Source of the DNA: Pseudanabaena sp. lw0831
GTDB taxonomy: Bacteria > Cyanobacteriota > Cyanobacteriia > Pseudanabaenales > Pseudanabaenaceae
NCBI RefSeq assembly: GCF_016584665.1
Contig: NZ_BBJB01000016.1
Coordinates: forward strand, 62,001-126,000
Length of the DNA: 64,000 nt
Direction of reading: 5' to 3'
The notes under the pieces are model-generated. The model made no database searches. It had not been told where the DNA came from and worked only from the letters and a program-made list of their open reading frames with translations. Within the stretch, counting starts at the first letter, position 1. Every line of letters starts with the position of its first letter. The translations under genes were made by a program, and so were the position numbers. This document shows positions 1 through 64,000 of this stretch, in pieces.

Positions 1-20
1 ATGAATGGCAACTACGGGTT

Positions 21-52
21 TTCGCGAAACTTTAATTTTAAGGTTTCGCGAA
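21..52. repeat. Short inverted repeat at the left edge
   Basis: Ten-base arms (21-30 and 43-52, TTCGCGAAAC and its complement) flank a 12-nt spacer. It lies 12 nt beyond the stop of the universal stress protein gene and could act as its terminator on the minus strand. The gene further left is outside the window. Confidence 0.5.
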
Positions 53-63
53 GCGTCGCATTT

Positions 64-453
64 TTACGGCACGACTAATACAGGACAAGGCGAAAGATTA
101 ATCACTTTTTGGCTGACACTGCTACCGTCAGGATGCTCTTCGGTCAGGCTCATTCCCCTTGAACCCATCACAATTAAGTCAGCATTAATTTCATCGGCAA
201 AATCACAAATCACAAAAGCAGTTTTACCCTCAGCTATTTTGGTCTTAACCACAATGCCCACTTCCGCAAAGTAAGCCTCTATTTCTTTAATCAATTCTTG
301 AGAAGATTCGCGATCGCTATCAGTGGCCTCAGGATCAGCAACCGATAGCACATATAGCTGCGCTTGATATTTTTGAATCAGATCGATCGCTACAGCCACA
401 GCTTGGCGGGTTTCTTGACTTCTGTTTAAAGGAAATAAAACAGTTTTAAACAT
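64..453 (-). CDS. Universal stress protein (UspA family)
   Basis: A single-domain UspA protein of 129 residues, the usual length of the short class. The ATP-binding signature G-x2-G-x9-G-S-S is visible at residues 97-112, after the hydrophobic strand ending LIVMGS, and the chain ends in the typical CPVLVV strand. Family members are cytoplasmic, dimeric, nucleotide-binding proteins made under starvation or oxidative stress; the exact role here cannot be read from sequence. It is monocistronic and divergent from pnp across a 352-nt gap. The ATG start at 453 gives a complete domain. Confidence 0.88.
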   Translation of the reverse strand: MFKTVLFPLNRSQETRQAVAVAIDLIQKYQAQLYVLSVADPEATDSDRESSQELIKEIEAYFAEVGIVVKTKIAEGKTAFVICDFADEINADLIVMGSRGMSLTEEHPDGSSVSQKVINLSPCPVLVVP

Positions 454-805
454 AATTCCTACCTAGCACTGCAATTCGGATATTAGATTACGAATTCAAG
501 AATTTTTTGTTTTCTTGACTCTATTTTAATAATTAAAAGTGCCTAACAATCCTTAAATTTCTTAATTTTTAACATGCGTTCAACCCTAAAAGAACAAATT
601 TTTTGTGGCATGGCGAACCTATGTCACAAAAAATTTGTTCTTTATTTTACTGCGATCTCACATAAGGGTAACCAGAGGTACTTGCAAAGCGCATATCTTC
701 ATTTTTTGCAGCGATCATACTTAACAAACGGCAGACCATACTACATCAGTGCTAACATTGCGTGATATATAACGAGAAAAAAGTCAAAACGGAAGTAGAT
801 TATAG
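454..805. other. Divergent intergenic region between usp and pnp
   Basis: This 352-nt gap carries the promoters of two divergent genes. Its main feature is a 19-bp hairpin at 589-643. The rest is AT-rich. I saw no RNA gene or riboswitch. A 63-codon reading frame at 574-765 runs through the hairpin and shows no protein-like pattern. Confidence 0.5.
589..643. repeat. 19-bp hairpin between divergent genes
   Basis: Perfect arms 589-607 and 625-643 flank a 17-nt loop. The stem is AT-rich. It is upstream of both usp (minus) and pnp (plus), so it is not a 3'-end terminator for either. It would lie in the 5' leader of pnp if that transcript starts to its left. Confidence 0.75.
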
Positions 806-2953
806 ATGGAAGCCGTAACAAAAATTATCCCTTTTTATGGCAGGGAAATTAAATTAAGAATTGGCACGTTTGCACCCCAAGCTGGCGGCTCAGTATTAGT
901 CCAGTGTGGAGAGACAGCAATATTAGTGACAGCGACCAGAGGTCCTGCTCGTGACGGTGTTGATTTTGTGCCACTGCTTGTTGATTATGAAGAACGCCTA
1001 TATGCAGCAGGGCGTATTCCTGGTGGTTTCTTACGTCGTGAAGGTCGTCCCCCCGAAAAAGCAACTCTCACTTGCCGCTTGATCGATCGCCCCATGCGTC
1101 CTTTGTTCCCCAATTGGTTGCGTGATGATGTGCAGATCGTCGCTACAACCATGGCGATCGACGAAAAAGTTCCACCTGACGTTTTAGCAGTGACTGGTGC
1201 ATCGATTGCAGCACTAATCGCGGGATTACCATTCATGGGGCCAATGGCTGGCGTTCGTGTTGGTCTAGTTGGCGATGAATTTATCATTAATCCCACCTAT
1301 GCAGAAGTTGAAGCAGGGGATCTGGATCTGGTAGTTGCAGGTACTGCCGAAGGGATCATTATGGTTGAAGCAGGCGCAAACCAATTGCCAGAAGCCGACA
1401 TGATCGAAGCGATCGACTTTGGTTATGAAGCCGTACTCGAACTAATCAAAGCTCAAATTGATTTGCTACAAGAGTTAGGGATTGCACTGCCAGAAATCGT
1501 CAATCCCGAAACCGATTCCACCTTGGAAAACTTTATTGCCAATACGGTCAAAGATAAAGTTGCTCAAGTTGTAGCAAGTTGTGAGAAAGATCGCAATGTG
1601 CGCGATGCCAACCTTGATGCTATTAAGGCTGAGCTTTTAGCTGCGATCGCAGCTTTGCCCGATGAAGATCCTGTGAAGCTGGTTGCTGATAAAAAAGTGA
1701 TTAGTGCTACTTACAAGGAACTCACCAAAAAGCTGATGCGCTTGCAGGTAATTGAGCAGAGCGTTCGCATTGACGGTCGTAAACTTGACGAAGTGCGCCC
1801 TATCTGGACAGAAGTGGGTGTGATTCCTCGCGTGCATGGTAGCGGTTTATTTAATCGTGGCTTGACCCAAGTCTTGACGATCGCAACCCTTGGCACACCT
1901 GGTGATGCACAGGAAATGGACGATTTGCATCCTGACGCGAAAAAGCGTTATATGCACCACTACAATTTCCCGCCCTACTCGGTTGGTGAAGCTAGACCAA
2001 TGCGATCCGCTGGTCGTCGCGAAATTGGTCATGGAGCCTTAGCCGAACGCGCTCTTTTGCCCGTACTGCCATCTAAAGCCGAATTCCCCTATGTTCTGCG
2101 TCTAGTATCGGAAGTCTTGTCTTCCAATGGCTCTACCTCGATGGGTTCAGTCTGTGGTTCTACCCTTGCGCTGATGGATGCAGGTGTACCGATCACCAAG
2201 CCAGTCAGCGGAGTAGCGATGGGATTGATTAAGGAAGGCGATGAAGTTCGCATTCTTACTGACATCCAAGGCATTGAAGATTTCCTTGGCGATATGGACT
2301 TCAAGGTTGCGGGTACTGACACAGGCATCACCGCCCTGCAAATGGACATGAAGATCACTAGCATCTCCATGGATACAGTCCGCTCGGCAGTAATGCAAGC
2401 CAAGACTGGTCGCGCTCACATCATGGGCAAGATGTTGGAATTGCTCTCTGCACCTAGACCTCAGCTTTCACCCTATGCACCACGATTGCTGACAATTCGT
2501 ATCGATCCTGAACAAATCGGTATGATCATTGGACCTGGTGGTAAGAACATCAAGGGCATCACTGAGGAAACTGGAGCCAAGATCGACATCGAAGACGATG
2601 GCACAGTGATGATTTCATCGATGAGTGGCGAAGGCGCACTTAAAGCTAAGCGTATCATCGAAAATATGACTCGCCGCGTCGGTTCGGGTGATGTCTATCT
2701 CGGTAAGGTCACTCGCATTATTCCGATTGGTGCATTTGTGGAGTTCCTCCCTGGTAAGGAAGGAATGGTTCATATTTCCCAGTTGGCAGAAGGTCGTGTG
2801 GGCAAAGTGGAAGATGAAGTTGCCGTTGGCGATGAAGTCTTGATTAAGATCCGCGAAGTTGATAATCGTGGACGCTTTAACCTAACTCGTTTGGGTATTC
2901 ACCCTGACGAAGCCGCCGCCGCACGTACTGCTGCTGCTGCATCTGCCGAATAA
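806..2953 (+). CDS. pnp: Polyribonucleotide nucleotidyltransferase (PNPase)
   Basis: Phosphorolytic 3'-5' exoribonuclease, which can also polymerise NDPs into RNA tails; in cyanobacteria it is a main tailing enzyme. The 715 residues match the normal bacterial length: two RNase PH-like domains (about 10-140 and 320-540) separated by the all-helical linker, a KH domain from about 572 with the [16 protein letters not shown] loop, and an S1 domain from about 629 ([17 protein letters not shown]). The tail is alanine-rich. The chosen ATG at 806 starts at the family's normal N-terminus. It is not next to rpsO, its partner in many bacteria. A hairpin terminator follows the stop within 6 nt. Confidence 0.97.
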
Positions 2954-2958
2954 ATATT

Positions 2959-2997
2959 AAAAAAGGGTGGATGCGCGAAGCGCATCCACCCTTTTTT
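2959..2997 (+). terminator. pnp terminator, 18-bp stem with GAA loop
   Basis: Perfect arms 2959-2976 and 2980-2997 close on a GAA triloop with the core GCGCGAAGCGC. It begins with six A and ends with six T, so it can end transcription in either direction. Confidence 0.9.
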
Positions 2998-3038
2998 GTG
3001 TTAAAAGCTAAAAAGTATTTTGGGGGTTCAAGAAAGTA

Positions 3039-4109
3039 ATGATTATTAAAGAACTTGATCGAATTGAAACAACTGATAAATTTGAACAAGCGGGATACCG
3101 TGCGGAATCTCAGTTAGCTTTTTATCTCAACCGAGAATTTAAAGATGATCCACTGTTTCTAGTTTTCAATAATCTGCGTTTTGAAAAAGCAGGGGATGCT
3201 TGTCAGATCGATCATTTAGTACTTCATCGCTATGGAATGATAATCATTGAGAGCAAAACCGTCACAACTCGCGTTGAGGTAAATGAATTCGGCGAGTGGA
3301 AACGTTGGTTTAATAATGCTTGGCAAGGAATGCCTTCACCCATTTTGCAAGCTCAGAGACAGGGAAAATTTCTCAAAGAATATTTAGAAACTCATGTTGA
3401 GACTTTGCGTAACAAACCAATTTTGGGAAGACGAGCACATTTTACGAAAATGCCTATCGATGTATTAGTTGCAATTTCTGATTCTGGCATTATCAATCGT
3501 CCCAAGAATGACAAGCTAAATACTGTATGCAAAGCCGATCAAATTGCTGATAAGGTTAGGGAAATTGTGTCTGAATATCGCAAAATTGATAGCTTATTAA
3601 TCTTTAGTCTAAAATCTGCTTACCTATTTGACATGGATGAAGTACCAAGAATTAGTAGCTTTTTGTTGGCAAATCATAAACCATCAAAAGTTAAGTCTTC
3701 TTTGCCTGATATGAATAGTACGCCACGAAGCTCTGCTCCTATCAGTTCACCAGTCCCAAATCCTTCAACCTCTAAACCGATCGCAACAGTCAAACCAGCA
3801 TCTCTACAGAAAAAGATTGTTTCTGTTGTACCTAGCGAAGTTCAGAAGCCAGACATTAAACTTAAGTCAGTCGCCAAATCCGTAAAATTAGCTTTAACAA
3901 ACACTTGCTCACATTGCCAAAGCCCAGATCTGTCACTTCTATATGTTCATAGTTACTTCTTCAAATGTAACGATTGTAGTAAAAATACGGCGATTAAAAA
4001 TATTTGTCCGTCCTGTGGCGATCGCGAAAAGATTAGAAAAAGTGGGTTACAGTTTTTTACTGAATGTGAAAAATGTGTTACTTCACAATTGTTTTATACA
4101 AATCCCTAG
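3039..4109 (+). CDS. NERD-domain nuclease-like protein with C-terminal zinc ribbons
   Basis: The N-terminal NERD domain (about 15-130) belongs to the restriction-endonuclease-like fold and keeps a plausible active site: E23, D58 (QIDHLVL) and E71-x-K73 (IIIESK). A low-complexity Ser/Pro/Lys linker (about 220-280) leads to a C-terminal region (about 290-348) with four CxxC-type pairs (CSHC, CNDC, CPSC, CEKC). These suggest two zinc ribbons of the topoisomerase C4 type that bind DNA or RNA. The 356 residues fit NERD proteins with added nucleic-acid-binding modules. It appears monocistronic, 85 nt after pnp. DNA processing or defence is inference; no partner gene adjoins. Confidence 0.82.
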   Translation: MIIKELDRIETTDKFEQAGYRAESQLAFYLNREFKDDPLFLVFNNLRFEKAGDACQIDHLVLHRYGMIIIESKTVTTRVEVNEFGEWKRWFNNAWQGMPSPILQAQRQGKFLKEYLETHVETLRNKPILGRRAHFTKMPIDVLVAISDSGIINRPKNDKLNTVCKADQIADKVREIVSEYRKIDSLLIFSLKSAYLFDMDEVPRISSFLLANHKPSKVKSSLPDMNSTPRSSAPISSPVPNPSTSKPIATVKPASLQKKIVSVVPSEVQKPDIKLKSVAKSVKLALTNTCSHCQSPDLSLLYVHSYFFKCNDCSKNTAIKNICPSCGDREKIRKSGLQFFTECEKCVTSQLFYTNP

Positions 4110-4150
4110 ATAAATAGTTGATCAAAATGAGCATAACAAATCCTATCAAA

Positions 4151-4265
4151 GCGATCGCCTATTCATCAAAAATAAAACAATGCGATCGCACTATCAGTCA
4201 AAACACCAAGCTGCGATCGCCTATTCATCAAAAATTAAAGCAATGCGATCAGCTCATCAATCAAA
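4151..4265. repeat. Two tandem ~53-nt units built around HIP1
   Basis: Units 4151-4203 and 4213-4265 are near-identical with a 62-nt period. Each starts with GCGATCGCCTATTCATCAAA and ends in TCAAA. HIP1 or near-HIP1 octamers recur four times in about 100 nt. A local duplication is the simplest reading. Confidence 0.7.
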
Positions 4266-4287
4266 TTGTTCAAAGATCACTCGAATT

Positions 4288-4872
4288 CTATACGGGAATT
4301 GTAGAAATCCCCTTGTATTGCTTCCAGATTTCATTCCTTAATCCCCGTGTAATTTTAACTTTTTTGGTTTTCCCAACACTTGTTGTTAAAAAAATATTGA
4401 ATGTGCTTATTCTATAAAAGGCTATAAACGCATTCTCTGCAAATAAGAAGTCAGCACTTTTATCCATACTTTTAAAGAAATCTATAGGATGAAATACCTG
4501 ACCTTGTTCTCCATCAGTTAGCTTAGCTGGAAATTTTGTACATAAGAGAGAAAACCTTTGATCCATATGAGGAAATGTCATTTTTCTTTGAAGTCTTCCA
4601 AATGGATGTGATTTATGATGCCACTCAAAATAAGTAATAGTTACAGGTCTTGCTCCTATATTTATAAAACTAATCTGATAAGCCCAGCGATTAAGTGTTG
4701 TCGGATCATTCCCTGCGAGTTGAGCAATACTTAATCTAGAATCTACACGAATTACTTTATCTCTTACAGATAACCAATATGCAAGTCCAGAGATAGTTAT
4801 ATTACCAAATGCAGCTATCCAAGGAGCAAAGCTATTTACACATTGCCAAGTGTTACAACTTTCCATATTCAT
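4288..4872 (-). CDS. Hypothetical protein with one N-terminal membrane segment
   Basis: I do not recognise the family. The 194-residue product has one likely transmembrane segment near residues 14-34, then a soluble domain with several aromatic/hydrophobic strands (WAYQISFINIGARPVTITYF, AFIAFYRIS) that suggest a beta-rich fold. Two in-frame ATGs (4872, 4866) are possible; neither has a strong ribosome binding site. It ends close to the HIP1 repeat and converges with the NERD gene. Protein-like composition along the whole frame supports a real gene. Confidence 0.6.
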   Translation of the reverse strand: MNMESCNTWQCVNSFAPWIAAFGNITISGLAYWLSVRDKVIRVDSRLSIAQLAGNDPTTLNRWAYQISFINIGARPVTITYFEWHHKSHPFGRLQRKMTFPHMDQRFSLLCTKFPAKLTDGEQGQVFHPIDFFKSMDKSADFLFAENAFIAFYRISTFNIFLTTSVGKTKKVKITRGLRNEIWKQYKGISTIPV

Positions 4873-4937
4873 TCAATATTTATTTTTGTCTGTAAAGTTT
4901 GATTATATTCAGTTGTCTTGATTGATAGCAACAATTT

Positions 4938-5027
4938 TTATGCAGCAATCTGTTGATAATCAATCTCTGGAATACCTACCCTTTCTTTAGCGTGTTCGAT
5001 CACCATGCTGCAAAGTTGACCATCCTC
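4938..5027 (-). pseudogene. Possible C-terminal gene remnant (29 codons)
   Basis: An open stretch with no start codon follows a TAA at 5028-5030 and ends at TAA 4938. It reads EDGQLCSMVIEHAKERVGIP then EIDYQQIAA. The segment looks like the well-formed end of a protein (amphipathic helix plus short tail). I cannot name the parent. It lies just downstream of the HNH gene on the same strand. Confidence 0.35.
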
Positions 5028-5044
5028 TTATAAATCCAATTTAG

Positions 5045-5497
5045 TTAAACCTCACACAAATCACCATCTGGCGGATGCAACCCTGTTTGAATCCAAAAAA
5101 ATCTTGTGGCGCGGATCGAGTCTTCTTGAGGATATCTGAGATCGTTAAGATCGAAGCGATCGCAGGTCGCCCGACCAACTGCCGTAATCCCCTTAATTTC
5201 AGTACTGTTATTTGTCCAAACAAAATGTTCTGACCAGTATTGCTTGCGAGGATTAAAAATTGGCACAACTTCCTGACTTTGGGGATCGATCGCCTCAACA
5301 AAGTTATAGCGTCTCTCATTACAACGGCGGCAAGCAAGCGCAAGATTATCTACATCATCTGAGCCTCCTAGCGATACAGGAATGAGATGATCGAGCGTAA
5401 ATCGAGAAGCACTAAGTCGCTCTGGTGAATGGCAATATTCACAAACAAATTTTGCCCGTTCGCGAACAATTTGCTTTATCGAATCAGGAATTGACAT
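5045..5497 (-). CDS. HNH endonuclease
   Basis: A 150-residue HNH nuclease. The two metal-supporting CxxC pairs (C19/C22 and C56/C59) frame the catalytic DH of LDHLIPVSLGG (D36, H37) and the N of the NLALACRRCNERR segment. I place the start at the ATG at 5497, which gives the conserved MSIPDSIKQIVRERA beginning; an earlier start would add seven residues. It overlaps the upstream small gene by 14 nt, so the two are translated from one message. Stand-alone HNH proteins like this are common in cyanobacteria; the substrate is unknown. Confidence 0.85.
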   Translation of the reverse strand: MSIPDSIKQIVRERAKFVCEYCHSPERLSASRFTLDHLIPVSLGGSDDVDNLALACRRCNERRYNFVEAIDPQSQEVVPIFNPRKQYWSEHFVWTNNSTEIKGITAVGRATCDRFDLNDLRYPQEDSIRATRFFWIQTGLHPPDGDLCEV

Positions 5498-5726
5498 TTT
5501 GAGCAGCAAGCATTGCATTCATATGAGTAAAAATCCGATCTAGTTCGCTAATGGTTTCTAACTCTGGAATTTCTTCAACAGAAAGCGGCTCCACTTTTCT
5601 TTTCTCTAGAAGCGACTCCATCCGATCCTGTAGGCGATCGCTAAACCTAAATAAACTGAGATTCCCAACCTTCTCAACGTAAATCTCATGAATTAGCAGT
5701 GATGGTTTGACAAGTGTTGCAGTCAT
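5484..5726 (-). CDS. Small hypothetical protein upstream of the HNH nuclease
   Basis: An 80-residue soluble acidic protein with a long predicted helix in the middle (RFSDRLQDRMESLLEKRK) and an acidic C-terminal half. I do not recognise a family. Its 3' end overlaps the start of the HNH gene by 14 nt, which implies coupled translation. A partner or antitoxin-like role for the nuclease is conceivable but unproven. ATG start at 5726. Confidence 0.65.
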   Translation of the reverse strand: MTATLVKPSLLIHEIYVEKVGNLSLFRFSDRLQDRMESLLEKRKVEPLSVEEIPELETISELDRIFTHMNAMLAAQNVNS

Positions 5727-5796
5727 AATTTTTTGCCGACTTGTTTTAATTAATCTAAACCTAACATAACAAGACTTTGAGCAAACTCTTTCAGCA

Positions 5797-6594
5797 CTAT
5801 GAACCAGTCAGGCTAGAGCCAATACCTTGGAAGAAAACCCATGACAGGAAGAAATTACTGATAAAAATAGCGAGTAAAGCCGTAACAACGGCGGTGGTGG
5901 TGGACTCACCCACACCCTTTGCGCCACCTGTGGTTGTCAATCCCCAAGTCGTACCGATCACTGCTATCAACACACCAAAGATACTAGATTTGATTAGCGC
6001 CGCGATTAAATCCCAAGGCTTGAGTAAATTCTGGACGGAATTAAGAAACATGTTGTAGGGAATAGCGTACATGGCTTGAGATAGAAATAAGCCGCCAGCC
6101 ATACCAGTTAAAAAGCCCAAAATTGTGAGGATAGGCAGCATTAATAAACAGGCGATCGCACGAGGGGTTGCTAGATAATCCACAGGATTTGTTCGCAGCA
6201 TATAGAGCGCATCGATTTGCTCAGTTACTTGCATCGTGCCGATTTCTGCCGCGAACGCTGAACCAATGCGTCCCGCAATAATTACCGCTGTCAGTACAGG
6301 AATTAGCTCACGAGCTAAGGCGATCGCCAAAATCCCACCGATCGCTTGTTGTGCACCAAAGTTAATAAATTCTCGCGCCACTTGGATTGTAAATACAGCC
6401 CCAACAAAGGAAGCCGTAATTAATGTAATCAGCAATGACTCTGTACCAACTATTGACATTTGCTCGATCGTGTTACGCCAATGGAAGCGGCGATAGATCA
6501 AAACATGGGTGATGATTTGTCCGATCAGTAAACAACTTTGCCCCAGCTTAATTAGCCAACTGCCAAAATTTCCCATGTTTTCGATTTCCCACAT
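5797..6594 (-). CDS. MlaE/YrbE family ABC transporter permease
   Basis: The membrane subunit of the MCE-type lipid transport ABC system (Mla in proteobacteria, TGD1 in chloroplasts), which moves lipids between envelope membranes. About 265 residues, with the MlaE pattern: VGTESLLITLITASFVGAVF, ARELIPVLTAVIIAGRIGSA, the AEIGTMQVTEQIDAL cytoplasmic coupling motif and several C-terminal membrane spans. I prefer the ATG at 6594; TTG at 6606 and ATG at 6576 are alternatives. The ATPase and MCE substrate-binding genes are not adjacent, as is common in cyanobacteria. Confidence 0.9.
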   Translation of the reverse strand: MWEIENMGNFGSWLIKLGQSCLLIGQIITHVLIYRRFHWRNTIEQMSIVGTESLLITLITASFVGAVFTIQVAREFINFGAQQAIGGILAIALARELIPVLTAVIIAGRIGSAFAAEIGTMQVTEQIDALYMLRTNPVDYLATPRAIACLLMLPILTILGFLTGMAGGLFLSQAMYAIPYNMFLNSVQNLLKPWDLIAALIKSSIFGVLIAVIGTTWGLTTTGGAKGVGESTTTAVVTALLAIFISNFFLSWVFFQGIGSSLTGS

Positions 6595-6652
6595 CACCAC
6601 TGACAAGCGGCAAATATTTTTTTGTTTTTATCTTAATCTTCGCAATTATACC

Positions 6653-6713
6653 CGAACCAATAGACTCTATGAAAGTGTTGCAAAGCAACACTTTCATAGA
6701 GTCTATTGGTTCG
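6653..6713 (-). terminator. 29-bp perfect hairpin with AAA loop
   Basis: Arms 6653-6681 and 6685-6713 are perfect over 29 bp, closing on AAA (core GTTGCAAAGCAAC). This is the longest uninterrupted triloop stem in the window. It starts 15 nt after the stop of the 6729-7214 gene and precedes the MlaE gene on the same strand. Confidence 0.88.
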
Positions 6714-6728
6714 TTTGAGCGTAAAGCA

Positions 6729-7214
6729 CTATTTTGGAAAAAGATGGAGAGTCCAATTGCAGGGCTGTCTCAGCTCGCCAAACCGACCACTTACCCAGTA
6801 CCACAGTGTCAAACGAGTAGGAAAAAATCCAATTACTAAAAAGGAGTCTTCAGGAGCTATCTCACCATATTTAAGCCCATCGGTGGGCGTAACCTCCCAA
6901 GGGGTGTCGGTGTCCTTGACCAATAGCTGAGAACGATAGTAGATGTCTTTGTATTGCAAAGGCAAAGCAAAGATGGAGTACACATGATGCTCACCACGCC
7001 AAGGTTCGGCTACAACTTTGATGGGGTGAAACTTCAAACTCTTGGATTTACTTAAGTTATCTGACATGGTTGGACATAGAGCAGGGTTGGCATCAGAAGA
7101 AGTTGTTTGCGATGGGTCTTGTATAGACCAAGCAATCATTGTGGCAATACTTCCTATCAGCAAAGCTATAAAAACAATGAATAGGAATTTCTTTTGAGCA
7201 GCAGACTTTTTCAT
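6729..7214 (-). CDS. Membrane-anchored hypothetical protein
   Basis: A 161-residue protein with one N-terminal membrane anchor (about 10-30, after a KKSAAQKK basic start) and an extracytoplasmic domain rich in aromatic residues (VIGFFPTRLTLWYWVSGRFG). I do not recognise the family. Its ATG overlaps the TAA stop of dacB (TAATG), so the two genes are translationally coupled. An envelope role beside the D-Ala-D-Ala carboxypeptidase is an inference from this coupling only. Confidence 0.7.
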   Translation of the reverse strand: MKKSAAQKKFLFIVFIALLIGSIATMIAWSIQDPSQTTSSDANPALCPTMSDNLSKSKSLKFHPIKVVAEPWRGEHHVYSIFALPLQYKDIYYRSQLLVKDTDTPWEVTPTDGLKYGEIAPEDSFLVIGFFPTRLTLWYWVSGRFGELRQPCNWTLHLFPK

Positions 7215-8674
7215 TAACAGGGTTCAAGGCGAGTTAATAATAAAGCGATCGCATCGATATATTGCTGCAACTCCCTTGACGGAAGATTACTATTATTAAT
7301 GATGATACTGAAAATGACTTCGCGATGATTTTGAGGATTAGCATATCCTGACAATGCAATTGCACCCGTTAACGTTCCCGTCTTAGCTTGAATTAACCCT
7401 TGTGCCGAGGTGTTTTTAAATCGATTGGTCAATGTGCCATCGACATTGGAGATTGCTAAAGATTTACGAAAGTTCTGATCGCTAGACACACTTCGCAAAA
7501 GTTGAACGATCGCTCTGGGAGTTGTTAAATTGCGACGTGATAGCCCAGAACCGTCGGCTAGCAATGTGTGGGCAGGAGGCGTATTGATTGATTGCAAATA
7601 CTTGTTAATCGCGATCATGCCACCAAGGACACTATCATCGGGGTTAGTTTCATAAAGACGATCTCCTAAAGCTCTTAATAGCAGTTCTGCGTAGAGATTA
7701 TTGCTGTCCTTGTTGGTTGTAATGATTAATTGCGAGAGCGGCAGTGAGTACTCGATCGCTAAATCTTGGTTAGGAGGAAGCCTTTTTGAGGAGTCAGTAG
7801 AAATATTTTGAGAAACTGTAATGCCCTGTGCTGCTAACTCTTGACGCAATAAATCCAAAAAATTAGCTTCAGGATTGGGAATAGCCACGCCACCTAGTTC
7901 TGGTTCTGATTTTTCAGGAATCACTCCAGTGACGATCAGGACTTTTTGACCATAGGGGCGGACAACTTTTAAGATGTACTTAGAATCTGTAGTACCTGTA
8001 ATTGCTTGATTCTCTACCCGCCAATCCTTAGCCAATTCGGGAGTGTCCCATGTAAAAATTGCAGGTTTGCCATTTATATCGGGACTAACAGTCCAGTTGA
8101 TAGCATTTTCATTAATCGTGAAGGGAGATGCGATCGCTGCATAATATTCCTGTAAGTCCGACCATTCCCAACTATTTGCAACTTCTGCACCTTTGCGAGA
8201 TGTCAAAGTCCAAATCCCACCATTGATCTGCTTTACACCTTTATTTTTAAGTTGTGTTACTAGCGATTTTAAACCCGTCGTCGAGCGAAAGCTAGGATCG
8301 CCTGAGCCAACAAGCCATAATCCATTCTCTAATTCTCCCTTGGTATTTGGCAAATTGTGCGACATCAAACGGGTAGCAAAACGATAGTTTGCACCCAATG
8401 TTTTTAGCGCGATCGCAGTTATGAATAATTTGGCATTGGATGATGGGATAAAGTAGCGATCGCCATCAAGATTAGCTAATATTTGCGGATTAGTCTCATT
8501 GGTTTGCACAAATACACCAACTCGCGACGGTTGCAATTTAGGTGACTGAGCGACTTTTTCAACCTCATTTTGTAACTGTGCGCGGCAGAGACGATCGCTT
8601 TTTGCATAAGCAGGAATAGCCGTAATTAAAGAAATCACAACTAAAGCGATCTTAGTGAATATTGCGGTTCTCAA
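7214..8674 (-). CDS. dacB: D-alanyl-D-alanine carboxypeptidase/endopeptidase, PBP4 type (peptidase S13)
   Basis: A periplasmic penicillin-binding protein of 486 residues that trims or cleaves peptidoglycan cross-links. A signal peptide spans about residues 1-25 (cut near AYA-KS). The three active-site motifs are present: S79-x-x-K82 (SNAK), the SxN of DSNNLYAE, and KTGTLTG near the C-terminus. The large insertion between the first two motifs is typical of PBP4. Translation appears to start at TTG 8674, as no in-frame ATG precedes the signal peptide. It is coupled to a small membrane protein downstream. Confidence 0.93.
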   Translation of the reverse strand: MRTAIFTKIALVVISLITAIPAYAKSDRLCRAQLQNEVEKVAQSPKLQPSRVGVFVQTNETNPQILANLDGDRYFIPSSNAKLFITAIALKTLGANYRFATRLMSHNLPNTKGELENGLWLVGSGDPSFRSTTGLKSLVTQLKNKGVKQINGGIWTLTSRKGAEVANSWEWSDLQEYYAAIASPFTINENAINWTVSPDINGKPAIFTWDTPELAKDWRVENQAITGTTDSKYILKVVRPYGQKVLIVTGVIPEKSEPELGGVAIPNPEANFLDLLRQELAAQGITVSQNISTDSSKRLPPNQDLAIEYSLPLSQLIITTNKDSNNLYAELLLRALGDRLYETNPDDSVLGGMIAINKYLQSINTPPAHTLLADGSGLSRRNLTTPRAIVQLLRSVSSDQNFRKSLAISNVDGTLTNRFKNTSAQGLIQAKTGTLTGAIALSGYANPQNHREVIFSIIINNSNLPSRELQQYIDAIALLLTRLEPC

Positions 8675-8771
8675 TGGACAAACTGACTAAAACAAGAGTG
8701 ACATCAGGTTAGCATAAAAAACAAGAAAAAATAGTACAACGTAATGCAGACAAAATGTTCAGAATATTTTA

Positions 8772-9428
8772 TCAACCTAAAATCCATAGATAAATTCTAT
8801 ATTCACGATTACCAACTTTAATTTTTTCAGTTTGATTAGGAGGTAAATCTCCTAAATCATATTCATAGGAAATAATTCTTGTTCCCGCCTTTAATTTGGG
8901 TAAAATTTCGGAGCGCACACGAAGATTTGCTTGTGGTAGAAGATATAGCGTAATAACCGTTGCATTACGCAAATCTGTTTTAAAAAAATCTTGTTTAATA
9001 AATTGAATGCGATCGCGAATTTCTGGTGTTTTGGCGATCGCTAATTTTGATTCTCGATCGGATTCCCTAATTAATTCAGGATCGATCTCGATACCGATGG
9101 CTCTTGCGCCAAACTTTTGGGCAGCAGCGATCACAATCCTACCGTCGCCACTACCAAGATCGTAAACAACATCAGCTTTGTCTACCTTTGCCATCTCAAG
9201 CATTTTCAGTACTACTTCTGGCGGCGTTTGTAAGTACGGAGCATCGGGAATGCGCTCTGGCTCTACGTTTTTAGTCGCTATGGGCGGAGGTGATGGGAGT
9301 GGTTTACTTTCTAATAGATTGCTTGGCGATGGCGATTTATCAGTAAAAAGAGAATTGCAAGCCAACAATGTTGATGATGTGATGGCAGCAATCAAGATAA
9401 ACCTAAATAACCTAAATAAAATTGCCAT
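8772..9428 (-). CDS. Lipoprotein-like class I SAM methyltransferase
   Basis: The C-terminal 150 residues are a class I methyltransferase: motif I VYDLGSGDGRIVIAA, acidic residue IGIEIDPE after strand 2, and a TVITLYLLPQ segment. The N-terminus is a convincing lipoprotein signal (hydrophobic stretch ending TLLAC, Cys24), then a Pro/Ser-rich linker. The ATG at 9428 lies 11 nt after the upstream stop and gives the best signal peptide; a TTG at 9443 is less likely. An exported enzyme would lack S-adenosylmethionine, so topology or function is uncertain. It sits at the end of an operon with a GH3 enzyme. Confidence 0.8.
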   Translation of the reverse strand: MAILFRLFRFILIAAITSSTLLACNSLFTDKSPSPSNLLESKPLPSPPPIATKNVEPERIPDAPYLQTPPEVVLKMLEMAKVDKADVVYDLGSGDGRIVIAAAQKFGARAIGIEIDPELIRESDRESKLAIAKTPEIRDRIQFIKQDFFKTDLRNATVITLYLLPQANLRVRSEILPKLKAGTRIISYEYDLGDLPPNQTEKIKVGNREYRIYLWILG

Positions 9429-9439
9429 ATTTAGATTTA

Positions 9440-11002
9440 TCAAAACCCTAGTTTTTGTAAAACTGCTTCCTGAGCCTCTGGTTGTTGGCTATAGGCAAAG
9501 CCCCAAGGCATCTGCATTGGCAATAAAGGCAACAATCGATCCAAAGCATAGGGACTTCCATAGAGAACTACAGCTTGCAATTTATGTTCTAACACCAATT
9601 CGGCAACTAAATTTTTAATCTTTTCATGCAAATTGGTACTGCCACGAAATGGATTACCTCGACTGAAGATCTGGATAAATATTAGCGAGAATTGGTCACA
9701 TTTTAGATTTGCTAATGTCAATCCATCTGCCACAATGCGCTGATAGCCATTGCTTTTAGGCAATAACACCGCAGGTGATCGCGCATTGAGAAACTCTTCA
9801 CAGGTCAGTGGATCGTCAACAATAATCAAATTCAAATAATTTGCTTCTAAATGCTCCTTAACATTTTCAGGTTGTAGATTTGAGAGCGCAGAATAAACAT
9901 TAATGGATTTGGTAGCGATTGACTTAGCAATTCCTAGATTCAGCGGGTTACCTAGTTTTTTTAGATTGGGGGGAATACCGCAAACTTTCTGTTTTGCCTT
10001 CCAAATTCTTTGGACTGATGCTCGAATTTGATCGCGATCTATTTCCTTAGATTCTACCGCTTCGCAAATTGCATGAATTGTAGCGATCGGAGCGACGGGC
10101 ATCAATAAAATATCCACACCAGCTTTTATTGCTTGCACCGCGATCGCTTCAGGGCTGCCCAAGTTCGTAATGCCCGACATGATCAGCGCATCAGTTGTAA
10201 TAAGTCCCTCAAAGCCTAATTCGGTTCGCAAAATCCCCGTAATAATATGATGCGACAAAGTAGCGATATTTTTGCGATCTAACGCTGGTACTAAAATATG
10301 TGCACTCATAATCGCATCAACACCCGCCGAGATTGCATTCACAAAAGGAGGAAACTCAACATTCTCAAATCTTTGGCGATCGTGAAGTAGCGTTGGTGTT
10401 TGTAAATGCGAATCCACCGATGTATCCCCATGTCCGGGAAAATGCTTGGCTGTGGTCAGGACAGGATATTGCTTTGCACCCGCAATAAATCCCCTCGTCG
10501 ATCCCATCACCTCACCAGCAGTAATCCCAAAAGCTCGCACATTAATTACAGGATTTTCGGGATTATTGTTGACATCAACAATCGGCGCAAGTAACCAATT
10601 GATGCCGATCGCTAAAGCTTCCTCCGCCGTGATTTTCCCCATTGCCTCGGCATACTTCATGGAAACTGCTTGCAAAGCCATCGGTGGCGGAAACCATGTT
10701 GCACCACTAAAGCGCTGTCCCACACCTTCTTCAATATCTGCGGCAATCAACAATGGTACTTTTGCCCATGATTGCATTTGCTGTGTTTTCAAAGCAATCT
10801 CAGGCGCACTACCACCTAACAAAATTACACCGCCAACCCCATATTCACTGATCAGAGTTTGTAATTTCGCATTAGGTAATTCCCACTGTGGATACTCAAT
10901 TTGATGATCATAAAGCATCCCACAAGTGCGAACCACCACCATTTGAGAAACTTGCTCAATGAGGCTAAGACTATCAATATCAGGCAATTTGATTGGCGAC
11001 AT
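9440..11002 (-). CDS. Glycoside hydrolase family 3, beta-N-acetylglucosaminidase (NagZ-like)
   Basis: A cell-wall recycling type GH3 enzyme that removes N-acetylglucosamine from muropeptides. The first ~350 residues form the TIM barrel, with the NagZ signature KHFPGHGDTSVDSH and the nucleophile Asp in ITTDALIM. A further ~170 residues form an extra C-terminal domain found in long GH3 enzymes and absent from E. coli NagZ. The start is the ATG at 11002; a GTG at 11053 would put the first codons inside the hairpin at 11027-11059. No signal peptide is visible. The stop is 11 nt before the methyltransferase gene. Confidence 0.88.
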   Translation of the reverse strand: MSPIKLPDIDSLSLIEQVSQMVVVRTCGMLYDHQIEYPQWELPNAKLQTLISEYGVGGVILLGGSAPEIALKTQQMQSWAKVPLLIAADIEEGVGQRFSGATWFPPPMALQAVSMKYAEAMGKITAEEALAIGINWLLAPIVDVNNNPENPVINVRAFGITAGEVMGSTRGFIAGAKQYPVLTTAKHFPGHGDTSVDSHLQTPTLLHDRQRFENVEFPPFVNAISAGVDAIMSAHILVPALDRKNIATLSHHIITGILRTELGFEGLITTDALIMSGITNLGSPEAIAVQAIKAGVDILLMPVAPIATIHAICEAVESKEIDRDQIRASVQRIWKAKQKVCGIPPNLKKLGNPLNLGIAKSIATKSINVYSALSNLQPENVKEHLEANYLNLIIVDDPLTCEEFLNARSPAVLLPKSNGYQRIVADGLTLANLKCDQFSLIFIQIFSRGNPFRGSTNLHEKIKNLVAELVLEHKLQAVVLYGSPYALDRLLPLLPMQMPWGFAYSQQPEAQEAVLQKLGF

Positions 11003-11026
11003 AATTAACGACAAACTATCATGGGC

Positions 11027-11059
11027 AGTAAAGTGTGGCGCGAAGCGCCACACTTTACT
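11027..11059 (-). terminator. 15-bp hairpin, GAA loop, touching a stop codon
   Basis: Perfect arms 11027-11041 and 11045-11059 with core GCGCGAAGCGC. The right arm overlaps two bases of the TAG stop (11058-11060) of the GerMN gene. It lies between that gene and the downstream GH3 gene. Confidence 0.8.
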
Positions 11060-11657
11060 AAAACTCTAGCGCAAAATCTTTGCGGGTCATTGGTTGAGGG
11101 ACTTCTAACCCTTCACCGCCAATATATTTTAACGGTTTACCTTCAACGGACAAAAAGACTTTTGCATCGGGTTCTAAAGTCGTTGCTGTATATAAAACCT
11201 GAATAATCCTTCCCTGCATTGAAGCTGAACCACCACCTTTGGTAAAATCCTTAGATAAATTAATCCGAATTTCCTTGTTTTTTGTTGTCGCGTTCAAGAC
11301 TTTCGTGTTTTCAGGAATGGCACTGTAAAGTTCAGATTCAGGAGGTTTTTCAGCAATCAACATTTTGATCGCAGAGCCGATTGCCTCATCATTACTTTTG
11401 GCTTTAACCGCGATCGGCACGGCGATCAGTTTATTTTTACTAGACTCGATCCAATAAACTGCCAACTGACCATCTACGGCTCTGGTTGCAGGTGGTGGTG
11501 ATTGGGTTACTTGGTTGACAGTCGCTGGTGCTGATGATTGGGGATTAGGCTGATTATTAAAAGTGCCATGCACAAGCACCGCCGCACCAGAGCCGCCGAC
11601 AACCGCTGCCGCCACTAGCCCAAACCAAGTACTTTTGGTTAAAACTGGAATTTTCAT
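11058..11657 (-). CDS. GerMN-domain envelope protein
   Basis: A 199-residue protein with an N-terminal membrane anchor or uncleaved signal (about 10-32) and a Pro/Gln/Ser-rich linker. It ends in a GerMN domain (about 65-190), including AIKMLIAEKP and RINLSKDFTKGGGSASMQGRIIQVLYTAT. GerMN domains occur in extracytoplasmic cell-wall or germination proteins; the ligand is not known. The start at 11657 is fixed by GAGGAG 8 nt upstream; the longer frame from 11672 has no such site. The stop codon touches the hairpin 11027-11059. Confidence 0.85.
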   Translation of the reverse strand: MKIPVLTKSTWFGLVAAAVVGGSGAAVLVHGTFNNQPNPQSSAPATVNQVTQSPPPATRAVDGQLAVYWIESSKNKLIAVPIAVKAKSNDEAIGSAIKMLIAEKPPESELYSAIPENTKVLNATTKNKEIRINLSKDFTKGGGSASMQGRIIQVLYTATTLEPDAKVFLSVEGKPLKYIGGEGLEVPQPMTRKDFALEF

Positions 11658-11786
11658 AATTTCGCTCCTCATCGTTGATTAAGTTTGCATAATACTCTTG
11701 ACGCAAACAAACGCGATTAGCTCCTTAATCTATTTTATAGCAGCTTAAAGCCCAAAAAGGTGTCAGTCAGAAGTCCTAATTACTAA

Positions 11787-11837
11787 CCCAAATTTGTAAG
11801 GTTGCGCCCTACAGGGGCGCAACCTTACAAATTTGGG
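11787..11837 (-). terminator. 23-bp hairpin (family A element) after coaD
   Basis: Perfect arms 11787-11809 and 11815-11837 with a 5-nt loop. It lies 45 nt after the coaD stop. The pattern CCCAAA..CGTAA.GTTG.GCCC is shared with the hairpin at 32232-32286, so the two are copies of one element. Confidence 0.85.
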
Positions 11838-11881
11838 AATTTATTTTGTACAAGTACTTAAGTAACTTAGCAATGGAAAGA

Positions 11882-12370
11882 TTAAGACTGTTGAAATTTT
11901 TGTCTTAGGGCAGTTACTACTTCGGGCGTGACTAAATGACCAATCTCACCACCAAAACGTGCAATTTCACGAACCACACTACTACTCAAAAAACTATATT
12001 CATTGGAAGTAGATAGAAAAACCGTCTCGATATCATTAGCCAAGGTTTTATTGGTATGGGCCATCTGTAATTCCAATTCAAAATCTGAAACGGCTCTTAA
12101 TCCTCGAATTAAAACCTGTGCTTGCTTGAGATGGGCATAGGTGACAGTTAGCCCTGTAAAGGTATCAACATCAACATTATCTAGATGTTGCGTTGCTTGA
12201 CGAATCTGGATCATTCTTTCCTCCATCGTAAATAGAGGATTTTTGTTAGGATTACGTAAAACAGCGACGATCACGCGATCGAACAGATGACTACCGCGCT
12301 TAATAATATCGAGATGTCCTAGGGTAATGGGATCGAAACTACCTGGATAAATGGCAATCAATGCAGTCAC
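11882..12370 (-). CDS. coaD: Phosphopantetheine adenylyltransferase
   Basis: Catalyses 4'-phosphopantetheine + ATP to dephospho-CoA, the fourth step of coenzyme A synthesis. The 162 residues are the normal length. Visible signatures are the nucleotidyltransferase motif [16 protein letters not shown] at the N-terminus, the [20 protein letters not shown] segment and the [18 protein letters not shown]-type motif near the C-terminus. Translation starts at GTG 12370. It is followed by a hairpin terminator and appears monocistronic. Confidence 0.96.
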
Positions 12371-12419
12371 CGACTAGCTACAGGCTGCGATTATACAGCG
12401 CCTTGCGCTGACTTAAAAC

Positions 12420-12472
12420 CCATCAGAACTTTCAAAAGTACTGCGAAGCAGTACTTTTGAAAGTTCTGATGG
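12420..12472 (-). terminator. 25-bp perfect hairpin, GAA loop
   Basis: Arms 12420-12444 and 12448-12472 are perfect and close on GAA (core CTGCGAAGCAG). It starts 10 nt after the stop of the chorismate lyase gene and precedes coaD on the same strand. Confidence 0.88.
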
Positions 12473-12481
12473 ATTTGATTT

Positions 12482-13126
12482 TTAAAGGCTGCTTGAACCA
12501 AGATATTTCCCGATCGCCGGCGAATAGATTTCATAAATCATCGTAATCGGTTCGCCGCCATGCCACAGTAAATAATGTCTGCCCCAATAGGTGTCAATCT
12601 CAGGATAGCCAAAAGCATCAGCTAAATTTGGACAATGTCCTTTATAAATACCTTTGAGATCACGGTAAAGCTCAGTGTATTTTTGGTTGAGACTGACCCA
12701 AATTGGCAGTGATGGATCTTTGAGATATTTTTGCATCGTCGCCTCAGACCACCATGAGGTCGCATGGGAAAATATCTCTCCCGTTTGTTGCGATCGCAAA
12801 AAGATCTGACGGCGAATTCGAGGTGCAGCGATCGCGGTAATATCCGATGGTGCATTGTCATCCCTATCACCAATTGGAGTCATGGCAACCACATCTACGG
12901 AGATTTCCGATTGAGTCAGTAGCTGTAAATGTCGAGTCGGTGCGCCATCACCCATCAAGAACATTTGCCAAGTTGGAGATAGTAGGTTAAATGGCAACCC
13001 TTTGTGAATGTCGGCTTCGCTACCTTGCCACATCGGTTCTTCGATGCGATTCCATGCTGAGATGATTCCTCTATTGATTGACGGATTTGCAGGAGTGGAT
13101 GTGCTTGGCGAAGGTGAAAGTTTCAT
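12482..13126 (-). CDS. Chorismate lyase (cyanobacterial/Ycf21 type)
   Basis: Converts chorismate to 4-hydroxybenzoate and pyruvate, the first committed step of plastoquinone synthesis in cyanobacteria. The 214-residue product carries the marks of the family found in cyanobacteria and red-algal plastids (Ycf21): LMGDGAPTRHLQLLTQ, AAPRIRRQIFLRSQQTG, ATSWWSEA, LPIWVSLNQKYTELYRDL, and YWGRHYLLWHGGEPITMIYE followed by IYSPAIGKYLG. ATG start at 13126. It is monocistronic between two hairpins. Confidence 0.9.
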   Translation of the reverse strand: MKLSPSPSTSTPANPSINRGIISAWNRIEEPMWQGSEADIHKGLPFNLLSPTWQMFLMGDGAPTRHLQLLTQSEISVDVVAMTPIGDRDDNAPSDITAIAAPRIRRQIFLRSQQTGEIFSHATSWWSEATMQKYLKDPSLPIWVSLNQKYTELYRDLKGIYKGHCPNLADAFGYPEIDTYWGRHYLLWHGGEPITMIYEIYSPAIGKYLGSSSL

Positions 13127-13171
13127 ACAGGATTTATCTTAACAATCCGTAACATATCTTTTATTGTAGTC

Positions 13172-13212
13172 CAAACAAAAAGAAACTCACGTAGTGAGTT
13201 TCTTTTTGTTTG
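13172..13212 (-). terminator. 19-bp perfect hairpin, GTA loop
   Basis: Arms 13172-13190 and 13194-13212 close on GTA. It lies 18 nt after the stop of the YaaW-family gene, and the stem carries A- and T-runs at both ends. Confidence 0.85.
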
Positions 13213-13229
13213 CAACTCTCTTTTGATAA

Positions 13230-14090
13230 TCAAGACATTCTCAGTAACCTTATTTGGGCAACAATGAAAATAGCAGGAATAATCCGTCCATAATTAGTGG
13301 CGATCGCTCTCCAACCTAGATCAGCAAAAAACAAACCCCAGAGCGCAGGTGTAATCACCGAAAACACAGTCCGCGCTGCCGTATATTGAGTAGCCGCCAC
13401 AGCCATTCCCCGTTTCGCAAGATAGGTAGACACATAAGCATTTAAACGAGTTGCGATCGCTGTCCCACCAGCTTTGAGCACCTCATAACCAACTTGATAG
13501 GATGCAAAGTGCCATGCCATTTGTCTAGCGATCGCGGTGAGTACTGCTGAACGGATCACCGTACTCACCGCGATCGCACTGCCGCCTTTGACCAATAGGC
13601 TCATAGGATTGCGCTGCGCATCAAGGGGCAAAGACTTTTGTAAATCTGACTCAGTTAGCGCTGCTTGCATTGAATCATCAATGCTGGAACGTTCTTGCGG
13701 TGACAGTTTTTTCCATGAATTGCTAATTAGATTCAGAAATAATTCTGATTCGATATCTTCAATGGTTTGATTTTTAGAATATTTGATATTTAGATGTTGA
13801 CATACCCTTTGGAGGACTTCTCGATAGCTGACATTATCAGTTTTGCGGCGTAAAACCGTCAGTCCATCAGCAGCTAGAAATTTGAAACGCTTAGCGACCG
13901 CCTCAATCAGTTCATCGCGATCCCATCTTTGTAATTCTTTAACGGGCGGAGTCGCAAAATAATCAAGGGGATTGAACTTGCGCCGAAAGAGGATATCCGA
14001 AATTTGGGATAACTCTTCATCGGTTGCCAACGCTAGCACATCTCTTAACTCGTCCATTGCCCCATCCATTGATTTTGTAACGAACATCAT
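13230..14090 (-). CDS. YaaW family protein
   Basis: A 286-residue member of the YaaW/UPF0174 family. The first half is acidic and helical and begins with DELRDVLALATDEELSQISDILF, the family hallmark. The second half (about 160-285) is hydrophobic and glycine/alanine-rich, with likely membrane-associated helices. The family's biochemical function is unknown. Two adjacent ATGs start the frame (14090, 14087). It is bounded by a hairpin terminator and has no operon partner. Confidence 0.8.
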   Translation of the reverse strand: MMFVTKSMDGAMDELRDVLALATDEELSQISDILFRRKFNPLDYFATPPVKELQRWDRDELIEAVAKRFKFLAADGLTVLRRKTDNVSYREVLQRVCQHLNIKYSKNQTIEDIESELFLNLISNSWKKLSPQERSSIDDSMQAALTESDLQKSLPLDAQRNPMSLLVKGGSAIAVSTVIRSAVLTAIARQMAWHFASYQVGYEVLKAGGTAIATRLNAYVSTYLAKRGMAVAATQYTAARTVFSVITPALWGLFFADLGWRAIATNYGRIIPAIFIVAQIRLLRMS

Positions 14091-14164
14091 CTCAAACTTA
14101 CTTAAGCATAAAAAGATTCTAGTACTAATTACTTAAATGGCAAATTTATTTAGGTTCCAGCTTT

Positions 14165-14803
14165 TCAAATCGCTACTCCAGCTTGAAAAATCTGATTTGC
14201 AGTGAGCTTTAATTCGGGGAAAGCTTGGGAAATAATACGTTCATCATCACGAAACTTAATAATCTGATATTCTCCATCTACCAAATTACAAACAGAAATA
14301 GTCGGTAGTTTAGGATTACCTATAAAGTTACGTCCACCTAAAGCCGCATAATCAACAATCCAGTATTCAGGAATCCCCATTTCCTCATAATCAGCAAATT
14401 TTAAGTAGTAGTCATCACGCCAATTTGTCGAGACAACCTCAATTGCTAGGGGTATGGATGCACCGTCACTAAGAATTGATTCTTTTTTCCAGCGCTTTTC
14501 GTTAACCAGATTGGTGCGATTTAGTACCAAAATATCTGGCAAATAGCCCGAATCTTTGCCATCAGGTCTAACAATAGCTTGGTTAGGAATACTGTAAGGC
14601 AAGCCAATACTTTTGATTTCAAAGGAAATTTCAATGTTCAAAAACCCTTTAGATTCTTCGTGATCTCCCACTGGTTGAGGCATTTCAGTGATATTTCCAT
14701 TATGTAATTCGTAACGGACTCCAGAATTTTCAGGTAGCCAATCGATAAATGCCTCGAAGGTTGTAACAGGAAGAATTGTTCTTGAGGATAAGGTTTGGGT
14801 CAT
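14165..14803 (-). CDS. Uma2 family putative endonuclease
   Basis: A PD-(D/E)xK-fold protein of the Uma2 (DUF820) family, which occurs in many copies in cyanobacterial genomes. Key segments are VRYELHNGNITEMPQPVGDHE, YLPDILVLNR with the conserved Asp, and PLAIEVVSTNWRDDYYLKFADYEEMGIPEYW with the Glu-x-x-Ser pattern in place of Glu-x-Lys. I place the start at ATG 14803 (MTQTLSSRT), giving 212 residues; the 22 extra codons upstream would overlap the hairpin. The biological role of the family is unresolved. A second member is at 47864-48496. Confidence 0.85.
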   Translation of the reverse strand: MTQTLSSRTILPVTTFEAFIDWLPENSGVRYELHNGNITEMPQPVGDHEESKGFLNIEISFEIKSIGLPYSIPNQAIVRPDGKDSGYLPDILVLNRTNLVNEKRWKKESILSDGASIPLAIEVVSTNWRDDYYLKFADYEEMGIPEYWIVDYAALGGRNFIGNPKLPTISVCNLVDGEYQIIKFRDDERIISQAFPELKLTANQIFQAGVAI

Positions 14804-14848
14804 AGCTATTAGGCTTGGCTGACTATAAAAATATTGTAAACCGTTATA

Positions 14849-14879
14849 AAGAGCTGCTGTGCAAAGCACAGCAGCTCTT
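14849..14879 (-). terminator. 14-bp hairpin, AAA loop, touching the GntR stop codon
   Basis: Arms 14849-14862 and 14866-14879 close on AAA (core GTGCAAAGCAC). The right arm covers two bases of the TAA stop (14878-14880) of the GntR gene, so the stem begins at the stop codon itself. Confidence 0.8.
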
Positions 14880-15579
14880 ATTGAATCTGTTGGTTTTGCA
14901 ATTGCTCTATTTCGCGGATAACTCTAGCTTGGCTGGACATTAAATGATTGCTAAGAGCTTTGAAAGCAGCTTCGTAATCTCGTTGCACGATCGCTTCATA
15001 AATTTGGCGATGCTCTGAGCGGATCTCTAAAACCTTGAGATTTTGCTGCACTGTCTGCATTCGCAATAATGCCATTTTATCGAATAGCTGATCGAGGAGC
15101 AACGCTAACCAATGATTGCCCGAACATTCAGCGATCGCTCGATGAAATTGATAGTCAATATGCAGTAGCTGGTAGCTTGTCAGTTGATTTGGCTGCTGGG
15201 CGATCGCTTTTTCTGCTTGTTGAATTGCCAACTCGATTTTTGCTAACTGCTCAGCAGTGGCATTTTTACATGCTTCTAATACTGATTCTTGCTCTAGTAC
15301 CAGACGACAACGATAGAGATGTTTAGCATCAGCAGTCGAGAAGCTGACCACCCGCAGATTGCCATTTTCATCGGTTGTAACAAGCTGCTCTTGTTGTAGC
15401 TGCTGTAGAGCCTCACGGATTGGTGTGCGGCTAACTTGTAATTTCTCGGCAATTTGGGTCTCTACTAAACGTGAGCCAGCTAAAAATTCCCCTGACAAAA
15501 TAGCTGAGCGCAAAACCTGATAGGTTTGCTCACGTAACGATTGCGAACGCTGGATGGGACGAGGTGATGAGAGCAACAA
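14878..15579 (-). CDS. GntR family transcriptional regulator (FadR/FCD subfamily)
   Basis: A 233-residue repressor-type regulator. The N-terminal winged helix spans about 12-75, with the recognition region LVETQIAEKLQVSRTPIREALQQL. The C-terminal all-helical FCD ligand domain (about 85-220) carries the metal-binding pattern D/H..H..H (HIDYQFHRAIAEC and a later RSEHRQIYEAI). Translation probably starts at TTG 15579, 8 nt after AGGAG (15588-15592); no ATG fits. It is divergent from an M20 amidohydrolase, so that enzyme and its substrate pathway are likely targets. The ligand is unknown. Confidence 0.92.
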   Translation of the reverse strand: MLLSSPRPIQRSQSLREQTYQVLRSAILSGEFLAGSRLVETQIAEKLQVSRTPIREALQQLQQEQLVTTDENGNLRVVSFSTADAKHLYRCRLVLEQESVLEACKNATAEQLAKIELAIQQAEKAIAQQPNQLTSYQLLHIDYQFHRAIAECSGNHWLALLLDQLFDKMALLRMQTVQQNLKVLEIRSEHRQIYEAIVQRDYEAAFKALSNHLMSSQARVIREIEQLQNQQIQ

Positions 15580-15736
15580 TCAGAAATCTCCTAAAATCTG
15601 GATGAATAATTCTCTGCGATTTTGACCATAAAGTCAGGTCAGATGAAATTACGAGAATTTTATTCTGTTTTTCTTAAAGTTTGTATGATCGTAACAGTCA
15701 TTGTTTAACTGACAAGAATTTTAATCCAATTGTTTC

Positions 15737-15786
15737 TTGATTTTCAGGCAAGCTAAATTCATGAATTTAGCTTGCCTGAAAATCAA
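15737..15786. repeat. 50-bp perfect palindrome between divergent gntR and M20 genes
   Basis: The sequence 15737-15786 equals its own complement with no loop (25 + 25 bp). It sits about 90-160 nt from both start codons, in a divergent promoter region, so it is not a terminator for either gene. It is far longer than a usual GntR operator. Confidence 0.85.
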
Positions 15787-15815
15787 ATAACGATACCATA
15801 TTAATCATAAATATG

Positions 15816-15823
15816 TGTATACA
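15816..15823. promoter_or_regulatory. Candidate GntR operator half (TGTATACA)
   Basis: TGTATACA is palindromic and lies 56 nt upstream of the M20 start in an AT-rich promoter zone. FCD-type GntR proteins often bind TGTATACA-like sites. The assignment is inference from position and sequence type only. Confidence 0.35.
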
Positions 15824-15878
15824 GTATATTGTATTCACAATCTAGCGTTTAACATATCTTTAAGGAATAATCTGAGCC

Positions 15879-17120
15879 ATGATAGCGATACTCCCCAAAT
15901 TAGCGATCAATTCCGATCGCCTTGAGCGCAGTCTTGCTGAACTTGCCACAATTGGCAAGCTGCCCAACGGTGGAGTATGCAGGCTTGCTTTTTCTGAAGA
16001 AGACATGCAGGCTCGTAAATTGGTCAAAACTTGGATGCTAGAAGCAGGAATGTCAGTACGGAGTGACGCGGTAGGCAATATCATCGGTACTTATGCAGGA
16101 ACAGAATCAGGAACAGCAGCTTTGGCGACAGGATCGCATATTGATACCGTACCAGTCGGAGGACAGTTCGATGGCTGTCTCGGCGTTTTGGCGGGAATCG
16201 AAGTGGCGAAGGTATTTCAAGAAAGCCAGATACGGCTGCGTCATCCCTTTGAAGTAATAGTTTTTTCCGATGAAGAAAATAGTGTGATTGGCTGTAAAGC
16301 GATCGCAGGCAATGCCCCCACCGATCCCGAACGATATCGACGTAAAGATGGCACATCAATTCAAGATTGCTTAAAAATTGTTGGTGGTGATTGGGATAAG
16401 CTCCATACTGCCAAACGCGATCGCCATGAAATTGCGGCGTTTATCGAACTTCATGTCGAGCAGGGCGGCGTACTTGAAGCGTTAGATAAACAAATCGGCG
16501 TGGTTACAGGTATCGTCGGCCAATATCGCTTTATGGTGACTATTGTCGGTCGTCCTAATCATGCTGGGACAACGCCAATGCATATGCGAAAAGATGCCCT
16601 CGTTGCAGCTTCTCAACTGGTATTAGCAATCAATCGCCTTGGTGTAGAAACGAAGGGTGAACAAGTAGCTACTGTAGGACATATGACAGTTTCGCCTAAC
16701 GCAACTAATGTTGTGCCAGCCCGTGTAGATATGAGCATCGATTTGCGCGACCTCTCCGAAGAGAACCTACAATATTTAATCTCGCAGATTGAGAAAGAAT
16801 GTGAGGAGATCGCTCAAAGTACAGGTACAGAATTTACCATTGAGCAGAAGTTGCATGTGCTGCCAACTCCAGCCAAACCCGAACTAATGGAAGCGATCGC
16901 TAATGTCTGTCAAGAACTCAAACTTAGTTACGACTACTTACCTAGTCGTGCAGGGCATGACGCTCAAGAGATTGGACGTTTTACGGATATGGGCATGATT
17001 TTTGTACCCAGTCTCAATGGTATTAGTCATTCACAGGATGAATATACTTCACCTGAGCAATGCGCTCAGGGCGCAAATGTTTTGTTACATACGCTTTTAG
17101 CGATCGATAAAACTCTGTAA
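15879..17120 (+). CDS. M20-family amidohydrolase (allantoate/N-carbamoyl amino acid hydrolase type)
   Basis: A Zn-dependent hydrolase of 413 residues in the hydantoinase/carbamoylase branch of M20, which cleaves N-carbamoyl or ureido groups. The metal and active-site motifs are in order: TGSHIDTVPVGGQFDGCLGV, VIVFSDEENSVIGC (catalytic acidic pair), ELHVEQGGVLE, and the dimer-domain segment GRPNHAGTTPM. The C-terminal GHDAQEIG and GISHSQDE motifs are also present. It could act in purine ureide use (AllC-like) or on carbamoyl amino acids; sequence alone does not decide. ATG 15879 follows AAGGA. The divergent GntR gene is its likely regulator. Confidence 0.9.
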   Translation: MIAILPKLAINSDRLERSLAELATIGKLPNGGVCRLAFSEEDMQARKLVKTWMLEAGMSVRSDAVGNIIGTYAGTESGTAALATGSHIDTVPVGGQFDGCLGVLAGIEVAKVFQESQIRLRHPFEVIVFSDEENSVIGCKAIAGNAPTDPERYRRKDGTSIQDCLKIVGGDWDKLHTAKRDRHEIAAFIELHVEQGGVLEALDKQIGVVTGIVGQYRFMVTIVGRPNHAGTTPMHMRKDALVAASQLVLAINRLGVETKGEQVATVGHMTVSPNATNVVPARVDMSIDLRDLSEENLQYLISQIEKECEEIAQSTGTEFTIEQKLHVLPTPAKPELMEAIANVCQELKLSYDYLPSRAGHDAQEIGRFTDMGMIFVPSLNGISHSQDEYTSPEQCAQGANVLLHTLLAIDKTL

Positions 17121-17137
17121 AAACTAAACCCAAAAAA

Positions 17138-17170
17138 GGGCAAAGCGCCTGCTAAGCAGGCACTTTGCCC
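17138..17170 (+). terminator. Hairpin, TAA loop, after the M20 gene
   Basis: Arms 17138-17152 and 17156-17170 (one mismatch) close on TAA, 18 nt after the M20 stop. It directly abuts the next hairpin at 17171. Confidence 0.75.
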
Positions 17171-17211
17171 AAAAGATGAGAGGAGGAGCGAAGCGCCTCC
17201 TCTCATCTTTT
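17171..17211. terminator. Hairpin, GAA loop, covering the stop of the debranching gene
   Basis: Arms 17171-17189 and 17193-17211 (one mismatch) close on GAA. The right arm contains the last codons AAA AGA TGA of the minus-strand debranching gene. The arm CCCAAAAGATGAGAGG recurs in the hairpin at 21201-21247, so the two are related copies. Confidence 0.85.
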
Positions 17212-19212
17212 GAGGTTCTCGATGAATATCCAAGTTTGTAGAACCTCGGCAACAGTCCAAGCTTGAGCTATACAGCCACGCGCTCGCATGGGGGCATCAC
17301 CATCAAAGATTTCACTCAGACTGCCTAAACCACTAGCTTGCAGGTGATGAGACATTGGCTGGAGCATTGCGTGAGCCTGTTCGGGATTTTGATAGACCCG
17401 CAGATGACTCCGCACAAATGCACCAAGCAACCAGCCCCATACTGTTCCTTGATGATAAACACTGTCTCGTTGATATGAGTCACCTCCGTAATGTCCGCAA
17501 TAGTCAGGATGTTCAGGGGATAGCGATCGCAATCCGTAGGAAGTAAGTAGCGATCGACCACATGCATCCACAATACTTTTTTGTTGAACTTCAGTTAATA
17601 GTGGCGAGATGGGCAGAGATACGGCAAAGATTTGATTGGGGCGCAGAGTATCATCGTTAAACGCTTTGCCGTCTGAATTTAGAACATCATAGCAATGGCC
17701 AGTTGATGGATTCCAAAACTGCTGAAATCCAATTCTGGCTCGCTCTGCGAGTTTCTCATAGTGATCATGGGGCTTGCCAATCTTTTGCGCGATCGCGGAC
17801 ATCGTCGCAAGGGCACAATACCAAAGTGCATTAATTTCTACGGGCTTGCCAATGCGAGGCGTGACTACCCAGTCACCAATCTTGGCATCCATCCAAGTGA
17901 GTTGCACTCCCGATTCACCTGCATAGAGCAAGCCGTCGCTATCGAGATGGATGTTGTAGCGAGTACCTTTGCAATGCCAATCGATAACTTCTTCGAGAGC
18001 AGGAAAGAGATGATGTAATAAGTGATCGTCACCAGTTGCCGCATGGTAAGCACGGATGGCTTCAAAGTACCAAAGTGTTGCATCGACTGTGTTGTATTCA
18101 GGATTTTCTCCGACATCAGGAAAACGATTAGGAAGCATTCCTCGATCGAGATATTGGGCAAAGGTAAGTAAAATAGAACGCGCAATTTCAGGGCGCCCCG
18201 TTGCCAATGTTAATCCTGTGAGACTAATCATCGTATCTCTTCCCCAGTCAGAGAACCAGTGATATCCTGCGATAATCGTTTTGCCATTATCTTGCTCTGG
18301 ACGATCCACGATAAACTGATCGGCGGCTAGCACTAACTGCTTGATCCAATCTGGCGCTGACTGGGTTGAGATTTTGAAGGGATAGTTTAAGGAATAAAAA
18401 GAGTGCCAAGTCTCTAAAAGCTTCGTCTCGCGATCGCGTTCTATTTGCAAAGCAAATTTGCCATCTAAGGAAGCGTCTGCCTCTGTGCTCGCAATAATAG
18501 TTAAAGTCTCACCCACCTCTAGTTTTACATCAAAAGTAACAACATGAAGATGATCTTCGCGATCGCTTAATCCGCGTTCGCTTTCTATCGCTAGATCGAA
18601 TCCCTTATACCAATCGTGAGCAAGGGCGAAATTAGCGCGATCGCTAAGCAAATAGAATGGAGTTGCCGTTGAGAAAGCCTTAATACAAACTCCTTTCTCC
18701 ATGCGATCTACCTGCATTTGCCAATTGTCACCGATGGTACTGCCATGGTAGTCACGATAGTTAACTAACGCTTTAATTGAGAGCATCATAGGAGAACTAC
18801 CTCTCTCTAGAGCATATTGAATATAGGTAGTATTTTGTCCATACTGCATCCATATCCTTTTTTGCAGTAGCGCATCAGCACAAGCAAAGCTCCACTTGGG
18901 TATGCTTTCCTCTAATGCGAAACTTTCAATATTTTGATAACCAGATGGCTTAACAGTTCCATCTGCCCAACGATTAGTATGAAGAGGATAATGCCGATCC
19001 CTATATCTTACAGTTTCATCTAATTTTGAGAGCAAGAGCGATCGCTCTAATGGAGGTTTGAGTGCACCTACCAACAAGCCATGATAGCGACGGGTCAGCA
19101 TTCCTGAGATCGTGCCAGACGCATAGCCACCGATGCCATTAGTCACTAGCCATTCATATTCTTCTGACTTAGTGCGATCGCCACAAATCTCTCTCCCAAA
19201 ATTGATGCTCAT
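17203..19212 (-). CDS. Glycogen debranching enzyme (amylo-alpha-1,6-glucosidase)
   Basis: Hydrolyses alpha-1,6 branch points during glycogen breakdown. The 669 residues divide into an N-terminal GDE_N beta domain (about 15-240; ATNGIGGYASGT-like WLVTNGIGGYASGTISGM, RRYHGLLV) and a C-terminal (alpha/alpha)6 barrel (about 280-665). The barrel carries FSDWGRDTMISLTGL, NTVDATLWYFEA and HQGTVWGWLLGAFV, in which the catalytic acids reside. The ATG at 19212 is the only sensible start. The final codons (KR and stop) lie inside a hairpin arm shared with another locus. No other glycogen gene adjoins. Confidence 0.93.
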   Translation of the reverse strand: MSINFGREICGDRTKSEEYEWLVTNGIGGYASGTISGMLTRRYHGLLVGALKPPLERSLLLSKLDETVRYRDRHYPLHTNRWADGTVKPSGYQNIESFALEESIPKWSFACADALLQKRIWMQYGQNTTYIQYALERGSSPMMLSIKALVNYRDYHGSTIGDNWQMQVDRMEKGVCIKAFSTATPFYLLSDRANFALAHDWYKGFDLAIESERGLSDREDHLHVVTFDVKLEVGETLTIIASTEADASLDGKFALQIERDRETKLLETWHSFYSLNYPFKISTQSAPDWIKQLVLAADQFIVDRPEQDNGKTIIAGYHWFSDWGRDTMISLTGLTLATGRPEIARSILLTFAQYLDRGMLPNRFPDVGENPEYNTVDATLWYFEAIRAYHAATGDDHLLHHLFPALEEVIDWHCKGTRYNIHLDSDGLLYAGESGVQLTWMDAKIGDWVVTPRIGKPVEINALWYCALATMSAIAQKIGKPHDHYEKLAERARIGFQQFWNPSTGHCYDVLNSDGKAFNDDTLRPNQIFAVSLPISPLLTEVQQKSIVDACGRSLLTSYGLRSLSPEHPDYCGHYGGDSYQRDSVYHQGTVWGWLLGAFVRSHLRVYQNPEQAHAMLQPMSHHLQASGLGSLSEIFDGDAPMRARGCIAQAWTVAEVLQTWIFIENLKR

Positions 19213-19360
19213 TATTTATATGCTTTTACTAGATCTTAACTCACCCTAACAAATTTAGTTGATCGATACCTTTACTTACAATAAAAGATTACTTAGATGT
19301 TTTGGGGATTTCAATAGGGCTATCCTCAGCAAAAAATTATTTAAAGATTGGTTTAAAACA

Positions 19361-19390
19361 TTGGTTTAAATAATTTAGTAGAGATATAAT
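19361..19390 (+). promoter_or_regulatory. Candidate promoter of the EamA transporter gene
   Basis: TTGGTT (19361-19366) and TATAAT (19385-19390) are separated by 18 nt, 45 nt before the start codon. The -10 hexamer is perfect and the -35 weak. The upstream stretch repeats ATTGGTTTAAA twice. Confidence 0.45.
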
Positions 19391-19435
19391 GGAGAGATTA
19401 GCCTTCATTGCTCCATTCCAATATATAGACATGCA

Positions 19436-20464
19436 ATGACTCAAGAATTTTCTGGAATTTCTAATTCTCAAAATCGTAACGTTGGTCGGTGGTTCCTCGC
19501 GATCGCCACTCTCATATTTGGCGCTTCTAATGCGATTGCCACGAAATTGCACGATCTAGGTGATGCACACCTGATTGATGGCAGAAATCCGATTTCCTTT
19601 TGTAATAGTCTATTTGTTGGAAATATCTGCGAATTAGGCATCTTAATCTTCTTATACCATCGAGAATGGAACTTGAAAGAGATTAGGAAAATCAAATTAA
19701 AAGGTTGGCTTTTCCTAACCATTGTTGCCATTCTAAGTGGTGCATTGGCTCCAGCCTTGATCTTTACCGCCCTAGACAGAACTGCAATCAACAATGTGAT
19801 TTTAGTTAGCAGAATTGAGCCAGTTCTAGTTTTAGCTTTATCGTTTTTAATTCTCAAAGCCAAAATAAATTCTTGGAATATCGCGGGCGCGATCGCGACC
19901 GTTATTGGCGTTGCTTTAGTTATTCTGCTTCAGTCAGGTAGTAGCTTAGTATTTTACAGTGGCGAGGTTTTAACTGTCATTGGTGCAATTATTTTGGCGA
20001 TCGCTTCTACAATTAGTGATGTTTATCTGGTCAATATTCCTCTAGGCTTTTTTAGGGTTTTTAGGACGTTAATTGGCACTTTAGTCTTTGGCACAATCGT
20101 AATCGCGCTATTTGGCTTTGAGCATTTTACCGATGTTTTTTCACCTTTTTTATGGCAATGGATTCTGATTTATAGCTTTGTAATTGTTATTGGCGGGCAG
20201 TTATGCTGGATAATCGGCTTAAAAAAATCTACTTCTATCGATATTACTTTAGCTAGTGCTTTTAGTGCAATTGCGGGAATCTTATGCTCCTACTTTATTG
20301 TTGGACAGTCTCCCAATGCCGCTCAATATATTGGTGGTGGATTCATTCTTCTAGGAATCATGCTTGGGGATGTAGGCGCATGGATGCAGGATAAAAAAGC
20401 GAAGGGAACCCAAACTCATTCTGCGATCGCTATTGATATGGAAGCGGGATTCAAAGGGGTATAG
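19436..20464 (+). CDS. EamA-domain (DMT superfamily) transporter
   Basis: An inner-membrane transporter of 342 residues with about ten hydrophobic segments arranged as two EamA repeats. The first repeat ends with ALIFTALDRTAINNVILVSRIEPVLVLALSF; the second holds WILIYSFVIVIGGQLCWIIG and SIDITLASAFSAIAGILCSYF. DMT proteins export metabolites such as amino acids or nucleotide sugars; the substrate is not predictable. ATG 19436 is 45 nt after a TATAAT box. A second unrelated member of the superfamily is at 46289-47227. Confidence 0.88.
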   Translation: MTQEFSGISNSQNRNVGRWFLAIATLIFGASNAIATKLHDLGDAHLIDGRNPISFCNSLFVGNICELGILIFLYHREWNLKEIRKIKLKGWLFLTIVAILSGALAPALIFTALDRTAINNVILVSRIEPVLVLALSFLILKAKINSWNIAGAIATVIGVALVILLQSGSSLVFYSGEVLTVIGAIILAIASTISDVYLVNIPLGFFRVFRTLIGTLVFGTIVIALFGFEHFTDVFSPFLWQWILIYSFVIVIGGQLCWIIGLKKSTSIDITLASAFSAIAGILCSYFIVGQSPNAAQYIGGGFILLGIMLGDVGAWMQDKKAKGTQTHSAIAIDMEAGFKGV

Positions 20465-20480
20465 CCCACATTACAAACCC

Positions 20481-20523
20481 CAAAAATGTTGCGGCGGGCT
20501 TTTCGCCCACCACAACATTTTTG
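20481..20523 (+). terminator. Imperfect hairpin after the EamA gene
   Basis: Arms 20481-20499 and 20505-20523 pair with two mismatches around a GGGC/GCCC core. It lies 17 nt after the stop and has weak T-runs. It resembles the other palindromes but is decayed. Confidence 0.65.
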
Positions 20524-20524
20524 A

Positions 20525-20671
20525 AGTCAATTATTTTGTGGAAGTCCCTTAGAAGCAGTCCAAAATGCTCAAGAAGTGATTGAACTGCTAGTAGAAACTG
20601 CCTTAGAAAAAGGTGAAACATTGCCCAAGCGCCAAAAGTTTCAAGAAATTCCAATTTTACAAGTTGCATAA
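20525..20671 (+). pseudogene. 3' remnant of a HicB-like antitoxin gene
   Basis: An open stretch without a start codon, beginning after a TGA at 20522-20524. It encodes PLEAVQNAQEVIELLVETAL, then EKGETLPKRQKFQEIPILQVA and a stop. The EA..NAQE.IEL..ETA....G..LP pattern is the C-terminal half of HicB-type antitoxins. The N-terminal half and any HicA toxin are missing, so this is a relic. The hairpin at 20481-20523 abuts the break point. Confidence 0.55.
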
Positions 20672-20845
20672 AGTAGAACGATCGCGCGATCTCAAAAAAT
20701 TGCTCATGTCGGGGCGATCGCCTAAAAAAATTATGAAATGAAAAATTATGCTCTATAAGTTAGCTATTTAGGTTATGATCGGTAACTGTCGCGAATTGTA
20801 TTAAATTTTTAGACTTTTACCTCTACATCACCTGATAGAACAGCA

Positions 20846-21151
20846 ATGGCTAAGAAAAGCATGATCGAGCGCGAGAAAAAGCGCACCAAATTAGCTGAAA
20901 AGTATGCAGCTAAACTCGAAGCACTTAAAGAAAAGTTTGCCAGTCCTGAACTGACACAACAACAAAAAGTTGCTGTCCACCGTGAAATCCAACAAATTCC
21001 TCGTAATGCCAACCCTACTCGCCACCGCAATCGCTGCTGGGCAACTGGTAGACCCCGTGGCTATTACAAAGATTTCGGCTTGTGCCGTAACGTTTTGCGT
21101 GAAATGGCTCACCAAGGCTTATTGCCAGGCGTAGTTAAATCTAGCTGGTAA
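20846..21151 (+). CDS. rpsN: 30S ribosomal protein S14
   Basis: A small-subunit protein that binds the 3' domain of 16S rRNA. The 101 residues are the long, zinc-independent form: the C-terminal RNA-binding segment [20 protein letters not shown] lacks the paired CxxC ribbons of the short form. It starts [13 protein letters not shown] and ends SSW, as expected. It stands alone, outside a ribosomal operon, as is normal for cyanobacteria. It is followed by a classic terminator. Confidence 0.98.
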
Positions 21152-21160
21152 TTTTTGGGA

Positions 21161-21198
21161 ACAAAAAAGCCGTCACCAACTGGTGACGGCTTTTTTGT
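21161..21198 (+). terminator. rpsN terminator
   Basis: Arms 21161-21178 and 21181-21198 form a GC-rich stem flanked by A- and T-runs, 9 nt after the rpsN stop. This is a textbook intrinsic terminator. Confidence 0.9.
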
Positions 21199-21200
21199 TG

Positions 21201-21247
21201 CCCAAAAGATGAGAGGCGGCGCTTTGCGCCGCCTCTCATCTTTTGGG
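21201..21247. terminator. 22-bp perfect hairpin, TTT loop, between rpsN and ppsA
   Basis: Arms 21201-21222 and 21226-21247 are perfect. The core is GCGCTTTGCGC. It ends 12 nt beyond the ppsA stop and serves ppsA. Its arms share CCCAAAAGATGAGAGG with the hairpin at 17171-17211. Confidence 0.88.
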
Positions 21248-21259
21248 GTTTAGCAATAA

Positions 21260-23692
21260 TTATGCGATCGCTAGCATTGTCTTCAGCACAGAATCAGGGT
21301 TGAGACTGATTGAATCAATGCCTTGCTCGACAAGGAACTTCGCAAATTCAGGATAATCACTGGGCGCTTGACCACAGATACCGATCTTGCGATGGTTTGC
21401 CTTAGCTCTTTGAATGATCGTGCGAATCATTGATTTCACAGCTTCGTTACGCTCATCGAAGATATGCGCGACTAGAGACGAGTCCCGATCTAAGCCGAGC
21501 GTCAACTGCGTGAGATCATTAGAGCCAATCGAGAAGCCATCGAATACCTGCGAGAACTCATCCGCCAAGATCACATTACTGGGGATTTCGCACATCACAT
21601 AGACTTCGAGACCATTCTCTCCACGTTTCAAGCCATGCTTTGCCATCTCGGCAATCACCTTGCGCCCTTCCTCAGGCGTGCGACAGAAAGGAATCATCGG
21701 AATCACATTGGTTAAGCCCATATCATCACGGACACGCTTCAGGGCTTGGCATTCCAAGCCATAGGCTTCGCGATATTTCGGATCGTAGTAGCGCGATGCA
21801 CCGCGCCATCCGATCATCGGATTTTCTTCCACAGGTTCAAAGGCTCGACCGCCGAGCAGATTAGCATATTCATTGCTCTTGAAGTCAGACATCCTCACTA
21901 CGACAGGTTTGGGATAAAAAGCGGCTGCGATCGTGCCAATGCCGTGGGCAAGTTTATCAACAAAGAAATCAGCTTTGTTCTCATACCTTGCAGTCAATTG
22001 CGAAATTTCCCATTTCGCAGCCTTGTCTTCAAGGGTGTCAAAATTAATCAATGCTAGAGGATGCGCCTTGATGTGATTGGCAATGATAAATTCCATTCTC
22101 GCCAAGCCCACGCCATCGCAGGGAATCGAGGATAAACCAAAAGCTTCTTCAGGATTGCCCACATTCATCAGGATCTTGGTGGAAAGCTTGGGCAAATTAT
22201 CGAGAGAAGTCTCGACAACTTCAAAGGGAACTAGACCTTCATAAACCTTGCCTTCTTCGCCTTCGGCACAGGAAATCGTCACTTCTTGCCCCGTCTTGAT
22301 CACACCTGTGGCATTACCGCAACCAACGATCGCAGGAATACCCATTTCTCGCGCAATAATCGCCGCATGGCAGGTACGCCCACCTTGGTTGGTGACGATC
22401 GCACTAGCCTTTTTCATGATTGGTTCCCAGTCAGGATCGGTCTTGTTCGTAACTAGCACTTGCCCCGCTTGGAAATCTTCAATGTGATGCACTTCTAGAA
22501 TCACATTAGCCTTGCCTTGACCAATCATCTCACCGACAGCACGACCAGTAATCAGAATATTGCTAGAGCCATTCAGTTTGTAATTCTTGAGAATGTTGCC
22601 AGATTTTTGCGATTGCACCGTTTCAGGGCGGGCTTGGACGATAAATAATTCGCCAGTTCTGCCATCCTTCGCCCATTCAATATCCATTGGTGACAACTTA
22701 CCACGTACTTCCGAATAGTGATCTTCGATGATGCAAGCCCATTCTGCGAGTTTGAGAATCTCATCGTCGGTAATTGCAAACTTGACGCGCTCGGAAACTG
22801 GGACAGGAATGTTCTTGGTTAGCTTACCGCCGCCAATGTCATAGACCATCTTGATTTCCTTTGTGCCGAGACGCTTTTCGAGAATCGGGCGAAAACCTTG
22901 TTTGAGTGTGGGTTTGAATACAAAATACTCATCGGGATTGACAGCGCCCTGCACCACGTTTTCACCTAAGCCATAGGCGGCAGTAATCAGTGCTGCATTT
23001 TTAAAGCCTGTTTCGGTGTCAATGGAGAACATCACCCCAGAAGAGGCGAGATCGGAACGCACCATTTTTTGCACACCGACGGAGAGCGCAATATCGAAAT
23101 GGTCAAAGCCATTGATGGTGCGATAGGAAATCGCGCGATCGGTGAATAGCGAGGCAAAGCAGCGATGGCAAGCATCTACAACTTCGTTAGCGCCATAGAC
23201 ATTGAGATAGGTTTCCTGTTGTCCAGCGAAACTGGCATCGGGTAAATCTTCGGCTGTGGCACTAGAACGCACGGCAACATCAGCTTCTTTACCACAGGAC
23301 AATTCGCAGTCGCATAGTTTCTGGTAGGACATGGCGATCGCTATTTGCAGATCTTCAGGAAATGGTGTACTGAGAACCAAAGCACGAGCCATACGACCGC
23401 GATCGCGCAGGTTATTCATATCCTCAATATCAAGATCGGCAAATAGTTCGCGCAATTTTGCTTCCAAGCCAGCCTTCTCAATGAAATAACGGAAGGCATA
23501 GGCAGTGATGGCAAATCCATTAGGAACACTTACTCCCTTGGGTTGAAGCTGGCGAATCATTTCCCCTAGAGAAGCATTTTTCCCACCCACAAGGGGAATA
23601 TCAGCAATTCCCACTTCTTCAAACCAAAGTATTAATGCTTGTTCTTTGGGAACAGTTCTGGATAGTTCTGAGGCAAAAGTTGAGCTAGTCAT
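21260..23692 (-). CDS. ppsA: Phosphoenolpyruvate synthase
   Basis: Makes phosphoenolpyruvate from pyruvate with ATP hydrolysed to AMP and phosphate. The 810 residues follow the family plan: ATP-grasp nucleotide domain (about 20-360; VRSSATAEDLPDASFAGQQETYLNV), swivelling phosphohistidine domain with GGRTCHAAIIAREMG (His442), and a C-terminal TIM barrel with FSIGSNDLTQLTLGLDRDS and KIGICGQAPSDYP. All catalytic motifs are intact. ATG 23692. It is monocistronic, divergent from the flavodiiron gene across 363 nt, and ends at the hairpin shared with rpsN. Confidence 0.96.
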   Translation of the reverse strand: MTSSTFASELSRTVPKEQALILWFEEVGIADIPLVGGKNASLGEMIRQLQPKGVSVPNGFAITAYAFRYFIEKAGLEAKLRELFADLDIEDMNNLRDRGRMARALVLSTPFPEDLQIAIAMSYQKLCDCELSCGKEADVAVRSSATAEDLPDASFAGQQETYLNVYGANEVVDACHRCFASLFTDRAISYRTINGFDHFDIALSVGVQKMVRSDLASSGVMFSIDTETGFKNAALITAAYGLGENVVQGAVNPDEYFVFKPTLKQGFRPILEKRLGTKEIKMVYDIGGGKLTKNIPVPVSERVKFAITDDEILKLAEWACIIEDHYSEVRGKLSPMDIEWAKDGRTGELFIVQARPETVQSQKSGNILKNYKLNGSSNILITGRAVGEMIGQGKANVILEVHHIEDFQAGQVLVTNKTDPDWEPIMKKASAIVTNQGGRTCHAAIIAREMGIPAIVGCGNATGVIKTGQEVTISCAEGEEGKVYEGLVPFEVVETSLDNLPKLSTKILMNVGNPEEAFGLSSIPCDGVGLARMEFIIANHIKAHPLALINFDTLEDKAAKWEISQLTARYENKADFFVDKLAHGIGTIAAAFYPKPVVVRMSDFKSNEYANLLGGRAFEPVEENPMIGWRGASRYYDPKYREAYGLECQALKRVRDDMGLTNVIPMIPFCRTPEEGRKVIAEMAKHGLKRGENGLEVYVMCEIPSNVILADEFSQVFDGFSIGSNDLTQLTLGLDRDSSLVAHIFDERNEAVKSMIRTIIQRAKANHRKIGICGQAPSDYPEFAKFLVEQGIDSISLNPDSVLKTMLAIA

Positions 23693-24055
23693 AATGATTT
23701 AACTCCCTAACCACATTAGTGATTAGATCAATTCAAGAATCAAGATGGGTCAAGGGTAAAGCCTGAAATACTAATTAAGAACCTAACAACTGACTCATTG
23801 GTTAATGCCTAAGATCAAAGCTTTATACATTGGTATAAATACCTTGAGACCCCTGACATGTCCTAATTATATCTATTGTGAAAGCACCAAATTTGATCGG
23901 TAATACATTTGTTCATCAAGCTTTGCAAAGATTGACATTGTTCAATATTTCTCATTTGCCTGATAAGAACCATGAATCAAATTATGTAGTAGCGGTGATC
24001 GCTTGGTCGCTATGATTAAGAATGAGCCTTTTGTAACAGTTGAGAGAATGCGATC
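23693..24055. other. Divergent promoter region of ppsA and the flavodiiron gene
   Basis: This 363-nt AT-rich gap has no hairpin and no reading frame of note. A TTGACA hexamer lies near 23933 on the plus strand but lacks a good -10 at the right spacing. I see nothing else. Confidence 0.4.
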
Positions 24056-25768
24056 GTGACTAACACTAAGCCCCGTGATGTACAAGCAATTTATATAGCT
24101 GACGAAACCTTTGCTCTGCGATCGCGTAGTTGGAATCGCTTGCGGTTTGAAATTGAATATGCTCTCGAAAAAGGGACAACTGCAAATTCATTCTTAATTC
24201 AAGGAACCTTGCTAGCGCTGATCGATCCTCCTGGAGAGACTTTTACAGCAATTTATTTAGATGAATTGCGTAAGCGCATTAACATTGGCGATATCAGCTA
24301 TGTGATTCTTGGTCATGTTAACCAGAACCGCATTGAGACATTAAAGGCTTTGCTCAAAATTAATAGTCGCATCACCTTTATTTGTACTAATCCAGGGGCG
24401 ATCGCTTTACGTCAAAGCCTAGAGGAAACATTCGGGGAAAATCTCAAAATTCAAGTTGTACGTGGTGAAGAAACCCTCGATCTTGGTAAAGGTCACATTC
24501 TCAAATTTATTCCCACTTCTACACCTCGTCATCCTGACGAGCTTTGCACATACGACTCGAAAACACAGATTTTATATACAGATAAATTTTTTGGGGCACA
24601 TATCTGTGGCGATCAGGTCTTTGACGAGGGTTGGAGTCATCTATTAGGCGATCGCCGTTATTATTTCGATAGCACAATGGCTAACCAAGTCCGCCAAGTT
24701 GAGGCAGCCCTCGATAAGCTAACCGATCTGCCTGCGGTGTTTTATGCTCCTGGACATGGGCCGATGTTGCGCTATGGGTTGCATGAGTTGGTCAATCTCT
24801 ATCGTCAATGGAGTGAAGCGCAGAAACAGCAAAATATTTCTGTAGCATTGCTCTTTGCTTCGGCTTATGGCAATACGACGACGATCGCTAATGCTTTGGC
24901 AAGAGGTATCACTAAAGCAGGAGTTTCTGTCGAGTTAATTAATTGTGAAACCGCCGAACCAGAAGAGATCAAAATTGCGATCGAAAAATCGTCTGGTTTC
25001 TTAATTGGTTCGCCAACCTTGGGTGGACATTTACCAACACAGGTGCAAACGGCTTTGGGCATAGTTTTGTCTACGGCGACTAAGAGCTATCAAGCAGGTG
25101 TATTTGGCTCCTATGGATGGAGTGGCGAAGCTGTAGATCTTATTTCTGGAAAGCTAAAGGATGCTGGCTATACTCTTGCCTTTGAGCCGATTCGGATTAA
25201 GTTCACGCCTACCGAAGCAACTTTACAAGTTTGTGAAGAGACAGGAACTGATTTTGCCCAAGCGTTGAAGAAAGCCAAAAAAGTTCGGACAACACTCAAT
25301 CCCGGAAGTACCGTGGAGCAAGCTGTAGGGCGAATTGTTGGTTCTCTATGTGTACTAACAGTCAAACATGGTGAAATCTCAACGGCGATGCTTGCATCTT
25401 GGGTATCGCAAGCTTCGTTTAATCCTCCAGGCTTAACGATCGCAGTTGCCAAGGATCGTGCGATCGAGACTTATTTATTTGAAGGCGATCGCTTTGTTTT
25501 GAATATTCTTGAACAAGGCAAACAACTTCGCAAACACTTTATGAAAAAATTTGCACCTGGGGAAGATCGTTTTACAGATGTACAAATTGAAGAAACAGAA
25601 GGTGGTCTAATTTTGCCAGATGGATTGGCATATTTGCAATGTTGTGTTGCACAACGGATGGAATGTGGCGATCACTGGATTGTCTATGCGATCGTGGAGA
25701 ATGGCAAGCTATTGCAATCTAATGGCTTAACGGCAATTCACCACCGCAAAACGGCTAGTAATTATTAA
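24056..25768 (+). CDS. Diflavin flavodiiron protein, Flv1-like (non-canonical metal site)
   Basis: Cyanobacterial Flv proteins pass electrons from photosystem I or its donors to O2. The 570 residues hold a metallo-beta-lactamase-like diiron domain (1-250), a flavodoxin domain (about 260-400; LFASAYGNTTTIANAL) and a flavin-reductase domain (about 415-570; VGRIVGSLCVLTVKHGEIST). The canonical ligand motif HxExDH is replaced by H87-x-N89-x-N91-R92, as in the Flv1/Flv2 class; Flv3/Flv4 keep the ligands. Length and the absence of an flv4-sll0218-type operon favour Flv1. It starts at GTG 24056. The partner with canonical ligands is not in this window. Confidence 0.9.
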   Translation: MTNTKPRDVQAIYIADETFALRSRSWNRLRFEIEYALEKGTTANSFLIQGTLLALIDPPGETFTAIYLDELRKRINIGDISYVILGHVNQNRIETLKALLKINSRITFICTNPGAIALRQSLEETFGENLKIQVVRGEETLDLGKGHILKFIPTSTPRHPDELCTYDSKTQILYTDKFFGAHICGDQVFDEGWSHLLGDRRYYFDSTMANQVRQVEAALDKLTDLPAVFYAPGHGPMLRYGLHELVNLYRQWSEAQKQQNISVALLFASAYGNTTTIANALARGITKAGVSVELINCETAEPEEIKIAIEKSSGFLIGSPTLGGHLPTQVQTALGIVLSTATKSYQAGVFGSYGWSGEAVDLISGKLKDAGYTLAFEPIRIKFTPTEATLQVCEETGTDFAQALKKAKKVRTTLNPGSTVEQAVGRIVGSLCVLTVKHGEISTAMLASWVSQASFNPPGLTIAVAKDRAIETYLFEGDRFVLNILEQGKQLRKHFMKKFAPGEDRFTDVQIEETEGGLILPDGLAYLQCCVAQRMECGDHWIVYAIVENGKLLQSNGLTAIHHRKTASNY

Positions 25769-25801
25769 AAAGAAGAAAGCGCATTGCGGTTTCTTCTTTT
25801 T
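25767..25801 (+). terminator. Flavodiiron gene terminator, ATT loop
   Basis: Arms 25767-25782 and 25786-25801 (one mismatch) close on ATT, with A- and T-runs outside. The left arm begins within the TAA stop codon (25766-25768). Confidence 0.82.
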
Positions 25802-25824
25802 CTCTGGGTGAAACTTTGCGATGT

Positions 25825-25930
25825 TATACCAATTCACAAAAGGGTGACAACACTTCTGTGAATTAAAAACCAAACCCTGTAAGGTTTTTAAAAACACAAA
25901 ATGGCTGCGCCACTTTGTGTTTTGGTATTA
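25825..25930. repeat. Cluster of TAATACCA-type palindromic elements
   Basis: Three short hairpins follow each other: 25831-25864 (AATTCACA arms), 25865-25889 (AAAAACC arms) and 25891-25923 (AAAACACAAA arms, one mismatch). The block is bounded by TTATACCAA on the left and its inverted form TTGGTATTA on the right. A similar TAATACCAATTCTC element is at 28736-28773. Confidence 0.6.
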
Positions 25931-25937
25931 CTAGTGG

Positions 25938-25970
25938 GTTTGTTTCCTCGCCTTCGGCGAGGAAACAAAC
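25938..25970. terminator. 15-bp perfect hairpin, TTC loop
   Basis: Arms 25938-25952 and 25956-25970 close on TTC (core CGCCTTCGGCG, a very stable RNA loop). It lies 18 nt beyond the stop of the broken minus-strand gene and also faces the flavodiiron gene, so it could serve both strands. Confidence 0.82.
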
Positions 25971-25988
25971 TTCTGCCTGAAAAGCGAA

Positions 25989-26339
25989 CTAGAAATCATT
26001 ACTTGATTGATCGGGATTTGATGGATTATCAGAAGATTGGTCTGTTGAAGAGCTAGTATTTTTAAAGTGAGTACTTACATAATCTTGTAAATGTGGGCGA
26101 AGTACATTTGTGGCGGTGAAACCAAAAATCCCCCCTCCTAGACCACCACCAATTGCTGCGCCAATTATTCCAAATTTTGAACCCGAAGCAGCCAGAATTC
26201 CTAACGCAAATAGACTTACCCAACTTTGCCAATGTTTGAAAGCATATTTTTTGTAGCAAAATTGCCATGCCTCTTTTGTCTGTTCTGGTTATAGATCTTG
26301 TAACTCTGGGATTTGATTGATTGTCCAGAAAATTTGCAT
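25989..26339 (-). pseudogene. Small membrane protein gene interrupted by one in-frame TAA
   Basis: From ATG 26339 the frame reads MQIFWTINQIPELQDL, then TAA at 26289-26291. In the same frame it continues PEQTKEAWQFCYKKYAFKHW, a membrane segment SWVSLFALGILAASG with glycine-rich GGGLGGGIFGF, and a Ser/Asp/Asn-rich tail to TAG at 25989. The 'L-x-PEQ..EAW..C..KAF.HW' pattern before a glycine-rich membrane span recurs in cyanobacterial hypothetical proteins. A Ser codon TCA changed to TAA would explain the break. No alternative start lies before the conserved part. Without the stop it would be 116 residues. Confidence 0.75.
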
Positions 26340-26571
26340 AATTTTTACCTCACACTTATTATGTCTTGCCAATTTCAGCGACATAATTATATCGACATAG
26401 CAGGAATGCAATTCTATTTATACTGAACAAAGATTCAATATCTATACAAATTTTTACATGGGAATAGAACAGTTTATTTATTTTCTATGTTTCTTTAGAT
26501 ACGGCTTTTTTGCCTATGTCGAAGATAAATTCAAGAACGCTATACTTGTCTAAACAGGAGATTATTTTCAT

Positions 26572-26865
26572 ATGGAAACAAACCAAACTCTTAGCTTAAT
26601 CCTTGGGGCGATCGCACTTGGTGCAGCTATCTGGGCAACTTCTGCAATTTTAGAACTTTTGGCTAAGTTGGTCGGTAAATTTGCGATCGCAACTATATCA
26701 CTTGTATTAGTAGCAATTTACTTAAAGGTTTATGTTGGGGTGGATATTTGGCAAAGCCTAGTAGATTTTGGACAAATTGTTATTGCCACAATTGGACAGT
26801 TAGTAGATGCAGTTTCTTCGCTGTTTTCACAAGCAGGATCTGTGGTTAATGAACTGACTGAATAA
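26572..26865 (+). CDS. Small membrane protein, unknown function
   Basis: A 97-residue protein with two likely membrane helices (about 7-27 and 36-55) and a third amphipathic or hydrophobic stretch (about 60-90, IVIATIGQLVDAVSSLF). I do not recognise the family. The start at 26572 is supported by AGGAG about 10 nt upstream. It stands alone and converges with the ATPase/TOPRIM operon, whose stop is 12 nt away. Confidence 0.65.
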   Translation: METNQTLSLILGAIALGAAIWATSAILELLAKLVGKFAIATISLVLVAIYLKVYVGVDIWQSLVDFGQIVIATIGQLVDAVSSLFSQAGSVVNELTE

Positions 26866-26876
26866 CAATCTTTAAA

Positions 26877-27533
26877 TCATGATTCTTCAGGGATTTCAAT
26901 ATTTCGCTTTGCAAGTTCTTCTATAAAGATTTTCAAGCTAGGATTTTCTGGATAAAGTTTTAATAAGGAATTTTGATTAGCATATTCCATAGAAATCCTT
27001 TGGTAATACCTATGATCTTTCGGCTTAAAATTTGGCAACCCTCGCTTTAGGATATTGAGGCAATCATCAATTTCTTCTTTTTTATCTGGAATGCATAAAG
27101 GAAGTAGCCAGCATTCTATGGAGTGAACTGCGATCGCAAAAATGATCTTGTCTGCATACTGGTTATAGAAATCTTCCCCAATTAACTCTCTAAATTTGTT
27201 TACTACTTTTGCTATTAATTGTTCAGGTGTTAGTAATTCTCCATTTTCATCATAATGAGGAATATTAAGTTTAGGCTCTGAAGATATATCAGTATCTATA
27301 TGAATAATGACATATTCATTTTCTTGAAAAGCTTGTTTAAATTGTCTTGACTGACAATATTTAATAACTCTTGTCCAACCTGCTGGAGGTTCTTTTGTAT
27401 TAGGTATAGAATCCCTAGGCTGAAGCCATGTAGGTTTGATATCTGGGTTATTGAAATATCCAGCCAAGATATTAGTAATAACTCTCTTGTCATTTGCCCC
27501 TTCAACTATTCCTGCAAAAGTACGTTTTCTCAT
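26877..27533 (-). CDS. TOPRIM-like putative nuclease, partner of the adjacent AAA ATPase
   Basis: A 218-residue protein with a TOPRIM-like outline: E11 in TFAGIVEGANDKRVITNIL, then D80-x-D82 in YVIIHIDTDIS, the Glu and DxD that bind metal in TOPRIM enzymes. A later HSIECWLLPL motif is seen in DUF4276/RloB-like proteins. The ATG at 27533 follows the ATPase stop by one base (TAATATG), so the two proteins are made together. ATPase plus TOPRIM pairs include OLD-family, PARIS and related phage-defence systems. Nuclease activity is inferred. Confidence 0.72.
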   Translation of the reverse strand: MRKRTFAGIVEGANDKRVITNILAGYFNNPDIKPTWLQPRDSIPNTKEPPAGWTRVIKYCQSRQFKQAFQENEYVIIHIDTDISSEPKLNIPHYDENGELLTPEQLIAKVVNKFRELIGEDFYNQYADKIIFAIAVHSIECWLLPLCIPDKKEEIDDCLNILKRGLPNFKPKDHRYYQRISMEYANQNSLLKLYPENPSLKIFIEELAKRNIEIPEES

Positions 27534-27534
27534 A

Positions 27535-28674
27535 TTAGAAATTATCTGGTAAGCCCCCAATGTAACCATTCATAAAAGCTTCTGATAATGGTACAGGATC
27601 TTCATCTTCTAATGGTTGTGGTGCAAATATACGTTCTGCTTTTGTATGACCATAAATATTTCGATAAATAGTGAAAAGTCTTTGCTCATCGTCAGTCAGA
27701 TCTAGTCCATCTAGAATTGCAGGATTATGAGTGGTAAATATAACTTGTTTATCATATTTTTTGGCTAGTTCTACTAATTCTTGGATTAGCCTTGTACATA
27801 GTTTAGGATTTAGAGCATTTTCGATGTTGTCAATTGCAAAAAAATTAGGTGTATCGTCACTGACAAATAGAGCAAAGTAGAACATCAAAAATAGAAAGCC
27901 TTCATTAGAACTTATTTGATTAAAGTAAGGTAACTCTTTATCTAAGTAACGATCTTTAATTTGAATAGTTCTTTCTATATCTGAATCTTGATGTATTTTG
28001 AAATCATCAAACCAATCAATAAATTCAAGTCTTTGTTTAATCTCATTGATTCTTTCTGGAGTATTACTTAAAACTCTTAACAGCTTCAGTAATCCTTCTC
28101 CCTTTGTACCCAATGGTTGAACTTGCCCTTCTTCTTTAAAAGTACGTAAAGCGGAATTTTCAGGAAGGAAAATAACAAAATCTTTTATGAATTTCATTCT
28201 TTCTTTTGTCCGAGCAGATAACATATTAAATATTTGATTTACCCGAAATGAAATTTCATCAGGAGAAATTTTATCAGGAATTAGATTGACGATATCAATA
28301 TCTTCCTGAACTTTATTAAGATCAGGTACTTCACGCAAAATATATTCCCAAGGAGAATAATCTTTATTCCTATTTTGTATTGCAAAGCTTAATCCAAATT
28401 TATCGCCTTTTTGTAGGTTTATTTTAATCTCTTTAGTGATATTCTCCTTATCAAAAGCCGATCGCATAAATTCTGGCTCAGTAACTCTAATCCCTCTAGG
28501 AGCCAAAAACTCATTGTCTAACTTGTTACCAGCCGCCGCGCCAGCTAATGCGATCGCTTCTAAAATATTGCTTTTACCACAGCCATTTTCACCAATAAAC
28601 ACATTAACCCGCCCCAAACCGATCTTGAGACTTTGGATGGACTTGTAGTTCTCGATTTGAACTTCAGTAAACAT
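27535..28674 (-). CDS. AAA/ABC-type ATPase (OLD/RecF-like), first gene of a two-gene module
   Basis: A 379-residue ATPase with the SMC/RecF-type head split across the chain. N-terminal IENYKSIQSLKIGLGRVNVF leads to the Walker A GENGCGKSN (28-36); SSNEGFLFLMFYFAL (about 255) stands where the ABC signature should be. Walker B is FFAIDNIENAL (D282, E285), followed by the switch His in FTTHNPAILDGLDL. The middle is helical rather than a long coiled coil. Such ATPases gate an associated nuclease; here the TOPRIM-like gene follows with a 1-nt gap. Product lengths and the split arrangement resemble PARIS or Rlo-type pairs. Confidence 0.85.
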   Translation of the reverse strand: MFTEVQIENYKSIQSLKIGLGRVNVFIGENGCGKSNILEAIALAGAAAGNKLDNEFLAPRGIRVTEPEFMRSAFDKENITKEIKINLQKGDKFGLSFAIQNRNKDYSPWEYILREVPDLNKVQEDIDIVNLIPDKISPDEISFRVNQIFNMLSARTKERMKFIKDFVIFLPENSALRTFKEEGQVQPLGTKGEGLLKLLRVLSNTPERINEIKQRLEFIDWFDDFKIHQDSDIERTIQIKDRYLDKELPYFNQISSNEGFLFLMFYFALFVSDDTPNFFAIDNIENALNPKLCTRLIQELVELAKKYDKQVIFTTHNPAILDGLDLTDDEQRLFTIYRNIYGHTKAERIFAPQPLEDEDPVPLSEAFMNGYIGGLPDNF

Positions 28675-28735
28675 AGGTTTATGACAGCAGGCATGACTTT
28701 AGCTATAGCTTAGCACTCAGCTTGCTTAACAGGCT

Positions 28736-28773
28736 AATACCAATTCTCAAAATGGCTTTGCAATTTTGAGAAT
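28736..28773. repeat. TAATACCA-type palindromic element
   Basis: TAATACCA starts a hairpin 28743-28773 with AT-rich arms, one mismatch and a TTT loop (core GGCTTTGC). It lies upstream of the ATPase gene and downstream of the histidine kinase gene, so it may terminate the kinase message. It resembles the elements at 25825-25930. Confidence 0.65.
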
Positions 28774-28825
28774 CAGAAAATCTTACTGGGTTAGTTATAT
28801 GCCTAACGAAAAATTCAAAATACTT

Positions 28826-30811
28826 CTAAAAGTAATTTATTGGTAGCAACACTTCAAATTCAGTCCCAATCGTGACATCACCATTGTTATTTAGATAGGG
28901 CGATCGCAACACAATTTTACCTTGATGCTGCTGAGTAATGATTTGATGGCAAATTGCTAAGCCCAAACCAGTACCATGTCCTTGCCCTTTGGTAGTAAAG
29001 AAATTATCAAAAATACGATTTTGGATTTCTTTGGGAATTCCCATCCCATTATCCGCAACTTTAACCGATATCCATTTACGATTATCGATTTCAGCGATCG
29101 TGGACGTGATCATCATCAAGGGTTGCCATGTGATTTCTGTATCAACTTTGACATTACTATGCTCAGAGTGAGCATTTTCTTTGGGGATAAGATCTTCACG
29201 TTGCCTGATTAAATCAGGATGAGATTTTAAATCAACCAATGCATCAAGAGAATTACTGATCAGATTCATAAACACTTGGATGAGGCGATCGCTGTAGCCA
29301 TTGATTTTGGGCAGTTCGATATAGTTTTTGACGATTTGGACATTTCTAATTCTGCCACTAAGAATCGTTAAACTACTCTCTACGCAGTCAATCAAACTAA
29401 TCGCCTCTGGATTTGCATGATCTTCCATATGTGATAGAGATTGCAAAGTGTCAACCAGTCGGCGCAGATACCTTGCACCCGATTGGATACTCTTCACAAC
29501 CTGCGGCAAGTCAGAACGCACAAAATCCCAATCTACTTCTTCAAGGGTTTCACTAATTGTTGTTGCGGAAGTTCCATATTCTTTCTCATATGCTCTCAAA
29601 ATCTTCATCACCCCTTCGATGTAAGTTAAGAGACATTCTGTATTGCCATAAATCGCTGATACAGGATTCCGAATATCGTGAGACACCTCAGCCACGATTT
29701 GCCCCAGACTTGCCATTTTCTCAGTTTGGAACATAGTCGTTTGCGTCTGCTCACGCAGTAGCTTGGTGGCTAGTTCATGAATGTGAGACTGCTCTAGTAG
29801 TAGATCGTGAACATCAAGCACAGAGTAAGTATCTGCCTCTAGACGAACAATCACAGGCTCATAAATTTCATCGTTAGGTCGTCCCAGAGCTAACTGAGAT
29901 GCCATCACAATCGAGGTATTGCCATGTAATTCTAAGGTTTCTACAGGAACTTGCTCATAGAGAACTCTCAATGGTCTTTTGGTAAACAACTCAAGAGCGT
30001 AGGGGCGACTCAGGCATTCTAAGAACCTGCGACGAGACAACATACCCACATATTTGTCTTGCTCAAAAACAATGATTGCAGGCAGCAAGGGATCATCTTT
30101 AAAAATCTGTCGAGTAAATTCTCCTGTTTGGGATAAATCAACTTTGGTATTGGACAAATTCAATTCAGAAATTGTAGAGTCTAGAGCTAATTGACGCTTT
30201 GTACTTTTTGGTGATAAATCATTGCTTGTATCATTTACAGGCTCACTTGCCATCACCATTAAAGGAATCATTGCCATCTTGCGGGCTAACTCTTGAGTAG
30301 CTGTTTGCCTGATGTTCTTGCCCTTAACTGCGCCTTTGTCTGGTTGATACTGCTGCAACTTGAGATTGCTAATTGCAGTGTTTAATGCTTCTGGTTTAAC
30401 CTCTATGTCTAATGCTTGGGCAGCCACCTTAAAAGCAGAATTTAAATTTTCTAGAGATATCTTTGGTAATAAATCGATCGCACCACGACGGATTGCCCAG
30501 CGCTTCTCCACTTCCTTGATTTGAGTTTGGCGAGGATTAACCAATAAAACTTTTAACTCAGGCGCATGATCGGCACACCATTTGCAAAGCTCAGTAGCAA
30601 GTAACGAAGTGCCACCACCATATCGAATGCCGATATCGGAAATAATTAGTTGTGGTAAGCTTTGTTTCGACTGCCGTTTTTGATCGAGCAGTTTAAGTAA
30701 ATCTTCGGTTTCAGAAGCTGCCCATACCTCTAGATGATGTGATGACAGGGCATTGTGCCACATCAGGGATTCCTCTGCTGATAGCTGAGCCAGCAAAACT
30801 GATTTGACCAT
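28826..30811 (-). CDS. Hybrid sensor histidine kinase (receiver-like, CBS-like, HisKA, HATPase)
   Basis: A 661-residue soluble kinase with no membrane segment. Residues 1-125 look like a receiver domain with D59 (LIISDIG) in the phosphoacceptor position. Residues 225-350 resemble a CBS-type pair (LLPAIIVFEQDKYVGMLSRR and VIVRLEADTYSVLDVHDLL). The kinase core follows: H378 in EVSHDIRNP, N box NLISNSLDAL, G1 DNGMGIP (587) and G2 GTGLGLAI (613). A partner regulator is not adjacent. Cytoplasmic location and the CBS-like module suggest it senses an internal signal; which one is unknown. Confidence 0.9.
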   Translation of the reverse strand: MVKSVLLAQLSAEESLMWHNALSSHHLEVWAASETEDLLKLLDQKRQSKQSLPQLIISDIGIRYGGGTSLLATELCKWCADHAPELKVLLVNPRQTQIKEVEKRWAIRRGAIDLLPKISLENLNSAFKVAAQALDIEVKPEALNTAISNLKLQQYQPDKGAVKGKNIRQTATQELARKMAMIPLMVMASEPVNDTSNDLSPKSTKRQLALDSTISELNLSNTKVDLSQTGEFTRQIFKDDPLLPAIIVFEQDKYVGMLSRRRFLECLSRPYALELFTKRPLRVLYEQVPVETLELHGNTSIVMASQLALGRPNDEIYEPVIVRLEADTYSVLDVHDLLLEQSHIHELATKLLREQTQTTMFQTEKMASLGQIVAEVSHDIRNPVSAIYGNTECLLTYIEGVMKILRAYEKEYGTSATTISETLEEVDWDFVRSDLPQVVKSIQSGARYLRRLVDTLQSLSHMEDHANPEAISLIDCVESSLTILSGRIRNVQIVKNYIELPKINGYSDRLIQVFMNLISNSLDALVDLKSHPDLIRQREDLIPKENAHSEHSNVKVDTEITWQPLMMITSTIAEIDNRKWISVKVADNGMGIPKEIQNRIFDNFFTTKGQGHGTGLGLAICHQIITQQHQGKIVLRSPYLNNNGDVTIGTEFEVLLPINYF

Positions 30812-30946
30812 GCAGCCCCCAAGAATATAAATAATAATGAATATCCATTATCGGATGGTGATATGTGTGTTTGCAAGGGGAAATAGATAACCTAGGGTTA
30901 ACCAAAAGTTAATAAGTAGCTAGGCACAATTAAGTATAAAAAAAAC

Positions 30947-30985
30947 AAAAACTGTACCGCCCGCGTAGCGGGCGGTACAGTTTTT
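30947..30985. repeat. 18-bp perfect hairpin, GTA loop, between divergent genes
   Basis: Arms 30947-30964 and 30968-30985 close on GTA (core CCGCGTAGCGG), flanked by A5 and T5. It looks like a terminator but lies between two divergent genes (kinase and ndbB-like), 56 nt before the latter's start codon. It may block read-through or act in the 5' leader. Confidence 0.82.
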
Positions 30986-31040
30986 AGCTCTGGTTTTCTA
31001 ACCTTTGCGATAAGATGGAAAAAACGAATTGGATTTTCAC

Positions 31041-32246
31041 ATGACACGAATTTGTATCCTTGGTGGTGGTTTTGGCGGTTTGTATACTGCGCTCAATCTC
31101 TCGCGTCTACCTTGGGCGGTCATGCCTGAAATAATCCTGATCGATAAAAGCGATCGCTTCTTATTTACGCCATTTCTCTACGAACTAGTCACGGGAGAAA
31201 TGCAAGAGTGGGAGATTGCGCCAACATTTGCCGAATTACTCGCTGATACTGGTATTCAGTTTCTCCAAGGTCTAATCACCAATATCGATTTTAAGTCAAA
31301 ACAAGTAGAAGTAAATATTGGACAAAGGACAACATTGGCATACGATCGCCTTGTTTTAGCGATCGGTGGTGAAACGCCGATGAATCTTGTCGATGGGGCT
31401 TTAGAATATGCAATTCCATTTCGTAATCTGCATGACTTCTATCGCCTTAACAGCAAATTGGAACTATTAGAAGCATCTAATCGTGACAAGATTCGAGTCT
31501 GTATCGCGGGTGGTGGCAGCAGCGGCGTAGAACTCGCCTGCAAAATTGCCGATCGCCTCAAGGATCGCGGTCGAGTCCGCCTAGTCGATCGCAATGATAA
31601 AATTTTAAGCAACTCTACAGATGCAAATCGCAAAATCGCTGAACTTGCCCTCTCAAAACGTGGGGTCTGGACTGATCTAAATACCAGAGTCTCACAAGTA
31701 AATGATGGTGAAGTTACGCTTGACTACACCGATGGAAGTGATACCTTACCCGTTGACATCATTTTATGGACAGTGGGTAGCACCTTTTCTAAAATGCTCC
31801 AAAATCTCCCAGTTGAACATAGTCGGCAAGGGGCGATCGCCACGGAGACAACCTTACAAGTTAAGGGATATGCCGATGTATTTGCGATCGGTGACTTAGC
31901 AAGTTGTTTTGACTCTAATTCTAGTCTTGTCCCCGCTACCGCTCAGGTCGCCTTCCAGCAGTCCCAGTATTGTGCTTGGAATGTTTGGGCTAGCCTTAAT
32001 CAAAAAACACTGGTTCCCTTTAGTTATATTCCCCTCGGCGAATTTATTAGCTTAGGGATTGACGGAGCAACTGCTTCGATTTTTGGTAAGTTCAGTATTG
32101 ATGGACTGCCAGCCCATGTGATGAGGCGGCTAGCCTATTTACTAAGGATGCCAACTTCTCAGCATCAATGGAAGATAGGAACACACTGGTTGACTAAACC
32201 TTTGATTGAGATGTTCAGAAAATCTGTAAATCACCCAAACCCGTAA
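31041..32246 (+). CDS. Type-2 NADH dehydrogenase family oxidoreductase, NdbB-like
   Basis: An FAD- and NAD(P)H-binding oxidoreductase of about 401 residues that reduces a membrane quinone without pumping protons. The FAD motif ICILGGGFGGLYTAL is at the N-terminus, the second dinucleotide fold VCIAGGGSSGVELACKIADRL is central, and VFAIGDLAS closes the FAD site. The short length matches NdbB, which acts as a demethylphylloquinone reductase in Synechocystis; NdbA/NdbC are longer. I start at ATG 31041; TTG 31029 is an alternative. The last four residues (HPNP) and the TAA lie in the arm of a repeated hairpin element. Confidence 0.82.
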   Translation: MTRICILGGGFGGLYTALNLSRLPWAVMPEIILIDKSDRFLFTPFLYELVTGEMQEWEIAPTFAELLADTGIQFLQGLITNIDFKSKQVEVNIGQRTTLAYDRLVLAIGGETPMNLVDGALEYAIPFRNLHDFYRLNSKLELLEASNRDKIRVCIAGGGSSGVELACKIADRLKDRGRVRLVDRNDKILSNSTDANRKIAELALSKRGVWTDLNTRVSQVNDGEVTLDYTDGSDTLPVDIILWTVGSTFSKMLQNLPVEHSRQGAIATETTLQVKGYADVFAIGDLASCFDSNSSLVPATAQVAFQQSQYCAWNVWASLNQKTLVPFSYIPLGEFISLGIDGATASIFGKFSIDGLPAHVMRRLAYLLRMPTSQHQWKIGTHWLTKPLIEMFRKSVNHPNP

Positions 32247-32286
32247 AGTTGTGCCCCTGCAGGGCACAACTTTACGGGTTTGGGTG
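32232..32286 (+). terminator. 25-bp hairpin (family A element) containing the ndbB-like stop codon
   Basis: Perfect arms 32232-32256 and 32262-32286 surround a 5-nt loop. The left arm includes the codons CAC CCA AAC CCG TAA, the end of the upstream gene. It matches the hairpin at 11787-11837 in pattern and much of its sequence. Confidence 0.88.
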
Positions 32287-32316
32287 TATCCACTGGCGAT
32301 CGCAATAAAATAACTT

Positions 32317-33921
32317 ATGAATCATTCTCCATCAATTTCCCCAGAAGCAATATCTTGGCTTGATCGCATTGGCAACTGGAATCCGCAACTATTGCGGGAG
32401 ATTCGCGGCAAACTAAAATTGCGAAATCTGATCGTTGGGATCGGCTTATCTTTGCTATTCCAGATCCTGCTACTTTTGTTCTACAGTCAACGCATACCCA
32501 ATGAAGATTGCTATGCCCAAATACGCGGGTTTGGCTGCACGGTCTCTTGGCAAGTTTGGTGGTTAGAGCAGTTTCGGTTTATTACTTGGGCTGAGCCATT
32601 TATTTTGTTCTTGATAGGTGTGTATAGCCTAGTTGCGGATCTCTCGCTGGAAGACTATAAAGGCACTCTCAACTTTATTCGCATTAGTCCGCGTTCGAGT
32701 ATCAATATTCTGATGGGAAAGATTATGGGTGTGCCATTGCTGGTTTACATCTGTATTGGACTATCGATCCCTTATCACCTGACGGCGGCGATCGGCGCAG
32801 GTGTGCCGATCGCATTTTTATGCAGTTTTTATGTATTGATGATCGGCACTGCATTTCTATTATTTAGCGCCTCACTATTGCTAGCTTTACTGAGTGGCTG
32901 GCAAGCCAAGTTTGGCGGACAGGTATCCGCAGGCGCTTTGTTATTTTCATTTGTTACCTTTATCTGGTTTGCTCCTGCTTTCATGTGGTGGAACATTTTC
33001 ACCACATGGAGTCCGTACGGTAAATTCTTGGTAGGCGGACGGATCAATCCTATTCAAGCGGAATGGTGGTATTTATCAATTACATCCAATGTCTGGACTT
33101 CACATATTTTCACAATTGCGAATTTGGTGATTTTGAGTTTAGCGATCTGGCGCATTTTAGAAAGGCGCTTTCATAATCCCAATGCCACTTTAGTCAGTAA
33201 AGGTCAAAGCTATGTCGTAACTACATATTTGCAGATTCTGATGTTGGGCTTTTGTATGCAGTCGAGTTTTACCATTGCAAAATCTACAAACTCTTTAGAA
33301 ATACAATTAATTTTATTACTGCTGATTTACATTGCTAATTTATTCTTGTTTTTAGCTGCGATCGCGGCTTTAACCCCGCAAAGACAAGCATTATTGGACT
33401 GGGTGAAATTTGGAGCATTATCGACTATAGAAGATCATCCATCTGGATTTGGCTATATTTTACGCGATCTGATTTGGTCAGACAAAAGCCCTGCCCCGAT
33501 CGCGATCGTCCTCAATCTTGTATTTACCCAAGTGCCAATTTTGATCTGGGTAAACTCTTGGGGTGATTCAAGTATGCGAGGCAGAGCCATGGTAGTGTTA
33601 GCGTCCTTTACAATCTCGATACTTTTGATTGCCCTTATTTCCCAACTAGTTTTATTTCTGAAGACAAGAAACCCTTCAGCATGGGTAACAGGGATAATTT
33701 CTGCGTTAATTTTTTTACCAGTTTTGATTATGCTGAGCCTATCGATTAGCCCCGATCGCTATGCTGGTTTGTGGCTATTTTTTGGATATCCTTGGTTAGT
33801 TGTGTCAAACATCCAACTTTCCGATATTATCTTGGCATTCGCTGGGCAAATTTCTGTAATAATTGCGCTGACATTACAACTAATTTATCAGCTCCAACGC
33901 GCTAAAATGCGAGAGACTTAA
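32317..33921 (+). CDS. Polytopic membrane protein, ABC-2 permease-like
   Basis: A 534-residue membrane protein with about 11-12 hydrophobic spans. NPQLLREIRGKLKLRNLIV at the N-terminus and SLEDYKGTLNFIRISPRSS followed by INILMGKIMGVPLLVY resemble ABC-2 type permeases, in which an amphipathic helix precedes the first spans and a coupling segment follows the second. No ATP-binding subunit of that type adjoins; the next gene, potA, belongs to a different class. Substrate unknown. ATG 32317 is 30 nt after the hairpin element. Confidence 0.7.
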   Translation: MNHSPSISPEAISWLDRIGNWNPQLLREIRGKLKLRNLIVGIGLSLLFQILLLLFYSQRIPNEDCYAQIRGFGCTVSWQVWWLEQFRFITWAEPFILFLIGVYSLVADLSLEDYKGTLNFIRISPRSSINILMGKIMGVPLLVYICIGLSIPYHLTAAIGAGVPIAFLCSFYVLMIGTAFLLFSASLLLALLSGWQAKFGGQVSAGALLFSFVTFIWFAPAFMWWNIFTTWSPYGKFLVGGRINPIQAEWWYLSITSNVWTSHIFTIANLVILSLAIWRILERRFHNPNATLVSKGQSYVVTTYLQILMLGFCMQSSFTIAKSTNSLEIQLILLLLIYIANLFLFLAAIAALTPQRQALLDWVKFGALSTIEDHPSGFGYILRDLIWSDKSPAPIAIVLNLVFTQVPILIWVNSWGDSSMRGRAMVVLASFTISILLIALISQLVLFLKTRNPSAWVTGIISALIFLPVLIMLSLSISPDRYAGLWLFFGYPWLVVSNIQLSDIILAFAGQISVIIALTLQLIYQLQRAKMRET

Positions 33922-34010
33922 TGACTCTGATTTTAGTTTGGCGGCGGCGCAGTTAGAGAAAAGCTAAAATTCTGATTTTTAAAGATTAGTAGACGTTTGA
34001 GCATCACAAC

Positions 34011-35165
34011 ATGGCACAGTCAACCACTGCTAAAGAGATCATCTCCTCTACGGGGACAGTCCCCGATGTAGAGCTACAGCGAGTATTTAAAATGTTCGGG
34101 GCAAATAGCGTTGTCCAAGGTGTCGATCTGCAAGTGCAGAGAGGTGAGCTTTTTAGCATATTAGGTCCATCGGGTTGTGGCAAAACGACTCTACTACGTC
34201 TGGTTGCAGGTTTCGAGGAGCCATCAGCAGGTGAAGTGCTGATCCAAGGCAAACCGATGACCTATATACCCGCCTATCAGCGACCTGTAAATACAGTTTT
34301 CCAAAGCTATGCTCTTTTCGGGCATATGACCATTTTTGATAATGTTGCCTTTGGCTTATCAGTGAAAGGAGTTGCTAAGCCAGAAATTCAGCAACGGGCG
34401 AAGGATGCGCTAAAACTAGTAAGGCTTGACCACATGAGCGATCGCTATCCTAGTCAAATATCTGGTGGTCAGCAGCAACGGGTTGCCCTCGCTCGCGCCC
34501 TTGTTAACCGCCCTAAAGTAATTTTGCTAGATGAGCCATTAGCGGCGCTTGATTTTAAACTCCGCAAAGAACTGCAAGTAGAACTGTCCAACTTACAGTA
34601 TGAGCTGGGTATTTCCTTCATTATGGTTACCCACGATCAAAGTGAGGCTCTGGCGATTTCTTCAAGAATTGCGGTGATGAATCAAGGACGCATTGAGCAA
34701 ATCGGCACACCATCAGAAGTTTACGATCGCCCGTCTTCAGCCTTTGTAGCAGACTTTGTGGGCGAAACAAACTTGTTTGAATGTCGGGTGATTGAGCAAG
34801 ATGGTGCGTTTGTGGAGCTACGATCATCCACTGGTTTAGCGATCGTCGCTGCAAAGCCTAGACATTGGCTGCCGATTCCTGAAGCCGTAGTCAGTGTGCG
34901 TCCAGAAAAAATAAAGCTCTCTACCGAATATCCGAACCAGCCCTACAATACCTATCGCGGTATTCTCAATAATGTCCTTTATCTGGGCGATCACTCCCAG
35001 TTTGTGGTGGATATTCATGCTAGCGAAAATGTTCCACCTGTCAGAGTCATACTAGTACGTTCTAATCACCAAGGCGAGAAGACTCCTCCCTTTGATAGTC
35101 AGGTTTATGTTTCATGGGTGCCTGAAGATTGTGTGGCTCTTCCCAAAACTACAGTTGCGACCTAA
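34011..35165 (+). CDS. potA: Spermidine/putrescine ABC transporter ATP-binding protein
   Basis: The nucleotide-binding subunit of a PotABCD-type polyamine importer, on the cytoplasmic face. The 384 residues hold Walker A GPSGCGKTT (52-60), Q-loop FQSYALF, ABC signature SGGQQQRVALARAL, Walker B VILLDEPLAALD and switch H in MVTHDQSEAL. A C-terminal TOBE-type regulatory region (about 285-375; VSVRPEKIKL) follows. It precedes the substrate-binding gene by 20 nt and the two form an operon. The permeases potB and potC do not follow. Confidence 0.9.
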   Translation: MAQSTTAKEIISSTGTVPDVELQRVFKMFGANSVVQGVDLQVQRGELFSILGPSGCGKTTLLRLVAGFEEPSAGEVLIQGKPMTYIPAYQRPVNTVFQSYALFGHMTIFDNVAFGLSVKGVAKPEIQQRAKDALKLVRLDHMSDRYPSQISGGQQQRVALARALVNRPKVILLDEPLAALDFKLRKELQVELSNLQYELGISFIMVTHDQSEALAISSRIAVMNQGRIEQIGTPSEVYDRPSSAFVADFVGETNLFECRVIEQDGAFVELRSSTGLAIVAAKPRHWLPIPEAVVSVRPEKIKLSTEYPNQPYNTYRGILNNVLYLGDHSQFVVDIHASENVPPVRVILVRSNHQGEKTPPFDSQVYVSWVPEDCVALPKTTVAT

Positions 35166-35185
35166 ATTCTCCTAAATTTTCTATT

Positions 35186-36334
35186 ATGCAAATCTCTCGG
35201 CGCAAATTTCTTAGACAAACTGCCTATGTCACATCGGCGATCGCTAGTGCATCAACTCTCGCTGCTTGTGGCATTTTTGAGAAGAGTCCCCAAGAAACGA
35301 AGGCTGGCGGAGATGAAGTAGAGCGACCAGTTACTCAAGACAAAAGCACTTTATATATTTATGGTTGGGCTACCTACGTTAACAATCAAGAAGTTTTAGA
35401 TAATTTCACGAAAGAAACTGGAATTAAAGTTGTTGGTGATACCTATGACTCTAATGAAGTCATGTTGGCAAAGCTAGAGGCTTCGGGCGGAAGATCGGGC
35501 TATAGCATCATTTATCCCAGTGACTATATGGTGACGCAGATGCGGGATTTAAAACTGTTAGCACCGCTTAATAAAAAGTTATTACCCAATATCAAAAATA
35601 TTGAGCCCAATTATTTAGATCTACCTCACGATCGCGGCGCTATATTCAGTATTCCTGTAAGTTTGGGGACAACTGGGTTTGCCTATAATGTTGAGGCAGT
35701 TAAGTCAATTATTGGGGAAGAGCCACTGGATTGGCGCTACCTATGGGATAACAAAGAAAAACTGCGAATTACCCTAGTTAATGATCCGCGTGAAGTGATC
35801 GGAATGGCTTTACATATTCTGGGGCATTCTTACAACACCAAAGAAATTGTAAAGATTGAGAAAGCTTTCCAAAAATTGCAGGAATTGACACCTGCGATCG
35901 CCAACTTTACCACCGATGCATGGCGTGAGCCTCTTGCTTCAGGGGATTTAATGATCTGCATGGCATTTTCAGGTGATGCGATCAGTTTGGCAAGGCAAGA
36001 TCCGAATATCAAATATGTGCTGCCCAATAACGGTACATCGATTTGGACTGATACCATGGCAATACCTAGAGGTGCGTCAAACATTGAAGGTGCTCATGCA
36101 TGGATAAATTATGTAATGCGACCTGAAGTTGCCGCTAAAATTAGTGATGCGAATAGTTTTGGTACAACTAATAAATTGGCAAAATCGATGATTCCTGACG
36201 ATCTGAAAGCGATTAAGGCTTTGGAACCATCGCAAGCAATTACTGCCAAAAGCGATCGCATTACCAAGCTCGATCCTGAAATCCTCCAAATATATGAAGG
36301 ATTCTGGACGCGCTTAACCACAGGTTTAGGATAA
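35186..36334 (+). CDS. potD: Polyamine-binding lipoprotein (PotD type)
   Basis: The extracytoplasmic substrate-binding protein of the importer, about 382 residues. The N-terminus RRKFLRQTAYVTSAIA carries a twin-arginine motif and ends in the lipobox LAAC, so it is probably exported folded via Tat and lipid-anchored. The mature part has the PotD pattern: LYIYGWATYVNNQEVLDNF, GYSIIYPSDYMVTQM, and WTDTMAIPRGASNIEGAHAW. The ATG at 35186 is required for this signal peptide; upstream in-frame codons overlap potA. The ligand is likely spermidine or putrescine; binding residues were not checked individually. Confidence 0.9.
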   Translation: MQISRRKFLRQTAYVTSAIASASTLAACGIFEKSPQETKAGGDEVERPVTQDKSTLYIYGWATYVNNQEVLDNFTKETGIKVVGDTYDSNEVMLAKLEASGGRSGYSIIYPSDYMVTQMRDLKLLAPLNKKLLPNIKNIEPNYLDLPHDRGAIFSIPVSLGTTGFAYNVEAVKSIIGEEPLDWRYLWDNKEKLRITLVNDPREVIGMALHILGHSYNTKEIVKIEKAFQKLQELTPAIANFTTDAWREPLASGDLMICMAFSGDAISLARQDPNIKYVLPNNGTSIWTDTMAIPRGASNIEGAHAWINYVMRPEVAAKISDANSFGTTNKLAKSMIPDDLKAIKALEPSQAITAKSDRITKLDPEILQIYEGFWTRLTTGLG

Positions 36335-36376
36335 AAAGCCTAGTTATGCGAGTTGCGCTTACAAGGAGCGACTCTC

Positions 36377-36439
36377 ATGACCTTTAAAGATCTCGCAATC
36401 ATTCCTGAAGACTCATATGACATCACCACATCCCCCTAA
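36377..36439 (+). CDS. Short upstream reading frame overlapping the acidic-tail gene
   Basis: ATG 36377 follows a strong AAGGAG by 9 nt and encodes 20 residues (MTFKDLAIIP and EDSYDITTSP) before TAA 36437-36439. It overlaps the first codons of the next gene in a different frame. The main gene's own start has a much poorer ribosome binding site. Translation of the short frame could deliver ribosomes to 36417, or it may be a relic of another gene start. Confidence 0.4.
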   Translation: MTFKDLAIIPEDSYDITTSP

Positions 36440-39149
36440 TCCAACTAGCAATATCTCTCTGGGTCATAATCCTTTTATCTGGGGAAATATCGCTTTACTT
36501 GCAGGTGTGCCTTGGTTATTGGCGCTGAGTATGGCTGGCTTAGCGGTGGGCGATCCAGTCTTTCCTGAGTGGTTTGAGATTTTTCTATTGGGATTTCCTG
36601 CGATCTCATTGGTGGCTTGGGTACAGTGGCAACAGCCGATCTCGCCATTTAGTTTATGGATTGTCTCGAAGCCAAGTGAGAGCCTAAGCGATCGAGAGCG
36701 TCAGATTTTGACTCTCGTTAAGCAACATAGTAATGGTTGGTATGTGACGGGTTGGATTGCTACTGCTGTTGCCATAGTCATGAGTGCTATATTTTGCAAG
36801 ATTTATATATCTGCACCATTAGCTCAGGCGATCGCCCCATTTCCTGCTGGTTTGCGATTGTTTGGTATCCTATGGGCTGAGATTTTCTTTTTATTAAGTA
36901 ATGTTTTGCTGCAAGCTGGGGTTTCAGCTTTGCGTATTAAGTTAACTGCGGAGTCAGAGTTAAACGGATTGAAGCCATTTAATCCTGAAAAAATTAAAAG
37001 TAGCTTTACAAGTATTGGCTTGCCATCGCCTCAGCTATTAAAGTTTTTTGAAGAAGATACAGCGATCGCTCAAGTATCAGATGAAGCGCCTCAAGGCGAA
37101 GTTGCTGAGCAGCCTTTAGATATAAATGAACCAAAAGAAGCTCCAGATGCTGAGGCAATAGAGCCTAGTAATTTTATTGCTGAAGTCGCGCCTGAGGCAG
37201 TGCCAGAAATCAATGCTCTTGTTGAAGATACGTTGTTTGAGACTGAGGCGATCGCAGACAAGGTAGAAGAGTTGATTGCAGATCCTGTTGAGTTTGTTGA
37301 AGATTCTGAAGATATAGAATCCTTGGACTCTACTGACACTATTTCACAACCTGAGATAGAAACAATTCCACATGAAGGAATTTTCCAAGAAACCGAAGAA
37401 TTAGAGCCTATTGAATTTTTTGCGGCTCCGAAACTTGAGGATTTAGATATTATAGATACTTCTTCAGAGCCAGAGTTTGAACCTGAGACGGATACAGAGG
37501 TTGCAGATGTTAGTCTAGACAATGATTTTGTTGAAGACGTTGCAGAATTAGAGATCGGTGCGATCGGTGCTGAAGAATTAGTAATAGAGATGATTTCTGA
37601 AACTGAAGCTGGACAGTTTATCGAAGAAATCCAGACCGAATCAAGTTTAGATATCGAAACTTCTCAGGCTGTGGAACTTGAACCTGCTGAGATTGTTGAG
37701 GAAATAGAGGTTGAGCTTTTTGGGGATATTACAGATCCTACATCAGAACCTGAGATTGAGGAATCTGCAACATCTGAGAATGCGGCTGTTTTAGAAGTAG
37801 CTGATGTTAGCTTAGATGAGCAGTTTGTTGATGAAGGTGAAGAACTAGAGATTAGTGAAATCATTGCTGAAGAATCGTTAATAGAGACAATTTCTGAGCC
37901 TGAAATTGAGCAATTTATTGAAGAACCTCGGATTGAGGTAACTTTAAATCAAGAAATTGTCCAAGAAAATGAAGAATTAAATCCGTTTGAGCTTGTTGAA
38001 GATGAAAAGTCTGATATTGGAGCAGCTTTAGATTCTACTGAAGGTGAGGCTAATCTGGATGAAGTGATTGCTGAAGAAGGTGATGAACTAGAGGCTTTTG
38101 AGACACCTGAAGAGCCTGAATTGACGTTTTTAGAAATTCCAGATGCTAGTCCAGAGGCAAAATTTGAAGAGACTGAACAAGATGAGGCTAACTTAGAACT
38201 TGCAATCACTGTTCAAGATGAGGAGTTTACAGAGGAAGATGAGGAATTAGAATCTCTTGAGAATATTGAAGATTATGAAGTTGAGGAGACTTCAAATACA
38301 ATTCTAACAAGTGATGATAGAAGGAGTCTTGATTTTTTGAAAAAGTCACGTAAAACTGGAGGATCGCAAAAAAAACAAGGATTTGGCAAATCTATAAAAC
38401 GTGATGTTGTCTCAAGCCCAGAAATTATAGAGCCTGAGTCTGCAAAAGCAACAGAACCAGAGGCGATACCAGAGGCGATCGCTGATCCTACAATCGAAAT
38501 TGAGTCAGATATTGAGTCGGATTTGGGATTCCCAGATCCCATCTCAGAGCCAGAGATGATTCAAAAATTTGATAAAGAGTTCGATCTTGAGGCGATCGCA
38601 ACACCCATTGAGGAAGATTTAGAAGCGTCAGAAATCAAAGCTCAAAATTTTGATGATGAATTAGATGAGCTTATTGCATTTAATGCCTATGTTGAGAATA
38701 TTCTACGAGAATACCTAGAAGAAAAAGACGAAGAATCTAAAAATGCAGAATCTTCGGATGAGGAAATTCCTGAGCAAGTTGATCCATCAATAGTCTTTGA
38801 TCCAACTATTGAAGCGATCGCGATCGCTAAAGAAAGTGTGGAAGCTTTTACTGAAAATCTCCCAGATGTAGAAACTCAAGTTTCTGCTGACATTGCTGAA
38901 GTGCTCTCTAATAATGAGCAAGCACCCCAAGATCCTGAATATTTGGTTCAAGAACTTCTCGTTGACAAGTTTTTAGCCAGAATAGAAGAACTGAATGTAG
39001 ACAAAGCTAACAAAGCTGCTATTGAGCAAACTACAGAAAATATCTCAAATCCTAATCCTGAGATTGATGAGTTTGCTGACCTTGAGGCGCTTTTAGATGG
39101 AAAACCCAAAAATCCTGATACTGATGATTTAAGCGATCGCAATGCCTGA
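36417..39149 (+). CDS. Low-complexity-tail membrane protein
   Basis: A 910-residue protein. The first ~180 residues carry four hydrophobic spans (about 20-44, 53-70, 107-128, 147-168). The remaining ~730 are extremely acidic (Glu/Asp-rich with Ile, Ala, Pro, Ser) and probably disordered. The tail has an internal repeat with 99-residue spacing (EVADVSLD at 361 and 460). One basic patch stands out at about 634-663 (DDRRSLDFLKKSRKTGGSQK and more). This is the plan of a cyanobacterial family described only by its low-complexity tail; function unknown. The 3' end overlaps pgeF by 21 nt, convergently. Confidence 0.8.
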   Translation: MTSPHPPNPTSNISLGHNPFIWGNIALLAGVPWLLALSMAGLAVGDPVFPEWFEIFLLGFPAISLVAWVQWQQPISPFSLWIVSKPSESLSDRERQILTLVKQHSNGWYVTGWIATAVAIVMSAIFCKIYISAPLAQAIAPFPAGLRLFGILWAEIFFLLSNVLLQAGVSALRIKLTAESELNGLKPFNPEKIKSSFTSIGLPSPQLLKFFEEDTAIAQVSDEAPQGEVAEQPLDINEPKEAPDAEAIEPSNFIAEVAPEAVPEINALVEDTLFETEAIADKVEELIADPVEFVEDSEDIESLDSTDTISQPEIETIPHEGIFQETEELEPIEFFAAPKLEDLDIIDTSSEPEFEPETDTEVADVSLDNDFVEDVAELEIGAIGAEELVIEMISETEAGQFIEEIQTESSLDIETSQAVELEPAEIVEEIEVELFGDITDPTSEPEIEESATSENAAVLEVADVSLDEQFVDEGEELEISEIIAEESLIETISEPEIEQFIEEPRIEVTLNQEIVQENEELNPFELVEDEKSDIGAALDSTEGEANLDEVIAEEGDELEAFETPEEPELTFLEIPDASPEAKFEETEQDEANLELAITVQDEEFTEEDEELESLENIEDYEVEETSNTILTSDDRRSLDFLKKSRKTGGSQKKQGFGKSIKRDVVSSPEIIEPESAKATEPEAIPEAIADPTIEIESDIESDLGFPDPISEPEMIQKFDKEFDLEAIATPIEEDLEASEIKAQNFDDELDELIAFNAYVENILREYLEEKDEESKNAESSDEEIPEQVDPSIVFDPTIEAIAIAKESVEAFTENLPDVETQVSADIAEVLSNNEQAPQDPEYLVQELLVDKFLARIEELNVDKANKAAIEQTTENISNPNPEIDEFADLEALLDGKPKNPDTDDLSDRNA

Positions 39150-39875
39150 CCATTGAACTTGCGGCGCTCTGGGGTGTGGATTAGGGTTGTTCAGAAAATA
39201 ACGTCGATAGGAAAAGAATATCTCCTCATGTTGTAGCGTGCAGTAGGGGGCGATCGCCACATTTTCTACTGACATTCCTAACTCTTGAAGCTGTTGCAAT
39301 TGGACTTGACGCAAATCGAGTTTGACTCGTTCTGGATGCTCATCAGGCTGCAACCCAACTGTTTGATTAATCGTTGCTGTTACCTGTTGTGCAACATCTT
39401 GTGACACTTGATAAGCCCTTCCCGAAATTGCTGGCCCAAGCGCCACTCGCAAATCTTGTAACTCACTGCCTCGATCGCATAATGTTGCGATCGCCTTAGT
39501 CACAATCCCCGCAGCAGTGCCGCGCCAACCTGCATGGACAGCCGCCACTGAACCTAGCTTGCGATCGCCAATTAAAACAGGCACACAGTCAGCAGTACAA
39601 ACCCACACCGACCGATTATTTCCGTTGCGTGTTGCCCAGACTCCATCAGCTTCAGGTAAGTTAGCGTTTGGAGCAATTTCGATTTCATCAGCATGGATCA
39701 AGCGATTCCCATGTACTTGTTTGGCTCGATAGGATTTTCCCGTTTCTACGAGATGATTATGCAGATCGATTGGTAATTTGGGAGCGTGCGATCGTGTAAA
39801 AAATCCATGTTGCCAGTCAGCAAGTAAATCGCAAGTTAGTACGCCGTCTCGCCATTGCCATTGATTTGCGTTCAT
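39129..39875 (-). CDS. pgeF: Peptidoglycan editing factor (multicopper polyphenol oxidase/laccase family)
   Basis: A 248-residue YfiH/PgeF protein. Family members remove wrongly incorporated amino acids from muropeptide precursors and also show purine nucleoside phosphorylase or deaminase activity. Conserved segments are AKQVHGNRLIHAD, EADGVWATRNGN, VCTADCVPVLIGDRK (catalytic Cys), VAAVHAGWRGTAAGIV (catalytic His) and LGPAISGRAYQVSQDV. All expected metal or catalytic residues are present. ATG 39875. Its last 21 nt overlap the end of the acidic-tail gene, and no hairpin separates these convergent genes. Confidence 0.92.
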   Translation of the reverse strand: MNANQWQWRDGVLTCDLLADWQHGFFTRSHAPKLPIDLHNHLVETGKSYRAKQVHGNRLIHADEIEIAPNANLPEADGVWATRNGNNRSVWVCTADCVPVLIGDRKLGSVAAVHAGWRGTAAGIVTKAIATLCDRGSELQDLRVALGPAISGRAYQVSQDVAQQVTATINQTVGLQPDEHPERVKLDLRQVQLQQLQELGMSVENVAIAPYCTLQHEEIFFSYRRYFLNNPNPHPRAPQVQWSGIAIA

Positions 39876-39925
39876 TGATTTAGAGTCTTAAAAATAATCA
39901 AGCGTCAATAGTCTCGATCCTAACC

Positions 39926-39972
39926 CAAAAAGCAGAAGAAGTTGCCCGATAGGCAACTTCTTCTGCTTTTTG
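39926..39972 (-). terminator. 21-bp perfect hairpin between pgeF and carbonic anhydrase genes
   Basis: Arms 39926-39946 and 39952-39972 flank a 5-nt loop, 12 nt beyond the carbonic anhydrase stop. A5 and T5 runs bound the stem. It terminates the carbonic anhydrase message ahead of pgeF. Confidence 0.87.
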
Positions 39973-39983
39973 AACTAATGAGT

Positions 39984-40763
39984 TTAACGATGCAACTGCA
40001 CAGATCTACCATTGATAGGTTGAATTGGACGAGCATCGACTTGATAAAGCTTTTCAAAAGCTTCGATTTGCTCCTCAGAGATAGTCATAGGCTCCACAAA
40101 AACATTCCATTTAACGCCTTCGCTACATGGTGGAGTAGTTAAAGAACCTGCGTAACTATAGTAAGCTTTACTAATCGGCAAGAGCTTCACAGCATTGATC
40201 GTGATATTACTGACAGTATTGGTTTTGCCAGTAGCAGGAATATTTTTCCAGACTTCTTCAATTAGAGGATTTGCCTTGCCTTTAGTAAGCATAACTCCCA
40301 CTACGGCAAGTTTACCAGTTTCATTGCGATGAACTAAATGTAGTTCCATTGCAGCAGCCTTGTCATTGATTTCATGTTCACTAGGAGTATGAAAATGGAA
40401 CTGAATAAGTGCATACTTCTCTCCATCAATAGTAACAGTGCTACCTTCAGCATAGTTCACTTGAATTGTGTGACCATTATTGATAACCACTAAGGGAGAA
40501 GCTTTATAGTCAAAGCTGATTTTTGAAGGAGTGCTTTCTACAGTATTTTTGATATTGATAGGAGATTGATCTCGACCTGACTCACATAGTGCAAAATCTT
40601 TGCTAAGGCTACCCCATTGAGTTGGATTTTCTGCTCCTCCGTAGCGCCAATGAGGAGCAACTTCTCCTGCCAAAGCGGGTGTCGATATTGTTGATAATGT
40701 CGCTATGAAGATCGTCAATAGCAACATCACCTTCTTGCCATGATTCTTGTTTCGTGAGTTCAT
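39984..40763 (-). CDS. Secreted alpha-class carbonic anhydrase
   Basis: Interconverts CO2 and bicarbonate outside the cytoplasm; the cyanobacterial counterpart is EcaA. The 259 residues start with a signal peptide cut near ALA-GE (about 32). The zinc ligands H123, H125 and H142 are in place (LIQFHFHTPSEHEI, MELHLVHRN). SPINI and the C-terminal SLTTPPCSEGVKWNV with its conserved Thr and disulphide Cys are also present, with Cys60 as the likely partner. It is monocistronic. The length is normal, so it should be active. Confidence 0.94.
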   Translation of the reverse strand: MNSRNKNHGKKVMLLLTIFIATLSTISTPALAGEVAPHWRYGGAENPTQWGSLSKDFALCESGRDQSPINIKNTVESTPSKISFDYKASPLVVINNGHTIQVNYAEGSTVTIDGEKYALIQFHFHTPSEHEINDKAAAMELHLVHRNETGKLAVVGVMLTKGKANPLIEEVWKNIPATGKTNTVSNITINAVKLLPISKAYYSYAGSLTTPPCSEGVKWNVFVEPMTISEEQIEAFEKLYQVDARPIQPINGRSVQLHR

Positions 40764-40879
40764 TAAAATGCTAGCTCTTTTCTGAAAGACAAGGTAAATA
40801 TAGCTGATGTAGCTTAAAGTCTCCTAACTTTCTACAATTTTTTACAAATATGTTTGTCTCAAATAAATTAGGAAAAGAC

Positions 40880-40932
40880 AAAACCCATAAAGTAGAGACT
40901 GCAAGAAGCACCGTTTGTACTTTATGGGTTTT
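40880..40932. repeat. 15-bp inverted repeat with long loop between divergent genes
   Basis: Perfect arms 40880-40894 and 40918-40932 flank a 23-nt loop. It lies between the divergent carbonic anhydrase and ycf51 genes, 72 nt before the latter. It is not at a 3' end. Confidence 0.7.
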
Positions 40933-41003
40933 ATTTGGTTTGCAGAGCAAAGGGCTATAAAATGGATTGAGTAGTTATCTAAAAATTTACAATAAATTAA
41001 TTT

Positions 41004-41516
41004 ATGTCGCTAACGCCTGCTTTATTTGGTCAACTCGCACAAGCAATGGGCATATTTGTATTGGTCTGTGCCTTAATTACAGGATTAGCTGTAACATTTA
41101 AGTGGAGTTGGCGCTATCGAATGGTGGGCGCAACCCTATTTTCGGTTGTTTTGGTTGTTGGGCTTTTCTCCCTTAGCTTTGAGCCAATTACGCGCTCATC
41201 CATTCAAGGCTCTGTCCCATTTAAGCTTGTTTACGATCGCTTTGGTCCAAATGCCACGATCGCTGTCGCTCCGACAATTACTCCTGAACAACTTGAAGCA
41301 ACTTTAAAACAAGCTAGTAGTAACCTATTTTCGTCTGGTCGTAATGCCCAAGGTGAATCGCAGTTGACTATTTATGCCCGCACAGTTGTGCATCCTCGCG
41401 AAGGCGTATCTAAGCCGCTATATCTAGGTCGAGTCAAGCGATCGTTAAACTTACGCAATGATCCCAATATAGAAGTAGATATTTTCACTGATAAATTTGC
41501 TGAATTAAGTAGCTAG
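41004..41516 (+). CDS. ycf51: Ycf51 family protein
   Basis: A 170-residue protein of the Ycf51 (DUF2518) family, conserved in cyanobacteria and encoded in red-algal plastids. Two membrane helices lie at about 10-32 and 40-58. The soluble part holds the family's VPFKLVYDRFGPNATIAVAP, TPEQLEATLKQASSNLFSSG, ARTVVHPREGVSKPLYLGRV and KRSLNLR. The molecular function is not known. It is monocistronic, with a 24-bp hairpin just after the stop. Confidence 0.88.
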   Translation: MSLTPALFGQLAQAMGIFVLVCALITGLAVTFKWSWRYRMVGATLFSVVLVVGLFSLSFEPITRSSIQGSVPFKLVYDRFGPNATIAVAPTITPEQLEATLKQASSNLFSSGRNAQGESQLTIYARTVVHPREGVSKPLYLGRVKRSLNLRNDPNIEVDIFTDKFAELSS

Positions 41517-41534
41517 GCAAAAGAAAGCTTAAGA

Positions 41535-41585
41535 ATCCAAAAAGACAAATCGCCCGCTACGCGGGCGATTTGTCTTTTTGGATTT
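41535..41585 (+). terminator. 24-bp perfect hairpin, TAC loop, after ycf51
   Basis: Arms 41535-41558 and 41562-41585 close on TAC (core CCGCTACGCGG, the complement of the 30947 core). It starts 18 nt after the ycf51 stop. Confidence 0.88.
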
Positions 41586-41666
41586 TAGTTTTTATTCTTT
41601 AATCTATTTTCAGTAAAGATATGGTTTAATTTTATCAATTATCCTTAAAGAACTATAAAAATAATT

Positions 41667-43781
41667 GTGAAAAAGCTTTTCTCTGAGACTTTGTTAGCAT
41701 TGTTTGACTGTGCAAATCGCATTAGTGAATCAGAAGCATTAACTAAACAACAACAAGATGATTTACAAAGCATAAAATCTTTTGGGGAAACGCTAGCAAT
41801 CTGCTTTGATAATGCAGAAAGAGAGATAAATATTCTCAAACAAAGAATTAAAAGACTTGATCGATCCAATCCAAGCTTAGAATTTGATAATGAAAATGAA
41901 ACCTATACTTTGATAGCATTGATTTTTGCTCGTCTTAGACAATCAATTAATATTGATGAATTACTAGGTAACGTTGCTTTAGAGGTTCACCAGTTACTAC
42001 AAAGCGATCAAGTAATTGTTTATCAATTAGCAGATCAAGATATACAAACAATTCAATACGAGGTTGTTAATGATTCTAGATACTCGCTTCTAGGGCAGGC
42101 TGCGCCATCAATTTATACCGATCTACAATGGCTAGAAAAATTTCAAACATCCATTAGTCAGGTTATTAATGATGTTGCCGATGCTGATTCTGATCCTCTA
42201 ATTTCTAGTTCGCTCATGCCATTAGGCATCCATTCAGCGATCGCTATTGCTATTCCTAGCGGTAAAAAATTATGGGGGCTATTAATATTACATCAATATA
42301 ATATTCCATGCGATTGGCGAAATTGGGAAATTGAACTTCTTGAAAAGATAGGAATTCAATTAGCAATTTCAATTCATCAAATGAAATTACTGGTTAAGTC
42401 TGACGATATAAGAATCGAACGAGATCAAATCATTGCCAGATTACTTTATAACCAGCTTCATGACTCATTGACAGATCTGCCCAATCGAGACTCATTTATG
42501 GAGTCTCTGGATCTAGCATTTACAAAATTACAAACTGATAATGAGCGTAACTTTGCGGTCTTATTTATCGATTGCGATCGCTTCAAATCAATTAATGATA
42601 GTTTTGGAACTGCAATTGGTAATCAATTATTGCAGGAAATTAGTAAGCGCATAGCTATATATCGCAACAATAATATAACTATGGCAAGAATTGATAGCGA
42701 TGAATTTGTACTCTTAGTTGAAAATATCGGCACAGATAATCTTGAGAGAGAAAGTTGTCTCACACAATTAGCTGGTCAAATCCTAGAAAGTATTGGGGAG
42801 CCATTTCTTATTAATGATTATCAAATTCTTACCTCTGTTAGTATTGGCATAGCTATTAGCGATCTTGAATATGTTTGTGCAAACGAGATTTTACGAGATG
42901 CCAATCTTGCGATGCACCATTCACGCAGTCTTGGCAGGGGTAAACAAGCATTATTTACAACTAGCATGAATCAAGGCGCAAAGGTTCGTTGGCAACTAGA
43001 GTCTGACTTGCGCCAAGCGATCGCACGTCAGGAATTTTATTTGGTCTATCAGCCTATAGTTTCATTACATCAACATGATTTATCAGGATTTGAAGTTTTA
43101 CTACGTTGGATGCATCCATTACAAGGGCTGATTTCTCCGATGGAATTTTTAGCGATCGCGGAAGAAACTGGAGAGATTGTTCAGATCGGTTATTGGGTTT
43201 TAGAAACAGCTTGTAGACAGTTACATCAATGGCAACAAGAATTCCCTAATATTCCACCAATTACCATAGCAATTAATGTTTCTACGATCCAAGTAATCCA
43301 ACCCGAATTTGTTGAAAGAATTCAATCAATAATTTCAGAATATCAAATTTTGCCTAGTTTGATTAAGTTGGAAATTACCGAAACAATGCTGATGGATAAT
43401 ATCGAAATTTCTTCGCAAAAATTGGAGCAACTTCGAGGAATTGGTGTACAAGTTTATATCGATGACTTTGGTACTGGTTATTCTTCCTTTAGCTACCTAC
43501 AAACCTTACCAATTGATGTTTTAAAAATTGATCGTAGTTTCACGAATAGAGTCTCTACTGACATTAAAAGTCAAAGAATTGTGCAGTCAATTTTGCGCTT
43601 AGCTAACAATCTTGGCATGGGAATTGTCATTGAGGGCGTGGAAACATCTCAAGAGTTAGATTATTTTGAAACGTTAGGTGGCAGTAGTATTGAAGTACAA
43701 GGTTACTTTATTTCGCATCCGTTAGATAGCGAAAAAGCAACTCAATGGATTCAATCAACAACTTATTCCCTTCCCATTTAA
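41667..43781 (+). CDS. GAF-GGDEF-EAL protein with degenerate GGDEF, probable c-di-GMP phosphodiesterase
   Basis: A 704-residue cytoplasmic signalling protein. Residues 85-240 form a GAF sensor; 265-425 a GGDEF domain; 440-695 an EAL domain. The diguanylate cyclase signature is degenerate: RIDSDEF (D343-S344-D345-E346-F347) replaces GGDEF, so synthesis is unlikely. The EAL domain looks active: EVLLRW (476-481, an accepted EAL variant), INVST, LEITETMLMDN, IDDFGTGYSSFSYL, KIDRSF and IEGVET. The GAF domain lacks the Cys-His of a bilin-binding site. Start GTG 41667. It likely lowers c-di-GMP in response to a GAF ligand. Confidence 0.92.
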   Translation: MKKLFSETLLALFDCANRISESEALTKQQQDDLQSIKSFGETLAICFDNAEREINILKQRIKRLDRSNPSLEFDNENETYTLIALIFARLRQSINIDELLGNVALEVHQLLQSDQVIVYQLADQDIQTIQYEVVNDSRYSLLGQAAPSIYTDLQWLEKFQTSISQVINDVADADSDPLISSSLMPLGIHSAIAIAIPSGKKLWGLLILHQYNIPCDWRNWEIELLEKIGIQLAISIHQMKLLVKSDDIRIERDQIIARLLYNQLHDSLTDLPNRDSFMESLDLAFTKLQTDNERNFAVLFIDCDRFKSINDSFGTAIGNQLLQEISKRIAIYRNNNITMARIDSDEFVLLVENIGTDNLERESCLTQLAGQILESIGEPFLINDYQILTSVSIGIAISDLEYVCANEILRDANLAMHHSRSLGRGKQALFTTSMNQGAKVRWQLESDLRQAIARQEFYLVYQPIVSLHQHDLSGFEVLLRWMHPLQGLISPMEFLAIAEETGEIVQIGYWVLETACRQLHQWQQEFPNIPPITIAINVSTIQVIQPEFVERIQSIISEYQILPSLIKLEITETMLMDNIEISSQKLEQLRGIGVQVYIDDFGTGYSSFSYLQTLPIDVLKIDRSFTNRVSTDIKSQRIVQSILRLANNLGMGIVIEGVETSQELDYFETLGGSSIEVQGYFISHPLDSEKATQWIQSTTYSLPI

Positions 43782-43794
43782 TAGTTAGTGGTGT

Positions 43795-43807
43795 GTGGCA
43801 AAGCCAC
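43795..43807. repeat. Short AAA-loop hairpin, partial family C element
   Basis: GTGGCAAAGCCAC follows TTAGTGGTGT. The core and left flank match the larger elements at 45499-45549 and 50200-50244; the rest is missing. It lies just after the GGDEF/EAL stop. Confidence 0.55.
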
Positions 43808-43812
43808 GTACC

Positions 43813-43881
43813 TCAATTGATCCCTAAAAAAGCGAATGGTGGCGTGAAGCATCGCCATTTGCCTTTTTAGGGATCAATTGA
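43813..43881. terminator. Long bidirectional hairpin between convergent genes
   Basis: Eighteen perfect outer base pairs (43813-43830 with 43864-43881) continue into a further imperfect stem (to 43841/43853). The right arm includes the codons TCA ATT GAT CCC TAA that end the kinase gene. It can terminate both convergent genes. Confidence 0.82.
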
Positions 43882-45216
43882 CTGATGATTTTGAAACCAG
43901 TCTTGAATTTCTTGGGCGAGCCATGCAGTTTCTAACTCGGTTAGTTTATTATCGCCAAGCATAAACCTGTTATTTTGTATTTGAATAGCTACTGAGCCTT
44001 TAGTTTTATTTGACATACTTGTGTAGATGTACTCAAGCTGATTTATTGCAAACTTTTGAAGATAATGTTGCCATCCAAATGCTTTCTTACTGAGTCTGCA
44101 AGTACGCTCGGACAGATCGACCGAGAAAAATATTGTTGTGAAGCTTTTAATGACTTGAAAATAAGCAAGATAAATTACAAATAGAATTATCATGATTGCT
44201 GTCAAAATATTTGCTTTTGCCACAACAAATGCAAGTGGAACCATTCCAAATAATGCTGATAATGCAAGTAACACCGAAACAAATTTTCCACCAAATAGGG
44301 CGCTGGGAATGGTGACTACTAACTTTGTTGGAAATCGCCAAATTTCAACTCTGCTATTAAATGGTTGAGGAATTTTAATTTGACGGCTACTAGCTTTGGG
44401 TTTAGTAACTTGCTCTGGATCTTGATACAGCGCATCGATCGCTTCTCTTGCTGAGGCAAACCGCCGCTTGACGGATGGAGCTGTCATTTTTTGCACCCAA
44501 TCTAAAAGTTGAGGACTAGCGCCAGAGCGATCGCGAAATTGAATATTTAAATCATCATCTTGGGGTAACTCCGCAGGCGAAATCCCTGTCAGTAAATGGA
44601 TAGCAGTTGCCCCCAAACCATATAAATCCGAAGCAGGTACCGATCTTCCCCCATACTGCTCCATCGGCGCATAGCCATAGGTTCCGACGACTGTAAAAGT
44701 TTTGCCTTCAGCAGATGCTTTGTCTTGGACTGCCCCAAAATCAACCAAATAAATTTCTTGGCGATCGCTCCAGATCAAATTACTTGGCTTGATATCGCGA
44801 TGTAGTACAGGTGGATTCAATCCATGTAAATAAATCAGAATCTCTAGAGTATCAATGACAATATCTTCGACCTGTAGTTCGGTAAATTTTTGTCCTTGCA
44901 CTAATAACTCCTTGAGGGAGGCTCCTTGGATATGTTCTTGGACTAGCCCAAACCAAAGCGATCGGTCATCGATCGTAAAATAATCGCGATATTTAGGAAT
45001 ACGGGGATGATTTAGCTGCTTCAGGACTTGAGCCTCACGCTCGAATAGCTTTAAGTCTTCCCACTGCACGTCACCGCCAAAAGTGAGTAATTTGACGACA
45101 ACAAATTCACCATTTGCTTCTAAATCTTTTGCCAGCCAAGTTTGCCGTCCAGAGTTAAGCCCTAACTGACTTTGCAATTGATAGCGCTCTTTGAAGATTT
45201 CTTGTGACTGCGGCAT
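43867..45216 (-). CDS. Membrane-associated Ser/Thr protein kinase (Hanks type)
   Basis: A 449-residue bacterial Ser/Thr kinase of the cyanobacterial Spk type. The kinase domain (about 12-270) has VVVK with Lys42, VLHRDIKPSNLI, LVDFGAV and the activation-loop segment GTYGYAPMEQYGG. Two hydrophobic spans follow (about 320-370; LLALSALFGMVPLAFVVAKA, IMIILFVIYLAYF), and the C-terminal ~80 residues resemble a small PH-like domain. The glycine-rich loop is poor (LGLNSGRQ). I start at ATG 45216, before MPQSQEIFKERYQ; upstream codons run into a hairpin. Last codons lie in a hairpin arm. Confidence 0.88.
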   Translation of the reverse strand: MPQSQEIFKERYQLQSQLGLNSGRQTWLAKDLEANGEFVVVKLLTFGGDVQWEDLKLFEREAQVLKQLNHPRIPKYRDYFTIDDRSLWFGLVQEHIQGASLKELLVQGQKFTELQVEDIVIDTLEILIYLHGLNPPVLHRDIKPSNLIWSDRQEIYLVDFGAVQDKASAEGKTFTVVGTYGYAPMEQYGGRSVPASDLYGLGATAIHLLTGISPAELPQDDDLNIQFRDRSGASPQLLDWVQKMTAPSVKRRFASAREAIDALYQDPEQVTKPKASSRQIKIPQPFNSRVEIWRFPTKLVVTIPSALFGGKFVSVLLALSALFGMVPLAFVVAKANILTAIMIILFVIYLAYFQVIKSFTTIFFSVDLSERTCRLSKKAFGWQHYLQKFAINQLEYIYTSMSNKTKGSVAIQIQNNRFMLGDNKLTELETAWLAQEIQDWFQNHQSIDP

Positions 45217-45257
45217 AAATACATACAGCTTGTTGCACAATTTTAGCGCGATTTCAT

Positions 45258-45294
45258 AAAACAAGAAGGTATGCATTGCATACCTTCTTGTTTT
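45258..45294 (-). terminator. 17-bp perfect hairpin, ATT loop, after tRNA-Asn
   Basis: Arms 45258-45274 and 45278-45294 close on ATT (core ATGCATTGCAT). It begins 6 nt after the 3' end of the tRNA on the minus strand and ends in a T-run, so it is the tRNA terminator. It also sits just upstream of the kinase gene. Confidence 0.88.
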
Positions 45295-45300
45295 GAATAA

Positions 45301-45372
45301 CTCCCCAGGCGGGATTCGAACCTGCGACCGATCGGTTAACAGCCGATTGCTCTACCACTGAGCTACTGAGGA
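45301..45372 (-). tRNA. tRNA-Asn (anticodon GTT)
   Basis: The minus strand folds as a complete cloverleaf: acceptor TCCTCAG with CTGGGGA (one T-G pair), D-arm AGCTCAGTGGTAGAGC, anticodon stem ATCGG/CCGAT with loop CTGTTAA, and T-arm with GGTTCGAATCC. The anticodon GTT reads AAC/AAU. CCA is not encoded. It is followed by a hairpin terminator. Confidence 0.97.
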
Positions 45373-45498
45373 ATGTAGCTGTTTCGCTGTGTCAATGACT
45401 TCAGCGTTAACAACTATAGCGTATAAGTGCCGCGATCGCGCAACCTTTTTTTAAAGTTTTTTTATATTCCCTTCCTGCCCAAAAAATAGACGTTACAA

Positions 45499-45549
45499 AG
45501 CCAAGAATTGGTAGTGTGGGGCAAAGCCCCGCACTACCAATTCTTGGCT
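45499..45549. repeat. 24-bp hairpin, AAA loop (family C element)
   Basis: Arms 45499-45522 and 45526-45549 (one T-G mismatch) close on AAA (core GGGGCAAAGCCCC). It lies upstream of both the tRNA (minus) and the lipoprotein gene (plus), another divergent location. A decayed relative is at 50200-50244. Confidence 0.82.
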
Positions 45550-45685
45550 GGGAAGTGAGTAGCTATAGATCTTGAAATTTCTAGTGCCAATTCCCTAAAG
45601 AGTACATACACTAAAATCGCAGTGTTGTGCAATCAGTCAGCATATGCTTTCATCAGTATTACTAAAGTTAAACATTGGTTTAAGT

Positions 45686-46264
45686 ATGAAAAGATCAGCC
45701 TCTTTTGCTGTTGGCTTAGTTTTATTGACTGTAAGCGCTTGCACCCCATCTACACCAAGTAGTGAAACGGCAAGTCCCACCAAACCAATAGCAACGAATG
45801 CAAGCTCTTGGTATGAATACAGTTCTGAGGCTGGAAAATTTACGGTGCTAATGCCAAACAAGCCACAGGAGAAATCTGAGGCGCGAAAAACTGATATTGC
45901 TACAGTCAAGATGAACGTAGCGATTTCTGAGTTTAATCAATCAGCCTATTTTGCTAGTTATGCTGACTTTCCAGAAAAATTTCCTGATGACGAGATCGAG
46001 CCACGCTTGAATGAAGCCATGAAAGGCATTGTCGGTGGTTTGAAAGGTAAGGTCACATCTTCAAAGGAATCCAAGCTTGGTAAAGCTTCATGTCGTGATT
46101 TTGAAGCTACTGGAAAAATACAGGCTATTGATGCATTATTCAAAGGTCGCATTTGCCTGAATGACAATCGTCGTTTCTATCAAATGTTTGTGTTAGCTCC
46201 TGCGACCAAATTCTCGAATACTGATGTCGATCGCTTCATCAACTCTTTTAAAATTAAAGAGTAA
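45686..46264 (+). CDS. Hypothetical lipoprotein
   Basis: About 192 residues. The N-terminus MKRSASFAVGLVLLTVSAC is a lipoprotein signal with lipobox VSAC, followed by a Ser/Thr/Pro linker. The mature domain has a repeated beta-type pattern (SSEAGKFTVLMPNKPQEKSE ... GRICLNDNRRFYQMFVLAP) seen in small secreted cyanobacterial proteins. I cannot assign a function. I use ATG 45686 because it opens the signal peptide; an upstream in-frame ATG at 45644 would bury it. The stop codon is part of a hairpin arm. Confidence 0.75.
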   Translation: MKRSASFAVGLVLLTVSACTPSTPSSETASPTKPIATNASSWYEYSSEAGKFTVLMPNKPQEKSEARKTDIATVKMNVAISEFNQSAYFASYADFPEKFPDDEIEPRLNEAMKGIVGGLKGKVTSSKESKLGKASCRDFEATGKIQAIDALFKGRICLNDNRRFYQMFVLAPATKFSNTDVDRFINSFKIKE

Positions 46265-46295
46265 ATTAAAGAGACGCTTTGCGTCTCTTTAATTT
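46263..46295. terminator. 15-bp perfect hairpin, TTT loop, holding both convergent stop codons
   Basis: Arms 46263-46277 and 46281-46295 close on TTT (core ACGCTTTGCGT). The plus-strand TAA (46262-46264) and the minus-strand TAA (46289-46291) both lie in the arms. One stem therefore supplies or touches both gene ends. Confidence 0.88.
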
Positions 46296-47227
46296 CTAGA
46301 ACTTCCCAAAGAAATGATCATGGAGCCAATCACTACTGCGATCGCGCCCATATAGCCCAACAAACTTAGGGGTGATGGCGTTAAAAATTGCGGCACAAAA
46401 CTTGGCAAGATCGCCGAGGCGGCTAAGGTAACGAGAGGTGCAAGAGTAATCACTGCACTGACACGCGAGGCTTCCCAATGTTCAAGAGCCGCCGCAAATG
46501 CCCCGTAAGCAATCAAAGTATTAAAAGCGCAAAAGATCAGGGCAATTAAGGGTAATCCAGATAGAGTAAAGAGTCTATTCGGATGAGCCATTGGTGCAAA
46601 TAGAGTTGCGGCGCTGAGATATAAGCATAACAATATGGAAGTCGAAGGTAGATTTAGTAATAGTTGCTTTTGGGCAAGCCCATAAAAAGCCCAAACGATC
46701 GCTCCAAGGACTAGAAGCATATTGCCCCACATATAGGTGTCAAAGCTGGTAACTAGCGATCGCACTTGGTCATGGGAAAACAGAAACAGTCCACAAACGA
46801 GAATTGCAACACCACCCCATTGCCGATAGTTATATTTCTCTTTAAATACGACCAATGAAGCCATTCCCATCATCACAGGCGCGATTTGGGTAATTACTTG
46901 AGCATTATTGGCTGAGGTCTTGCCTACACCGATTAAAAATAAAATATAGTTGAGCGACAGTCCTCCAACGGCTACTAAAAACAATGGCACAGAAATTTTC
47001 TGCAATTGTTGCCATGTTGGTAGTTGTTGGCGTAGCGCTAGGTATCCTCCCAGCAAAACACCTGAAACAGTAAAGCGAAACCAAGTAACTGTAAATGGAT
47101 CTAGCTCTTGGAGGACGATCTTGAGGGCGATCGCTAAAAATCCCCATAACAAAACCGTAAGTAACGATAGAGCTAGACCTAAACGAGATCGCCCAGAAAC
47201 TTGATGTAAACGTATCGAAGAGGGCAT
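46289..47227 (-). CDS. EamA-domain (DMT superfamily) transporter
   Basis: A 312-residue inner-membrane transporter with ten hydrophobic segments in two EamA repeats: LLWGFLAIALKIVLQELDPF and TVTWFRFTVSGVLLGG in the first, AIVWAFYGLAQKQLLLNL and EHWEASRVSAVITLAPLVT in the second. It is a typical drug/metabolite exporter family protein; the substrate is unknown. ATG 47227. It lies 53 nt downstream of a small conserved gene with a hairpin between. Its stop codon sits in a hairpin arm shared with the convergent lipoprotein gene. Confidence 0.9.
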   Translation of the reverse strand: MPSSIRLHQVSGRSRLGLALSLLTVLLWGFLAIALKIVLQELDPFTVTWFRFTVSGVLLGGYLALRQQLPTWQQLQKISVPLFLVAVGGLSLNYILFLIGVGKTSANNAQVITQIAPVMMGMASLVVFKEKYNYRQWGGVAILVCGLFLFSHDQVRSLVTSFDTYMWGNMLLVLGAIVWAFYGLAQKQLLLNLPSTSILLCLYLSAATLFAPMAHPNRLFTLSGLPLIALIFCAFNTLIAYGAFAAALEHWEASRVSAVITLAPLVTLAASAILPSFVPQFLTPSPLSLLGYMGAIAVVIGSMIISLGSSRN

Positions 47228-47243
47228 TGAAATTTGATCTCAT

Positions 47244-47281
47244 AAAATTAAGAAGGGCGCAATGCGCCCCCTCTTGATTTT
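47244..47281 (-). terminator. Imperfect hairpin, AAT loop
   Basis: Arms 47244-47260 and 47264-47281 pair with a bulge and one weak pair around GCGCAATGCGC. The right arm reaches two bases into the TAA stop (47280-47282) of the small gene. Confidence 0.65.
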
Positions 47282-47543
47282 AGGCAAACATCTCGACACT
47301 AGAGGAATAAATTGGCTCCACATGAATAGCAATTACTCGCTTAGGGCGGACTAGCAAAATTTCATTTAGTTCGGCTCTTACAGGAATAGGCATCAGATCA
47401 TCATCACTTGCCTTGGCTTTAAATTGCGATGCGTACCAAGTTTTGACTTCTTCGATGGTTGTAAATTTTGTAGTAACTTCCTGCCCACCTTCTAGTTTTA
47501 AATGCACGATGTATTCGTTTGGCTTTCTGGGTTCTCTCGGCAT
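47280..47543 (-). CDS. Small conserved hypothetical protein
   Basis: An 87-residue soluble protein beginning MPREPRKPNEYIVHLKLEGG with regular beta-strand spacing (EVTTKFTTIEEVKTWYASQF, RAELNEILLVRPKRVIAIHV). It reads like a compact alpha/beta domain. I do not recognise the family; similar small proteins are scattered in cyanobacterial genomes. ATG 47543. No partner is evident. Confidence 0.65.
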   Translation of the reverse strand: MPREPRKPNEYIVHLKLEGGQEVTTKFTTIEEVKTWYASQFKAKASDDDLMPIPVRAELNEILLVRPKRVIAIHVEPIYSSSVEMFA

Positions 47544-47863
47544 CTCGATCTACTCCGTCTAAATTTCACGTAATCAAGCTGAATTATATAGCAAATCTCA
47601 GTAGTGGAAATTCATGAATTATCCTTTACCTCTTATTTCCATGCGTGATTGCAGCAATTCTCGTTATGAAACCGATTTTGGTGTTTCCAGCGCCATTGGC
47701 GCTGGAAACACCAAAATCGGTTTTTTGAAAGCCCGCTGTAGGCGGGCTTTCAAAAAACCGATTTTTATAATGAGAATTGCTGGCGTGATTGTCAAGAATT
47801 TGTGATCGCACTGCAACTCGGTAATAGACTAGTTAATAACTGTAGAGATAAGGGAGTTAGGTT
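47544..47863. other. Gap with a nested palindrome
   Basis: The 320-nt gap has no credible gene. Frames of about 60 codons on both strands are by-products of the palindrome. Its centre (47652-47781) is a long hairpin with a second hairpin inserted in one arm, described separately. Confidence 0.6.
47652..47781. repeat. Nested hairpins: one palindrome inserted into the arm of another
   Basis: Outer arms 47652-47668 and 47766-47781 match with few changes and continue into hairpin B (47713-47736 with 47742-47765, loop of 5). A 44-nt block (47669-47712) splits the left arm. That block, with the next 11 nt, forms hairpin A (47669-47694 with 47698-47723, 26 bp, ATT loop). Without the block, one ~40-bp hairpin would remain. 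Confidence 0.85.
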
Positions 47864-48496
47864 ATGACCGCATTAATGAATCCCCCAAGGCAACAGATAA
47901 TTTTAAAGGGTATCCATTGGGAAACCTATCAATCCTTGGTGCGGGATTTAGAAGCACAGCCTAATAAACGTTTGACCTATGACAATGGAGTTTTGGAGAT
48001 TAGAATGCCGCTACCACCTCATGAGCGTTACAAAAAATGGTTAGGGCGGTTGGTAGAAATTATCACAGAGGAGTTAGGGATTGAGATCGCTAGTTTGGGG
48101 TCTTGTACTTGGAGCCGAGAGGATTTACGGAAGGGTTTGGAACCTGATGAGTGCTATTACATCCAAAATGAGGCGGCGGTGCGTGGTAAAGAAACGATAA
48201 CTTTGTCAGTCGATCCGCCGCCAGATTTGGCTATCGAGGTGGACAGTACAAGCAGTTCGCTGGATCGGATGGGAATTTATGCGGCGCTGGGTGTGCCTGA
48301 GGTATGGCGTTATGACTTTAAAGTAATGACGTTTTGGGTGTTGGTGGATGGTGTGTATGTTTCCCGCGAAACTTCGATCGCCTTGCCATTGGTGACAGCG
48401 ACGGCGGTGCAGGTTTTGCTGAAGGAGGCGGCGAGTATGGGTGAGACGAGTTGGGCAAGGAGGGTGAGAGCGTGGATAAGACAAAGCAATCTCTAG
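47864..48496 (+). CDS. Uma2 family putative endonuclease
   Basis: A 210-residue Uma2 (DUF820) protein with PD-(D/E)xK-type fold. Marks are KRLTYDNGVLEIRMPLPPHE, the EPDECYYIQNEAAVRG segment, PPPDLAIEVDSTSSSLDRMG (conserved Asp and Glu) and IYAALGVPEVWRYD. The Lys of the classical nuclease triad is not obvious. The last 25 residues (SMGETSWARRVRAWIRQ) form a common C-terminal helix. ATG 47864. Monocistronic; it differs clearly from the Uma2 gene at 14165-14803 and is not a recent copy. Confidence 0.88.
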   Translation: MTALMNPPRQQIILKGIHWETYQSLVRDLEAQPNKRLTYDNGVLEIRMPLPPHERYKKWLGRLVEIITEELGIEIASLGSCTWSREDLRKGLEPDECYYIQNEAAVRGKETITLSVDPPPDLAIEVDSTSSSLDRMGIYAALGVPEVWRYDFKVMTFWVLVDGVYVSRETSIALPLVTATAVQVLLKEAASMGETSWARRVRAWIRQSNL

Positions 48497-48560
48497 CCAA
48501 GCTGGAAATATAACGGTAGGGTTTTAAAATCTATTTGTACATTAAACAAAGGAATTTAGA

Positions 48561-50195
48561 GTGAAAATTCATAAGTGGGCGATCGCCATATTATTGTGGG
48601 GTTTCCTGTTTAGGGCTGTATGTGCCATCTATCTCAACATTGGCTTTGATGAAGCTTACTATTACCTCTACACCCAAAATCTCAACTTAAGCTATTTCGA
48701 TCATCCTCCATTAGTGGCACTTACGGCGGGGATTGGGATCTGGCTAACGGGTGCAGTTACGCCTTTTACGATTAGGATTGGTGGCGTTTTACTTTATACG
48801 GGGACATTGATTTTCTCTTATCTAGCTAGTAAAAAGCTTTTTGGCGATCGCACAGCGACTTTAACTCTGGCGATTTTGACGACAATTCCTATTTTTCAGA
48901 TTGCCTTTGGGATTCTCACTCTGCCTGATAATGCCTTGATGTTTTTCTGGGCGGCTTGTTTGTGGGTTGCTGCCGAAGAATTTTTTCCATCCGATCAGAC
49001 TGACAAATATCAACCGACCTATCGCCTTGCCATGATCGGTTTATGCGTTGGGCTAGCATTTTTAGGTAAATATCATGGCTTACTCTTAGGTGGAGGACTG
49101 GTGCTATTTTGCTTGCTAAGTAGTCGTCATCGAAGCGCCCTGTTTTCAGTCTGGACGTTAGCAGCGATCGCGCTATTTGCGATCGCCATTTCGCCTGTGC
49201 TGTTGTGGAATGCTCAGCATGAATTTGCCTCTTTTCGCTTTCAGAGTGCGCGAGCTGTGCCATCCCAAGGCTATAACCTAGAGCGATTGTTGGTAACGAT
49301 TCTACTAGCGCTCGGCTATTTGTTTCCCACGTTTGGGATTCCTTTATGGTGGACGAGTTTTCGCACGGTGGGGGGATTAGTTAAAGCTGCTGCAAGACAA
49401 GGTAAGAGAGATGAAAATAGCCATGAGCAGAATTATGAATTAGCGATCGCTGAAGATCGTCTTCGCAACAAGCAATTACTCATTCTTTGTGTATCAATGC
49501 CCATTTTCTTTGGTTTTACATTTATGGGTGGATTCATTCAAATTTTGCCATCATGGCACATGCCAGGATTTTTTGGCGCGACCCTTTTACTCGGTGAGAG
49601 AGCTGCCCAAGTACAATTAAAACGACCCAAATTTATTCGCAATTGGCTCTGGGGATCGGGTGTGGTGATTTTGTCACTGATGCTAATTGGCTTGCTCCAT
49701 GTGCATCTAGGGATTGCTCAAAAAGGTGGAGACGCAGCGATCGCGGGTGGTTTTTGGGAAGCAAAGGATGATCCTTCCACACAAATGATTGATATAGAGC
49801 AGTTGCGCCAAGCCTTTATAGATTCGCCAATATTGACTGCCGAATTACAAAAATCGGATTTTGTGTTTAGCAATAATTTCTTTGTTGCAGGACAAGTCGC
49901 TATGGCGATTCAGCCATTGGGCAAAAAAATTACTTGTTTTGATGAAGATCTGCGCGGATTTGCCTACTGGAGCAAAGCTGAAGATTTCGTTGGCAAGAGT
50001 TCTTTGTACATTACGTCAGAACAATTTATGAAGGATGAGAGGTATCCACAACCCCTCGATAAGTACAAAGGTTACTTTCAATCCTTAGAAAAAATTGCTG
50101 ATATTCCTATTAAAAGAGGAGGTCAAGCAGTCCAAATTTTTCCAGTCTATCGCGCTTCACCAATGTTAAAACCCTATCCACGCCCATATGGATAG
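48561..50195 (+). CDS. GT39/ArnT-like membrane glycosyltransferase
   Basis: A 544-residue polytopic enzyme of the GT-C class that transfers sugars from polyprenyl-phosphate donors outside the cytoplasmic membrane. The first extracytoplasmic loop after span 1 carries the catalytic acidic pair FDEAYYYLYTQNL and the YFDHPPLVAL motif typical of ArnT/PMT-like enzymes. About 10-11 spans follow, then a soluble C-terminal domain (about 400-544). GTG 48561 follows AAGGA and gives the right N-terminus. It is not in the polysaccharide cluster at 54.6-64 kb but may act in envelope glycosylation. Confidence 0.88.
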   Translation: MKIHKWAIAILLWGFLFRAVCAIYLNIGFDEAYYYLYTQNLNLSYFDHPPLVALTAGIGIWLTGAVTPFTIRIGGVLLYTGTLIFSYLASKKLFGDRTATLTLAILTTIPIFQIAFGILTLPDNALMFFWAACLWVAAEEFFPSDQTDKYQPTYRLAMIGLCVGLAFLGKYHGLLLGGGLVLFCLLSSRHRSALFSVWTLAAIALFAIAISPVLLWNAQHEFASFRFQSARAVPSQGYNLERLLVTILLALGYLFPTFGIPLWWTSFRTVGGLVKAAARQGKRDENSHEQNYELAIAEDRLRNKQLLILCVSMPIFFGFTFMGGFIQILPSWHMPGFFGATLLLGERAAQVQLKRPKFIRNWLWGSGVVILSLMLIGLLHVHLGIAQKGGDAAIAGGFWEAKDDPSTQMIDIEQLRQAFIDSPILTAELQKSDFVFSNNFFVAGQVAMAIQPLGKKITCFDEDLRGFAYWSKAEDFVGKSSLYITSEQFMKDERYPQPLDKYKGYFQSLEKIADIPIKRGGQAVQIFPVYRASPMLKPYPRPYG

Positions 50196-50199
50196 CTAT

Positions 50200-50244
50200 C
50201 AAGAATTAGTGATATGGGGCAAAGATCCACGCCACTAATTCTTG
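50200..50244. terminator. Decayed family C hairpin between convergent genes
   Basis: Perfect 12-bp outer arms 50200-50211 and 50233-50244 enclose a degenerate core around GGGGCAAAGATCC. Compared with 45499-45549 the core has lost symmetry while the ends CAAGAATT and AATTCTTG are kept. The right arm includes the TAG stop (50235-50237) of the cNMP-binding gene. Confidence 0.7.
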
Positions 50245-50693
50245 GCTGGCATGGTAACAGAAGCTTCTAACTCATTGAGTTTTATGTTTTGGCTCCGAAT
50301 GCGACGAGATAGCAAACGAATAATATTTACAGCAATATCAGGAGTCTCATCGATCGCTTCATATAATTGTTGCTGCGTTAGCACTAAACAATCACAACCA
50401 GCAATAGCCGTTACCGAAGCCGATCTCGGTTCCGCATCAAATAGTGACATTTCACCAAAGCAACTACCTTTGTCTAAAATGGCAAGATCTTTATCCCCCA
50501 AATGCACCCGTACCCGACCTGCAACCACAATATATAGCGATCGCCCTTCCTGACCTTGTGAAAAAATTATTTTGCCAGATGGATAGGAAACCTCGTTCAT
50601 GATCGAAGCAAGGCGAACCAAAAAGTCATCGCGCAATTCCTTGAAAATCGGAACTCCGCGCACTAATAGTAATCGATCAATACTGGTTAGCAT
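50235..50693 (-). CDS. Cyclic-nucleotide-binding domain protein
   Basis: A 152-residue stand-alone cNMP-binding domain. The phosphate-binding cassette is complete: F79-G80-E81-M-S-L, then P-R90-S-A-S-V, so it should bind cAMP or cGMP. There is no DNA-binding domain, unlike CRP. Its ATG is 4 nt from the stop of the large transporter/HEAT gene (TAGGCGATG), so the two are co-translated. A role as the nucleotide-sensing subunit of that transporter is a reasonable inference. The stop lies in a hairpin arm. Confidence 0.9.
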   Translation of the reverse strand: MLTSIDRLLLVRGVPIFKELRDDFLVRLASIMNEVSYPSGKIIFSQGQEGRSLYIVVAGRVRVHLGDKDLAILDKGSCFGEMSLFDAEPRSASVTAIAGCDCLVLTQQQLYEAIDETPDIAVNIIRLLSRRIRSQNIKLNELEASVTMPAKN

Positions 50694-50696
50694 CGC

Positions 50697-53600
50697 CTAA
50701 GACTCCCCATCCCTATTTGGTTTGCCGCCCATTCTGGCTCTTATTTCAGTATCTAAATCTTGACTGTCATGCAAATTATCACTTAGATTTAGGATGTTTT
50801 TGCCATTATTTTGAAAGTAATAGGAAATAGCCCTTGCTTGAGCAAGTACCAAAGAATCGCGATCCTTGAGTAAATGCGGCAAAACCTTGATCAGCGATCG
50901 CGGCGAAGCAACTTGCAAATAAGAGATCACTGCCTCCCTGACGAAACCTGTGGGATGTTCTAGACATTTCAACATCGCATCCGCAGGCAATCTCCAGTGC
51001 TCTATACGCCCCACATGAAAGCAGCAAGCTAAAGTCCAATCTGATAAGCAATAGCGCAAATCTACAAGTTGTTGTAATCGACTAGATGGTGACAGAGGCT
51101 CATAAGTATGAATGTTGGCGAGGATACTTAATTTGTCCGCGATCGAGCGATTATCAACCACTGACAAAATAATTTGCTTAACACTCAAGTCAACTGTATT
51201 GTCTAAAATTTCCATGCCACGAGCAAGACTGCTCTTAGAGTCAGACAGAATATTAAAAGCCGCCGCCTGAATTGCTGATGATGAATAAAGTAATTTCATC
51301 ATCAGAAAAATTCGCTCTAAGCTATTGATCGCTTCATTCTGCAAAGAATCGATCAATAGACCAGCTTCTGTACTTGAAACTTGATCAATAGAAATATCTA
51401 CTACTCCTGCCCAAGCCTCAGTCATCACTCCTAACTCTTGAATTACCATTTTCTCAATACCACTTCGCCCCATTAGTTCAAGGATCGCTTCAATGCCTTG
51501 CTCTTGAGGAATCCGAATCAGGGTACGTAAGATTTGTCGTCGATGTTTACCCCAAGATTTAGTTAAATTATTGGCAAGTACCGCAATTGAAGCTTGAGAG
51601 CCAATTTCCCCCAAAATATCCCAAGCCTGTATCCGCACATTGTCAGGGCTGCGATCGCTAAAGGATAGCTCTAGCAATGATGGAATTGCATCATCTCCAA
51701 GAGCTACGAGAGCCTCATGGGCAGCTTTGCGCGTTGCTTTGTAATGTAACCCACGAATAATCGAAGGGAAATATTCACTAGCGCGGGTTGCCGCGATCGC
51801 TCTGAGCAATGCACAGCGCACCTCAATCGATGGATCTTGCAATAATTGTGGCACATAAAAACGTAAAGACTGCATAAAAGCCGCCTCTGCTAATGCCCGA
51901 CAGCCCAGCACTCGCTCAGGTTGTGATGAACTGGTGATCATATGCCGCAAAGTATTAGTTGCCTCTGCAACCTGTGACGAAGCCCCTAGCCTCATCATCA
52001 AAGCCACCGCAGTACCACGAATAATTGGATTTTGTTCTGGTCCCAGATATTTCCGTAATCCGTCAATATCGCGATTTTTTTCATCAGCCAGCAACACGTA
52101 GCGTAAGCATAAAGCTTGTACCTGAGGTGATGCATTAGGTGATTGCATCACCTCGCGAATATAAGCCAAATATCTAGGCTCAGGATTTTCTAGCATTGCT
52201 TCAATGCTTTGCGCTTGCAAATCTGGTGTCATCTGCGAAAGCATCGGCGCAAGGGTCTCGCCCACAGCTTGCGGCACAATTTGTGTCAACAGGTCAATAC
52301 AGACCGATTGCTCAGTTTGAGTTTCGGCTCTGGTCATCGACTCCGATACCGCCCGACGTACTTCGCGCGTATCTACAGTTAACAGGCTCAGTTGCCCACG
52401 CTCCACACTCTGGATCAAAAGCTCCAAATAGCCTCGTCGTAGCAACCAAATAACCACCACCCAAACAATAGCGACAATCACAATGACTCCCGCAAACCAA
52501 TGGGCGGAAATATCAGCACTGATATTATTTCGCCTAAAAATTTCACTAACAACCCAAATCAAAACCCCTGCACCACCTGTTGCTAAAGGATCGGCGATGC
52601 CTCTAACAAAGGATTGGATCTGGCTGCGAAACAAATCTGGCACAGCCTGAAAAAGTGTCGGCGCAGTCGCCGCTACAATCGTGAAACGAAATAGTTCATC
52701 AAAGAATTTCAGAACCACAAAGCCTGTTAACACCCCAAACGGCGCAAACCCTGCGATCGTGCCTGTAATGATGATGCCTATCGGGGGCATCAGAACCGCA
52801 AAAAATACGCCAATTCGTTCAATAATTCGACTAGAGCCAAAAAGCTGAAGGGCAAGCTTGAAGACTCCCATAATGCCGCCAAAAATCCCTAGAAAGCTGC
52901 CGATCGCTTCTTCAGTTTTAAGATGAATTTCCAGTTGGGACTGATACTGAAACTCAATCATGAAAAATAAAACTTGGGCAGCAATAAAGAAGCCAAACAA
53001 GAGCCAGACATACTTGCGGATATTGCCTTTGAGAGTACGGGTAGAAATTTCGCTATCTTCTTCACTGTTATATACAGAGTTAGGAAAAGCTTGTTTATAG
53101 CGGGTACTCAGATAAAATAATACGCAAGAACCGATCCCTAGCATCAAGCAAGTGGCAAGGGTCATATTTGCCGCCCCGCCTCCCCAAGCTACCAAAAATG
53201 GATAGGAAAAACCACCTACTATCTCGGCAACAATAATTCCTGTGCTAATCAAGGGAAAAGCGCGCTTAATTTCCCGAATATTAAATAACTGGTTTGCCGC
53301 AATATCATTATTAATATTGCTAAGTACATAAATACCCTCAACCCATAGGCGAATCCCAAATACGGCTGCTATATATATAAATGTGTTTTTTTGTTGCATC
53401 AGCCCCATCCATGCTACGGGCAGGGGTAATGCAAGCAAGCAGGAAATGCCCAGCATCACCCAACGCAAAGGAAATAGTTTTTGCAACCATGAGTAAAAAA
53501 CCCCAAAAGCCGTCACCACAAAAGCTGTAGCGATGTATACCCAAGTCAATTTCTCGGCTGTATAGGCTTCGAGAAATAGGGTAGAGCTAGAATACTCAAG

Positions 53601-53738
53601 CCATACCGCTCCAATCGATGTTGCACCGTAAAATAAAAACATCAAAAACGTGCGTTCAGCTTCGTCTGGACGCAGGTTGACGATTTTTAGAAATCGGCGC
53701 ATCGAAGAATTAGAGTTAGGAATGACAGGTGCGGTCAT
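50697..53738 (-). CDS. ATP/ADP-carrier-like (NPT-type) membrane protein fused to HEAT repeats
   Basis: About 1013 residues. The first ~430 form a 12-span carrier of the nucleotide (NPT/TLC) or MFS-related type: RRFLKIVNLRPDEAERTFL, FFDELFRFTIVAATAPTLFQ and VPDLFRSQIQSFVRGIADPL. The last ~570 are helical HEAT-like repeats (for example SIEVRCALLRAIAATRASEY, KAAHEALVALGDDAIPSLLE, NVRIQAWDILGEIGSQASIA). The start is ATG 53738; earlier codons would overlap the divergent nuclease gene's leader. The cNMP-binding gene follows after 3 nt. The carrier may move nucleotides or another anion; its substrate is unknown. Confidence 0.85.
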   Translation of the reverse strand: MTAPVIPNSNSSMRRFLKIVNLRPDEAERTFLMFLFYGATSIGAVWLEYSSSTLFLEAYTAEKLTWVYIATAFVVTAFGVFYSWLQKLFPLRWVMLGISCLLALPLPVAWMGLMQQKNTFIYIAAVFGIRLWVEGIYVLSNINNDIAANQLFNIREIKRAFPLISTGIIVAEIVGGFSYPFLVAWGGGAANMTLATCLMLGIGSCVLFYLSTRYKQAFPNSVYNSEEDSEISTRTLKGNIRKYVWLLFGFFIAAQVLFFMIEFQYQSQLEIHLKTEEAIGSFLGIFGGIMGVFKLALQLFGSSRIIERIGVFFAVLMPPIGIIITGTIAGFAPFGVLTGFVVLKFFDELFRFTIVAATAPTLFQAVPDLFRSQIQSFVRGIADPLATGGAGVLIWVVSEIFRRNNISADISAHWFAGVIVIVAIVWVVVIWLLRRGYLELLIQSVERGQLSLLTVDTREVRRAVSESMTRAETQTEQSVCIDLLTQIVPQAVGETLAPMLSQMTPDLQAQSIEAMLENPEPRYLAYIREVMQSPNASPQVQALCLRYVLLADEKNRDIDGLRKYLGPEQNPIIRGTAVALMMRLGASSQVAEATNTLRHMITSSSQPERVLGCRALAEAAFMQSLRFYVPQLLQDPSIEVRCALLRAIAATRASEYFPSIIRGLHYKATRKAAHEALVALGDDAIPSLLELSFSDRSPDNVRIQAWDILGEIGSQASIAVLANNLTKSWGKHRRQILRTLIRIPQEQGIEAILELMGRSGIEKMVIQELGVMTEAWAGVVDISIDQVSSTEAGLLIDSLQNEAINSLERIFLMMKLLYSSSAIQAAAFNILSDSKSSLARGMEILDNTVDLSVKQIILSVVDNRSIADKLSILANIHTYEPLSPSSRLQQLVDLRYCLSDWTLACCFHVGRIEHWRLPADAMLKCLEHPTGFVREAVISYLQVASPRSLIKVLPHLLKDRDSLVLAQARAISYYFQNNGKNILNLSDNLHDSQDLDTEIRARMGGKPNRDGES

Positions 53739-53803
53739 CTGGGTGTATTCATGGATGATGGCGATCGTTTGACGATATGGTACTACAAGAACGCAAATCT
53801 GCA

Positions 53804-54595
53804 ATGACAGCTATTTCGCCAATTACCTCAATTTCACAAGGACATCTCAATATTTGGGAAATTTGTCGGCGTAGATATCAATATAGTTTTTTAGAGGAGT
53901 TGAGTTTACCCGAAGCTGATTTGCAGCGCAAAAAAAATTTGCTGTTAGGGTCAAATTTTCACTTGCTGATGCAGCAAAAAGAACTAGGGCTGGATGTATT
54001 GTCACTAGCAAGTAGCGATCCGAAGTTGCAATCGTGGCTAGCTGCCTTTGAGCATCAACCACCAGAAATGATTGATGGCGATCGCCTCTGTGAGCATCGA
54101 CGCACATTAGAAATGACAATCGAAATGTCGCTGCATCATAGTGAGAATAGCGATTGTGGTCAAGCGTATTTTGTCTTAACTGCAATTTACGACTTTTTGA
54201 TTTTGGGCGATCGCAAGGCGCAAATCCTCGATTGGAAAACCCATCAGGTGGCGATCGCTGCTGAAAAACTAAAAACCAATTGGCAAACCCGACTTTATCT
54301 ATATCTACTAGCTAAAACAACTAACTATGCGCCTGAGCAGTTGTCAATGACCTATTGGTTTGCCAATACAGCCAAATCGGTAATTATTCCATACTCTCAA
54401 GCGGAGTATATAAGTACTGAAACCCAGTTAAAGCAAATTTTGACAGAAATTAACCAAGCCATTAATTACCCCAAATTACCGCTTAATAGTCCTGATTGTA
54501 ATTATTGTGAGTTCCGCGATCGCTGCGATCGGGGCGATGTGTTAACTAGTTTTATCCCTAGCAATATCGCTGACATTCCTGAGGTCACAATATAG
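53804..54595 (+). CDS. RecB/Cas4-like PD-(D/E)xK nuclease with a predicted Fe-S cluster
   Basis: A 263-residue nuclease of the PD-(D/E)xK superfamily. It has H53 in GSNFHLLMQ, D130 in IYDFLIL, D143-W-K145 and Q161-x-R-L-Y, the order of RecB-type nucleases. Four cysteines, C21 (EICRRRYQY), C232, C235 and C241 (PDCNYCEFRDRC), match the Cas4/AddB/Dna2 iron-sulphur cluster. No CRISPR array or cas gene is near, so a repair role (as in PD-(D/E)xK exonuclease family proteins) is more likely than adaptation. ATG 53804, not the earlier TTG-type start. It ends at a hairpin whose far arm is coding sequence of the next gene. Confidence 0.87.
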   Translation: MTAISPITSISQGHLNIWEICRRRYQYSFLEELSLPEADLQRKKNLLLGSNFHLLMQQKELGLDVLSLASSDPKLQSWLAAFEHQPPEMIDGDRLCEHRRTLEMTIEMSLHHSENSDCGQAYFVLTAIYDFLILGDRKAQILDWKTHQVAIAAEKLKTNWQTRLYLYLLAKTTNYAPEQLSMTYWFANTAKSVIIPYSQAEYISTETQLKQILTEINQAINYPKLPLNSPDCNYCEFRDRCDRGDVLTSFIPSNIADIPEVTI

Positions 54596-54651
54596 AAACC
54601 GCAGAGGTTTTAAAGATATTACATAAATCTCTTTAAAACCTCTGCGGTTTC
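54595..54651. terminator. 22-bp hairpin whose right arm is coding sequence
   Basis: Arms 54595-54616 and 54630-54651 are perfect, with a 13-nt loop. The right arm lies wholly inside the minus-strand glycosyltransferase gene and encodes ETAEVLK plus part of the next codon. The left arm starts at the last base of the nuclease gene's stop. The left arm is thus an inverted copy of coding sequence. Confidence 0.88.
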
Positions 54652-55701
54652 TTGTCCAGTTTTCTCCCAGCTAAATAGACTAGCTCTAGCTAGTCCAAGC
54701 TCTGAAAGGTGAGATCTCAATCCTGCATCATTAGCGATCGCCTGCATTCCATCTGTAATTTCTTCTACTTTGTAAGGATCGATTAAAATTGCTGCGTTGC
54801 CTGCAACCTCTGGCAACGATGAAAGGTTCGATGTAATCACAGGCGTGCCACAAGCCATTGCTTCAAGTACAGGCAACCCAAAACCTTCCCACAATGATGG
54901 AAATACTAGGGCGATCGCACCACTAATTATTTTAGGCAAATCATCATAAGGAACATAATCCAGAAATTTCACTTGATCCGTGATGCCTAATTCTTTGGCT
55001 TGTTTCTTTAAAGCTGGAGTGTAGCGATTGTCTGAAGGTCCTGCTAGCCAAAGTTGGTATTCATGACTTGATCGCAGGTTTGCAAAGGCGGAAAATAGGC
55101 GGCTAATATTTTTATAGGGATCGTGTCTACCAATGTATAGAAAATATTGATGAGTTTGTGATCGTAACTGAGACACCCCTAATGGTCGAAAATGATTAGA
55201 ATCATAGGCTAAAAGAATCGGTGTAATCTTACTAGCTGTAATATGGCAAAATTCAACAATATCTTTAGCTGTAGATTGGGAATTACAAACAATATGTTCT
55301 GATTGAATTAGAACCTGTGGAACGTAGTATTGATGGTATGCGGTAAGTGGAGAAAACTTTTTAGGAAACCGTAAGGGAATGAAATCATGAGCCATGATGA
55401 CACTACGACATTTTGACCATAGCGGGGCTTCTGAAATTGGTGAAAATAAAAGTTGCGATTTTAGCTCTCCATATATTTTGGGCAACTGGAATTGTATCCA
55501 CAGCAATCGACGCAGATGTCCTTCAAATCCTTGTTCTGAAGTTTGGTTAACAGGAGTGTAATAGCAATTATAGTTAGGTAAAGATTGCGAGGTCAAAACT
55601 ATTGGTTCAATTTTTTTTAAATGAGGTAAAAGATTAAGAGCATAATTTGTAGTGCCAGTAGGTTTAGTTAACAAGAATGAATAATTAATTAATAAAGACA
55701 A
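54619..55701 (-). CDS. GT4-family glycosyltransferase
   Basis: A 360-residue GT-B fold transferase that uses a nucleotide sugar, last gene of the polysaccharide cluster. The N-terminal SLLINYSFLLTKPTGTTNYA and the C-terminal donor site LWEGFGLPVLEAMACGTPVI (E-x7-E) are characteristic, with YIGRHDPYKN after the linker. It starts at TTG 55701, 2 nt after the upstream gene, so translation is coupled. Its last codons before TAA 54619 form a hairpin arm. Sugar specificity is unknown; mannosyl- or glucosyltransferase is typical. Confidence 0.9.
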   Translation of the reverse strand: MSLLINYSFLLTKPTGTTNYALNLLPHLKKIEPIVLTSQSLPNYNCYYTPVNQTSEQGFEGHLRRLLWIQFQLPKIYGELKSQLLFSPISEAPLWSKCRSVIMAHDFIPLRFPKKFSPLTAYHQYYVPQVLIQSEHIVCNSQSTAKDIVEFCHITASKITPILLAYDSNHFRPLGVSQLRSQTHQYFLYIGRHDPYKNISRLFSAFANLRSSHEYQLWLAGPSDNRYTPALKKQAKELGITDQVKFLDYVPYDDLPKIISGAIALVFPSLWEGFGLPVLEAMACGTPVITSNLSSLPEVAGNAAILIDPYKVEEITDGMQAIANDAGLRSHLSELGLARASLFSWEKTGQETAEVLKRFM

Positions 55702-55703
55702 AA

Positions 55704-56585
55704 TTATTGATAGGTAAAAACTAATTTTATGATTTCTAAATTATAGAAATTAGGTGTTTTGATATATTCATATAAGAATTTAATAAATAAATATGCTTTT
55801 AAAATCAATATTTCCCACATTGGACGATGTTTATAATAATAGTAAATTTGGCTGCGCCTATATTCTAAAGACATTTTATTTGAAGATTTTTTAACCGAAT
55901 GCCCTCTCAAATGAATTATAGGTTCATAAGGTGTGTACAAAATTTTATATCCCTTATTCCTAACTCTTTGACATAAATCAGATTCTTCAAAATACATAAA
56001 AAACCTTTCGTCAAATCCTCCTAATAAATTAAATAAATCTGTTCGGATGAAAAAAGCAGCCCCAACAACGATATCTACATTTTTAATATCTCGAAAATCC
56101 TGTTCCATAAGATTTAAACCGTTTTTGTCTTTAGCATTTTTATGCATTTTTTTAGCTTTAATTTCTCCCATTATCCCAATTTCAGGTGAGAAAGAAATCT
56201 GGAAATGCCCATCTGGAAAAATCAACTTAGTACCAATAACACCTACATCTGAGTTTTTAACCATTAATTCCACTAGGTGTGGCAAAAAGTTACTCGTAAC
56301 TATCGTGTCAGTATTCAATAAAAACAAGAAATTTCCTCTGGCTTCCTTTGCTCCAACATTATTGCCAGCTCCAAAGCCTAGATTTTGAGACAATTTAATT
56401 AGCTTAATTCTAGGAAATTTACTTTCAATAAGATTTACACTATTGTCTTGAGAATTATTGTCAACCAGAATAATTTCGCATTTATCCTTAGGAATAAATC
56501 TTTCTAAAGAGCTTAAACAATCAACCAAAACATCTTCTCCGTTAAAGTTGACTAAAATAATTGAAACGAAATCAGTTAGTGACAT
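55704..56585 (-). CDS. GT2-family glycosyltransferase (rhamnosyltransferase-like)
   Basis: A 293-residue GT-A transferase. SIILVNFNGEDVLVDCLSSL, IILVDNNSQDNS, the DxD-type LLNTDT, and GFDERFFMYFEESDLCQRVR (catalytic base region) match WbbL-type GT2 enzymes that add rhamnose or similar sugars. The C-terminal ~60 residues are basic and aromatic and may touch the membrane. It is preceded by a 113-nt gap and is coupled to the GT4 gene that follows. Confidence 0.9.
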   Translation of the reverse strand: MSLTDFVSIILVNFNGEDVLVDCLSSLERFIPKDKCEIILVDNNSQDNSVNLIESKFPRIKLIKLSQNLGFGAGNNVGAKEARGNFLFLLNTDTIVTSNFLPHLVELMVKNSDVGVIGTKLIFPDGHFQISFSPEIGIMGEIKAKKMHKNAKDKNGLNLMEQDFRDIKNVDIVVGAAFFIRTDLFNLLGGFDERFFMYFEESDLCQRVRNKGYKILYTPYEPIIHLRGHSVKKSSNKMSLEYRRSQIYYYYKHRPMWEILILKAYLFIKFLYEYIKTPNFYNLEIIKLVFTYQ

Positions 56586-56698
56586 GCTATTTCTTTTTCC
56601 TATTTATTTTAAGAGCCTTTAAATATGGCACTTGTCTCTGAATAAGCGATCGCCATATTTTCACTGCTTAGCAATATTGTAGAATAAGGATTTCAAAG

Positions 56699-57706
56699 CT
56701 ATCTGGACTTAGCAGTACAGAGCTTTAAACAATATTCTTTGATTTTCTGGATGTCAAATAAAATTTTTAAACACCAAATTCTTAAAGCAACACCTTCAGC
56801 ATTATATCCTGAAGTAATACTTTTACATAACAACCTAATTACTTTTAATCCTAAGTCTATATTTTTATCGTCGAAGGGATTAGTCCAATTTAAAACATCC
56901 AGTTCTTCTTTAAATCTTTCGTAGAATAGTTTGCTGAAGTTTCTTCGGACTAAATAGCTGTTGCGAGTAAATTTAAATTTTTTACTTGTTAAAGACAATA
57001 TTTCACGATAAAATTTTCCTGAATCTTTAGTTACTCCTACATTATTTAAGCCGTGAATTCTATACATAACTAATGGTTGGCGAACATGCTCTATTTTACC
57101 TTTTTGAGCTGCAGCTAAAGCTATCCACCAATCGTGATACCAATTAATTTTGTCTTGATTCGGGAACGGGAGTATATCCCTTACTATAGAAGTACAAAAT
57201 AGTAAAGAACATCCAGTTATTACATTACAGAGTAATAGTAGATCGATCGATAGTTTTTCTGGATTACGCCCTTCAAATCCCCAAGTAGAATGACTAATTA
57301 TCTTATCTTCACGATCTATCATTCTTAAATCGGAATGTACCAAAACTGCCTGTTCCGATCTTAGCTTTTCTAAAAGTATTGCAAGCTTCTCAGGATACCA
57401 AATATCATCTTGATCTGACAAAGCTATAGCGCTGATCGTTTCATCTTCAATACAATATTTTAAACCGCGCTCAAAATTATAATAATGATTAAGATTATGA
57501 CTATGAAAGTGACAAATAAATCGTGAGTCATCATTGACAAGTCTTTGAATGGATGTTTGAAACTCTACTAAAGAAAAATCATCAACAATATGACAAACCC
57601 AATTTTCAAAACTTTGTTTTTTTATTGAATCGATCTGTTTTTGGAAGTATTGTAAATTGGGATTATAAGTAGCTAGAACAATGGCAACTTTTTCCGTTAG
57701 TAGCAT
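56699..57706 (-). CDS. GT2-family glycosyltransferase
   Basis: A 335-residue GT-A transferase: VAIVLATYNPNLQYFQKQID, HIVDDFSLVEFQ, and the metal-binding SDQDDIWYPEKL, with a later NWYHDWWIALAAAQKG segment of the WcaA/EpsO-like group. It acts on the cytoplasmic side in building a polysaccharide repeat. Gaps of 113 nt and 181 nt flank it, with no terminator hairpin inside the cluster. Acceptor and donor are unknown. Confidence 0.9.
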   Translation of the reverse strand: MLLTEKVAIVLATYNPNLQYFQKQIDSIKKQSFENWVCHIVDDFSLVEFQTSIQRLVNDDSRFICHFHSHNLNHYYNFERGLKYCIEDETISAIALSDQDDIWYPEKLAILLEKLRSEQAVLVHSDLRMIDREDKIISHSTWGFEGRNPEKLSIDLLLLCNVITGCSLLFCTSIVRDILPFPNQDKINWYHDWWIALAAAQKGKIEHVRQPLVMYRIHGLNNVGVTKDSGKFYREILSLTSKKFKFTRNSYLVRRNFSKLFYERFKEELDVLNWTNPFDDKNIDLGLKVIRLLCKSITSGYNAEGVALRIWCLKILFDIQKIKEYCLKLCTAKSR

Positions 57707-57887
57707 TTAAATTAATTGAATACTTGTTGTTTTTACGAATTTAAATTTAGAAATATTATTTTTTGCAAAATGATTGTGAATAATAATATTTGAAATTTGG
57801 CATAACTGATTTTTAAGGAGTAAGTGGCAATTGTCTATTATTAAGACAAACAAACTTAAATCTATAGTACATGTTTAAAGAACTTAT

Positions 57888-58814
57888 TTATTTAGATTGC
57901 CAAATTTTCCCAAGCTTACCAACAAGCCCATGATAACTTCCTAACAAACAAGCCCATATTTTTAATTGCTTATTATCAAAATCGTAAAGAATAATCCAAA
58001 GAATATTAACTAGCATATATCTTAATCGTTGAATTAAGCTAGTAAAACGATAGTAACCTTGAGAAAATCGCGTTTCTAAATAAGTATGGTTACGACAAAT
58101 ATAGTAATGACGTAAAGCTGAGTATTGTTGGATATAGCGATATTTATTCATAAACATCACTTTGATAGGATTTCCATAATTGTGATGCATAGTAGCTTTA
58201 CTAGAAATCAGATTGTGAAATCCTTTTTGTCTTAGCCTAAATCCATAGTCTAGGTCAATACCATCGATGAATAAATCTATGCAAGGCGGAGGAAGCTCTT
58301 GGGCTGCAGCTAGTGAAATTAAGGAGCCTGATGTTATGGGTGAATCGCATTCATAGAAATCAACATTACTATTATGTTTAATTCCTTGAAAGCGATCGCT
58401 ATAAAAAACTGCACCTTCTATAATTTCACCTGTTCTAGGATCGGAAGGAGTTGGGGCAACAATACCAACTTTGTAATTATTTTGTTGTGTTGATTCATTA
58501 TATATAGCGATTAATATTTCTAGGCAATTTTGTGCGGGAACACTATCTTGATCAAATGTCCATAGGAAGTCGTATCCTTCTGCGATCGCCCATTCAATAG
58601 CTTTTACCATACCTTCAACAATTCCGATATTATCAGGATGATGATGAATCAATAACAGACCATTTTTATTATTTAATAGCAATGGCTCATTGGAATTATC
58701 TACTATATAAATAGCTTTAACTTGAACTGATTGAGATCCGATAGATTGAATACATCTATTGGCAGATTCTTGATCTTGATAACATGTGATGTAGGCTGCT
58801 ACTTTAGTCTGCAT
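57888..58814 (-). CDS. GT2-family glycosyltransferase (rhamnosyltransferase-like)
   Basis: A 308-residue GT2 enzyme. AAYITCYQDQESANRCIQSI, IYIVDNSNEP, the metal site TFDQDSVP and the LFIDGIDLDYGFRLRQKGFH base region fit the RfbF/rhamnosyltransferase group. The C-terminus is rich in Tyr, Leu and Arg, and may be membrane-associated. It begins 16 nt after the upstream GT4 gene, so they share a message. Confidence 0.9.
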   Translation of the reverse strand: MQTKVAAYITCYQDQESANRCIQSIGSQSVQVKAIYIVDNSNEPLLLNNKNGLLLIHHHPDNIGIVEGMVKAIEWAIAEGYDFLWTFDQDSVPAQNCLEILIAIYNESTQQNNYKVGIVAPTPSDPRTGEIIEGAVFYSDRFQGIKHNSNVDFYECDSPITSGSLISLAAAQELPPPCIDLFIDGIDLDYGFRLRQKGFHNLISSKATMHHNYGNPIKVMFMNKYRYIQQYSALRHYYICRNHTYLETRFSQGYYRFTSLIQRLRYMLVNILWIILYDFDNKQLKIWACLLGSYHGLVGKLGKIWQSK

Positions 58815-58830
58815 ATTACGGAGTAAACAA

Positions 58831-60048
58831 CTATTTTTTAATAATTCTATTGATTCTTGCTTTGATTTTTAGCCTTATAGATAAGGGAATTATTTGCTTA
58901 ATTTTCTTGAAATTGTTAACCACAATATATTCCAATCTTGATAATTTATATGAATTAATTATTTCTGGATTTTCGCATTTTAGAAAGTAATAATCTGTTA
59001 GTAATTTCCGCAAAACTTCAATTCTTTCGCCTTTCACATGAGATGATCTAGGCTGAGAAGAGAGCCCTTGGCAATAAGACTCAAGCTTATCAATAGAATC
59101 CTCCCACTGCATAGAATTAGCTGTTATCTGTCCGTTGCTCTGGAGTCTCCTATATAAATCTTTATCTTCAATTAGTCTCTTTAAGGCTTGATGAGCTAGA
59201 TCAATGTCTCCATTGGGTATGACTAGAGCGTTATATTCATCCTTGATATATTCATCATATCCAGTAACATCACTAACAACGCATACGCCACCACAAGCCA
59301 TCATTTCTAAAGGTGGGCCAAAAAAACCTTCTACATTGCTAAGTTTAACTAAAATATCACAACTAGAGTAAATCCTTTTCATTTTACTAAAGTCAACTTT
59401 ATAAAAGAAGCGATCAATCTTCCACTCTGGGGAAGGTTTACCACCATTTGAAACACACCAGATTTCGCAACCTAATCCCTCACTTGCTTTAATTGCTTCT
59501 TTTACTCTTTTGAAAGGGGAATCTATCGTACCTTCAACTAATATTCTTAGTTTATCTTCTCTTTTTTTCGCAATTGGTTTGTCTGGATAAATAATATTAG
59601 TATCAATAGCATTAGGAATATAGGCAGCTTGATGTCCAAAGTTTTCATTAAGCCAATTAACAATCCACTTTGCCTCAGTCATATAATGAATATTACATAA
59701 ATAAGTCAAAACAACCCAGTTTTTCATGATTAGATCATCATAAAAACGGGTTTCATCTGACTGAACAAAATAAACTTTGTGTTTTGCAGGCAATTTAAGA
59801 ACTTGTATTAATGTATCCCAGAAAGTCGCAAAACAAATGTCAACATTTTCAGGAAAATCTTTTGGATGAATAACGTGACAGTCAAAATCGGGAAACCAAG
59901 AGAACGAAGCTGGTTTTGTGGGTATAGTCTCATCTAAGATACATATGGAGACATCATGACCTCTCTTAGCTAGTCGAGAAACATGTTGGAGAACTATTAT
60001 ATGCCCACCACACAGCAAATTAGTTGTGAGTACATAGACTATTTTCAT
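58831..60048 (-). CDS. GT4-family glycosyltransferase (WsaF/rhamnan synthesis-like)
   Basis: A 405-residue GT-B enzyme. The N-terminus MKIVYVLTTNLLCGGHIIVL and mid-region KHKVYFVQSDETRFYDDL resemble WsaF-type and rhamnan-synthesis transferases. The donor site is VEGFFGPPLEMMACGGVCVV. The ~75-residue C-terminal tail is basic and helical. Its ATG overlaps the epimerase stop by 4 nt (ATGA), giving tight coupling. Confidence 0.9.
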   Translation of the reverse strand: MKIVYVLTTNLLCGGHIIVLQHVSRLAKRGHDVSICILDETIPTKPASFSWFPDFDCHVIHPKDFPENVDICFATFWDTLIQVLKLPAKHKVYFVQSDETRFYDDLIMKNWVVLTYLCNIHYMTEAKWIVNWLNENFGHQAAYIPNAIDTNIIYPDKPIAKKREDKLRILVEGTIDSPFKRVKEAIKASEGLGCEIWCVSNGGKPSPEWKIDRFFYKVDFSKMKRIYSSCDILVKLSNVEGFFGPPLEMMACGGVCVVSDVTGYDEYIKDEYNALVIPNGDIDLAHQALKRLIEDKDLYRRLQSNGQITANSMQWEDSIDKLESYCQGLSSQPRSSHVKGERIEVLRKLLTDYYFLKCENPEIINSYKLSRLEYIVVNNFKKIKQIIPLSIRLKIKARINRIIKK

Positions 60049-60965
60049 AATAGTGTTTTAATCCCCTCTTCTAAACTTACTAAAGCTTGAAATCCAAGTT
60101 TCTCTTGGGCCAAGTCAATATTGGCACAAGAATGCTTAACTTCACCTTGTCGCGACTCTAAAAAAATAGGTTCTAAGTAGTAATTTGTCTGTTTGCGAAT
60201 TACATCAAGTAACTCTAAAAGGCTTGTTTGATAGCCTGTTCCAATATTAAAAACTCGATTTTTACTTGCTATACTGCTTGATAGTTTTGCAGCAAAGATG
60301 TTAGCTCTAGCTACATCAGAAACATGAATAAAATCTCGGCTTTGATGCCCAGAACCATAAATTTGAGGAGCCTTTTTTTTGCGATAACATTCTATAAAAC
60401 GAGGAATCACTGCTGCGTAATCTGAATCAGCTCTTTGAAGTAAGCCATATACATTAAAGTATCTTAGACATATTGTTTCTAGACCATAAGAATGGTAAAA
60501 GCTCTCAGCTAATGCTTCTGCTATTAATTTGCTGGCAGCATACGGAGATTTAGGATTAGGCAAATAAGATTCTTGTAACGGAGGCTGATGGACATCTCCA
60601 TATACTGAGCAACTTGAAGCAATTATTACTCTTGAAACTTTGGCTTGTAATGCAGCCCAAAGCACATTTAATGTACCCGTATTATTGATTTGATTTGTTG
60701 AAAATGGGTCTACCAAAGATTCAGTTACTGATGTCTGAGCTGCTAAATGAAATACATAATTCATCCCTTTCATTGATGTTTTAAGCTGATCTAAATCAGT
60801 GACATCTGCTTTTATAATTTGTATTTTCGAGCTAATTGAACTAAGGTTTTTTATATTGCCAGTTGAGAAATTATCATAAACACTTGTAGAAATATTTTGT
60901 TTGACTAGTTCTTGAGTAATATAAGAGCCAATGAATCCTGAACCGCCTATAACAATTGCTTTCAT
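60045..60965 (-). CDS. NAD-dependent sugar epimerase/dehydratase (UDP-glucose 4-epimerase-like)
   Basis: An extended short-chain dehydrogenase of 306 residues. It has the NAD motif IGGSGFIGSYI, the aspartate-type adenosine site YDNFSTGN, HLAAQTSV, and the catalytic S..Y-x3-K: SSCSVYGD and PYAASK. The RYFNVYG and SRDFIHVSDVA segments suit UDP-hexose or UDP-hexuronate 4-epimerases. It supplies an activated sugar to the neighbouring transferases. It is the first gene of a coupled pair with the GT4 gene. Confidence 0.92.
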   Translation of the reverse strand: MKAIVIGGSGFIGSYITQELVKQNISTSVYDNFSTGNIKNLSSISSKIQIIKADVTDLDQLKTSMKGMNYVFHLAAQTSVTESLVDPFSTNQINNTGTLNVLWAALQAKVSRVIIASSCSVYGDVHQPPLQESYLPNPKSPYAASKLIAEALAESFYHSYGLETICLRYFNVYGLLQRADSDYAAVIPRFIECYRKKKAPQIYGSGHQSRDFIHVSDVARANIFAAKLSSSIASKNRVFNIGTGYQTSLLELLDVIRKQTNYYLEPIFLESRQGEVKHSCANIDLAQEKLGFQALVSLEEGIKTLL

Positions 60966-61040
60966 TTTACAATCCTATATTATACGAAACTTAAATTTTT
61001 GAAATATGTTGTATGTATAAACATTAAAAGAAAATTAATG

Positions 61041-61232
61041 TTAAGCAATTAGCTTAAAGTGTTTTATTCTTGAAATTTTCTTGCTAGTTTTTCGAGTGCT
61101 CAGCAGATTAGCTTTTGCTTTTTTGTATAGTAATTCCTGAATAAAATATATCTCATACATTAGAATAACTAATTGTTGTGATTCAATATTTGGTGGGTAG
61201 CGAAAAAGCAAGAAAGCTTTTCTCCATTCAAC
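61041..61232 (-). pseudogene. C-terminal remnant of an unidentified protein inside the polysaccharide cluster
   Basis: An open frame of 63 codons with no ATG at its head reads VEWRKAFLLFRYPPNIESQQ, LVILMYEIYFIQELLYKKAK and ANLLSTRKTSKKISRIKHFK then LIA and TAA. It begins at the very end of the methyltransferase gene, in a different frame, right after an in-frame TAA. The composition is protein-like, with a basic tail like glycosyltransferase C-termini. A small gene from the internal ATG at 61160 (39 codons) is the alternative. Confidence 0.4.
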
Positions 61233-62013
61233 TTATCTTTTCCAGTTCAATAGTTGTAAACATTCCTAAAAATTGATTTAAAGGAGTCAACAAAAACTCA
61301 ACAAAAACTATTATGGGATAAGTAAATGAAGGAAGAAGCTGACGAAATGACAAGCCGCCACTTATTAGGTATCTAAATGGCGTATGAAATGAGATAGAGC
61401 ATATTTTAAGGTTAGGATATTCATACTTAAATTGACTGATGTCTCTCTGGAAAATTATATAAGGTATAGCCATGTTCGCTCCAGATAGCGGACCTCCTTC
61501 TTCAAAACCCCAACCACCATTAGCATCAAAAGGCTCGTGATGAAATCTAGTATATATAAACCTTGCCCATATTGTATTAGCTGGCTCAATCATTACTACC
61601 TTTCCACCAACCTTCAAACAACGTTGCATTTCTTGAAAGAACAAACGGGAATCTTTGATATGATGTAAAACATCAATCATCAAAAATGCACTGACACTAT
61701 TGTCTTCAAAAGGTATATCTAAAGCTGAGAAAACCTCATCTACTCCCTCATAAGCAATAACATCAGACGTTATGACAGAAGGTAAGCTTTTTTTGATAAA
61801 TCCAGCTCCACTTCCTAACTCAATCACTTCTCCTTTGATTTTAAGTGTTGATAATATATCAATAAATGTTCTATAAAAGGATAAATAGATATTGCGTAAA
61901 AATATTTTTCTTTGGATAATTTGTCTAAGAATGTATATGTTTTCTGAGTCGTCTAAGCTCTTAATCTGCTGCTTTTCTGGTAGTTTTAAAATACGGATTA
62001 ATTCTTGTAACAT
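61228..62013 (-). CDS. SAM-dependent methyltransferase (type 11)
   Basis: A 261-residue class I methyltransferase: motif I EVIELGSGAGFIKKSL, a DIPFEDNSVSAFLMIDVLHH segment (motif IV) and GGKVVMIEPANTIWARFIYT after it. Type 11 enzymes in such clusters O-methylate a sugar or a lipid-linked intermediate. A hydrophobic C-terminal stretch (YPIIVFVEFLLTPLNQFLGM) could anchor it. ATG 62013 is 24 nt after the upstream gene's stop. Confidence 0.88.
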   Translation of the reverse strand: MLQELIRILKLPEKQQIKSLDDSENIYILRQIIQRKIFLRNIYLSFYRTFIDILSTLKIKGEVIELGSGAGFIKKSLPSVITSDVIAYEGVDEVFSALDIPFEDNSVSAFLMIDVLHHIKDSRLFFQEMQRCLKVGGKVVMIEPANTIWARFIYTRFHHEPFDANGGWGFEEGGPLSGANMAIPYIIFQRDISQFKYEYPNLKICSISFHTPFRYLISGGLSFRQLLPSFTYPIIVFVEFLLTPLNQFLGMFTTIELEKIS

Positions 62014-62036
62014 AGTTAGTAGTGATGACTAAAATT

Positions 62037-63431
62037 CTAGATAAACTTTATCTTTTGAGCTGCATATAAACACATTTTCAATAAGACTAAACCTTCTTTA
62101 ATATGTTGAATGTTTGATTGCCCATACGTACGAGGCATGTACCTTACAGGAATATCTTGAATCTGTAGTCCTAATTTGGCAGCTCCAAAAAGTAAGTCAA
62201 AGTCGCCAAAGGGATCGAAATCTCCAAAATAACTGCGGTTTTGAGCAATTCTTTCATAGTGAATTTTTTTTAAAACCTTGGTTCCACAGAGCGAATCTTT
62301 GATCTTTGTATTTAATAGATACGATAGCAACCAAGCAAAAAAACGATTTGCCATACGATTTAACCATGGCATCGTATCTTCAGACACAGGATATATCAAG
62401 CGACATCCATTAGCAAATTCACAACGGCCTGAGGCGACAGCGTTAAAGAAATAGATTAGATCTTCTGGGCGAACAGTTAAATCAGAGTCTAAAATAATCA
62501 GGATGTCTCCTTGAGCCATGGCAAAACCCTCTCTTACAGCATTACCCTTGCCTTTACCTGTTTGCTGACAAGTCTTGATATCCCATTTATCTTGATACTT
62601 GTTTTTTACTCGCTGAATCTCCTCCCAAGTATCATCATTAGAATGTCCTTCAACAAAAATAATCTCTGTATGCTTACCTAGCCTTGGCATACGAGTAATA
62701 CAGCTTTCAATATTTCCTGACTCGTTACGAGCTGGAATGATTACAGAGCAAGTCAACTCTCTGGCATTTTCTTGAGCTTCATAGGTATTAATACGCGGTC
62801 TAGCAATAATATATTCGGTTAAGCAGATCTGATTAAATATAGGTAAAGGGGCAATAAACTTGTTAACAATAAATGAAATCAGAGGAATATTTCTAGGGAG
62901 TAAGCACCTTTTACCATGTTTAATTACTTCAAAACCCGCCAAATTAAATAAGTTTTCAATATCCTCCAAATTTAGCCAATTCAGAGAAGATACAGGCATT
63001 CTTTGTTTAAGGAATGTAGCTAATCTAAGAACCAATTCCCATCCAGGGTTGTGAAAAGTTAAGATCACTCTAGTTGATGAATGAGACATTTTTGAGAGAT
63101 TAGTAAAAACTCTCTGAATATCACCAACATAACTGATCGTATTTGCTAGTAATATATAGTCAAACAAATCATTGCTTATAAATTCTTCAGCATCAATAGC
63201 TTCAAATTCAAGATGATTATATTTTTGTTTAGCATTTTCAACCGCCAAGGGATTTACGTCTATCCCCAGCCCATAATCTGGCTTTACTTTATCTAGCAAA
63301 TCACCTAAGCCGCTGCCAACTTCCAGTATATTAGTGCGTGGCTGAACCCAAAACTGGTAAAAGAACTCTATGTCTTGATAATAATATGAGTTTCTATTTC
63401 GCCATTTCTGAAGCTGTTTGTAGGTAAACAT
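62037..63431 (-). CDS. Bifunctional methyltransferase/GT2 glycosyltransferase fusion
   Basis: A 464-residue two-domain protein. Residues 1-200 are a class I methyltransferase (ILEVGSGLGDLLDKVKPDYG, DYILLANTISYVGDI). Residues 225-464 are a GT2 domain of the dolichyl-phosphate-mannose/undecaprenyl type: CSVIIPARNESGNIESCI, VEGHSNDDTWEEI, KGNAVREGFAMAQGD, ILDSDLTVRPEDL, then DSLCGTKVLKK. Both active-site patterns are intact. Such fusions occur in polysaccharide clusters and probably make a lipid-linked sugar and methylate a product. It starts 13 nt after the upstream gene. Confidence 0.9.
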   Translation of the reverse strand: MFTYKQLQKWRNRNSYYYQDIEFFYQFWVQPRTNILEVGSGLGDLLDKVKPDYGLGIDVNPLAVENAKQKYNHLEFEAIDAEEFISNDLFDYILLANTISYVGDIQRVFTNLSKMSHSSTRVILTFHNPGWELVLRLATFLKQRMPVSSLNWLNLEDIENLFNLAGFEVIKHGKRCLLPRNIPLISFIVNKFIAPLPIFNQICLTEYIIARPRINTYEAQENARELTCSVIIPARNESGNIESCITRMPRLGKHTEIIFVEGHSNDDTWEEIQRVKNKYQDKWDIKTCQQTGKGKGNAVREGFAMAQGDILIILDSDLTVRPEDLIYFFNAVASGRCEFANGCRLIYPVSEDTMPWLNRMANRFFAWLLSYLLNTKIKDSLCGTKVLKKIHYERIAQNRSYFGDFDPFGDFDLLFGAAKLGLQIQDIPVRYMPRTYGQSNIQHIKEGLVLLKMCLYAAQKIKFI

Positions 63432-63444
63432 GAAGATCTAAAAT

Positions 63445-64000
63445 CTAGGGATTAACTTTCTTATACAATAGTACATGTGATTGATCGTCAGCGAATGTTT
63501 CTCTTGTAAATTTCTGACTTCTTTGAATACGTTCAAGAATAGGTAGAGAAACTAAATTAAGTGGATTTGCAGCTTCGGCTTGCGATCGCGGCTGCAAAGT
63601 AGCAAAGTAATTTATATTTAAGTCAAAAAGTCTTGCCCAAGCTCTGTCCATATCCTTTTCAGCATATCCCAATGAAGTGTAGTAACAACGAAATTCTTTT
63701 TTTAGTTGTTGTTGAGCAGAAAAATATGATGCTGAGTTAGCATTAAACCAAGGAAGCTCTAAACCAATGATGTTATACCTATCTTTCTCGGTTTCATTTT
63801 TACAAGTAGTGTCTACTAATTTAGATAGTAATTGCTTATTCGTACTACTTCTATCAATTGGATACAACCAGTATGATAAATTAGGATCTTCTGGAGTAAT
63901 ACCTAGTGATTGTGTTTGAACTACAAATAGTTGTAAAACCAGTACAAATCCAGTAAAAAATACTAATAACTTTTGCCTTGCTCTTTTCAGCATCCAAGCT
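63445..64000 (-). CDS. Membrane protein, C-terminal part (continues beyond the window)
   Basis: The frame is open to the right edge, so the gene probably starts outside. The visible part has one hydrophobic span (KLLVFFTGFVLVLQLFVVQT) followed by ~150 soluble residues with two Cys (TTCKNETEK, EFRCYYTSLGY) and several Trp/Tyr. This resembles the extracytoplasmic C-terminal tail of a GT-C or GT39-like polytopic transferase. An ATG at 63993 would give a 182-residue protein, but that start lies just before the span and is not compelling. Confidence 0.6.
   Translation of the reverse strand, partial: AWMLKRARQKLLVFFTGFVLVLQLFVVQTQSLGITPEDPNLSYWLYPIDRSSTNKQLLSKLVDTTCKNETEKDRYNIIGLELPWFNANSASYFSAQQQLKKEFRCYYTSLGYAEKDMDRAWARLFDLNINYFATLQPRSQAEAANPLNLVSLPILERIQRSQKFTRETFADDQSHVLLYKKVNP

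Follow-up and report, generated by a model that had tools for sequence, protein, structure and literature searches.

In the window, the 64,000-nt stretch of the Pseudanabaena sp. lw0831 genome that we analysed, an 87-aa gene conserved in the genus is followed by a gap that varies in most of the loci compared, often with other hairpins; different hairpins occupy it in many species (L082, L075, L089, L091 and L092 among others), as if they turned over quickly. In the window's genome this gap also holds a Uma2-like gene, for which there was no NCBIfam match, and to the right of the 87-aa gene lies a MITE copy of 131 nt, 47652–47782, flanked by a perfect 9-bp target duplication (Table 1). Within its outer stem two hairpins sit side by side and have their middle 11 nt in common; the arms of the outer stem are 97 nt apart, those of the inner hairpins 3 nt.

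The odd double hairpin that a preliminary description had noticed here is real: the fold of a 161-nt stretch reached −98.4 kcal/mol, whereas shuffles averaged −40.0 ± 3.9 and none of 200 did as well (z = −14.9), and an inverted-repeat listing of the window recovered both arm pairs independently (I4 and I10). That description regarded 47669–47712 as a 44-nt insert in the arm of a host hairpin; the block lies within hairpin 1. Together with the next 11 nt it does form a 26-bp hairpin, perfect and with a 3-nt loop, whose outer 11 bp, AAACCGATTTT, recur inverted as claimed and directly as well. Removing the block leaves 87 nt and indeed restores a single hairpin, though one of 42 pairs, three of them non-Watson–Crick, rather than of about 40 bp with two base changes. 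The extent given, 47652–47781, stops one base short of the unit, and the flanking 9-bp repeat went unmentioned.

Table 1 Features of the MITE copy in the window
Feature	Position	Strand	Remarks
Target-site duplication, left copy, GCGTGATTG	47643–47651	.	Repeat comparison; family-wide flank test
Target-site duplication, right copy, GCGTGATTG	47783–47791	.	Repeat comparison
Left terminal inverted repeat (outer stem), CAGCAATTCTCGTTATG	47652–47668	+	Family consensus is A at 47663
Segment a, AAACCGATTTT, first of three homologous 11-nt segments	47669–47679	+	
Hairpin 1, 26-bp perfect arms, loop ATT at 47695–47697	47669–47723	+	
Segment a′, inverted copy of a	47713–47723	+	Able to pair with a (hairpin 1) or a″ (hairpin 2)
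Hairpin 2, 25-bp arms, one uncorrected T-G pair beside loop GTA at 47738–47740	47713–47765	+	
Segment a″, direct copy of a	47755–47765	+	Direct repeat a…a″ bounds the 86 nt missing from 45-nt copies
Right terminal inverted repeat	47766–47782	+	Near-exact inverted copy of CAGCAATTCTCGTTATG

A dispersed family in Pseudanabaena

Other copies, whose absence the preliminary description would have counted against itself, are abundant. The 161-nt query matched 78 pieces in the window's own 5.26-Mb genome, and matches to the family were present in 20 of 23 Pseudanabaena genomes (own included) and in none of 15 from other genera, so that among the 38 genomes searched the family is confined to Pseudanabaena. 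An exact pattern scan of one genome per species across 84,980 species returned 62 stretches, whose titles name Pseudanabaena, Phormidium tenue FACHB-1050 and the uncultured cyanobacterium PMM_0003.

Among 214 unique places, the element is exactly 131 nt long in 126 and 45 nt long in 34, the latter mostly fetched on purpose. A 45-nt copy is the full element minus the 86 nt that the direct repeats a and a″ enclose, and 21 of the 34 are flanked by a target duplication agreeing at 8 or 9 of 9 bases. Their segment a occurs in several versions (CCGA, CCAA, CTGA and ACGA), all known among full copies, although the matching full copy was not always among those sampled from the same genome; judged from these sequences, such diversity is compatible with a repeated origin of the short form. 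Hairpin 1 is the sole inner hairpin in L205 (89 nt), in L256 (71 nt; duplication agreeing at 9 of 9) and in L112 (83 nt). L112 shares its insertion site with the full, 133-nt L245, which implies no order of the two forms. In one side case, L058, a 45-nt copy with its own 9-base duplication lies inside the arm of an unrelated hairpin.

These distributions bear on the idea that hairpin 1 was recently inserted into a host hairpin at the window locus and copied its flank. The nested-repeat arithmetic on which that idea was founded is exact; the same architecture, however, recurs at unrelated sites across the genus, the whole 131-nt unit being the usual form of a genus-wide family. No clean copy of hairpin 2 alone, the supposed state before insertion, was found among the 214 places (L223 has hairpin 2 and a degenerate hairpin 1), a sample biased against such copies because some places were fetched by a pattern, that of the 84,980-species scan, which required the start of hairpin 1; a pattern search aimed at them was uninformative, since its pattern also fits full copies read from the other end. 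We find a recent insertion here scarcely credible, and the locus was wrongly taken for a snapshot of hairpin birth, although either hairpin may have entered by an ancestral insertion when the family was formed. The broader suggestion about how such hairpins arise and lengthen holds in spirit, given the 34 places with no inner hairpin and the copies with hairpin 1 only.

Target duplications, empty sites and a partner insertion sequence

The 9-bp flanks of 141 elements (138 unique; a few odd-length or truncated ones included) have a mean identity of 0.82, as against 0.28 for shuffled partners, and agree at 8 or more of 9 bases in 94 of the 141; in 8- and 10-bp frames the identity is 0.35 and 0.34. 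Empty sites with a single copy of the 9 bp were found for other members of the family (L170 against L271 and L287; L157 against L278 and L280). Among 24 orthologous loci compared, none preserved both flanks of the window copy and so none offered an empty site for it, because the right, Uma2-like side matched the window's own copy alone; part of the Uma2-like gene has a 92% match elsewhere in the genome of G021. In L076 (G002) a family copy stands elsewhere in the same gap, which is without a copy in L071 and L084.

The terminal inverted repeats of the family measure 16–17 bp. A terminal-repeat search of five genomes found that in G020 and G004 the same 16-nt ends occur in pairs with a spacing of about 1.4 kb, where they bound an insertion sequence of 1,417–1,418 bp and 1,428 bp, respectively. 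An exact 9-base duplication flanks three of the four G020 copies read and is absent from the fourth and from the G004 copy. The insertion sequence carries one transposase-like frame of 435 aa, whose best profile scores (PF01609, DDE_Tnp_1, 15.3 bits; PF13808, DDE_Tnp_1_assoc, 16.5 bits) fall below the curated cut-offs of 23 and 32.3, as does its score of 15.5 with the NCBIfam IS701 model (cut-off 170). Candidate families for the partner are IS4, ISAs1 and ISNCY. One of its plasmid relatives is annotated as ISNCY family, the others as transposase or hypothetical; its structure model is poor (mean pLDDT 46.8), and a profile search of solved structures gave one match (E = 0.93).

Terminal inverted repeats and 9-bp target duplications, dispersal, a length of 131 nt that is too short for a transposase, ends in common with an insertion sequence and, for other copies, empty sites together identify the window unit as a copy of a MITE. 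From these shared ends, we infer that the transposase of the partner insertion sequence moved the MITE in trans; the partner gene is the likely, not the proven, mobilising enzyme. It is present at full length in 3 of 26 genus genomes (ten copies in G020, one each in G004 and G038), and a protein search of these 26 found no match to it in the window's own genome, which seems no longer to encode the mobilising enzyme.

REP and REPIN sequences are also dispersed palindromes; they are not known to make a target duplication and are moved by a Y1 (RAYT) transposase. We rejected this identity for the present family, which differs in its 9-bp target duplication and in its terminal repeats of a 1.4-kb insertion sequence.

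We also observed a second MITE, of 141 nt (L098, L099, L100 and L111), with the same terminal repeats and an unrelated interior; in L100 two of its copies adjoin, with the same target bases copied at their borders.

Paired changes in the inner hairpins

All evidence on the evolution of the element comes from comparing copies; no mutation was observed happening. Paired changes were counted in 131-nt copies only. Near relatives among 99 places of this length (98 distinct sequences) were linked by a minimum spanning tree of 97 edges, 61 of which join copies with at most six differences and are here called short; tree and loop work used 126 places (125 distinct), and the comparison of shared sites and tally of paired variants used 125. 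A change carried by all three segments enters the count once per hairpin.

On short edges the inner hairpins together show 45 paired changes where about 0.7 were expected. Hairpin 1 has 26 paired (Watson–Crick to Watson–Crick) and 31 single changes (null mean 0.37) and hairpin 2 has 19 paired, 33 single and 2 in which both bases changed without pairing (null mean 0.37), whereas the outer stem has none paired, 86 single and 3 both changed but unpaired (null 0.67). Over all 97 edges the paired counts are 66 (null 2.1), 45 (1.2) and 2 (1.8), respectively; disjoint nearest pairs show the same contrast between inner hairpins and outer stem, and tree parsimony on the 125 sequences gives 71, 56 and 2. 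Transversions make up 28 of the 45 short-edge paired changes and about half (69 of 129) of those on the parsimony tree. With the outer arms 97 nt apart and the inner ones 3 nt, this contrast is in keeping with a process that depends on a short spacer. The outer stem could also be under constraint from transposase binding; that it can vary is nevertheless clear from its many single changes.

Segments a, a′ and a″ changed together in 11 of the 65 spanning-tree position-edges with any change there, and 12 times on the parsimony tree. Where the three disagree, the odd one out is a′ in 2 cells, a″ in 15 and a in 37; position 18 holds 19 of these 37, mostly through a joint change of a′ and a″. In some lineages, then, the three segments change in step, so the sharing of AAACCGATTTT, which had been ascribed to copying of the flank upon insertion, does reflect copying between arms. 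As a pattern, the hunch that one arm is copied from another proves right, though not by way of an insertion here.

Paired changes of this sort are commonly taken as a mark of functional structure, and here they occur in an apparent transposon remnant. Selection for an RNA structure, in a transcribed element acting as terminator, stabiliser or regulator in which compensatory mutations were selected, would accord with the very stable RNA fold and with MITE transcripts being described as stable stem-loops (PMC10969869). RNA pairing, however, would favour G-U on one strand, and mismatches in the inner hairpins are G-T in 41 cells and A-C in 38 (21 types each), so that no selection on RNA is visible; in the outer stem G-T exceeds A-C (120 versus 41), where, however, G-T is already the consensus at pair 17/115. 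Further against it, the 28 short-edge transversions have no route via G-U, the loops flip (see below), and at gathering thresholds Rfam had no match at the element, a tRNA being the only match in the window. We therefore regard RNA selection as very improbable. The lack of wobble preference, the many transversions and the flipped loops counsel caution against reading covariation alone as function.

Selection for the DNA palindrome itself, because a transposase or host protein needs a cruciform or hairpin for mobility or for survival of the copy, would leave no wobble asymmetry and would suit the perfect pairing of hairpin 1 in 62 and of hairpin 2 in 67 of the 125 copies. It would leave the loop flips unexplained, and the autonomous element and the 141-nt relatives have the same ends without these hairpins; the 21 hairpin-less 45-nt copies with 8–9 of 9 duplicated bases speak the same way, although their hairpins may have been lost after insertion. 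We hold this reading to be improbable.

Loop inversion at shared insertion sites

The reverse complement of a copy's loop also occurs in the family for 120 of the 125 copies in hairpin 1 and 122 in hairpin 2; as controls, the plain reversal occurs for 5 and 66, and the complement for 34 and 56. In place of base-by-base loop parsimony, each loop was then scored as a single state on a tree from which loops had been left out. Of the hairpin 1 loop changes, about 26 of 66 are exact inversions, the commonest class; of those in hairpin 2, about 18 of 65 are, second to inversion with one substitution (23). On the parsimony tree with base-by-base loops, only two branches join an exact loop inversion to a pair change in the same hairpin.

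The closest comparisons are eight sites, with matching flanks, at which two genomes share a 131-nt copy. L012/L064 and L112/L245 differ in length and were set apart; L120/L219 and L160/L219 bring in a third genome at a site that is in the count; L131 (a self-overlap) and L173/L189 (both in G017) were left out; L151/L164 was retained despite a match of only 44 nt in the right flank. Between these close relatives a loop is more often inverted than not: among 16 loops, exact inversion is seen in 10, inversion with one substitution in 2 and no change in 4, and a plain single substitution in none. The arms differ by 9 paired and 8 single changes in hairpin 1, by 2 paired, 14 single and 2 both-changed but unpaired in hairpin 2, and by 1 paired, 18 single and 1 both-changed but unpaired in the outer stem. 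The single changes in both inner hairpins mean that correction is far from complete and pairing not universal, and their predominance in hairpin 2 speaks against fast correction of that hairpin at these sites; at L163/L292 and L151/L164 there is no paired change at all.

At six of the eight sites, hairpin 1 combines an exactly inverted loop with a compensated pair. At L134/L154, whose flanks are 98.3 and 99.7% identical, the sole differences are one compensated transversion in hairpin 1 and the flipping of both loops. At two sites, L130/L172 and the unequal L012/L064 (131 and 134 nt), one change is borne by all three segments; in the latter the hairpin 1 loop is unchanged and that of hairpin 2 inverted.

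Template switching as the probable process

We think it probable that replication template switching rewrites the short-loop hairpins of this MITE and that its 45-bp copies are deletion derivatives. Repeated rewriting of the inner hairpins after insertion is evident as a pattern from the copies, and template switching is the mechanism that we infer for it. At a hairpin the DNA polymerase would switch template, either on the same strand or across to the other. Mutations in one arm would thereby be copied onto its partner and sometimes onto every copy of the shared 11-nt segment, and the loop of 3 nt would flip to its reverse complement. The 45-nt copies would have lost the 86 nt between a and a″ most simply by slippage across the hairpins. 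Both footprints of template switching are present: arm homogenisation in inverted repeats with short spacers, weak in hairpin 2 at the shared sites, and exact inversion of the loop. On balance we favour the view that the inner hairpins are nearly perfect mainly through mutation rather than selection, by switching between arms, three-way across the hairpins, with frequent loop flips.

The main rival is ectopic gene conversion between copies, by which a hairpin would be overwritten from another copy with matched arms and its loop in either orientation. Tens of similar copies in several genomes could serve it, palindromic arms would let a donor align either way round, and 37 of the 60 distinct paired variants recur in more than one copy, so conversion could spread them. 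The remaining 23, however, are single-copy, among them the pair in L154 (1 of 125 sequences), private status being provisional because not all copies were sampled; every paired variant still had to arise once; and the loop flips at L134/L154 were accompanied by no change in the terminal repeats or at other arm sites. Conversion as the source of the pattern is, in our judgement, unlikely.

If template switching is the process, tens of parallel natural replicates per genome in several genomes, with the terminal stem as control, would make its rates and tract lengths measurable in a bacterium. The family would be a multi-copy natural system for such measurements, in which the copies, once compared, preserve the traces of a process that is seldom easy to observe.

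Related systems

The element is of a known kind, with an unusual anatomy and an informative mode of evolving. Bacterial MITEs derived from insertion sequences include Nezha in cyanobacteria and QMITE2 in Coxiella, which the present family resembles in being short and multi-copy, with insertion-sequence terminal repeats, a target duplication and a stable stem-loop; relative to these elements as described, it differs in having two 3-nt-loop hairpins that share an 11-nt segment three ways, as well as paired change, loop flipping and hairpin-less 45-nt copies (PMC10969869). Among the matches listed in a literature search limited largely to openly accessible papers, there was no report of the family or of template switching in bacterial MITEs.

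The mutational pattern has counterparts elsewhere. In Escherichia coli, imperfect palindromes become more perfect once the polymerase takes the nascent strand for its template, and the present hairpins are like these quasipalindrome hotspots, perfected by a replication template switch; the E. coli work, as described, concerns reporter constructs and single-gene hotspots, with no mobile family (PMC7202029). In yeast, template switching homogenises arms and exactly inverts spacers at inverted repeats, as seen here; the inversions are reversible, and ten spacer inversions are reported. The yeast cases as reported lie in eukaryotic coding genes, with arm conversion and inversion together once and transitions exceeding transversions, unlike this bacterial multi-copy element with its outer stem as an internal control (PMC8604942). 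In rRNA genes, too, template switches make compensatory changes in one event and invert loops; the combination of compensatory change and loop inversion, the clearest footprint and the strongest support sought there, is described as extremely rare and was found six times, as against hairpin 1 at six of eight shared sites here, with no visible RNA selection (PMC8794818).

Small inversions in chloroplast DNA are likewise flips of short-hairpin loops, at single-copy plastid sites. SbcCD cuts DNA hairpins, and we considered its absence as a reason for their survival; this was rejected because SbcD matches are present in all 26 genus genomes. A second SbcD of E. coli length (frames of 389–416 aa) occurs in 25 of the 26, and in the window's genome it is followed by an SbcC gene (G000 C78, L269:4415–8597). 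In nine genomes from other genera of the taxonomic family no full-length second SbcD exceeded the cut-off, G045 having two partial pieces above it. A link between SbcCD and a hairpin-rich genome is worth a look.

The window has 23 inverted-repeat pairs in all, about twenty of them besides this element (for example 6653–6713, 12416–12476, 21201–21247, 32232–32286 and 41534–41584). Several belong to other dispersed families; that at 21201–21247 matches 29 fetched loci.
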